Assembly (NCBI GenBank): GCA_028280225.1
Contig: JANQMF010000191.1
Location: forward strand, 1-33,095
DNA from: Pseudomonadales bacterium
Lineage (GTDB): Bacteria > Pseudomonadota > Gammaproteobacteria > Pseudomonadales > Azotimanducaceae
Direction: 5' to 3'
DNA length: 33,095 nucleotides
Below the pieces are notes generated by a model, which was not told the origin of the DNA, did not search any database, and saw nothing but the letters and a program-made list of their open reading frames with translations. Below, in pieces: positions 1 to 33,095 of the stretch; the first letter of the stretch is position 1; each line of letters starts with the position of its first letter. The position numbers and the translations under genes were made by a program.

Positions 1-144
1 GCCCAGGCTGCGGAGCGTGTTTTGCGCCCCGGGGACATTGACATCACACACCGCCACAACACTACCTGATGCCGCCAGCATTTTACAGGTAGCGCGGCCG
101 ATACCCGACGCCCCTCCCGTGACAATCGTAATTGCCTGTACCAC
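1..144 (-). CDS. SDR-family oxidoreductase, N-terminal part (cut by left edge)
   Basis: This is the first 48 codons of a short-chain dehydrogenase/reductase whose remainder lies outside the window. The translation opens VVQAITIVTGGASGIG, which carries the glycine-rich Rossmann motif TGGASGIG that binds NAD(P), followed by an acidic residue at the end of the second strand (CDVN), which usually favours NAD(H). The start must be GTG at 144 or later, because an in-frame TAG lies at 153-151; a GGGG stretch just upstream can serve as ribosome-binding site. It is the last visible gene of a minus-strand operon, 13 bases after the cupin gene. Substrate unknown. Confidence 0.8.
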   Translation of the reverse strand, partial: MVQAITIVTGGASGIGRATCKMLAASGSVVAVCDVNVPGAQNTLRSLG

Positions 145-157
145 GGCCCGCTACCCC

Positions 158-613
158 TCAGTCAAAATCGATCACAACATGCCGCAGATGGTCCGCGGCG
201 TTATTCTCCCGTGCCAGGTTCAACATCAGCTCGGCATCCACCACCCCCTCAATGGAACCGTCTACCCCATATCCCACCAAGGGCCCATAAATCACGGCAA
301 ACATGACCGACCCCTGGGGAGACGTCGGCTGGTGAATGGAACCGGCTGCCTCGTATAAATAACAGCCGGCTTCACCCTTGTCACCGTCATAGCCAAATCC
401 ACCCTCCAATACATAAGCCTCAACCGCACCCAGATGCCGGTGGACCGGTGCCTGGTTGCCCGCATCTACCTTCAGCAACAGGGTAAAACCGCCACTCTTT
501 AAGTCCACGTTCATTAATTTGAAGTGTGTACCGTCCATCACCCAAGGCGTCCAAGGGAGTGTCGTGGGGTCCAAAAAAACCGGCCGCGTGGGATTTCTTG
601 TTTGGGGGGTCAT
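158..613 (-). CDS. Cupin-domain protein, 2,4'-dihydroxyacetophenone dioxygenase-like
   Basis: A 151-residue single-domain cupin. Cupin motif 1 is visible as H58-x-H60-x4-E65 followed by G71, and H94 supplies the motif 2 histidine, so a mononuclear metal site (commonly Fe) is likely. The sequence pattern resembles the 2,4'-dihydroxyacetophenone dioxygenase group, which cleaves C-C bonds in aromatic ketones, but the substrate here is inferred only. A longer reading frame reaches 688. I prefer ATG at 613 because GAGGA sits seven bases upstream and because the longer version would run into the 3' end of the VOC gene. It lies between VOC and SDR genes in one operon, which suggests a catabolic role. 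Confidence 0.8.
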   Translation of the reverse strand: MTPQTRNPTRPVFLDPTTLPWTPWVMDGTHFKLMNVDLKSGGFTLLLKVDAGNQAPVHRHLGAVEAYVLEGGFGYDGDKGEAGCYLYEAAGSIHQPTSPQGSVMFAVIYGPLVGYGVDGSIEGVVDAELMLNLARENNAADHLRHVVIDFD

Positions 614-629
614 GCTGTCCTCTAAATCG

Positions 630-1151
630 TTATAGATACCGTATCGGGTTGCCGCCGTTCCAATCGATGGCGGCGCTTTCAATTTCATTAAACAGTTCAG
701 CCACCACCGCAGTCAGTTCAATCAGTTCCACCAATCCGCCGATCTGCTTCGCCGTGTCCACATAGGCAAACCGGCCGCCCACGGCCACTGCCCCTTCAAA
801 CACCGGTTTACACCCCATCTGCGCATAGCGGGCCAGGTCCAAATCAAAGGTTTCCGTCATTATCGCCAGGTGGTGGTAGGCGGGCTGCTGAAGCTGGGGG
901 CTTTCGTTGTAAACAGACAGGCTGCTGTCATGCTGTTGCACCAATTCAACACAAACTCCGCCGGAGTAGGCCAGCGCAATACTGATGTCCGGATTGCAGG
1001 GCTCACCCCGGTAACGCGGTTCAGCCAGTTCCAGGTGCTTAAGTACATAAAAGGGTCCGCAAATGCCATTGGCTAACCAGGCAGCCATGGCGCTCTCCAG
1101 GTCTTTAACCACAAAACTGGTTTGTACAATCGAACCGATGGGTTGTCGCAT
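630..1151 (-). CDS. VOC (glyoxalase/extradiol dioxygenase superfamily) protein
   Basis: A 173-residue vicinal-oxygen-chelate protein with two beta-alpha-beta-beta-beta modules. The start resembles glyoxalase-type proteins (IVQTSFVVKDLESA), and candidate metal ligands are E70, the H93-H94 pair in a YHHLA motif, and E142. Members include lyases, epimerases and ring-cleaving dioxygenases; no feature picks one. AAGGTG lies upstream of the ATG at 1151. The gene sits 13 bases after the SDR gene at 1165 and its TAA lies 17 bases before the cupin start, so all are probably co-transcribed. Confidence 0.8.
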   Translation of the reverse strand: MRQPIGSIVQTSFVVKDLESAMAAWLANGICGPFYVLKHLELAEPRYRGEPCNPDISIALAYSGGVCVELVQQHDSSLSVYNESPQLQQPAYHHLAIMTETFDLDLARYAQMGCKPVFEGAVAVGGRFAYVDTAKQIGGLVELIELTAVVAELFNEIESAAIDWNGGNPIRYL

Positions 1152-1164
1152 AAATCACCTTGTT

Positions 1165-1977
1165 TCAGGGGTGGGCACTCATCCCGCCATCCACCGACAG
1201 TTGAGCACCGGTAATGTGTTTCGCAGCATCGGATGCAAGAAATACCACCGCGGCGGCGATATCCGCTCCGGTACCAAAAACCCCCTGGGGAATACGCTGC
1301 AAAAACTCTGTACGTACATCCGTTTCGCTCACCCGGTTGCTGTGTGCAACGTCCCGGAACAAACCCTGCAACATGGGCGTTTCTATTTGCCCCGGGTGTA
1401 CCGAATTACAGCGGATGTTCTCTTTGGCGGCGTATACCGCTATTGAGCGGGTGAGCTGCAAAACCGCCGCCTTGCTTGCACCATAGGCGGTCAGAAATGG
1501 GGTAGCCACCAGGGCTGCAACGGACGACATATTCACAATGGCCCCGCCGTTGCCCCGCATATTGACCAGGGCATGTTTACAGCCCAGAAACACGCCGCCC
1601 GCATTGACGTTCAGCACCCGTTGCCAATCTTCCCAACGGGTTTCGTCAGGTGTTGCCGCACCCAGCCCTTCACCAATACCTGCATTGTTGACAAGAATAT
1701 CGACGCATCCGTGGCGTGCCATGACTTGCGCAAATACGGCAACCCAATCTTCCTCAACAGCAACATCGTGGGACAAAAACTCGGCCCCGCATGACTCAGC
1801 GGCGGCAGCCCCGGCGTCTGCATTAATGTCCGTACTCACCACCACGGCACCTTCAGCAACAAAGGTGCGGCCAATTTCCAAGCCAAGACCGGATGCACCT
1901 CCGGTGACAATGGCCACCTTGCCCGTCAGCGCCGGCAAAACCTGACCCTCGCCAACGGATATGGGTGAACAAAACAT
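1165..1977 (-). CDS. SDR-family NAD(P)-dependent oxidoreductase
   Basis: A complete classical short-chain dehydrogenase of up to 270 residues. TGGASGLG (25-32) binds the cofactor, D50 suggests NAD(H), NNAG is at 97-100, and S152, Y165 and K169 form the catalytic set (YGASK). The C-terminus ends in a typical GAQLSVDGG stretch. It probably oxidises a secondary alcohol or reduces a ketone in the pathway served by the downstream VOC and cupin genes. The ATG at 1977 lacks a clear ribosome-binding site. A TTG at 1938, preceded by GAGGG, would start just before the conserved fold and is a real alternative. The gene heads a minus-strand operon divergent from the LuxR regulator. Confidence 0.88.
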   Translation of the reverse strand: MFCSPISVGEGQVLPALTGKVAIVTGGASGLGLEIGRTFVAEGAVVVSTDINADAGAAAAESCGAEFLSHDVAVEEDWVAVFAQVMARHGCVDILVNNAGIGEGLGAATPDETRWEDWQRVLNVNAGGVFLGCKHALVNMRGNGGAIVNMSSVAALVATPFLTAYGASKAAVLQLTRSIAVYAAKENIRCNSVHPGQIETPMLQGLFRDVAHSNRVSETDVRTEFLQRIPQGVFGTGADIAAAVVFLASDAAKHITGAQLSVDGGMSAHP

Positions 1978-2148
1978 AAACTGGACTTTGTGCGCTGCAT
2001 TAGCTGATCATTTACGGACAAACTGGATGAGTATTCAAAACCGGCGGCACCGGCCACTCAATAGCGCAAATGGCTTATTTCGCGTGGTTAAAATATATTG
2101 GTGTCACTGGCGCCGTGTCTGCGGCGGAGTTTGCGGGGGAGAAAGCAA

Positions 2149-3291
2149 ATGCAACAGCCAAAGCAACAAGAGCAGTATTCGAAGTTTGCCCAATACCTGC
2201 CCACAATTGGCCTGGGCGGCAAAGACTTACAGGAAATGGTGGGCATCGGGCACGAAATTGCCTTGGAAGACAACCTACCAAGCCTGTATCAACGGACCTT
2301 AAAACTGATGGAACCGGCTATCGGCAGCACCAGTTCCGTTTTTTTCGGCGCCAGGGAATACGGTCAATCCATTCGTTTTGAAGAAGGCACATCCCGGGGT
2401 GTACCCGTCGCAGCACCCCGGGAATGGAGCGAAAGTTATCAGTCAAAAGACCCCTTTGTCGGGGCGATGATGAACAATGTGGCCCGTCATGCACCGCCGG
2501 TTGCCGTCTCCAGCGACTTAGTGAACCATCGCGAGTATGTCAAAAGCGAATTTTACAACTTATTCCTAAAACCCCAGTCGATTTATCATGTCATGGTCAT
2601 CGGTTTGCTCATAGACGGTGCGCCCATTGGGTTATTCGGCTTTCATCGTCCTTACGGGGCAACCCCATTCAGCCAAAAAGAAGTCACTAAGGCCGGCATG
2701 CTGGTACCTGCGCTTATTTCTTCAATTCGGCGGGTACGGGCGGAAGAAGCTTTACACGAACGCAACTGGATATTGGATACCCTGTCAAAAGATATTCCAC
2801 ACAAGGGTGTGGTGATCCTGGACGACGCTCTGGATGTGGAGTACGCCAACGCGGGTGCCCGGGAGATCTTAGAACTGTCGGCACAAAACGCCCATCAGAA
2901 ACAATCCCTGGCTGAAGAGCAACGCAAGGCCTGTCGCAGATTTTTGCAAAACGGGCAACAAGATTGCACCCAGCTATCCACCGGAGTTGAACAGATACAG
3001 GCCAAAATACACACCTTCCACAAAAGCTCGGGTGAGGTGCGGCATGCCATGTATTTAGGCGTACCCGGCGATCAGGTAATCTCCCAACAACGCATGATCC
3101 AGCATGGTTTGAGCGCCAGAGAAATTGAAGTGGTCCATATGGTGGCATCCGGGCTGACCAACCCCCAAGTGGCTGAGCGCCTGTTTATCAGCCCCCGCAC
3201 GGTACAGAATCACCTGCGCTCAATTTACGCCAAGGTGGGTGTACACAATCGCACCCGGCTGCTGTACAAACTGGCGGCCAAAGATACCTGA
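2149..3291 (+). CDS. LuxR-family transcriptional regulator
   Basis: A cytoplasmic regulator of 380 residues with a C-terminal LuxR helix-turn-helix: the LSAREIEVVHMVASG turn is followed by NPQVAERLFISPRTVQNH, the DNA-recognition part. The N-terminal two thirds has no signature I can name and may be a GAF- or autoinducer-like ligand domain. No receiver aspartate pattern is seen. A reading frame extends upstream to 2098, but GGGGGAGA at 2135-2142 sits correctly before ATG 2149. It lies divergent to the SDR/VOC/cupin operon and upstream of the TonB receptor gene, so it probably controls one or both; the inducer is unknown. Confidence 0.85.
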   Translation: MQQPKQQEQYSKFAQYLPTIGLGGKDLQEMVGIGHEIALEDNLPSLYQRTLKLMEPAIGSTSSVFFGAREYGQSIRFEEGTSRGVPVAAPREWSESYQSKDPFVGAMMNNVARHAPPVAVSSDLVNHREYVKSEFYNLFLKPQSIYHVMVIGLLIDGAPIGLFGFHRPYGATPFSQKEVTKAGMLVPALISSIRRVRAEEALHERNWILDTLSKDIPHKGVVILDDALDVEYANAGAREILELSAQNAHQKQSLAEEQRKACRRFLQNGQQDCTQLSTGVEQIQAKIHTFHKSSGEVRHAMYLGVPGDQVISQQRMIQHGLSAREIEVVHMVASGLTNPQVAERLFISPRTVQNHLRSIYAKVGVHNRTRLLYKLAAKDT

Positions 3292-3378
3292 AGGCAAAAT
3301 GAGCCAAATGCGCTATTGTTGCGGCGCGGTGGCTTTCATAAGAATGAGCACATGTCTATATGATCTGGAGCTTGTTCC

Positions 3379-5721
3379 ATGTCCATTGCCCGTGCCAACC
3401 CTGTGGACCGTTGTCCAACAATATTGACCCTGCTGCTGGTTAACCTCGTTGTTCTACCCGTTGCCGGGCCCGCCCAGGCACAAGACCAGCCCACCGCCGC
3501 GATCGAAGAAATTGTGGTTACCGCCCGGCGCCGGGAAGAATCTGTACAGGAAACTCCAATATCAATTACCGCTTTGTCCGCGGATCAACTTGCCGCGCGC
3601 AATCTCACCAACCTGGCGGAGTTGGGACGTTATGCCCCCAATGTGCAGATGAATACTTCCCCCGGCGGCAGCGGAGGCGGCAACAACGCGCAAATCTATA
3701 TTCGCGGTATTGGCCAAACCGATTTTCTATTTACCACGGACCCAGGGGTAGGCATCTATATCGACGGAGTTTTCCACCCCCGTACCTTGGGTGGGGTTAT
3801 GGACCTGCTGGATCTGGAGCGGGTGGAGATTCTGCGCGGGCCCCAGGGTACTTTGTTTGGTAAAAACACCATTGGCGGCGCGGTCAGCCTGATTTCCGCC
3901 AAACCCGCGGAAGAATTTGGCGGCGCCTTCGAAGTTACCCTGGGTGATTATGACCGCCGCGATGCCCGGCTGACCGTGGACCTGCCCCTGGTGGATGATG
4001 TCCTGCTGGCTAAATTGGCCCTGGTAGCAAAACAGCGCGACGGCTATGCGGATCGCATCGACTTCTTCACCGGCCGCCGTCAGGGAGAAATGGGTGATGA
4101 ACACGCCCGGGCCGGACGCCTGGCACTGCGCTGGCTGCCCGGTGATGCCACGCGGGTTGATCTGGTGCTGGATTACACAAAAGAAAACGAAGACTCATCA
4201 CCCACTACCCTGGTGCAGTTTGAACCCCTGGGCTTAGCGCCACTGTGGGACGCTCTGGTGGGAACCCCGGGCGGCCTGACCATGAGTACCAACTTCATTA
4301 CCCGCGACCCCCTGCACACCTTCGGTACCGGGCCTAACCACAACCTTCTGGAAGCTTGGGGCGCTGCCCTCACCGTGGAACATGATTTTGCCAACGTCAT
4401 CTTTAAGTCTGTAACCGCCTATCGAGACATGGACGCCACCTTTGGCCGCGATGGCGACGGTTCTCCTTTACAGTATCTGCACACCGATCAGGATCAGTTG
4501 CAGGATCAATTCAGCCAGGAGTTTCAGCTCAGCGGCACCAGCATGGGCAATCGTCTGAATTGGCTTGTTGGCGCGTTCTACTTTGACGAATTTGGCCGGG
4601 ACGAAAACGTTGTGCGTCTGGCTTCGGGTTTATTCGACGCCCTGGAGGGATTACCGGCGGCAGTCATTTGTCTGGGCCCCGGTGGCAGCCCACCCTGCGC
4701 CGGAGGTGCCGGAAATCCGGTGAACGCCGGCCTCGACTTAGACTTCAACATATTTAACGAAATAGACATCACCAGCTATGCCGTGTTTGCGCACATGACA
4801 TTGGATCTGAACGACCGCTGGAGTATCAACGCCGGTGTGCGTTACAGCGACGAAGAAAAGGAATACACCCTGGAGCATCTACGCGACAATTCAGGTGTCC
4901 CCATTATCCCCTTTACCGTCATCAAAGACGATTGGGGGGCCTTGTCACCAAAGGTTGGCGTAGACTTCCGCCCCAACGAAAACGTACTGCTGTACGGTTC
5001 GGTTTCCCGGGGATTTAAGAGCGGCGGATTTAACGGCAGGCCCACGGTTGCCGCTGAGGTTGAGCCGTTTGAACCGGAATTTGTCACCACTTACGAGCTT
5101 GGCTTTAAAACCGACCTGTTTGACCGGCGCTTGCGCCTGAACGGCGCCATTTTCTTCAACGACTACGAAGACATCCAAATCGGCAGCGTCAGCGCCGACC
5201 AGACCGGCAACCTGGTGTTGGTCATCGACAACGCGGCCGAGGCAGAAGTGTGGGGCGCCGAGCTGGAATTTATCGCGCAGATCTCCCCAGGCTTGAGACT
5301 CACCGGCGGCCTGGGCTATTTGGATGCGGAATATACCGACATTGGTACCGCCACCGATATCACCGAACGCTCTGAATTTGTAAAAACACCGGAGTTTACC
5401 GCCAATCTGGGTATCGAATACAGCCATGCTGTTGGCCAATCCGGCGAGCTGAGCTGGCGCCTGGACGGCAGCTTTTCCAGCGAGGTTTTTCAGGATGTAC
5501 AGAATACGCCGTCTATTGCTGAAGACGATCTGACCCTGGTAAGCGCACGCGTCTTGTATACCCCAAACAGCAATGGTTGGGAGATTTCCGTCTTTGCCAC
5601 CAATCTGACCGACGAAGAGCATATCGTCAATGGTTTGCAAGCCCTGACCAGTTTCGGCACTGCCGAGGCCACCTATGGCGCGCCAAGACAGTGGGGTGCC
5701 TCATTTAAAGTGTTCTTCTGA
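3379..5721 (+). CDS. TonB-dependent outer-membrane receptor
   Basis: A 780-residue outer-membrane gated barrel. A signal peptide ends near residue 35 (PAQAQ), followed by a TonB-box-like segment (IEEIVVTARRREE). The plug domain contains IYIRGIGQTD, the GIYIDGV stretch and LRGPQGTLFGKNTIGG. The barrel ends in phenylalanine (SFKVFF), as required for BAM insertion. GGAG lies upstream of ATG 3379. The substrate is not evident; no siderophore genes are nearby, and coupling to an esterase suggests an organic ester or lipid-like molecule. The esterase start overlaps this gene's stop. Confidence 0.93.
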   Translation: MSIARANPVDRCPTILTLLLVNLVVLPVAGPAQAQDQPTAAIEEIVVTARRREESVQETPISITALSADQLAARNLTNLAELGRYAPNVQMNTSPGGSGGGNNAQIYIRGIGQTDFLFTTDPGVGIYIDGVFHPRTLGGVMDLLDLERVEILRGPQGTLFGKNTIGGAVSLISAKPAEEFGGAFEVTLGDYDRRDARLTVDLPLVDDVLLAKLALVAKQRDGYADRIDFFTGRRQGEMGDEHARAGRLALRWLPGDATRVDLVLDYTKENEDSSPTTLVQFEPLGLAPLWDALVGTPGGLTMSTNFITRDPLHTFGTGPNHNLLEAWGAALTVEHDFANVIFKSVTAYRDMDATFGRDGDGSPLQYLHTDQDQLQDQFSQEFQLSGTSMGNRLNWLVGAFYFDEFGRDENVVRLASGLFDALEGLPAAVICLGPGGSPPCAGGAGNPVNAGLDLDFNIFNEIDITSYAVFAHMTLDLNDRWSINAGVRYSDEEKEYTLEHLRDNSGVPIIPFTVIKDDWGALSPKVGVDFRPNENVLLYGSVSRGFKSGGFNGRPTVAAEVEPFEPEFVTTYELGFKTDLFDRRLRLNGAIFFNDYEDIQIGSVSADQTGNLVLVIDNAAEAEVWGAELEFIAQISPGLRLTGGLGYLDAEYTDIGTATDITERSEFVKTPEFTANLGIEYSHAVGQSGELSWRLDGSFSSEVFQDVQNTPSIAEDDLTLVSARVLYTPNSNGWEISVFATNLTDEEHIVNGLQALTSFGTAEATYGAPRQWGASFKVFF

Positions 5722-6695
5722 TGGGGTTGCGGATACCGGCCGTTTTGCACACACCCCGGGTCGACAACGACACGCACCGGTTGCTGACCGAAATGGCAGC
5801 AACCCATGCGCCACCTCTGTACGAGCAACCGGTGGCACAGGCGCGGCAGGCACTTAAAGCCGTCACCGCGCGATATGACTTAGCTCCCCTTGAAGTGGCC
5901 GCGGTGATGGAACACCGGATCACCGGTAACAACGATTACGCGGTCCCGGTGCGGATCTACCAACCCCACGTCAAGGCAGGAACGCAAGCCAATCCCCTGG
6001 TCTATTTCCACGGCGGCGGCTGGGCACTGGGTGACCTGGATACGCACCACAACCTGTGCCGTTATCTTTGCGCGCGCGCAGGTCGGCTGGTCATCAGTGT
6101 GGACTACCGGCTGGCTCCGGAGCACCCCTTTCCGGCAGGTTTGCAAGATTGTCTTACGGTGCTGGGTTGGCTCCCGGGGAATTTGCATACGCTTACCGCA
6201 AAATACAATGACCTTGTGGTTATGGGCGACAGTGCCGGGGGTAACCTGGCTGCCGTGGTCTCCCAGATTGCCCGTTCAGACCCGGATATCAACATAGACC
6301 GCCAGATTCTTTTGTACCCCAGCGTGGATATGAACGACAGTGACCGTTACCCCTCCCGCGACTTATTCGGCGGCGGCGAATACTTTTTGGGGCTGGCGGA
6401 TGTCGCCTGGCTCAAGGGGATGTATCTCTCTGACTCCGCAGCCCCCCTGGATGCGCGGATTTCGCCCATCCACGCGCAAGACTTATCTGATCTTCCCCGG
6501 GCTTTAGTGATCACCGCCGGCTATGACCTGCTCCGGGATGAGGGTATTGAATATGCCCACCGCTTGGATCAGGCCGGCAATCAGGTCGAGTATGCTAACT
6601 TTCCCGGTACCATCCACGGTTTTTGTTCCTTCGCCGGTGCGCTAAGCGCCGGGCAAACAGCCCTGGATCAGGTCTGCAACTGGCTGCTGGCCTAG
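5721..6695 (+). CDS. Alpha/beta hydrolase, hormone-sensitive-lipase family esterase
   Basis: A 324-residue esterase of the HSL (family IV) type. The oxyanion-hole motif HGGGW is at 97-101, the nucleophile elbow GDSAGG at 169-174 (S171), and the likely acid and base are D269 and H299 (IHGF). These enzymes cleave short-chain carboxylic esters. No signal peptide is visible, so it should act in the cytoplasm. The start codon shares a base with the receptor's stop (TGATG), giving translational coupling. The pairing suggests that the imported compound or a derivative is an ester; this is inference. Confidence 0.9.
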   Translation: MGLRIPAVLHTPRVDNDTHRLLTEMAATHAPPLYEQPVAQARQALKAVTARYDLAPLEVAAVMEHRITGNNDYAVPVRIYQPHVKAGTQANPLVYFHGGGWALGDLDTHHNLCRYLCARAGRLVISVDYRLAPEHPFPAGLQDCLTVLGWLPGNLHTLTAKYNDLVVMGDSAGGNLAAVVSQIARSDPDINIDRQILLYPSVDMNDSDRYPSRDLFGGGEYFLGLADVAWLKGMYLSDSAAPLDARISPIHAQDLSDLPRALVITAGYDLLRDEGIEYAHRLDQAGNQVEYANFPGTIHGFCSFAGALSAGQTALDQVCNWLLA

Positions 6696-6779
6696 CCCGC
6701 TCCAGCGGACCAGCCCACGTCCAACTTGGACTCCGCTAGATTCGATGTCACAATCCAGCGGTGATCCGGGAGAATTGTT

Positions 6780-9035
6780 ATGGCCAAGTCCAACGCTGAA
6801 TGGAAGTCTACCGCCTGCATCCTGTGTGCCCTGAACTGTGGGGTTAAGGTCCAACTGAACGAAGGCGGCACGCAAATCATGCGCACCAAGGGTGATGAAG
6901 ACCATCCTGCATCTCAAGGTTATTTGTGCAACAAGGCATCACGGCTGAACTTCTACCAGAATCGGGACGACCGTCTGCACACGCCAATGAAGCGCAATGC
7001 GGATGGCGGTTACGACGCCATCGATTGGGATACCGCCATCAGCGAAATTGCCGCTAAATTAGGTGCTATCCGGGACGAGCACGGTGGTGACAAAATCTTC
7101 TACTATGGCGGGGGTGGCCAGGGTAATCACCTACCCGGCGCTTATGCCAGCACCACCCTGGGCAATCTTGGGGTGCGGTACCGGTCAAACGCGCTGGCCC
7201 AGGAAAAAACCGGAGAATTCTGGGTGGCTCAACGCATGTTTGGCGGGTACAACCACGCCGATTTTGAACATGCCCAGGTGATCATCTTTTTAGGCAAAAA
7301 CCCCTGGCAATCCCACGGTTTTCATCGCGCCCGGGCGGAAATCCGCGACATGGCCAAAGATCCCAACCGCACACTGATTGTCATCGATCCTAAACGCACC
7401 GAAACCGCGGACCTGGCGGATATCCACTTAGCGGTTAAGGTAGGGCGGGATGCTTGGCTGTTGGCGGGTATGGTGGCCACCATCATCCAGGAAGGGTTGC
7501 AGGACAAAGCCTTTATTCTGGAGCATACCAAGGGTTTTGGTGCGGTAGCCAAGGTATTTGGTCAAGTCGACATTGCTGACTGCGCCGCCAAGGCAGGTAT
7601 TGAAGAAGCGGTTATTCGCGCCACTGCCCGAACCATTGCCGGTGCAAGCAGCGTTGCGGTGTTTGAAGACCTTGGCGTGCAAATGAACCGCCACTCAACC
7701 CTGGTCAGCTATCTGCAACGTCTGACCTGGACCCTGACCGGCAATTTTGCCAAACCCGGGACCCACTACACCGTTAACGGTCTGGGCAAAATGGGTTCAG
7801 GCCGGGAAGGCGGCACAAGCCCTGTGTCAGGCGGCCGGATTATCGACGGGCTGGTGCCCGCCCACACCATCCCGGATGAAATTCTCACCCATCACCCCAA
7901 CCGTTACCGCGCCATGATCATCGAGTCGGGCAATCCCGTTCACTCCCTGCCGGACAGCCCAAAATGGCGGGAAGCCATGCGCGCCCTGGATTGTAGTGTG
8001 GTCATCGATATTGCCATGACCGAAACCGCCCAGCAGGCAGACTACGTGCTGCCTGCCACTACCCAGTTTGAAAAAGCGGAAGCCACCTTTTTTAACTTTG
8101 AATTCCCGGAAAATTACTTCCACGTCAGACCCCCGCTGTTTGCCCCGCCCGAGGGGGTATTGGACGAGGCGGAAATTCACGCCCGCCTGGCCGGGGCCTT
8201 GTCCGCCATTCCCCAAGGATTGGAAGATGAGCTGAATGCCGCCTTGGCTGACGGGGGCCGGGCCGCTTTCCGGGACCTGGTATTTGCCAAACTGGCCGAG
8301 GACCCAACCCTGAGCCGCATTGCGCCCGTGCTGTTGTACCGGACCCTGGGCAAAACACTACCCCCGGGTATGCAAAATGCGGCGGCGGTATGGGCTATTT
8401 GCCACCAGCATGCCATGGCCAGCCGGACTACCGTGGAAGCCGCGGGCATTGCCGGAGAAGGCATGGACCTGGGGGAAAATTTATTTGACGCTATTCTGCA
8501 AGGACCCAGCGCGGTGATCATGAGCCGGGAAGATTGGCCGGATGTCTGGCAGCGGGCCCCCGGCGGCGTGCTCAACTTTGAGCTGGCCGACCTGCTTGAC
8601 GCGGCGGCTGATTTGAATGACGAAAATCCCCGGGAAGCCAACGACGAGTATCCGTTTCTGCTCTCCGCCGGCGAGCGGCGGGACTTTACCGCCAACACCA
8701 TCATTCGCAACCCGGCCTGGCGGCGCAAAGACAAGCAGGGTGCCTTGTACATCAACCCCGAAGATGCGGCACGCCTGAATCTCGGTGACGGCTCCACCGC
8801 GCAAATCACCACCCAACGGGGGGCTATGCAGGTGGTAGTGGAAACCAACGACCGTATGCAGCGGGGCCATATCTCGCTGCCCAACGGCCTTGGGCTGGTC
8901 TATCCGGATGAAAACGGCGAGCCGATAACCACCGGCACATCACCCAATGAACTCACTTCGGCACATATGGCGGATAAATTTGTCGGCACACCCTGGCACA
9001 AATCCGTGCCGGTCAGGATTGAGGCAGTGGAATAA
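6780..9035 (+). CDS. Molybdopterin-dependent oxidoreductase with [4Fe-4S] site
   Basis: A 751-residue member of the DMSO reductase superfamily. Four cysteines for a [4Fe-4S] cluster are at C13, C16, C20 and C50. The central molybdopterin-binding fold is present (for example VIDPKRTETADLAD) and the C-terminal dinucleotide-binding domain begins near residue 640. No Tat signal is seen, so it is probably cytoplasmic. In the segment where formate dehydrogenases and nitrate reductases carry the Cys or Sec metal ligand (about 130-147 here, around Q141) there is no Cys or Sec. The reaction therefore cannot be assigned. GGGAG precedes ATG 6780. No partner subunit gene is adjacent. Confidence 0.88.
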   Translation: MAKSNAEWKSTACILCALNCGVKVQLNEGGTQIMRTKGDEDHPASQGYLCNKASRLNFYQNRDDRLHTPMKRNADGGYDAIDWDTAISEIAAKLGAIRDEHGGDKIFYYGGGGQGNHLPGAYASTTLGNLGVRYRSNALAQEKTGEFWVAQRMFGGYNHADFEHAQVIIFLGKNPWQSHGFHRARAEIRDMAKDPNRTLIVIDPKRTETADLADIHLAVKVGRDAWLLAGMVATIIQEGLQDKAFILEHTKGFGAVAKVFGQVDIADCAAKAGIEEAVIRATARTIAGASSVAVFEDLGVQMNRHSTLVSYLQRLTWTLTGNFAKPGTHYTVNGLGKMGSGREGGTSPVSGGRIIDGLVPAHTIPDEILTHHPNRYRAMIIESGNPVHSLPDSPKWREAMRALDCSVVIDIAMTETAQQADYVLPATTQFEKAEATFFNFEFPENYFHVRPPLFAPPEGVLDEAEIHARLAGALSAIPQGLEDELNAALADGGRAAFRDLVFAKLAEDPTLSRIAPVLLYRTLGKTLPPGMQNAAAVWAICHQHAMASRTTVEAAGIAGEGMDLGENLFDAILQGPSAVIMSREDWPDVWQRAPGGVLNFELADLLDAAADLNDENPREANDEYPFLLSAGERRDFTANTIIRNPAWRRKDKQGALYINPEDAARLNLGDGSTAQITTQRGAMQVVVETNDRMQRGHISLPNGLGLVYPDENGEPITTGTSPNELTSAHMADKFVGTPWHKSVPVRIEAVE

Positions 9036-9049
9036 GGTCTGCCGTACGC

Positions 9050-9063
9050 ACCCCACCCGGGGT
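9050..9063 (+). terminator. Possible weak terminator after the molybdopterin oxidoreductase gene
   Basis: A 5-bp stem (ACCCC with GGGGT, four-base loop) is followed by the pyrimidine-rich TTCTTTC. It lies 15 bases after the TAA of the preceding gene. The T-run is poor, so this may not function as an intrinsic terminator. Confidence 0.3.
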
Positions 9064-9286
9064 TTCTTTCGGGATTATCACCGCGCGCGGGCTATCAACT
9101 TACAAAGCATTTACAAAGCGGCTTAGCTGGTCTGTGTCCAGAATACCCGGCATTCGGGGCGGAGACTGGCCGGTTAACCACCCTTGGGGTTTGTGTAGCC
9201 CCGCCACACAGATTTACTTACAACTGCGCACATAAATCTCAACTGTTACGCCCTCGGATCGCTAGAATGAAAGTTCATAAGACGCG

Positions 9287-10360
9287 GTGCAAAAGATGTA
9301 TAAGGTACTTGCTTTAGGCGCTTCATACGGCTCTGTCTTGGGCGCAAAATTGTCTCTGGCTGGCCATGACGTGACCTTTGTGTGTTTGGCGGACGAGGCT
9401 GAACTGATCAATTGTGACGGCATTCACGTGCGTTTCCCCATGCCCGATGGGGGTGACCCCCAACAGTTGTGTTCCCGAAATCTGCCCGGTAGAGTCAACG
9501 CCTGTCTGCCCGGCGAGGCGGATCCCGCGGAATTTGATCTGATCCTGCTGGCCATGCAGGAACCCCAGCTGGCCCACCCGGATCTGCAGGCCCTGCTCAG
9601 CCGGATCGGCCGGGCACGCGTACCCTGTCTTTCCATCATGAACATGCCGCCACTCCCCTTTATGCAGCGTTTGCCGGGGATCGACACCCGGGGTTTGGAA
9701 TCTTGTTATACCCAGCCTTCGGTTTGGCAAGACATCGACCCTCAACTGATTACCCATAGTGCCGCTGATCCTCAGGCGGTGCGCACCCCGGGTAAACCCC
9801 TTAATGTGCTACAGGTCAAATTGGCCAGTAATTTCAAAGTGGCCGACTTTCCACAGCCCGAGGCGGCAAAAATGTTGGCCACTATTGCCAACAGCATCAC
9901 TACCACCAGCCAGGGTGCATGCAGCTTATCCCCCGGCCGTGAATTGCCCGTGCACCTGAAAGTAAATCCTGCCCAGATGATTGCGCTGTCAAAATGGCCC
10001 ATGCTGATTACGGGCAACTATCGCTGCATTACCGCTCAGGGTATCCGTTCAATCGAAGACGCGGTCCACAGTAACCTGACAACCTCCCGGGAAATTTACA
10101 ACTGGGTATTGAACTTGTGTAAGGCCATGGGCGCGGACCGCCGGATATTGATACCCTTTGGACCTTACGCCAAGGCTGCACACAAACTGCAAGCGCCTTC
10201 TTCCGCGGCCCGGGCGCTGAACAATGGTGTGAAGCATATCGAACGGGTGGACAAACTGGTACAAATGCTGGGCACAAGCATGGACATGCGCTGTGCCGCA
10301 GTGGATAAAATTGTCGAAAGAATTGATCAGCAACTCGCCGCTAATCGCCAAGCCGCCTGA
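9287..10360 (+). CDS. Ketopantoate-reductase-like NAD(P)-binding protein
   Basis: A 357-residue protein starting with a Rossmann motif (VLALGASYGSVLGAKLSLAG) in the style of the PanE/ApbA superfamily. The middle and C-terminal parts match the length of the helical reductase domain but do not show PanE motifs that I recognise, so a true ketopantoate reductase is unlikely. It starts at GTG 9287 or ATG 9296; neither has a good ribosome-binding site. TAGAAT at 9263-9268 is a good -10 element. The gene lies 13 bases before the LpxL-like gene and probably shares its transcript. A role in lipid or polyketide metabolism is inference from this neighbour. Confidence 0.6.
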   Translation: MQKMYKVLALGASYGSVLGAKLSLAGHDVTFVCLADEAELINCDGIHVRFPMPDGGDPQQLCSRNLPGRVNACLPGEADPAEFDLILLAMQEPQLAHPDLQALLSRIGRARVPCLSIMNMPPLPFMQRLPGIDTRGLESCYTQPSVWQDIDPQLITHSAADPQAVRTPGKPLNVLQVKLASNFKVADFPQPEAAKMLATIANSITTTSQGACSLSPGRELPVHLKVNPAQMIALSKWPMLITGNYRCITAQGIRSIEDAVHSNLTTSREIYNWVLNLCKAMGADRRILIPFGPYAKAAHKLQAPSSAARALNNGVKHIERVDKLVQMLGTSMDMRCAAVDKIVERIDQQLAANRQAA

Positions 10361-10373
10361 TTCGTGAACACAG

Positions 10374-11330
10374 ATGTCAGAAGTCCACGCCGAAACACAG
10401 GGATGGATTAACGCTGACGACGTCCGCCGTGGTGCCGACTGGGTGGCGGGGTACACCCTGCTCAGCCTTATCCCCAGAAAATACGCCCACCGTTTATTTG
10501 TCCGCCTCCGCACGCAAATGGCCGGCACACGGGAAGGTCTGGACCACAACCTCAAACAGGTTGTCAACAACGCTCTGGGTGAGGTCCCGCCGGCAAGGTT
10601 AACGGAAATTGGACGCCAGCGGTTCCGCATCAGCTCAGAGAACCGATGGGCAACCTGGAGCGCCAGCCGCAGGGCGGACTGGCCGGTGCGCACCGAAGTC
10701 GCGGGCCTTGAGCATGCCACCGCCGCCTTGTCGGCAGGCCGCGGCATAGTATTTTGGGGTATGTCCTTTTGCGGCACCCTGTTTCCGAAAATTGCGCTGC
10801 AACGCGCAGGCATCAAGCTGGTGCAACTGTCCACCACGGACCACGCGGTAGGCTTTCCACTCACCAAGTTCCGCTGGCGTGTTCTGGCACCCGCCTATTG
10901 CCTGGCGGAAAACCGCTATCTTGAGCGCAGAATCTATATGCCCGATAACGGCAGCACGGCCTATCTGAAAGATATTGGCAAGCTGCTGAAGCACCGGGGC
11001 GCCATCTGGATCGCTGCGGAACGGCGTAATGCAACCAACCCGGTATCAGCCAATTTTCTGGGACGGCAAGCACCCTTCCCTCCCGGAGGGCCGGTACTGG
11101 CTTTCCGCAACAACGCTGCGCTTATCCCCGCTTACACCGAGCGCTTAGACACATTTCACTACCGGCTTACTCTGCTGCCCCCTATCGAACGGGTACCGGA
11201 TCTTTCGGTTAAGGCGGCCACCCAAGCAGCCACCGAGGTATTTGCTCAACACTTGGAAAAACAGGTGCTGGCTGATCCCGGCAGTTGGGATTGGAATTCC
11301 TGGGTCAAACACCTGCCGCCTCGGGGATAA
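10374..11330 (+). CDS. LpxL/HtrB-like lysophospholipid acyltransferase homologue, catalytic motif not conserved
   Basis: A 318-residue protein with the overall layout of the LpxL/HtrB acyltransferases that add secondary acyl chains to lipid A: an N-terminal segment with a hydrophobic stretch, a central core and a PGSWDW-like ending. In this family the active site is H-x4-D/E in a G-x-H-F-G-N-W-E context. The corresponding stretch here reads GIVFWGMSFCGTLF, with Ser in place of His and no acidic residue at the right spacing. It may be inactive, may use another mechanism, or may only bind lipids. It is probably co-transcribed with the reductase-like gene and lies upstream of plcP. Confidence 0.62.
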   Translation: MSEVHAETQGWINADDVRRGADWVAGYTLLSLIPRKYAHRLFVRLRTQMAGTREGLDHNLKQVVNNALGEVPPARLTEIGRQRFRISSENRWATWSASRRADWPVRTEVAGLEHATAALSAGRGIVFWGMSFCGTLFPKIALQRAGIKLVQLSTTDHAVGFPLTKFRWRVLAPAYCLAENRYLERRIYMPDNGSTAYLKDIGKLLKHRGAIWIAAERRNATNPVSANFLGRQAPFPPGGPVLAFRNNAALIPAYTERLDTFHYRLTLLPPIERVPDLSVKAATQAATEVFAQHLEKQVLADPGSWDWNSWVKHLPPRG

Positions 11331-11442
11331 ACCCTTACCCGTTCGCACAACAAGCCACCCAACGGACAGGCAAGCTACACGGCTTAAATATCCGCCAAAA
11401 GATCCCTTCCTTCAGACATAACCGTTAGAATCAGAATAGCGG

Positions 11443-11482
11443 CTTTAACAAAAAGTTCATTAAAACGTAACCTGAATGGAAC
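11443..11482 (+). promoter_or_regulatory. Tandem Pho-box-like array upstream of plcP
   Basis: Four 7-bp half-sites lie at an exact 11-bp period: CTTTAAC (11443), AGTTCAT (11454), ACGTAAC (11465) and ATGGAAC (11476), with mostly A/T-rich 4-bp spacers. The PhoB consensus half-site is CTGTCAT, with CTGTAAC a frequent variant; individual matches here are 4 to 6 of 7. TATAAA at 11499-11504 could be the -10 element. It suggests induction of plcP-agt by phosphate starvation. Confidence 0.6.
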
Positions 11483-11524
11483 AAAGGACAATTAGTGTTA
11501 TAAAAACAGACAGAGATTAAAAGT

Positions 11525-12322
11525 TTGAAAGAGATCGAAGACCGGCAGAAAACCTACTACCGAACCATCTTCCTTTCCGATATCCATCTTGGCACCAGGG
11601 GCTGCAAAGCTGAAAGTCTGGTCAACTTCCTCCAGCACCACACCTGTGACCGGCTGGTGTTAGTCGGCGACATTATAGACGGATGGCGCATGAAGTCCGG
11701 GATTTACTGGCCTCAAGCACATACCAACGTGCTGCGGCGCTTTCTGACCCTGACCAAGCGCGGCACCGAAGTCATTTATGTCACCGGCAATCATGACGAA
11801 TTTCTGCGCCGTTACAGCGGCATTGAACTTGGCAATCTGAAAATTGTGGATAAGTTTGTTCACCGCACCGCCGACGACCGTTCCTGTCTCGTGGTACACG
11901 GCGACGAATTTGATGTGGTTACACGTTATCACCGCTGGATTGCCTGGTTGGGTGATATCGGCTATACCTTACTTCTGGAGTTAAACCGCGCTTTCAACCA
12001 TATTCGTTCTAAGCTGGGTTATGGCTACTGGTCTCTTTCAGCCTGGGTTAAACACCGGGTTAAACGCGCGGTTAATTACATCGGCGATTTCGAAACCGCG
12101 GTGGTCAAGTCCAGCGAGGGCGGTTACGACGCGGTCATTTGCGGCCACATCCACCACGCGGAAATACGCGACATAAACGGGGTGTGCTATATGAATTGTG
12201 GTGATTGGGTGGAAAGCTGCACCGCTCTGGTGGAAAACAGCCACGGGCGTTTCGAAATTATCCACTGGGAAGAGCAGCGCGCACAAAAAATCAGCGAACT
12301 TCCACGCAGAATCAGCGCATGA
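11525..12322 (+). CDS. plcP: PlcP-type metallophosphoesterase (phospholipase C for lipid remodelling)
   Basis: A 265-residue calcineurin-like phosphoesterase with the dimetal site intact: D19-x-H21, G48-D49, G88-N89-H90-D91, H125-G126 and G207-H208-x-H210. This subfamily is often labelled UDP-2,3-diacylglucosamine hydrolase. In Sinorhizobium and marine heterotrophs the PlcP members are known to cleave phospholipids to diacylglycerol when phosphate is scarce. PlcP is preferred over LpxH because the stop overlaps the start of an Agt-type glycosyltransferase, the known partner, and because a Pho-box array lies upstream. No signal peptide; it should act at the cytoplasmic face of the inner membrane. 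The start appears to be TTG at 11525, as no ATG occurs before the DIH motif. Confidence 0.82.
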   Translation: MKEIEDRQKTYYRTIFLSDIHLGTRGCKAESLVNFLQHHTCDRLVLVGDIIDGWRMKSGIYWPQAHTNVLRRFLTLTKRGTEVIYVTGNHDEFLRRYSGIELGNLKIVDKFVHRTADDRSCLVVHGDEFDVVTRYHRWIAWLGDIGYTLLLELNRAFNHIRSKLGYGYWSLSAWVKHRVKRAVNYIGDFETAVVKSSEGGYDAVICGHIHHAEIRDINGVCYMNCGDWVESCTALVENSHGRFEIIHWEEQRAQKISELPRRISA

Positions 12323-13392
12323 GCGGCCAGTCCCCAACCAAACGCCTGTTGATCGTCACCGACGCCTGGCTGCCGCAGACCAACGGCGTGGTCACCACCT
12401 GGCAGCAGATTGTTTCCCGGCTACCCGGTTTTGGTATTGAGCCCTTTGTCATTGAACCCGCTCAATTTCGCACCATGCCCATGCCCGGCTACGGGGAAAT
12501 AAAACTTGCCATCAATCCGTGGAAGCTGGGCCAGATGGCGGTGGAGGTTGACCCGGACGCGGTGCATATCGTTACCGAAGGCCCCCTGGGCGTAGCAGCA
12601 AGGCAATGGTGCCTGAGCACCAACAGGCCTTTTACAACATCGGTACACACCAAGTTTCCCGAATATATTGCAGACCGCTCACCCCTGTCACCATCCGCGG
12701 GTTATGCTTTTTTGCGTTGGTTTCACCGCCACGCAACCACGGTGCTGGCCATGAGCCCTTCCCACGCGGAAGAACTGGGCAGCCGGGGCATTAACAACAT
12801 ATCCGTATGGTTGGGGGGTGTGGACACCCAGCGCTTCCATCCGGCAAGCCACACCCGGCGGCCGCGCCCTCAGCTACTGTATGTGGGCCGGGTTGCCATA
12901 GAAAAGAACCTTCGCGACTTTTTGCAGTTGGATATCGAGGCTGACAAAGTGATTGTCGGCGATGGACCGGCACGGGTCAGTCTGCAAAAAGAATTTCCCG
13001 ACGCACAATGGATGGGATATCAATTTGGTGATGCCCTCACCCAGGCTTATGCCCAGGCTGATGTGCTGGTCTTTCCCAGCAAAACCGATACCTATGGGCT
13101 GGTGATGCTAGAAGCCAATGCCTGCGGCACACCAGTTGCCGCTTACAATGTCACAGGGCCAAAGGATGTCATCAGACACGGGGTCAACGGCTATCTGGAC
13201 AGCAATATCAAACAAGCCATATTCGGCGCGTTAAAGCTTTCCCGGGAAAACTGCCGCCAATTCGCCATGACCCGCAACTGGGATGCCACCACTGCCCAAT
13301 TCACCTCGTATATAACCGGTGGTCAGGATCAACGCGCTATGCTGGCAACAGGCAATGCCCTCAACCGCTTTGTCGAGGCCCGCCTGCCCTGA
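12319..13392 (+). CDS. agt: GT4-type glycosyltransferase, probably diacylglycerol glycosyltransferase (Agt-like)
   Basis: A 357-residue GT-B glycosyltransferase. The N-terminal acceptor domain begins LLIVTDAWLPQTNGV; the C-terminal donor domain contains YVGRVAIEKN, VGDGPAR and the PSKTDTYGLVMLEANACG motif, followed by VTGPKDVI. In marine bacteria Agt uses UDP-glucose or UDP-glucuronate and PlcP-derived diacylglycerol to make glycolipids that replace phospholipids. The frame runs back to 12205, but ATG 12319 overlaps the plcP stop (ATGA), which implies coupled translation. The 3' end overlaps the convergent hydroxylase gene by 64 bp. The sugar donor cannot be told from sequence. Confidence 0.8.
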   Translation: MSGQSPTKRLLIVTDAWLPQTNGVVTTWQQIVSRLPGFGIEPFVIEPAQFRTMPMPGYGEIKLAINPWKLGQMAVEVDPDAVHIVTEGPLGVAARQWCLSTNRPFTTSVHTKFPEYIADRSPLSPSAGYAFLRWFHRHATTVLAMSPSHAEELGSRGINNISVWLGGVDTQRFHPASHTRRPRPQLLYVGRVAIEKNLRDFLQLDIEADKVIVGDGPARVSLQKEFPDAQWMGYQFGDALTQAYAQADVLVFPSKTDTYGLVMLEANACGTPVAAYNVTGPKDVIRHGVNGYLDSNIKQAIFGALKLSRENCRQFAMTRNWDATTAQFTSYITGGQDQRAMLATGNALNRFVEARLP

Positions 13393-14246
13393 TGGGGCCA
13401 ATCCGGCGCGCAGAACAGATGGCGCACCCTGGTTTGCCAATCTTCCGCTTGCTGTAAGTCCCGCCACAGGGCAGTGTATTCATGCAATACCGCCTCCCGT
13501 AGTGAAACATCCCCCAATGGCCGGGTCAGGCCATAGCGGCAGGGATCGTCCTCGGCTTCGCTGACAAAGGTACCGAAGAGGCGATCCCAGATGATCAAAA
13601 CGCCACCGTGGTTGGCATCTAAGTATCTTGGGTTACGGGCATGATGAACCCGGTGGTGGGAAGGCGTGTTAAAGAAAAATTCGATCACCTTCGGCAGCCG
13701 GCCAAAGAAAGGTGAGTGCAACCAGAATTGATAAAACAGACTGATCACCATGACAATCAGGATCATGCCCGCGTCAAATCCCAGCAGCGGAATCCACAGC
13801 CAAAACGACATGCGGGTAAGGCGCTCCCCCACCCCGGCCCGGATCGCGGTAGCCAGATTAAGGTTGTTGGCGGAATGATGGTTAACATGCCCCGCCCACA
13901 GTATTCGCACCTGATGGCTTAGGCGATGCCACCAGTAAAAGGCAAAGTCGTCCAGCAGGAACAGTAACAACCAGGCCCACCATTGCCGCTCAACCACATC
14001 ACGCAATGGCGAGATATCATGCAGCAAAATCATTGCAAAAACCGCCAGTTGGCGTGGCAACCACTCAACCGCTGCCGCCACCAGCATAAGGCCAAAGGAT
14101 GTGCGTACCTCAGCAAGATTATAGGTATGTACCCTGCGGCGGTGGGCAACCCAAGCCTCCACGGCGATGGCCACCATAAAGACACCAAAGCCGAAGACAA
14201 TCAGCTCATCAGCGACCACTTCTTCGAACCAGGCGCCCATATCCAT
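13329..14246 (-). CDS. Sterol desaturase/fatty acid hydroxylase superfamily membrane protein
   Basis: A 305-residue integral membrane di-iron hydroxylase with the eight-histidine pattern: H107-x3-H111, H120-x2-H123-H124, H177 and H198-x2-H201-H202. Several hydrophobic segments span the first 100 residues and 150-175. Known relatives hydroxylate fatty acyl chains, sterols, alkylglycerols or ornithine lipids (OlsE). Its ATG overlaps the stop of the upstream aminotransferase-fusion gene (TGATG), so the two products are made together, presumably from the Pho-box promoter near 16.6 kb. An acyl or head group of a phosphorus-free lipid is the inferred substrate. The C-terminal 60 residues are basic and unlike the rest of the family. 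Confidence 0.87.
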   Translation of the reverse strand: MDMGAWFEEVVADELIVFGFGVFMVAIAVEAWVAHRRRVHTYNLAEVRTSFGLMLVAAAVEWLPRQLAVFAMILLHDISPLRDVVERQWWAWLLLFLLDDFAFYWWHRLSHQVRILWAGHVNHHSANNLNLATAIRAGVGERLTRMSFWLWIPLLGFDAGMILIVMVISLFYQFWLHSPFFGRLPKVIEFFFNTPSHHRVHHARNPRYLDANHGGVLIIWDRLFGTFVSEAEDDPCRYGLTRPLGDVSLREAVLHEYTALWRDLQQAEDWQTRVRHLFCAPDWPHQGRRASTKRLRALPVASIAR

Positions 14247-16453
14247 CAGTTGCGGCTGGGCAAGGCACTTGGGAGATAGGCCTTAATATCCGTAAACGGG
14301 TCGGTGATGAGTTTAACAAACCAAACCAACGCATTGCGTATGCCATACTGGAATATCAGACGGATCACCCGCCCGGTGATAACTATGACGGTAAAGATCA
14401 GCCAGTGTTCAGCGGTTAATGCCGCCATCTCTTCCAGGGCTTGCCGGCTGAACGAGGGTAACATGACCGCATGCACCACGGGGATCAGGATAAAACCCAG
14501 CACAATTACGGTTTTACTGCGTGTATCAAACCCCAGCAAAAGCTGTTCTTTATCATGACAGGGCGGCTCGATCAGCGCATGCCCCGCCTGGCGGAGAAAT
14601 AGCGCCCCCAGCCCCAGCCACATGGCCAGGGACAAATCGAAGAAGATCAACACATAACAAACGATAAAGACGCTTGAACTGATTAAGTGAAAGAACTGGT
14701 TTGTTCTGTCAGAGTGTGAAGCAATGTGGTCATCATGTTTTCGACGCATGACCTCTGCATAAAATGTGCGTATGGGTTCAGGCAACGCAACGATGCTCTT
14801 TATCATATCTTTTACCAATCGTTGTTGAATGTGTTTGCTTTGGTTGGGGTGTTCCGTGGGGTCCAGCCACCATCCATCCTGCAACATATTGACGGCTGCA
14901 CTCTTGATCTTTGCACGCAACTCGACAAAATCTTTTTCCGTAAAGTCCAGGCTGATCAGACAGCGGCCGGTTCCCACCCAGCTTAAGTTGATACCACTGG
15001 CACGCAGGTAGTACTGCAACATCCAGTTGTAGCGGCTGGGTTGGGTAAATTCAAAGGTAAAAATGGTACTTAACGAGACTACCTTCAGCGGCAGACCGGC
15101 CCGCGCCAGATCTTCGTTTACCTGTTCCGCCCACAGCCGTGTGCGCCGGGCAACGGTTTCGTACAGGTGATCAGCCTCAGCGGACTCCACCCATTTGAGG
15201 AATTCGTGCATGGCACCCATGGCATGCGGGTAACCGGAAAATGTCCCCACCACGTAGGATATGCGCATGGGCCGGTCCGGATCGAACCTGCGCATCAACC
15301 CACTACGGCCGCACACCACGCCAATAGGTAAACCCGCCGCGAGGGTCTTGCCGTAGACCACCATGTCCGCCTGCACCCCATAAAACGCCTGCGCGCCCCC
15401 TGGAGCGAGGCGAAAGCCGCTGTAAACCTCATCGAATATCAGCGGGATCTGACACTCGGTACACACCTGCCGAAGGGCGCTTAACCACTGTCCATATTGA
15501 TCTGTGGCACCATCCGCCTTGCGCACGTCACTGGACAACAATACCGCATCGTTAGGCGGCGGCGAATTCGGATTGAACGACTGAACCGGATTCACCATTA
15601 CCCCGGCCACTTCCCGGGCCCGGGCGCGAATAGCCCGCAGCGAAGTAACATTCATTTCTTTTAAGACCAGGCAGTCACCAATTGACCGCTCACTGCCCAG
15701 ACCCGGTTGTACACCATCCCACCAGCCGTGATAAGAACCAGAAAATGTCACAATTTTCTCGCGCCGGGTGTTAAACCGTGCCAGACGCACCGCAGCCATA
15801 ACTGCCTCGGTTCCGCTGACGTGGTACGACACCTCATCCTGCCCGGATATACGCTTTAAGCGGCGGGTGTTGTCCAACACCAGTTCGTGCATGGGCCCCA
15901 GCACCGGACCCAACTGCTCCACGCGCTCAGCTCCGGCTTTTAACCATTGTTTGTAGCGCTCGTACCCCGCGACATTCACCCCATAAGAACCGCTGACATC
16001 CAACAGCGCATTACCATCCAGGTCAATAATCCGCGGCCCCTCGGTCTGGTTGGCCACCACGCCGACATTCATCTGCTCGCGCATATAACGGGCAAAGGGA
16101 AAGGGTACCCGATTGGCATCAAAGAAACGCAAATCACTTAAGCTGCCTTGTAAATCCTTAATGGTTTGGTGATACGTATCGCTGACACCGGTAAGCGCCC
16201 GGCGCAATTCAGAAAATCCACGTTTGCGTTTTTCCACCCATTCGTCCGGCGCACCATCCGCGGAAAAGAAGTTGTCCTCGTTGTAATCATTGGTGCCAAC
16301 CAGGTGGGACAGCCAGCGTGAAGCCCGGGGGGTAATGGCCAGCGCAGGCAGGGTCAGCAATCTGTTGATAGTTCTATATATGTGCACAACAAGAACAATG
16401 GTGGCAAGGGCAACACATATATAAAGAATCACAGGAGGGATTGTGGTGAACAT
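14246..16453 (-). CDS. Membrane-anchored class III aminotransferase fused to C-terminal membrane domain (Mpo1-like motifs)
   Basis: A 735-residue fusion. Residues 7-26 form an N-terminal transmembrane helix. Residues about 110-530 are a glutamate-1-semialdehyde-aminomutase-like PLP enzyme with SGTEAV (213-218), YHGWWDG (241-247), DEVYSGFR (341-348) and the PLP lysine K369 in YGKTLAAGLP. Residues about 575-735 hold three or four hydrophobic segments and the motifs H580-x4-N585-x3-H589 and RQAGHALIEP (H625, E629). These resemble the DUF962/Mpo1 family, whose yeast member is an iron dioxygenase acting on 2-hydroxy fatty acids. It is not HemL: the length, anchor and fusion all differ. It is coupled to the hydroxylase and preceded by a Pho-box array, so an amino-lipid substrate is my inference. 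Confidence 0.8.
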   Translation of the reverse strand: MFTTIPPVILYICVALATIVLVVHIYRTINRLLTLPALAITPRASRWLSHLVGTNDYNEDNFFSADGAPDEWVEKRKRGFSELRRALTGVSDTYHQTIKDLQGSLSDLRFFDANRVPFPFARYMREQMNVGVVANQTEGPRIIDLDGNALLDVSGSYGVNVAGYERYKQWLKAGAERVEQLGPVLGPMHELVLDNTRRLKRISGQDEVSYHVSGTEAVMAAVRLARFNTRREKIVTFSGSYHGWWDGVQPGLGSERSIGDCLVLKEMNVTSLRAIRARAREVAGVMVNPVQSFNPNSPPPNDAVLLSSDVRKADGATDQYGQWLSALRQVCTECQIPLIFDEVYSGFRLAPGGAQAFYGVQADMVVYGKTLAAGLPIGVVCGRSGLMRRFDPDRPMRISYVVGTFSGYPHAMGAMHEFLKWVESAEADHLYETVARRTRLWAEQVNEDLARAGLPLKVVSLSTIFTFEFTQPSRYNWMLQYYLRASGINLSWVGTGRCLISLDFTEKDFVELRAKIKSAAVNMLQDGWWLDPTEHPNQSKHIQQRLVKDMIKSIVALPEPIRTFYAEVMRRKHDDHIASHSDRTNQFFHLISSSVFIVCYVLIFFDLSLAMWLGLGALFLRQAGHALIEPPCHDKEQLLLGFDTRSKTVIVLGFILIPVVHAVMLPSFSRQALEEMAALTAEHWLIFTVIVITGRVIRLIFQYGIRNALVWFVKLITDPFTDIKAYLPSALPSRN

Positions 16454-16558
16454 ATTACGCCCCTATCTTGTGAACTTAACTTAAAGCGGTGAACTATTCC
16501 CGAACGCTGCCGCCAACAACGTTCTCTATCTGACTGGTATAGCAGGATTTCCCTTAAA

Positions 16559-16572
16559 CTGTGGGTCCACAG
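16559..16572. repeat. Short inverted repeat between promoter and aminotransferase start
   Basis: The arms CTGTGG and CCACAG are separated by two bases. It lies in the 5' leader of the aminotransferase transcript, downstream of the Pho-box array. It could be a small hairpin or a second operator; it has no U-run. Confidence 0.3.
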
Positions 16573-16600
16573 CCAGCCGCACGCAAAATAAAATGTAATT

Positions 16601-16629
16601 ATGTCAGATAGGTGACATTTTGGTTATGT
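16601..16629 (-). promoter_or_regulatory. Pho-box-like array upstream of the aminotransferase/hydroxylase operon
   Basis: Read on the minus strand, half-sites ACATAAC (16629-16623), ATGTCAC (16618-16612) and CTGACAT (16607-16601) follow each other at an exact 11-bp period. The last two together match the PhoB consensus at 14 of 18 positions. TATTTT (16590-16585) begins ten bases further on, the usual distance of the -10 element in PhoB-activated promoters. The same bases also form a palindrome (ATGTCA, six bases, TGACAT), so a dimeric repressor is the alternative reading. Confidence 0.62.
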
Positions 16630-16733
16630 ATTATTACAACCACGTTTTCTTAGACGCGAGCAACCGCACCTTTCACCGATGCGGTTGCGCGCCCAAACGT
16701 ACTTTTTTAGCTGAACAGGACAGTATCTAACGG

Positions 16734-18008
16734 TTAGTCGTCGTAATATATATTCCTTTTGTTAGCCCGCCCCGCCGCGGTGGACATACAGTTGGCGTAG
16801 AAGGTTGTGGTTGCGGGCCAGTCGGAAAAAATACCCAGCACTCCCACCTTGCGGTTTAGCGCATGAATGGTGCGCAGGATGTCGCCGTCGTTGTCCAATA
16901 CATCAGCGGTCGTGGCGTAGTAGAAACCGCCGCCTCCCGGGTTGAGCTGACCTGAACGCTCGGTGGTCCAGGTGATGATATCCAGACCCGCCTGTTTTGC
17001 CGCCTTGGCATATTGAGACGGCACGATGTGGCCGCGCCGGTTGGTCTGCAGAAGCATAAACATGGGCGGTGCAATGATCTGAACACCATCCGCCACCACC
17101 TGGGACATACTCGGTTCCAGGGCATCAACCGCTTCCCGGGAAGTTACATCGGTGGTGTATCGGCTGTCCAGATATACCGCCTGACGGCCAAAATCCGGGT
17201 TTGTGTTCACCCAATACAGTACATCCTCGTAGTTAAACGATTGGGCCCACACCCGGTGTGGAGACACTCCCGCCTGCCGATATTCGTCGATCATCTGTTG
17301 GGCATAGTCTTCCTGGGTGTAGTCACCCTCATAAGGCATTTCTACAGCGGGCGACTTCAGTTCCGGCGTCATACCGGTGCCCAGTGCTTTAAACAGTTCA
17401 ATGCTCTCCGCATGGGTCATCAGCGTGCCTCGCATGCCGCCGCTATAAAGATCCGTGCGGAAGTTGGCGGTACCGTCCAGATACTCTTCTATCGAAGTGG
17501 CTTCCCGATTGGCAGCATCCATCTTACCGTTCAGGGTTCTAAACTCCGCCAGTGTAATATCGCTGGTACAGCAGGTGATTTCACTGGCGTTCGCAAGCTT
17601 GCCATCACTATCAAAGGCCGGCGGCACACTGCATTTTTCCGCCAGAGGGGTGAGGAGAATGTCGGTTGTGGTGTGCAGGTCGCATTGCGCATGACGACAA
17701 ACCAGTTCGCGGTCCCCGGTAAAGGTCACATCACATTCAAGTATGCCGGCCCCCATACGCGCTGCGGCTTCGTAAGACTCACGGGTGTGTTCCGGGAACT
17801 GCAGAGGGGCACCCCGGTGACCTATCGAAAAGTCACTCTTCCTATATTTGTGGATACGATCAGCACAGGCTTTCAGCCTGTGTTTTAAGCGCGTTTCGCT
17901 CATCTGATCAACCAACCAGAACGGTCGGGGGCCAAGTTGTACCGGATCTGCCGCGGCGCTGACCGCAAGCAACGCCACAACCACGCCGGTAAGGCTGTGT
18001 TTCATCAT
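16734..18008 (-). CDS. Secreted glycerophosphodiester phosphodiesterase family protein
   Basis: A 424-residue GDPD with an N-terminal signal peptide (hydrophobic 8-20, cleavage near SAAA). The TIM-barrel active-site residues are H64-R65 in IGHRGAP, E73, E91-x-D93 and H106. These enzymes hydrolyse glycerophosphodiesters released from phospholipids to glycerol-3-phosphate and an alcohol. At 424 residues it is longer than the 250-350 of bacterial GlpQ/UgpQ; insertions near residues 120-190 contain four cysteines that may form disulfides, fitting an exported protein. AAGGA precedes the first of two adjacent ATG codons. It diverges from the receptor/phytase operon, and a weaker Pho-box-like array lies in the shared upstream region. 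Confidence 0.85.
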
Positions 18009-18127
18009 ATCTAACGTCCTTTATGTGTCACTATTATGTCTATGTGTCTGAATCCCCCGGAATCGATACCGGGGTTGTACCTTAGGTACCCCGGATTGCA
18101 GACCTGTTGCGTTTCGATTGCATAACG

Positions 18128-18156
18128 GTGAAGTTTAAATGACATCTTTATTAAGC
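18128..18156 (-). promoter_or_regulatory. Weaker Pho-box-like array upstream of the glycerophosphodiesterase gene
   Basis: On the minus strand, half-sites GCTTAAT (18156), ATGTCAT (18145) and ACTTCAC (18134) sit at an 11-bp period with A/T-rich spacers. ATGTCAT matches the consensus half-site at 6 of 7 positions, the flanking ones at 4 of 7. No convincing -10 element was found at the expected place. Confidence 0.38.
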
Positions 18157-18217
18157 GGCGCAACAAAAACGGATATGACAGAAGCGCGCCTTACGGGTAA
18201 AAACCACCTTCACAACT

Positions 18218-18262
18218 GTGTAACAAAAGTCTAATCATTTTGTAACGCACACTGCCTAATGT
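18218..18262 (+). promoter_or_regulatory. Pho-box-like array and promoter of the TonB receptor/phytase operon
   Basis: Half-sites GTGTAAC (18218), GTCTAAT (18229) and TTGTAAC (18240) lie at an exact 11-bp period, with spacers AAAA and CATT. A possible -10 element, CCTAAT (18255-18260), begins eight bases after the array. Transcription would then begin near 18267, leaving a leader of about 25 bases with GGAGAG before the GTG start. Confidence 0.62.
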
Positions 18263-18291
18263 GCGCGCTTCATTTATTCAGGAGAGTCGCG

Positions 18292-21081
18292 GTGCGCATA
18301 TTCATTGGAGCACTATTATTTCTATTGGCTTTGCCGGCTTTCGGCGGCCGTCTGCAGGGGTACGTTTCCACAGCGTCCGGCCAGGGGTATGTGGGTGGTG
18401 CTGATGTCCGTATCCCCGCCCTAGGCATCCAGACCAGTTCCCGGTCTGACGGGCGCTTTTCATTCAACAACGTCCCTGAAGGCAATCACGTTGTACAAGT
18501 AAACTATCTGGGTTACCAGACCCAACAGAAGAATGTGACTGTGGGCGCCGGCACCACCAACGTGGACGTGGTTCTCAGCGCCACCCTGGAAGAAATTGTC
18601 GTTTACGGTCAGGCCGGCAGCACTGTGTCCGCGCTGAACCAGCAACGCGCCCGGGACAATATCTCCTCCATCGTATCCAGCGACGACTTTGGACAACTGC
18701 CCGATGCCAACCTGAGCGAAGCCTTGCAACGGGTGCCCGGCGTATTTCTGGAGCGCGACCAGGGTGAGGGCCGCTTTGTCGGCATCCGCGGTATTGATCC
18801 GGGTTTGAATGTGACCAGCATTAACGGTATTTCCATTCCCGCCCCGGAAAGCGGCACCCGGGCCGTTGCCCTGGATGTGATCCCCTCGGAGCTGCTTGAA
18901 TCCCTGGAAGTCAGCAAATCTTTTACCCCGGATATGGATCCTGACGGTTTGGGTGGGGCCATTAACGTTAAGAGCTTATCGGGCTTCGACCGCAAGGGCA
19001 GAACCCTGTCCCTTAAGGCGGAAGCGTCGCGCAACGAACTGGAAGAAGAAACCAGTCCCCGCCTGGCAGCAACTTTCACCGATACCCTCAGCCTGGGCAG
19101 CGGCGAGGACAACTTTGCCATCGCCGCAGCGGTGTCCTGGTTTGACCGGGAATTTGGCTCGGAAAATATCGAAACCGACGGCGGCTGGCCCCTGGATCTG
19201 GAAACGGTGGACAACACCGAATTTCGCGGCGCGGAAGAAATTGAACAGCGCAACTATGTCATCAACCGGGAGCGTTTTGGCGCCGCGGTGAACCTGGACT
19301 TTCGACCCACCGACACCTCGGAATATTTTATCCGCGCGCTGTACAGCAAATTCGAAGACCAGGAATTCCGCACCCGCGAACAGTTTAAGTTTGACGACGG
19401 TGAAGCTGTGCTGGGCACAGCCACGTCAGCAACCTGGGATGACGCCACTTTAGAACGGGAATTAAAAGACCGTTTCGAATCCCAGGAGATTCTGTCCGTC
19501 ACCGTGGGGGGTCAAAACATTTTTGATCAATGGACCCTGGACTACACCTACGGCTACGCCATTTCAGAAGAAGACGAGCCCGGACGCATCGACACCAATT
19601 TTGTCATTGAAGGCGTACAGCTGGGTTATACCGGCATTGGTGATCAACCCGGCGTTTTTGCCGACCCCGCCACCCGGGATCCACAGAACTATGCACTGGA
19701 TGAAATTGTCACCGAAGATAATTTTACCGAAGACGAACAGCACAGCTTTGCCATTGACCTGACCCGGGAGCTGAACGCCCGGCAATTCAGCGGCTACATC
19801 AAGGCAGGGGCCAAAGTCCGGCGCCGGGAAAAAAACAATGATCTGCAATCGGTGGTTTATGACGGTTTCCCCGGTGACCCTACGCTGACACCATTTGTGG
19901 GCAGTGTTGACTATGATCTCAACAGCTTTGGTCCCGGCTTGAGCGAAGACGCCATCGAGGCCTTTGTTGCCCAGAACATCAGCGCGTTTGAGATTGATGC
20001 GGACGATACCCTGGCCAGTTCCCTGGGGGGTGACTATGCGTTAAACGAAGATGTTGATGCCGTGTACATCATGGCCCGCATGGACTTCGACAAACTTCGC
20101 CTGGTTTATGGTCTGCGCTGGGAGCAAACCGATTTTGATACCCAAGGCCAGCGCATCGTCTTTGACGATGTCAGCGGTGATGGATCTCCGGTTGCCCGGC
20201 CGGTTTCTTTTCGTGACGACTACGACTACCTGTTGCCCAGTATCAATCTGCGCTACGCCATCAACGACGACCTGTTTCTTCGCGCAGCCTACTACGAGAC
20301 GTTTGCGCGACCGGCCTTTGAACAACTGTCACCGGGTGGGGAAATTGAATTTGAAGTAGACGACGGGGCCAGCGAATTTTCGGCGGAGCTAGGTAACCCC
20401 GGCCTGGAACCTCTGGAAGCCCAGCATGTGGACATTGCTGTGGAGTGGTACGACCAGGGCATCGGCTTGCTGTCCGCCGGGGTATTCTACAAAAACCTGG
20501 ACAACTTTATTGTGTTGGCGGATACCGCTGACCTCATTGACCTCAGCCAGTTTGTCGGCAATGTGGTCATCGACGATGCTGAGGTTATTCAGCCCATCAA
20601 CGGCGACTCCGCAGACCTGCTGGGTATTGAACTGGCTTGGATCAAAAAATTCAGCAGCCTGCCCGCACCCTGGAATGGCTTGCTGGTCAGTGCTAACGCA
20701 ACCTTTACCGACAGCGAAGCGGATTTGGCCCTGCGCGATTCTTCCATCGACTTACCCCGCCAATCTGATAGAGTATTTAACCTGACCCTGGGTTACGAAA
20801 GTGAACGCTTTTCCGCACGCATTGCCGGTACCTACAAAAGCGACGCGTTGCTGGGCCTGGAAGAACCCGACAACGCAAATTTCGACGTCTACCAGGATGA
20901 ACATCTTCAGTTGGACCTGAGCATTAAGTTCCATATTAGTCAAAACTGGCTGGTCTATTTTGACGCTAACAACTTAACCGACGAGCCCTTTTACGCCTAC
21001 TTTGACCGCGCCCGGTACAACGCTCAGTACGAAGAGTACGGCCGCACTTACGCATTGGGAGTGCAGTTGCGTGCACAATAA
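18292..21081 (+). CDS. TonB-dependent receptor with carboxypeptidase-regulatory-like domain (phytate-linked)
   Basis: A 929-residue outer-membrane receptor. A signal peptide (MRIFIGALLFLLALPAFG) is followed by a carboxypeptidase-regulatory-like beta-sandwich (about 20-95), then a segment like a TonB box (LEEIVVYGQ), a plug (SEALQRVPGVFLERDQ; VGIRGIDPG) and a barrel. The frame is open back to ATG 18259. GTG 18292 is chosen because GGAGAG lies upstream, the signal peptide starts cleanly there, and ATG 18259 falls inside the likely -10 region. It overlaps the phytase gene by 11 bases. A TonB receptor next to a beta-propeller phytase is a known pairing in aquatic bacteria, so uptake of phytate or its products is likely. 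Confidence 0.9.
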   Translation: MRIFIGALLFLLALPAFGGRLQGYVSTASGQGYVGGADVRIPALGIQTSSRSDGRFSFNNVPEGNHVVQVNYLGYQTQQKNVTVGAGTTNVDVVLSATLEEIVVYGQAGSTVSALNQQRARDNISSIVSSDDFGQLPDANLSEALQRVPGVFLERDQGEGRFVGIRGIDPGLNVTSINGISIPAPESGTRAVALDVIPSELLESLEVSKSFTPDMDPDGLGGAINVKSLSGFDRKGRTLSLKAEASRNELEEETSPRLAATFTDTLSLGSGEDNFAIAAAVSWFDREFGSENIETDGGWPLDLETVDNTEFRGAEEIEQRNYVINRERFGAAVNLDFRPTDTSEYFIRALYSKFEDQEFRTREQFKFDDGEAVLGTATSATWDDATLERELKDRFESQEILSVTVGGQNIFDQWTLDYTYGYAISEEDEPGRIDTNFVIEGVQLGYTGIGDQPGVFADPATRDPQNYALDEIVTEDNFTEDEQHSFAIDLTRELNARQFSGYIKAGAKVRRREKNNDLQSVVYDGFPGDPTLTPFVGSVDYDLNSFGPGLSEDAIEAFVAQNISAFEIDADDTLASSLGGDYALNEDVDAVYIMARMDFDKLRLVYGLRWEQTDFDTQGQRIVFDDVSGDGSPVARPVSFRDDYDYLLPSINLRYAINDDLFLRAAYYETFARPAFEQLSPGGEIEFEVDDGASEFSAELGNPGLEPLEAQHVDIAVEWYDQGIGLLSAGVFYKNLDNFIVLADTADLIDLSQFVGNVVIDDAEVIQPINGDSADLLGIELAWIKKFSSLPAPWNGLLVSANATFTDSEADLALRDSSIDLPRQSDRVFNLTLGYESERFSARIAGTYKSDALLGLEEPDNANFDVYQDEHLQLDLSIKFHISQNWLVYFDANNLTDEPFYAYFDRARYNAQYEEYGRTYALGVQLRAQ

Positions 21082-22099
21082 CCTGTTATGGGTGGGCATA
21101 CTTGTTGTGGTGGGGTGTACGCAGATATTACCCGTCTACGGGCCCATTCAGGTCACGGCAGAGGTGGAAACCGCACCGGTGCCCAGCGCTGACGATGCCG
21201 CTGACGATCCGGCCATATGGATTCACCCTGAAGAGCCCGGCAAGAGTCTGGTCATCGGCACTGACAAACGCTCCGGATTACTGGCTTATGATCTTCGCGG
21301 GAACCAACTTCAATACCTGCCCGTGGGCCAGTTGAATAACATCGATCTGCGCCACCATCCCTGGGGGATGCAGCAGATGAGCCTGATAGCCGCGACCCAG
21401 CGAGGCCCTTCGCGGATTGTCCTGTTTACCCTGGACCATACCAACCTCAAGGTGACCCCCGTGGCAGTGCATACCACCGAACTGCAATATCCCTACGGTG
21501 TCTGCATGTACCAGGACATCCGGGGGGTTCCCCATGTGATTGCCAACAGCAAAGACGGCGCCTTTGTCATGTACGCCGTGGCCCGGGACTATTCGCTGAC
21601 CCCCGTCCGCCGTTGGCACACCGCTTCTCAGCCCGAGGGCTGTGTTGCTGACGACGCCCGGCAGGTGGTCTATTTTGGCGAAGAGGAACAAGGCATCTGG
21701 CGCCTGAACCTGACCCCCGGGTCCACTGGGGAAGTTAAGCTGGTGGATTCGGTCAACAGCGGTCGGTTGACCGCTGATGTGGAGGGGATGGCATTGTACT
21801 TTGGCGACCAACAAACCCTGCTGGTGGTATCCAGTCAGGGTGACAACAGTTTTGCCGTTTACGATACCGCTAACGACCAATACCTCTATTCTTTCCACGT
21901 GGTTTCCAACAAGCACATTGATGGCGTGACCGAAACCGACGGTCTGGACATTGTCTCCAATCCGTTGCCGGGATTCCCGCGGGGATTGTTAGTGGTTCAG
22001 GACGATGACAACCGGCAACCCAGGGCCAACCAGAATTTTAAACTGGTGTCCTGGTCAAATGTGGAACAGGCGGCTGACAGCCAGGAAGCGGCAAACTAG
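21071..22099 (+). CDS. Beta-propeller phytase, lipoprotein
   Basis: A 342-residue 3-phytase of the beta-propeller family, which strips phosphate from myo-inositol hexakisphosphate with calcium. Signature stretches are DDPAIWIHP (45-53), VIGTDKRSGLLAYDL, PEGCVADD, DVEGMALY and the VSSQGDNSFAVYD segment. With GTG 21071 as start the N-terminus is a lipoprotein signal with lipobox V13-V14-G15-C16, so the enzyme is membrane-anchored in the periplasm or at the surface. GGGAG lies upstream within the receptor gene. The frame is open to ATG 21002, but that start would place the hydrophobic signal internally. It overlaps the receptor gene and shares its Pho-box promoter. Confidence 0.92.
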   Translation: MHNNLLWVGILVVVGCTQILPVYGPIQVTAEVETAPVPSADDAADDPAIWIHPEEPGKSLVIGTDKRSGLLAYDLRGNQLQYLPVGQLNNIDLRHHPWGMQQMSLIAATQRGPSRIVLFTLDHTNLKVTPVAVHTTELQYPYGVCMYQDIRGVPHVIANSKDGAFVMYAVARDYSLTPVRRWHTASQPEGCVADDARQVVYFGEEEQGIWRLNLTPGSTGEVKLVDSVNSGRLTADVEGMALYFGDQQTLLVVSSQGDNSFAVYDTANDQYLYSFHVVSNKHIDGVTETDGLDIVSNPLPGFPRGLLVVQDDDNRQPRANQNFKLVSWSNVEQAADSQEAAN

Positions 22100-22152
22100 C
22101 AGGTTTCCGGCAAGCGCCTTCAACACCTACCCTATCCTTGTTGCAGGGCCTC

Positions 22153-22194
22153 TTGCAATATATCGTACAATGTACGTATTATCGTACACCGTAC
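22153..22194 (+). promoter_or_regulatory. Promoter with duplicated GTAC operator, before the DUF2306-like gene
   Basis: TTGCAA (22153-22158) and TATTAT (22177-22182) are separated by 18 bases. CGTACA-A-TGTACG (22164-22176) fills the spacer, and a second GTAC pair lies at 22184 and 22191. The four GTAC blocks are spaced 7, 12 and 7 bases apart, and the two pairs are 19 bp apart. This suggests a repressor dimer bound twice over the promoter. No adjacent regulator gene is an obvious partner. Confidence 0.5.
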
Positions 22195-22212
22195 TAAACC
22201 TCGGCAGCCCGC

Positions 22213-23022
22213 ATGCACACAAGCACGTTGAACAAAACCCGCCTCACCCTGGCGGCTGTTTTTCTGCTGACCGCCGCTTCGGTATGGGGTGAGACTCTGC
22301 AGGTGCCCGCAGCGGCCCCCTGGTGGGCACACCTGGGGGCCGACACCATCCTGGTGCTGCACATCCTGGGAGGTACTCTGGGTATTTTGACGGGTTTTGT
22401 CGCCATTGCCGTGAGTAAGGGGCAGCAACTGCACCGGGTTGCGGGCAAGGTCTTTTTTGCGGCGATGTTTATTTCTTATCTGCTGGCCGCCATGGTTGCA
22501 CCCTTCCTTAACTCCGGTCAGCGGCCAAATTCTGTTGCCGCTCTACTTGCCCTGTATCTGTTGTTTTCCGGTGTTTCCGCTGCCCGGCGCCGGACGTTTA
22601 CCGCCTCCTGGCGCGAACGCGCCGGACTGGTGGTTGCTGTATTTGTCACCACCATGGGCATGTGGTTTGCCGCAACCGGTCTGCAAAGCGAAAGCGGCAC
22701 CGTGGATGGTTCGCCACCCCAGGCTTTTGCCATTTTTATCCTCACCGGCTTTGCCGCAACCCTGGGTGAACTGCGTGTGCTCAAACAGGGTGGGCTAAGC
22801 CCCCGGGACCGGCAAAAACGCCACCTGTGGCGGATGTGTATGTCTTTTTTTATCGCCTGCGGGTCGTTTTTCCTGGGCCAACCCCAGGTCTTTCCCGGCT
22901 GGTTTAACGCATCCTTCCTGCCGCACCTGCTGACCCTGGCACCCCTGGCCGCCATGGTATTTTTTCTCATCCGGCTCAACCGGGTTAACCCGGTTAACCC
23001 GGTTAACCAAAGAGGGGTCTAG
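22213..23022 (+). CDS. Integral membrane protein, DUF2306-like
   Basis: A 269-residue protein with about seven hydrophobic helices and conserved-looking histidines near LHILGG and QLHRVAGKVF, the pattern of the DUF2306 membrane family, whose function is not established. A signal-anchor-like helix lies at residues 11-26. The C-terminus ends in a repeated NRVNPVNPVNQ encoded by three 9-bp tandem copies of CCGGTTAAC, which suggests recent slippage extension. It is monocistronic behind a promoter with palindromic operator sites. Assignment by hydropathy and weak motif only. Confidence 0.65.
   Translation: MHTSTLNKTRLTLAAVFLLTAASVWGETLQVPAAAPWWAHLGADTILVLHILGGTLGILTGFVAIAVSKGQQLHRVAGKVFFAAMFISYLLAAMVAPFLNSGQRPNSVAALLALYLLFSGVSAARRRTFTASWRERAGLVVAVFVTTMGMWFAATGLQSESGTVDGSPPQAFAIFILTGFAATLGELRVLKQGGLSPRDRQKRHLWRMCMSFFIACGSFFLGQPQVFPGWFNASFLPHLLTLAPLAAMVFFLIRLNRVNPVNPVNQRGV
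22979..23007. repeat. 9-bp tandem repeat at the 3' end of the DUF2306-like gene
   Basis: About three copies of CCGGTTAAC in frame encode the repeated N-P-V tripeptide at the protein's C-terminus. Copy number could vary between strains. Confidence 0.75.
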
Positions 23023-23066
23023 CATCCAACAGGCTCCAGGCCACGTGGGAAGCCCGGGCTTGCGGC

Positions 23067-23642
23067 TTATGTCCGGTCTTTGTCCTGTTTGCGATATACG
23101 AAGTAGTACCGGGTTTTAATGGGGCCGGCGTACCCCTCGTCCTCAACAGCCACACCGTCCAGGCTCCATTCCATTTGATCCAGCTTGTAGTGCCAGCCAC
23201 AGGCCACACTGTAGCGTGAATGAATGGTCCGGGCCTCATCATCAAAAATGCTGACATCCGGCAGGGTTGCCATAAAGGTGAGCTGACAGCCGTTGCCCTG
23301 TTCTACCAGTTCAAATCTGTGGTGTTCTCCGGGCCCGATATATTCCAGCACATGGGGCGGTTCAAACCGGGTAATCTTGCAGAAGTAGATATCGCTGGGA
23401 TTGTCCTGGGGGGCAGGACAGTCAGCGCCGCTGAAGTTGATCACCGCATCACCCCCCGGCTTATTGCTCAGACTCAGCTCGGCAAACCATGCCGCCCGGT
23501 GTTCTTCCACCGTAATGGCCCGCCAGACTTTTTCGATGTGATGATTGAGCAATCGGGTATAGGTAATGGTCTTGTTGCCGGCGTTGTCACTGCCATAAAC
23601 GCCAAAGCGGCTGTCATCAAGGTTTGCCTCGGGGCTGGTCAT
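23067..23642 (-). CDS. SRPBCC (AHSA1-like) domain protein
   Basis: A 191-residue START/Bet v1-like fold protein. The N-terminal YTRLLNHHIEKVWRAIT stretch and the YIGPGEHHRFELVEQGNGCQL region follow the AHSA1 pattern that forms a hydrophobic ligand cavity. Family members paired with ArsR regulators are common, but their ligands are mostly unknown. A strong AAGGAG sits seven bases before ATG 23642, and the gene starts 11 bases after the ArsR stop, so it is the second gene of that operon. Confidence 0.82.
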   Translation of the reverse strand: MTSPEANLDDSRFGVYGSDNAGNKTITYTRLLNHHIEKVWRAITVEEHRAAWFAELSLSNKPGGDAVINFSGADCPAPQDNPSDIYFCKITRFEPPHVLEYIGPGEHHRFELVEQGNGCQLTFMATLPDVSIFDDEARTIHSRYSVACGWHYKLDQMEWSLDGVAVEDEGYAGPIKTRYYFVYRKQDKDRT

Positions 23643-23653
23643 CAGATAGCTCC

Positions 23654-23959
23654 TTATTGATCCATCTCGTTCAAATGTTGTTCCAAGCGGTCGAGTTTGT
23701 TGCTCAAGAATTGACGATAAGGCTCCAGGAAATGATCTACTTCCTCCAGCGGCTGGGCGTTCAGAGCGTACCAGCGCTTCTGACCATCCGGCCGCACAAC
23801 CACCAGGTTGGCCTCTTTTAAAATCTTCAAATGTTTTGACACCGCCGGTTGGCTCAAACCCGCAATCTCAACCAGGGTGTTGACGGTACAAGGCTGTCTG
23901 CGCATGGCTTCCAGCAATAAACGCCGCTTGGGTTCAACAATGGCTGAGAATGTATCCAT
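23654..23959 (-). CDS. ArsR-family transcriptional regulator
   Basis: A 101-residue winged-helix repressor. The recognition segment is IAGLSQPAVSKHLKILKEANLV (about 32-53), with the wing at VRPDGQKRWYAL. No CxC metal-binding motif of ArsR/SmtB sensors is present, so it belongs to the non-metal group that typically accompanies SRPBCC proteins. It probably represses its own operon through the A/T-rich symmetric element upstream. Confidence 0.88.
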   Translation of the reverse strand: MDTFSAIVEPKRRLLLEAMRRQPCTVNTLVEIAGLSQPAVSKHLKILKEANLVVVRPDGQKRWYALNAQPLEEVDHFLEPYRQFLSNKLDRLEQHLNEMDQ

Positions 23960-23985
23960 TTGGATTCCCGTAAATTGATCGGGGG

Positions 23986-24008
23986 ATATATAACCATATA
24001 GATATATT
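23986..24008 (-). promoter_or_regulatory. A/T-rich symmetric element, likely promoter/operator of the ArsR operon
   Basis: Alternating ATATAT tracts flank a short core upstream of the ArsR start, an arrangement like ArsR-family operators. It also supplies possible -10 sequences on the minus strand. The symmetry is imperfect. Confidence 0.35.
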
Positions 24009-24088
24009 TCTGTAAAGGCATATTTTAAAACTTAGTGTGTTCTCGGGTTCAACTCCGACCGGACCACAGGTACCCTGTCCGGGGACAC

Positions 24089-24117
24089 ACCCGGCACACT
24101 TTACCCGGCACACTTTA
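24089..24117. repeat. 14-bp direct tandem repeat before nnrU
   Basis: CCCGGCACACTTTA occurs twice, head to tail, in the leader region before the NnrU gene. No function is apparent. Confidence 0.6.
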
Positions 24118-24147
24118 AGAGGTGGCTGCCAACCTGGGAGAAATTTC

Positions 24148-24699
24148 ATGTGGATCATGTTCTTGGGATTAGTGCTGTTTTTTGGCATTCACCTGGTACC
24201 GTCAACCGGGATACGCAGCACCCTGGTCAACCGGTTTGGCGAAGATCCCTACAAGGGGATATTCAGCCTGGTCTCACTGGCCGGCTTTGTGCTGATTGTT
24301 TACGGTTTTTCCCAAACTGAATTTATCGCCTTCATGGACCCCCAACCCTGGGGGCGCACAGCCGCTTTCTGGATTATGCCCGTGGCCATTATTTTATTGG
24401 TGGCATCCAATACCCCAAACAATCTCAAACGTTTTGTCAGACACCCGATGCTGATTGGCATTACCTTGTGGAGCGCCTCACATCTGGCGGCCAATGGCGA
24501 TCTGGTCAGCACGGTGCTGTTTGCCGTCTTTGGCACGTTTGCCCTCCTTGATATATTCCTTGTCGAACAGGGTGGCCGCTACCAGCCGGCAAAACCGGTC
24601 AGTCCCGGCTGGGATTTGCTCACCATTGTGGTGGGCTTACTGTTAGCCGGGCTTGTATTTTACTTTCACGACTACCTGTCCGGCGTACCGCTGCGTTAG
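24148..24699 (+). CDS. nnrU: NnrU-family membrane protein
   Basis: A 183-residue integral membrane protein with about five or six helices. It starts MWIMFLGLVLFFGIHLVPS and includes the FVRHPMLIGITLWSASHL segment typical of NnrU and related methyltransferase-like membrane folds. NnrU was first linked to nitrite/NO metabolism, but many relatives occur outside denitrification loci, and none of those genes is visible here. GGGAGA precedes ATG 24148; the frame runs open to 24037 without a credible start. Confidence 0.82.
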   Translation: MWIMFLGLVLFFGIHLVPSTGIRSTLVNRFGEDPYKGIFSLVSLAGFVLIVYGFSQTEFIAFMDPQPWGRTAAFWIMPVAIILLVASNTPNNLKRFVRHPMLIGITLWSASHLAANGDLVSTVLFAVFGTFALLDIFLVEQGGRYQPAKPVSPGWDLLTIVVGLLLAGLVFYFHDYLSGVPLR

Positions 24700-24766
24700 C
24701 CCGGCAAAACCACCCGCGCCGTCTGCCCTTCCAACATCCCAGGCCTGACCCTGCTCCCCATGACAC

Positions 24767-24810
24767 ATACGTTTTGACATAAACGTATATAATGTGACAT
24801 ATTTGTCACA
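24767..24810 (+). promoter_or_regulatory. Double palindromic operator over the TetR/hydroxylase promoter
   Basis: Two perfect inverted repeats flank TATAAT (24788-24793): ATACGTTT/AAACGTAT (24767-24788, six-base spacer) and TGTGACA/TGTCACA (24793-24810, four-base spacer). The second ends on the first base of the ATG at 24810. The layout suggests autorepression by the TetR protein encoded next. With this -10, the leader would be only about ten bases and contains no Shine-Dalgarno sequence. Confidence 0.65.
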
Positions 24811-25364
24811 TGAACAAATACAAACTGCCCACCGAGGACGCCATTGCTGAAGCCGGATTCAGGCTGTTAAGTAAAAATCCCGGAGCCAAGCTCGAAGAGA
24901 TTGCCAAGGAAGCGGGCATTACCAGGGCCACCCTGCACCGGTATTTTCCGTCCCGCAACAAGCTGGTCACAACCTTGGCCATGAAAGCCATTAAAGAGAT
25001 GGATGCTGCGGTTGAACAAGCCTGCCAACACTCGCAAACGGCGGCTGAAGTGCTGCGGGACAGCCTGACCGCCATGATCCCCCTGGGCGCCCGGCACGGT
25101 TTTCTGGGACACGAGGATCTCCAGCAGGACGCTACCGTGCAGCGGGAGTTTTTGCGCCTCGAAGAAGAAACCCGGGAATGGATTAACGCGGCAAAAAAAG
25201 AGGGTGCCATCGACAATACGGTCCCCACGGAGTGGTGCGTACGTACGTTTGACAATCTGTTGTACACTGCCTGGGAGTGCGTCTGGCACGAAGAGCTGAC
25301 CACCAGGCAGGCTGCGGAACTCGCCTGGCGCACCTTGTCCCGGGGATTGAGGGCAAGCGGGTAA
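24810..25364 (+). CDS. TetR/AcrR-family transcriptional regulator
   Basis: A 184-residue repressor. The DNA-binding helix-turn-helix is at about 25-47 (LEEIAKEAGITRATLHRYFPS), followed by a divergent ligand-binding domain. The start lies directly on a palindrome and lacks a ribosome-binding site, suggesting a nearly leaderless message. It is followed by a hydroxylase gene that starts five bases after its stop, so it probably controls that gene and itself. The ligand is unknown. Confidence 0.88.
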   Translation: MNKYKLPTEDAIAEAGFRLLSKNPGAKLEEIAKEAGITRATLHRYFPSRNKLVTTLAMKAIKEMDAAVEQACQHSQTAAEVLRDSLTAMIPLGARHGFLGHEDLQQDATVQREFLRLEEETREWINAAKKEGAIDNTVPTEWCVRTFDNLLYTAWECVWHEELTTRQAAELAWRTLSRGLRASG

Positions 25365-25369
25365 TTGCC

Positions 25370-26245
25370 GTGGATATCGAGCTCATCGAAACCGCCGTGG
25401 ACGAAGGATTTGTCCTGGCCGGACTTATCATTCTGGTTTACGAAATTGTTAAGGGTTTGAGTCAAAAGACGCTGCGCAAACACACCTTTCTCGATATGTT
25501 TGCCAGCCTGTCCACACAACTGCCCAGCATTCTGGTTGAGGTGTTTGTGTTAGGTTCCGCCTACCTGGGTTACCTGGCCTTAAGCGAAAGCGTGGTGACC
25601 TGGACCTTGCCCGTTACCGTGTGGACCCTGTTGGCAGCGCTGTTAGCCTGTGATTTTCTGTACTACTGGGAACATCGTCTGGCCCACGAAATCCGGCTGT
25701 TGTGGACCCAACATGCCGTACACCACTCTTCCCGCCATATGAATATTCTGGTGGCCATTCGATTTGGACCCTTTGAAGGCGTGATCTCGGTGATTATTTA
25801 CCTGCCGCTGGTGCTCCTGGGCTTTCCCCCGGAGTTGGTGCTGTTTGGCGTCACCGCGGTGCTGGCTTACCAAACCTGGATACACACCGAATCCATTGGA
25901 CGCCTGGGGGTTTTGGATACCATTCTTAATACCCCGTCGAACCACCGGGTGCACCATGGGTGTGACCCAAAATATCTGGACAAGAACTACGGCGGCATTT
26001 TAATGGTCTGGGACAAGCTGTTCGGCACTTATCAGGCTGAAGAAGAAAAACCCCGGTATGGGTTGAAGCGGGACTTTAACAGCGTCAATCCATTCAAAGT
26101 GTGGATTTCGGAACTCCCGGCGCTGGGCCGGGACCTGCTGGCCAGCCGGTCGCCGGCGGAAACCTTTAAGATCTTGTTTGCCCACCCCAGTTGGAAGGCC
26201 CGGCAACCGTCACGCATCACCGCGGTGACCGCGGGGGAGAATTGA
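25370..26245 (+). CDS. Sterol desaturase/fatty acid hydroxylase superfamily membrane protein (second copy)
   Basis: A 291-residue di-iron membrane hydroxylase. The histidine motifs are H102-x3-H106, H115-x2-H118-H119, H172 and H192-x2-H195-H196. Around the last motif it resembles the hydroxylase at 13.3-14.2 kb (NTPS-x-HRVHH, YLD, GG, WD-LFGT). GTG 25370 is the first credible start after the TetR stop; the frame is open further upstream within the TetR gene. The 3' end overlaps the convergent TetR gene by 29 bp. Control by TetR rather than a Pho box implies a different trigger or substrate from its paralogue. Confidence 0.86.
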   Translation: MDIELIETAVDEGFVLAGLIILVYEIVKGLSQKTLRKHTFLDMFASLSTQLPSILVEVFVLGSAYLGYLALSESVVTWTLPVTVWTLLAALLACDFLYYWEHRLAHEIRLLWTQHAVHHSSRHMNILVAIRFGPFEGVISVIIYLPLVLLGFPPELVLFGVTAVLAYQTWIHTESIGRLGVLDTILNTPSNHRVHHGCDPKYLDKNYGGILMVWDKLFGTYQAEEEKPRYGLKRDFNSVNPFKVWISELPALGRDLLASRSPAETFKILFAHPSWKARQPSRITAVTAGEN

Positions 26246-26900
26246 CCTCCCATCCCCTCTGTTTATCCGACAACCTGACCAGGGCGTCCCAAAACAGCTT
26301 CTGCGCAGACGACAACAGACAAGGCAACAGGACCGCAAAGTGATGTTGAATACCCCGTTCCTGGTCTTGCCAGGTAATCTCTTCCCGCCCCTCATGCTCG
26401 CGCAGGTAGTCCATCCAGTAACGGCTGAGAATCCACAATGAGCGGGTTAAAACCTCCAGATCAACCGGCAGCTCACGCCTGAACATATTCTCTTGCTCGA
26501 TGCGCCGGACCAGTCCGTACAACTCCGCAAAATCCGCCGCCATATCCGGATCGTCCGGGTCCGCATGGTCTGAATGGCTGTACTGTATGCGATCGCGGAA
26601 AATAAAACGGTTTTCCCACATCAGGCTCATGGCAAATAACAGATGTGCGACATAGTCGTCCGCCACCGGTCCGGGGGTGAGTGACGCCAGACGGGTCCGG
26701 GCGCGCTCGCGTACCTGGGCCTGCAAACGTTCAGCCAGATCCTTCTTGGTGGGGAAATGGTAAGACAAATTACCCTGGGAGATGCCCACCGCGTCGGCTA
26801 TTTCCGTCAGCGACGTGGCGGCGTAGCCCTTCCTGTTGAACAACCGGCGGCTGACCAACAATATTTTTTCGTTGGTACGCAGCTTTTTCTCAACCGTCAA
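26217..26900 (-). CDS. TetR/AcrR-family transcriptional regulator
   Basis: A 227-residue repressor with the helix-turn-helix at about 30-52 (LTEIADAVGISQGNLSYHFPTK) and a longer ligand domain. A TGA six bases upstream in frame makes TTG 26900 the likely start, with GGGG before it. It lies 35 bases after the GMC oxidoreductase gene and is probably its co-transcribed regulator, acting on the duplicated TAGGTA/TACCTA operator at 28.4 kb. Confidence 0.86.
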   Translation of the reverse strand: MTVEKKLRTNEKILLVSRRLFNRKGYAATSLTEIADAVGISQGNLSYHFPTKKDLAERLQAQVRERARTRLASLTPGPVADDYVAHLLFAMSLMWENRFIFRDRIQYSHSDHADPDDPDMAADFAELYGLVRRIEQENMFRRELPVDLEVLTRSLWILSRYWMDYLREHEGREEITWQDQERGIQHHFAVLLPCLLSSAQKLFWDALVRLSDKQRGWEVNSPPRSPR

Positions 26901-26935
26901 TGGTCAGCCCCAATAGTCATCCAGCCCATCCTAAC

Positions 26936-28408
26936 TTACTCACCTTTGATTTTACGGGATATCCGCTCCGCCACCATCACGCAACCCAAATAGGTGTTGC
27001 CCGAGGGGATGGTCGGCATCACCGATGCATCCGCCACACGCAGACCCTTAATCCCGTGCACACGGCAATTGGCGTCCAGTACGGTGCCCATGGGACAGGT
27101 CCCCACCATATGATAATAACTGATGGGTAAACGCTCATAAGCTTGGGCAACCGCGTTTGCAGCGGTGAAATCAAAAGGCTCCGCCGGGTGGCAACCCAGG
27201 GCGTTGGCAGGCCCGGACCGCACCCACTGCGCCAGCCGGGCAAAGGCATGTTGCAGACGGGCAAATCCATCCTCAGGCAGCGGCGGTGCCGTAACCACCG
27301 GCTCAGCATCCACCTCATCACCCAGTTTAACACTCCCCCGGCCGGATGAGCGCATCAGCAACGCTGCCATCATAAATAATGTTGGCCCCGGAGAGGAACT
27401 CATGGCAATTGGGAAACAATGATAGTCCGGGTCCGTGCCGTTGGATGCACCCACCAGCAGTACCTGAGCCGGTCCCGCAATCCCGCCCCGCTCCCCCTCA
27501 TGCACAAAAGGAATACCCGTGCCAAGATGATCACTCATGGTTTCGCCCACAGGCAGATCTGCGTGTACCCGTATGCCATGTTCCCCAAGATGCGTCCCGG
27601 GGCCGATACCTGAACGCATGAGCAACCATGGGGTCCACAACGCGCCGGCGCATACAACCACCTCATCAGCATCTATTTCCTCCCCCGTGGTCAGACGCAA
27701 ACCGGTGGCCCGGGCACCCTCAATGGCTATGTTGGCCACTTCCGCCCCGGTGCGCACAACCAGGTTTTCCCGCCGGCGTACCTTTGGGGTGAGATAAGCA
27801 AGACTGGTGGACACCCGGCGTGCATCCTGATCAATGGTCACCGGAAATACCCCAACGCCGGGTAGCTGGCTGGGATCGTTAATATCATCCACCCGCTTGT
27901 TTCCCGTTTCCAGCATGCCGTCATAAAAGGCCAATTGCGCCCGGCTGATTTCATCCCGCCGCCAGCGCCGCACCGGCAGCGGTCCGCTGTTGCCATGGAT
28001 TGGCGACGCCGGAAAATCAGCATCCCTTTCCGCGGCAATAAAGGTATCCACCACATCCTCCCAGCCCCAGCCCTCCAGACCTGCAGCCGCCCAATGATTA
28101 TAGTCCTGGGGTAAACCCCGCAGGGTGGCAAGACCATTTATGGCGGACGTGCCGCCCAGCAATCGCCCCTGTAAAGCACCAATGGGTGTGCTTTGGGTCA
28201 GCATTGGCGTAACCACGGAATGGGTGCCGTGTTGCCAGATTTCCGGCGCCCGTTGCGGCTCCAATATCATCGTGTCGTAGCTATTCTGGTCCGGCCCCGC
28301 TTCCAGTAAGGTCACCGCCAGGTGCGCATCTTCGCTCAACCGGGCCGCAAGCACCGCTCCCGACGTACCACCCCCAACAATCACAATATGTTTGGACTTT
28401 TGCACCAT
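26936..28408 (-). CDS. GMC-family FAD-dependent oxidoreductase
   Basis: A 490-residue glucose-methanol-choline oxidoreductase. The FAD-binding motif GGGTSGAVLA starts at residue 12, the GMC signature GRLLGGTSAINGL is near 81-93, and the C-terminus holds the active-site region HMVGTCPMG plus the FAD-contacting PSGNTYLGCVMVAERIS segment. Relatives oxidise alcohols, choline or aliphatic polyols. No signal peptide is seen. Transcription is from a strong promoter with two operator palindromes, and a TetR gene follows in the same operon. The substrate is unknown. Confidence 0.9.
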   Translation of the reverse strand: MVQKSKHIVIVGGGTSGAVLAARLSEDAHLAVTLLEAGPDQNSYDTMILEPQRAPEIWQHGTHSVVTPMLTQSTPIGALQGRLLGGTSAINGLATLRGLPQDYNHWAAAGLEGWGWEDVVDTFIAAERDADFPASPIHGNSGPLPVRRWRRDEISRAQLAFYDGMLETGNKRVDDINDPSQLPGVGVFPVTIDQDARRVSTSLAYLTPKVRRRENLVVRTGAEVANIAIEGARATGLRLTTGEEIDADEVVVCAGALWTPWLLMRSGIGPGTHLGEHGIRVHADLPVGETMSDHLGTGIPFVHEGERGGIAGPAQVLLVGASNGTDPDYHCFPIAMSSSPGPTLFMMAALLMRSSGRGSVKLGDEVDAEPVVTAPPLPEDGFARLQHAFARLAQWVRSGPANALGCHPAEPFDFTAANAVAQAYERLPISYYHMVGTCPMGTVLDANCRVHGIKGLRVADASVMPTIPSGNTYLGCVMVAERISRKIKGE

Positions 28409-28430
28409 GGTATACCCCGCGTATCGATAA

Positions 28431-28478
28431 TTTTAGGTAGTTATACCTAAAAATAGGTAATACTACCTAATTTGTCAA
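28431..28478 (-). promoter_or_regulatory. Promoter with duplicated TAGGTA/TACCTA operator for the GMC-tetR operon
   Basis: On the minus strand TTGACA (28478-28473) and TATTTT (28455-28450) are 17 bases apart. Two palindromes overlap this: TAGGTA-N4-TACCTA at 28454-28469, in the spacer, and TTTTAGGTA-N4-TACCTAAAA at 28431-28452, over the start site. Their centres are exactly 20 bp apart, about two helical turns, as expected for cooperative TetR binding. Confidence 0.75.
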
Positions 28479-28730
28479 TACCCGGATTCGAAAATGCCAA
28501 TCCCCATTCCAGGGCAGGAGTGTTTGCAGGATTCGGGCAGAACAAGCAGGGTTGCTCCACGGCAGATTCCACCCCCGGCACCCTGTACAATTGAGAAGAA
28601 TGCAGACTAAGGTGGGGACAGTCCCAGCCGGACTTAGCCAAATGTCGATTTGTTCAAAGATTGTTCACAATCCGTGCCGTTAAATGACCTGGCGGACTAG
28701 TGCAAACGCATACCGCATGCTTCTACACAG
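28479..28730. other. Gene-free stretch with small repeats before the sugar dehydrogenase
   Basis: I see no gene here. The stretch contains GGGAC-A-GTCCC (28615-28625), similar to the hairpin cores of REP-like repeats, and TTGTTCA repeated at 28650 and 28661 at an 11-bp period, the second copy of which forms the palindrome GATTGT-TC-ACAATC (28659-28672). The latter may be a regulatory site for the dehydrogenase. Confidence 0.4.
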
Positions 28731-28810
28731 GGAGGTATTCCTATGAACAGGGAGGTATTCCTATGAACAGGGAGGTATTCCTATGAGCAGGGAGATATTT
28801 CTATGACGAG
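28731..28810 (+). repeat. Four tandem 20-bp copies of a ribosome-binding-site/start unit
   Basis: The 20-bp unit beginning GGAGGTATTCCTATGA starts at 28731, 28751, 28771 and 28791. Copies 1 and 2 are identical, copy 3 has one change, and copy 4 has several. Each carries a Shine-Dalgarno sequence and an ATG (28743, 28763, 28783, 28803). The first three ATGs open 7-codon frames, MNREVFL, MNREVFL and MSREIFL. The stop of each overlaps the next ATG as ATGA, and the last reaches the dehydrogenase start. Confidence 0.9.
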
Positions 28811-30017
28811 CAACCGTATTCCGATACTGGCCTGGCTGATATCCGCAGCGCTTGCAGGTTGCGGCGGCGGCGGTTCTTCCGGCAGCCCACCGGTGAACGT
28901 CACACCCACCCCGGTACCCACGGTACCCAGCGTCACCACCACGCCGGCATTCACCGCCCTGAGCTTTAACGCACCGGTGGCTTTGCGTCAGGCCCCGGGT
29001 GACAACAGCACATGGTATGTCGTTGAGCAGGCCGGGCGTATTCAACGCTTTGACAATGACCCCAACACAACCACCAGCACAACATTTCTGGATATCTCCA
29101 GCCAGGTCAATAACTTGAGCTCTGAAACCGGCATGTTGAGCATGACCTTCCACCCCCAATACCCCGCAACACCCACCGTATATGTGCTGTACAGCACCAA
29201 CGGTACATTACGTACCCGTCTATCCAGTTTTCAGTTGACCACCGGCGGCGATGTATTGGACCCGGCCAGCGAAAACGTACTGATTGAGGTACCCCAACCC
29301 CAGACCAATCACAATGGTGGAGATCTGGCATTTACCCTTGACGGTCTGCTGCTTGCCTCTCTGGGTGATGGAGGTGGTGCCGGCGACCCCGGCGAAAATG
29401 CACAAAATACCCGCAATCTGCTGGGTACGGTGATCCGCATCAATGTTGATGGTCCGCCACCTTATGGACTGCCGGCGGACAACCCTTTTGCTGCCAGCAA
29501 CCGCTGTCAGCTCACCGCGCAGAGCAGCGACTGCGCGGAAATATACGCCTGGGGCTTTCGCAACCCATGGCGCATCAGCGTGGACAGCTTAAGCGGCGAT
29601 CTGTGGCTTGCGGATGTGGGTCAAAATGACTGGGAAGAAGTAAATCGGGTCAGCCTGGGCGGCAACTACGGCTGGAACGACCGGGAAGGGGCACACTGTT
29701 TTGACCCCCCGGCAAACTGCGCCAACAACTTTGCTGAACCCGTTGCCGAGTACGATCACGGTCAAGGGCAATCGATCACCGGCGGCTATGTCTATCGGGG
29801 CAGCAACATTGCCAATCTGGTGGGTAGGTATGTTTTTGGCGACTTTGTCAGCGGCCGTTTATTCGCCGTGGATGTTGACAGCACACCCACGGTCACCGCC
29901 ACGGAAATTGGTGATACCAGTTTTGGCATTTCCACCTTCGGCCGGGACCAGGACGGCGAACTGTATGTGGTCAACTATAACAACGGCAGCCTGCACCGTC
30001 TGGTCGATGCCCCCTAG
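28803..30017 (+). CDS. PQQ-dependent sugar dehydrogenase family lipoprotein
   Basis: A 404-residue six-bladed beta-propeller of the glucose/sorbosone dehydrogenase family, which oxidises aldose sugars or related compounds with PQQ. A lipoprotein signal ends in L17-A18-G19-C20, followed by a glycine/serine and proline/threonine linker (to about 50). Family motifs include HNGGDLAFTLDG, LLASLGDGGGAGDPG, WGFRNPWRIS, LWLADVGQNDWEEVN and YGWNDREG. It should sit in the periplasm, anchored to a membrane. ATG 28803 is the last of four duplicated start units. No PQQ synthesis genes are nearby. Confidence 0.88.
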   Translation: MTSNRIPILAWLISAALAGCGGGGSSGSPPVNVTPTPVPTVPSVTTTPAFTALSFNAPVALRQAPGDNSTWYVVEQAGRIQRFDNDPNTTTSTTFLDISSQVNNLSSETGMLSMTFHPQYPATPTVYVLYSTNGTLRTRLSSFQLTTGGDVLDPASENVLIEVPQPQTNHNGGDLAFTLDGLLLASLGDGGGAGDPGENAQNTRNLLGTVIRINVDGPPPYGLPADNPFAASNRCQLTAQSSDCAEIYAWGFRNPWRISVDSLSGDLWLADVGQNDWEEVNRVSLGGNYGWNDREGAHCFDPPANCANNFAEPVAEYDHGQGQSITGGYVYRGSNIANLVGRYVFGDFVSGRLFAVDVDSTPTVTATEIGDTSFGISTFGRDQDGELYVVNYNNGSLHRLVDAP

Positions 30018-30154
30018 GATCGGGTTGTACACCGCCAGACAAACGCTGTACAAATTTTATGGCCATACGGACACGGATTTTGACAAGAAGCTCACGCAGG
30101 TGAAGACAGATCCGGACACCATTTTTAAGTCCCTAACAGCGGTTTTTGCAACGC

Positions 30155-30535
30155 CTATTCCACCCGCTGAAAGACATCGGAGTTGGTTAAAAAGGCATTC
30201 CACACACCGGTTTCCTGGGTTTGTTCCCTATTTTCCCAGCGCCGCACCAGCACCCAGATCGTGTGAATGGCCTGGATCCCGTCCGCATTTCTTTCGATGC
30301 GCCCGGAGAAGGAGGTAATGGATTCAAGATTGGCCTCAGCGTCCCGCCAATCCACGCTGAAGGCCAATACATCACCGTTGGCCATCCCAACAATGGGGTA
30401 TTCTTTTCCCGATGCCGCCCGGCCTTTTCTGGAACAGTAGCTGCCGCTGATGACGCCATCCTGTTCGTGCAACTGCAATGTGGAACCGTTCTGGTTAATC
30501 CACTCGCCGCTTAATGTTGAAGCTGTTAAGTCCAT
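30155..30535 (-). CDS. Avidin/streptavidin-family biotin-binding protein
   Basis: A 126-residue protein that aligns by eye along nearly the whole streptavidin core. Biotin contacts retained (streptavidin numbering in brackets) are N14 (N23), S18 (S27), Y33 (Y43), S35 (S45), W63 (W79), S72 (S88), T74 (T90), W94 (W108), W112 (W120) and D120 (D128). W92 is replaced by F76, and the loop asparagine N49 by Arg. High-affinity biotin binding is expected. The frame is open to 30622, but ATG 30535 begins just before the first strand, and the longer version would overlap the divergent gene. No signal peptide is visible, so it is probably cytoplasmic unless export is unconventional. Confidence 0.87.
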   Translation of the reverse strand: MDLTASTLSGEWINQNGSTLQLHEQDGVISGSYCSRKGRAASGKEYPIVGMANGDVLAFSVDWRDAEANLESITSFSGRIERNADGIQAIHTIWVLVRRWENREQTQETGVWNAFLTNSDVFQRVE

Positions 30536-30598
30536 ATTTGTTCGTCTGCAGTTTTCTTGTTCAGGAGTATCCTTCTTATTGGGAGACTGAGGCAACTC

Positions 30599-31555
30599 AT
30601 GCCACGCCGGGTTTATAATCACGAACCGATGGCTGACTCACGACCCACATCACCCAGGCATAAGATTTTGACCACCAACAAGCCAATACAGACCCTTGAG
30701 GCCCAACTTCAATCCGCTTTGACCGCGGCGCAGGTTGATCCAACAACCGTTGAACGGTGTGTTAAACAATGGTTGATCAAGGACCGTTATGTCCACCATG
30801 AATACGTCCCGCAACTTCACGCCCAAACCACCGCTGACCTGCCGCCGGACGCCGCCGCCAACTTCCACCGCGCGGTGCTGCTGAGTTTAAGCCGGCATAC
30901 CCTGGCACATGGGTTAGCCGCCGGCACAATGCGCACGCTGCAGCTTGCGGAAATCAGCCGTATTGTGGATGACTGTGCGCGGCAGCCGGATGCGTACTTT
31001 CAGTTGAACAAAAAACGCAACCCCCTGGAAAAAGACCTGAGCTTAAGTGCCGGCCGCAGTCTGGTCATTGGCGGCGCCTGGATGGTGGAGCAGCGCTGCG
31101 TCAATCCCTACCCCTCCTCCCATACCCGCTTATGGCAGCCCCGCCGCATGCAGATGTTGCGGCATGTGTTCGGGCGTCAGCCGGAATGTTTTGTGGTGCA
31201 CACTCTGGAACGCCGTATCCGTCACTTCAAGGCAGCGGAACACGAACAGGCCATGCGCAATTTGGCGCAACACCTGGCCACAACATCCCTGGCAGGAGTC
31301 TATCGCGAAAGTTGGTTTCTCGATCCGGAAGTCAGCCGGCTTTCGCCAAGCATCGCCTTCCTGGCTGCATTGCCCGTGGAAAACGGGGCACAACTTAAGT
31401 TTAAACAAGACGCGGACGCTGATATGTCAGCCGACGCCCTGGACAAGTCCCCGCAACGCAAGGCTGCTTACAACGCCGGTGACTATACCCCCAGGATTTA
31501 TGCCTACTTCTGGCCCCGTAAAGCCGTGCTTAACTGGTTACTGTCCGGAAACTGA
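30599..31555 (+). CDS. Protein of unknown function, divergent from the avidin gene
   Basis: A 318-residue protein that I do not recognise. It is rich in Arg and His, has no signal peptide or transmembrane segment, and contains clusters such as KDRYVHHEYV and RRIRHFKAAEHEQ. ATG 30599 has GAGG six bases upstream; the frame also runs upstream to a TTG. The start regions of this gene and the avidin gene are only about 60 bases apart, so they could share regulation. The convergent TauD-like gene ends 40 bases after its stop. Confidence 0.7.
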   Translation: MPRRVYNHEPMADSRPTSPRHKILTTNKPIQTLEAQLQSALTAAQVDPTTVERCVKQWLIKDRYVHHEYVPQLHAQTTADLPPDAAANFHRAVLLSLSRHTLAHGLAAGTMRTLQLAEISRIVDDCARQPDAYFQLNKKRNPLEKDLSLSAGRSLVIGGAWMVEQRCVNPYPSSHTRLWQPRRMQMLRHVFGRQPECFVVHTLERRIRHFKAAEHEQAMRNLAQHLATTSLAGVYRESWFLDPEVSRLSPSIAFLAALPVENGAQLKFKQDADADMSADALDKSPQRKAAYNAGDYTPRIYAYFWPRKAVLNWLLSGN

Positions 31556-31595
31556 CTGACCGAATACTGCGCATTCCGGACACAGCGTCGCTGGC

Positions 31596-32834
31596 CTAAG
31601 CGAGCAGGGCGGTAAAGAAATCTTTAACGTTTGCGCTGTCCAGAAAATCATCCAGGGAATAATCCAGGTCAAATTCTTCGTTGACCGCATCCAACAGCTC
31701 CACCGCCATCACCGAATCCCCGCCTACATCGACAAAACTACAGGCTAAATTGGCCTCCAGGTCAAAACTATCCGTATATTGACCGGCAACCCAACTGAGA
31801 AAGGTATCAATGTCCACGGCGGGCACAACACCCGGGCTGCCCGAAGTCTCGGCTGCCGCTGCGGTTTCGAATTGCGGCGGGTGCTGGGGCATGCCCACCG
31901 TCCAACCCGCATCCGCCCACATCAGCGGGTCAGCAAGGCCAGCCAGCACCACCCGGTCACCGCCAAAGGGGTCCCGGCCGTGGGTGCTTAACATATTGTC
32001 CAACACCAGAATATCCCCGGCCTGCCAGTCGAATCGTTGGGTGTGCTGGTCGTGGGCGGCAAGAATATGCTGATACTGCTCGAAACTGATAGGGGTGCCA
32101 TCACCAAAAAAAGTGTTGTGCGGCAGACCGGCGGATCCAACCTGGCGCTTAAGGTGCTCACGCAGGGTATCGTCCAGAGCGTATTGACTCAGCGCCAGGG
32201 CATGATTAAACCACACCTCATCTGCGGTCACCGGATGAACAATGGTCGCCGGGCGCACTTGGCTGGTGCGTACCCCATCATCGGGTAGCCACTCCAGGGC
32301 TATTTTTGCCTCCACCGCGTAAGCTTCCAGTTGTTCCCGGGTTTGTACCTGAAACACGTCCCGCCAATCCATGCCCACCCCGGCAGAAAAGTTGCGCACG
32401 TACATCACCCCCAGGCGGCGAAACTGTTCCACCAGCGCCGGATCAAGAGCGGCCAGAATATCGCGCGTGTCGGCAATTGGGGTTGCCCCACCCTGCTCCG
32501 CCGGGACCGTGCAGCAGAACAGAATTTTCGACGGCCAACGATGGGTAAAGGCGCTTTCACAATGTTGGGGAATGGTGAAACCTGCCGGTGTATCCGTTGA
32601 CGTGAGGATGGGTCCGTCAACCGTTGTACGTTTACTTGCCCGGTCCTGATAAGGCATCCACGTACCCACCAGCTTTTGACCCGCCTGAGCAAAGTCGCAG
32701 GCCTGCCTGACCCCCGTGCCGCGCAGCAGCACCGCTCCATCAGCCTGCAACGCCCGGCTGATGTCGCATTGATGCAAATCCAACTGGCGGCTTAAATCTT
32801 CATGGGATTGTAAATTAATCTGGTGCATGGCCAT
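31596..32834 (-). CDS. TauD/TfdA-like dioxygenase fused to a carrier-protein domain
   Basis: A 412-residue two-domain protein. Residues about 1-315 are a TauD/SyrP-like Fe(II)/2-oxoglutarate dioxygenase with the metal triad H91-x-E93 (PQHCESAF) and H285 (STHGRDPFGG). After a linker rich in Ala, Glu and Pro, residues 335-412 are an acyl/peptidyl carrier domain with the phosphopantetheine serine S374 in DVGGDSVMAVEL. Such fusions hydroxylate substrates tethered to a carrier, as in nonribosomal peptide tailoring. No synthetase lies in the window. ATG 32834 has GGA at good spacing; ATG 32864 is possible but has no proper site. Confidence 0.82.
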   Translation of the reverse strand: MAMHQINLQSHEDLSRQLDLHQCDISRALQADGAVLLRGTGVRQACDFAQAGQKLVGTWMPYQDRASKRTTVDGPILTSTDTPAGFTIPQHCESAFTHRWPSKILFCCTVPAEQGGATPIADTRDILAALDPALVEQFRRLGVMYVRNFSAGVGMDWRDVFQVQTREQLEAYAVEAKIALEWLPDDGVRTSQVRPATIVHPVTADEVWFNHALALSQYALDDTLREHLKRQVGSAGLPHNTFFGDGTPISFEQYQHILAAHDQHTQRFDWQAGDILVLDNMLSTHGRDPFGGDRVVLAGLADPLMWADAGWTVGMPQHPPQFETAAAAETSGSPGVVPAVDIDTFLSWVAGQYTDSFDLEANLACSFVDVGGDSVMAVELLDAVNEEFDLDYSLDDFLDSANVKDFFTALLA

Positions 32835-33095
32835 CACTTTTTCCGTTGCATTAGTTCGTAGCATTCCCTGTCGCGTTCACCAGTTTAAGGGACTTTGTGA
32901 GGTTCCCGCCGCGGCAGCCTAGCGCTTTTAGCCCGGTTGCCGGTCACCAATTGTCTGTTCTGTGACCGCTGCACACTGTTTTTTGCAACCGGGTCGCAAA
33001 CCCTACGGGCCAACTACCTTGGTGCGCTCGCCCCCATTTCACCGTGTTGTATCTCACCCTGTATGTCGGCCATCGGGGGTTTGCTCACCGGTAAC
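32835..33095. other. Right-edge stretch without a recognised gene
   Basis: It holds the leader of the TauD-carrier gene. Beyond that I see no coding frame, RNA gene or convincing promoter before the window ends. Confidence 0.5.

Follow-up and report, generated by a model that had tools for sequence, protein, structure and literature searches.

The window analysed here, by which we mean the whole stretch of 33,095 nt, is contig JANQMF010000191.1 of a Pseudomonadales bacterium from the Azotimanducaceae (GCA_028280225.1). The genes and sites discussed below are laid out as follows.

11525-12322, + strand: plcP, encoding a PlcP-type metallophosphoesterase (phospholipase C; PF12850/PF00149)
12319-13392, + strand: agt, encoding an Agt-like GT4 glycosyltransferase (PF13692/PF00534/PF13439)
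13329-14246, - strand: gene for a protein of the di-iron fatty-acid-hydroxylase family, 305 aa (PF04116, E=5.8e-29)
14246-16453, - strand: gene for the aminotransferase (AT) fusion, 735 aa, with an N-terminal anchor, a class III aminotransferase and a C-terminal membrane domain, probably Mpo1-like
14879-16081, - strand: aminotransferase domain, residues 125-525 of the AT fusion (closest solved relative, the MycA AMT domain)
14264-14776, - strand: putative Mpo1-like membrane domain, residues 560-730 of the AT fusion (PF06127, E=0.0041)
16601-16618, - strand: Pho-box-like site, about 148 bp upstream of the AT fusion gene
16734-18008, - strand: gene for a glycerophosphodiester phosphodiesterase (GDPD; PF03009, 2.9e-18; context, phosphate scavenging)
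18259-21081, + strand: gene for a TonB-dependent receptor (PF00593/PF07715; context, possible organophosphate uptake)
21002-22099, + strand: gene for a phytase (PF02333, 2.6e-72; context, phosphate scavenging)

By domains and gene order, a PlcP-type metallophosphoesterase is followed by an Agt-like GT4 glycosyltransferase, which is the arrangement of PlcP-Agt remodelling, and an ATGA overlap joins the two genes. The hydroxylase and AT genes on the opposite strand converge on this pair, and agt and the hydroxylase gene overlap tail to tail at 13329-13392. A preliminary description of the locus had placed both open reading frames and their convergence correctly, and the matches to PF00202 (class III aminotransferase, E=1.4e-38) and PF04116 agree with its assignments. 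The TGATG overlap that it reported between the AT stop and the hydroxylase start (...AACTGATGG...) is real in the sequence. GDPD, the TonB-dependent receptor and phytase, which lie beyond the Pho box, give the locus a phosphate-scavenging setting. No RNA element was found in 11300-18300 at the Rfam gathering threshold.

The Pho-box match reported ahead of the AT gene was also confirmed. The site, ATGTCACctatCTGACAT, agrees at 12/14 repeat positions and is the only one at or above 12/14 in the 33 kb; first-order Markov shuffles of the 280-bp gap reached such a match in 6 of 2000 cases. Matches with up to three mismatches occurred at chance level across the whole window (8 observed, 6.7 expected), and the best Pho-box-like site upstream of the window's plcP scored only 9/14.

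The membrane domain described as an addition to the aminotransferase is borne out by hydrophobic stretches at residues 585-621, 645-669 and 683-703 of the AT fusion, next to the N-terminal anchor at residues 1-30. Among the best 60 of 130 phmmer matches, the closest solved relative of the AT is the AMT domain of the mycosubtilin synthase MycA (6kfm, 4e-50), with the best glutamate-1-semialdehyde aminomutase (GSAM) at 1.8e-31. The same structure is the top Foldseek match (7e-27) of the predicted AT model (pLDDT 82). An ordinary HemL, that is, a glutamate-1-semialdehyde aminomutase, was rejected as an identity for the AT, which scores 173 bits against the NCBIfam TIGR00713 cut-off of 527.3. Scanning one genome per species across 84,980 species returned 516 AT relatives, of which the best 80 loci were kept. 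An alignment and tree of 45 sequences were built from the window and 44 of these 80; L041 was excluded for a stop codon inside the matched range, L044 was shortened, and the remaining exclusions were by choice (truncated, near-duplicate or size limit). K369, D341 and S213-G214-T215 are invariant across the 45 sequences; by comparison with class III enzymes, we read K369 as the catalytic lysine and the others as part of the PLP site.

MycA, in the available part of its description, transfers an amine from glutamine onto a beta-ketothioester (PMC3870968). As the closest solved relative of the AT acts on such a substrate, kinship with MycA favours, by analogy, an AT that installs an amine on a lipid-like carbonyl. 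The two share a class III, GSAM-like domain, and the MycA domain, the top match of the AT by sequence and fold, acts on a lipid-like beta-keto chain. The AT differs from MycA in that it is stand-alone, membrane-anchored and fused or linked to an Mpo1-like domain, with no PKS/NRPS domains in the protein. Neither the AT protein nor the neighbouring genes that were scanned contain a synthase or carrier domain of a MycA-type embedding; a TauD-carrier fusion is encoded some 15 kb from the AT in the window.

Scanned alone, the C-terminal domain of the fusion matches PF06127 (Mpo1-like) at E=0.0041 and 17.7 bits, below the gathering score of 24. Stand-alone relatives of this domain (MPO), scored singly, also stay below that value, at 19.6, 21.1 and 20.6 bits. 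In an alignment of 40 MPO rows, consisting of 35 of the 49 listed stand-alone Mpo1-like genes and 5 fused pieces, PF06127 was matched at E<=0.01 in 35 rows, with a best E of 7.8e-6; the misses are likely to be the five fused rows, which are truncated. The fusion's domain aligns with 35 stand-alone proteins encoded beside AT relatives, and H, RQ.GH, EP..D, KE and TDP are invariant. A PDB fold search with the predicted model of a stand-alone Mpo1-like protein gave no match among solved structures (best E 0.65). Yeast Mpo1, of the PF06127 dioxygenase family, carries out an iron-dependent oxidation of 2-hydroxy fatty acids. MPO shares the motif region of this family (H...N...H / GH...E.P). It differs in that the four members scored individually fall short of the curated cut-off, in having an extra conserved C-terminal half (KE..G, TDP..D) and in being linked or fused to an aminotransferase. 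The C-terminal membrane domain appears to be a weak but recognisable Mpo1-like domain.

Among the best 80 of the 516 AT loci, 24 were scored as fused, which is the window's form, and 56 as split, a few of the contigs being truncated. A phosphatidylserine-decarboxylase (PSD) paralogue lies nearby at 55 of the 56 split loci and a stand-alone Mpo1-like gene at 54 of 56, whereas no separate PSD or MPO match was found at any of the 24 fused loci (both called at >=45% identity over half the query). Fused and split forms of AT/MPO are reciprocal across these loci. In the tree of 45 AT sequences, the fused form makes up one side of a single branch with a support of 100/100. Two PSD copies were present in 14/14 split genomes tested and one in 6/6 fused genomes, which suggests that the linked PSD is a dedicated second paralogue, dispensed with in the fused form; a single PSD match was found in the window's genome.

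The preliminary description had instead read the AT and the hydroxylase as a two-enzyme pathway. In favour of this pairing are the overlap of the two genes, the intact histidine motifs of the hydroxylase (HRLSH, HVNHH and HHRVHH) and the presence of a hydroxylase homologue (E<=1e-30, mostly 35-41% identity) in 7 of 8 other AT genomes versus 52 of 108 relatives without AT. Such homologues occur in 60 of 117 relatives, 52 of these 60 lacking the AT at E<=1e-60, and the AT itself, at that threshold, is found in 9 of the 117, the window's genome included. However, the hydroxylase gene was absent from all 80 of the best AT loci and from seven further kin loci (0/7), and in two fused loci of the same genus (L117 and L118) plcP directly follows the AT in the hydroxylase's place. 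Conversely, none of AT, plcP, agt, PSD or MPO was found in the flanks of 11 hydroxylase-homologue loci, these being 11 of the twelve best outside the window's genome (the twelfth lies at the end of a G069 contig). As a conserved enzyme pair, the proposal is largely refuted, and we consider a pathway formed by these two enzymes extremely unlikely. With the hydroxylase missing from related AT loci and plcP behind the AT in L117 and L118, the pair has so far been seen in the window's genome only; the hydroxylase is probably a lineage-specific tail of the AT transcript outside the conserved module. The conserved partner of the AT is the Mpo1-like domain. The hydroxylase was also rejected as the ornithine lipid hydroxylase OlsE (NCBIfam NF052566, 53.7 bits against a cut-off of 475). 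Two side observations concern these loci: a phoU gene lies in the fetched stretch of 2 of the 11 hydroxylase-homologue loci (L125 and L129), and the contig of L021, the nearest AT found (68% identical), ends inside the AT gene.

We then considered the other neighbours of the AT. Across the best 80 of 516 loci, a PlcP-like homologue (>=45% identity, half the query) was found near the AT at 18 and an Agt-like homologue (>=40%, half the query) at 39. One or the other was present at 42 of 80, compared with 0 of 11 hydroxylase control loci. In the survey of co-occurrence with PlcP-Agt that the preliminary description had suggested, PlcP or Agt accompanies 14 of 24 fused and 28 of 56 split loci and is missing from 10 of 24 and 28 of 56, absence counts that are affected by contigs ending early. 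The AT is strongly tied to genes of lipid and phosphate metabolism. Homologues consistently lying away from such genes, the outcome that the preliminary description had named as refuting its reading, were not what the AT loci showed. A GT4 gene, taken as the best match to one of three kinds, lies within 2.6 kb at 78 of 104 AT loci, some of the matches being weak (24-32% identity), and none was found in the stretch at the other 26. The 104 loci are the best 80 plus fetched loci, with at least one duplicate among them, since L149 is on the same contig as L015. In the best 80, a PmtA-like methyltransferase occurs near 16 of 56 split loci; near the 24 fused loci, a PEMT-type methyltransferase occurs at 8 and btaA at 4. 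Neighbour cluster labels such as ABC or ACS were assigned by eye unless based on Pfam. A Sphingomonas parapaucimobilis plasmid carries the order PSD-AT-MPO-MT, and neither plcP nor agt lies in the stretch examined. Records titled 'Klebsiella pneumoniae' or 'Bordetella parapertussis' among the relatives come from environmental MAGs, and we treat these names as wrong. Two long reading frames, of 962 aa before the AT at L034 and of 1142 aa at L087, contain only GT4 domains, and their long N termini may be spurious extensions.

Pho-box-like sites were scanned across the family at >=11/14 positions within -250/+50 of the called start, starts being called mechanically. Sites were found upstream of 31/83 AT, 21/44 PSD, 31/52 MPO, 29/57 AGT and 9/20 PLCP genes, compared with 0/15 MT genes, 62/482 other neighbour genes and about 4-7% in shuffled sequence. 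The counts are inflated, as the loci are related and a single promoter gap often serves both PSD and AT. Pho-box-like sites are enriched at the AT, PSD, MPO, AGT and PLCP genes, and PhoB may control the module.

AT carriers span several phyla, from Pseudomonadota to Nitrospirota, Binatota and Rokubacteria. In a phylum sample of 397 genomes, the AT (E<=1e-80) was present in 28 and PlcP (E<=1e-50) in 173, with PlcP in 22 of 28 AT genomes versus 151 of 369 others (Fisher 1.0e-4). Counted by genus, the figures are 11 of 14 with AT versus 85 of 218 others (p=0.004). Six of the 28 AT genomes, read off the listing by eye, had no PlcP match at E<=1e-50. At all six loci from these genomes, the AT is directly followed by a GT4 that is much extended at its N terminus, and at five of them PSD and MPO come next in the same direction (the stretch of the sixth, L135, ends earlier). 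No such extended GT4 was found at 12 loci fetched from PlcP-bearing genomes. Five of the six PlcP-less carriers come from one family, so they amount to few independent cases. The extra part, of about 550 aa, resembles a PHP phosphoesterase in its motifs, but Pfam and a PDB sequence search gave no confirmation and we make no such assignment.

Known phosphorus-free lipids were compared with the same carriers. btaA (PF11899) was found in 6 of 22 AT carrier genomes and was absent from 16, with no match in the window's genome. An OlsB-type acyltransferase (PF13444) matched in 14 of 22, including a single match in the window's genome (2.4e-19), and was lacking in 8. As these genes are absent from many carriers, neither betaine nor ornithine lipid is the general substrate or product of the module. 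A more specific alternative is that the module makes a DGTA-type betaine lipid with a beta-alanine head group, for which a beta-aminotransferase-like AT, a decarboxylase and N-methyltransferases would be suitable enzymes. DGTA is, in the available part of PMC4796936, commoner in the phosphorus-limited bacterial fraction, and its synthesis in marine heterotrophic bacteria is stated there to await characterisation. However, a methyltransferase is linked to the AT at only the 16 split and 8 fused loci counted above, and the sparse btaA is the presumed first enzyme; we regard this product as very unlikely.

In gene composition, conservation, fusion and split, Pho-box enrichment and paralogue counts, the loci make a strong case that the AT and the Mpo1-like protein form the core of a conserved, Pho-associated set of lipid genes. 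We propose that a module of AT and MPO, with the second PSD paralogue in its split form, acts together with PlcP and GT4. Under phosphate starvation, PlcP would free diacylglycerol and GT4 would glycosylate it. Both of these steps are known elsewhere. The membrane-anchored AT would aminate a carbonyl of a lipid, much as MycA aminates a beta-ketoacyl chain, and the Mpo1-like domain, whose family is one of iron oxygenases, would oxidise the same lipid and may create the carbonyl used by the AT. The PSD paralogue would remove the carboxyl from an amino-acid head group, and PmtA/PEMT-type enzymes could methylate the amine in some lineages. Phosphatidylethanolamine would in this way be replaced by an aminolipid that has no phosphorus and is probably zwitterionic, and the hydroxylase of the window would add an optional later decoration. 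We infer the reactions and the product with unequal assurance: that the module makes a phosphorus-free aminolipid we hold with moderate confidence, a nitrogen-containing phospholipid substitute is plausible as that product, and the order and chemistry of the steps are offered tentatively. We consider it as likely as not that the AT fusion represents, in this window, a Pho-controlled module for lipid remodelling with such a product. Counting against it are the absence of a methyltransferase from most AT loci and the lack of a dedicated PSD in the fused form, together with the loci that have no PlcP, Agt or GT4, the six AT genomes without PlcP, the sub-threshold Mpo1 match and the 9/14 site upstream of the window's plcP.

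The same genes could serve head-group salvage. In that case the AT would deaminate phosphatidylethanolamine, or phosphoethanolamine freed by PlcP, the PSD paralogue would supply it from phosphatidylserine and MPO would oxidise the aldehyde, the module as a whole dismantling phospholipid. PSD, the PmtA-like enzyme and the AT would then all act on an amine head group; phosphate genes and plcP frequently neighbour the AT, and PSD is a dedicated extra copy. Class III phospho-lyases exist, but no entry so named is among the best 60 of 130 AT matches. In addition, MycA installs its amine on an acyl chain, and salvage leaves the frequent GT4 unexplained, so that we consider it unlikely. A further alternative is synthesis of a lipid backbone: the AT would turn a 3-oxoacyl into a beta-amino acyl chain, and a sphingolipid-like backbone would then be glycosylated. 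This agrees with the beta-ketothioester substrate of the MycA domain, the best match of the AT by sequence and fold, as given in the available part of PMC3870968, and with the linkage of GT4 to the AT. A comparable case is Caulobacter, in which, in the accessible part of PMC6445935, a Pho-induced glycosphingolipid is made with two dedicated glycosyltransferases. However, no widely recurring ligase, carrier or N-acyltransferase accompanies the AT, the sole candidate recognised being an AMP-ligase-like cluster (called by eye) at 4 loci, with most small clusters unannotated, and PSD has no part in such a scheme. We judge backbone synthesis to be distinctly unlikely.

Returning to the aminolipid module, its wider form would be an undescribed and widespread AT-MPO(-PSD-GT4) pathway that ends in a phosphorus-free aminolipid. 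This lipid might be a glycolipid that is aminated or N-methylated, or else DGTA or one of the unidentified aminolipids of starved bacteria. The pathway would extend from Pseudomonadota to Nitrospirota, Binatota and Rokubacteria in fused, split and collinear-operon forms, with an N-terminally extended GT4 standing in for PlcP in some lineages. To this broad statement we give a little less than even credence. The claim that the locus goes beyond the known phosphorus-free lipid pathways survives for the AT/MPO gene set, by its neighbour genes and Pho sites, and fails for the AT-hydroxylase pair. To our knowledge, this set is no part of the known ornithine-, betaine- or glycolipid pathways. Among the papers listed in literature searches, none described an AT-PSD-MPO set, judging from the title and the opening of the abstract.

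A few pathways of lipid remodelling in phosphate-starved cells are known, namely PlcP-Agt glycolipids, BtaAB and Ols. If the module acts as proposed, the present picture lacks a common membrane lipid or a common step in carriers that include nitrifiers (Nitrospira), methanotrophs (Methylocapsa), Bradyrhizobium, Zoogloea and Sphingomonas, and the module would offer a route into unidentified aminolipids and into bacterial DGTA synthesis. With PlcP-Agt glycolipid remodelling, as in Phaeobacter, SAR11, Agrobacterium and Methylosinus, the locus shares plcP followed by an Agt-like GT4 and the Pho-box association; the module differs in adding the AT, the Mpo1-like protein and, in the split form, the PSD paralogue. 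The main texts of the plcP papers PMC4796936 and PMC9239053 nowhere use the word aminotransferase, nor does that of PMC6445935 use aminotransferase, hydroxylase or PlcP. The latter, in its available part, describes the phosphate-starvation glycosphingolipid pathway of Caulobacter (CcbF, Sgt1 and Sgt2), which has PhoB-regulated glycosyltransferases and a phosphorus-free lipid in common with the module but is built on a ceramide backbone.

The window's second PF04116 hydroxylase shares 37% identity over ~250 amino acids with the first, whose gene overlaps that of the fused class III aminotransferase, and a third homologue lies outside the window in the same genome (G000:C190). A fusion of an oxygenase and a carrier domain is also encoded in the window.

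25277-26245, + strand, second PF04116 hydroxylase (PF04116 match, 9.3e-32)
31596-32864, - strand, fusion of a TauD-type oxygenase with a phosphopantetheine-binding domain

Two of the stretches fetched around hydroxylase homologues (L125 and L129) carry a phoU-like gene, and the aminotransferase module is absent from both. At two aminotransferase loci (L026 and L031), a DUF2784 gene adjoins the fused aminotransferase gene on its upstream side.

L125, 16466-17125, phoU-like gene
L129, 4562-5221, phoU-like gene
L026, 3999-4442, DUF2784 protein, immediately upstream
L031, 7313-7759, DUF2784 protein, immediately upstream
L138, 6695-7861, UDP-glucose/GDP-mannose dehydrogenase-family gene, directly after the Mpo1-like gene

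In L136-L140, GT4 glycosyltransferases extended by a long additional N-terminal part are encoded between the aminotransferase and phosphatidylserine-decarboxylase-paralogue genes. PlcP had no match in the genomes carrying these loci, and the extra part may be a putative phosphoesterase that substitutes for it. In the lineage of L138, the sugar could be a uronic acid supplied through the dehydrogenase-family gene.

In Zoogloea relatives (L062 11020-11487 and neighbours), the module is accompanied by a DUF1854 protein at eight loci and by an ABC-transporter-like protein, a label assigned by eye, at seven; both proteins are perhaps specific to this lineage.
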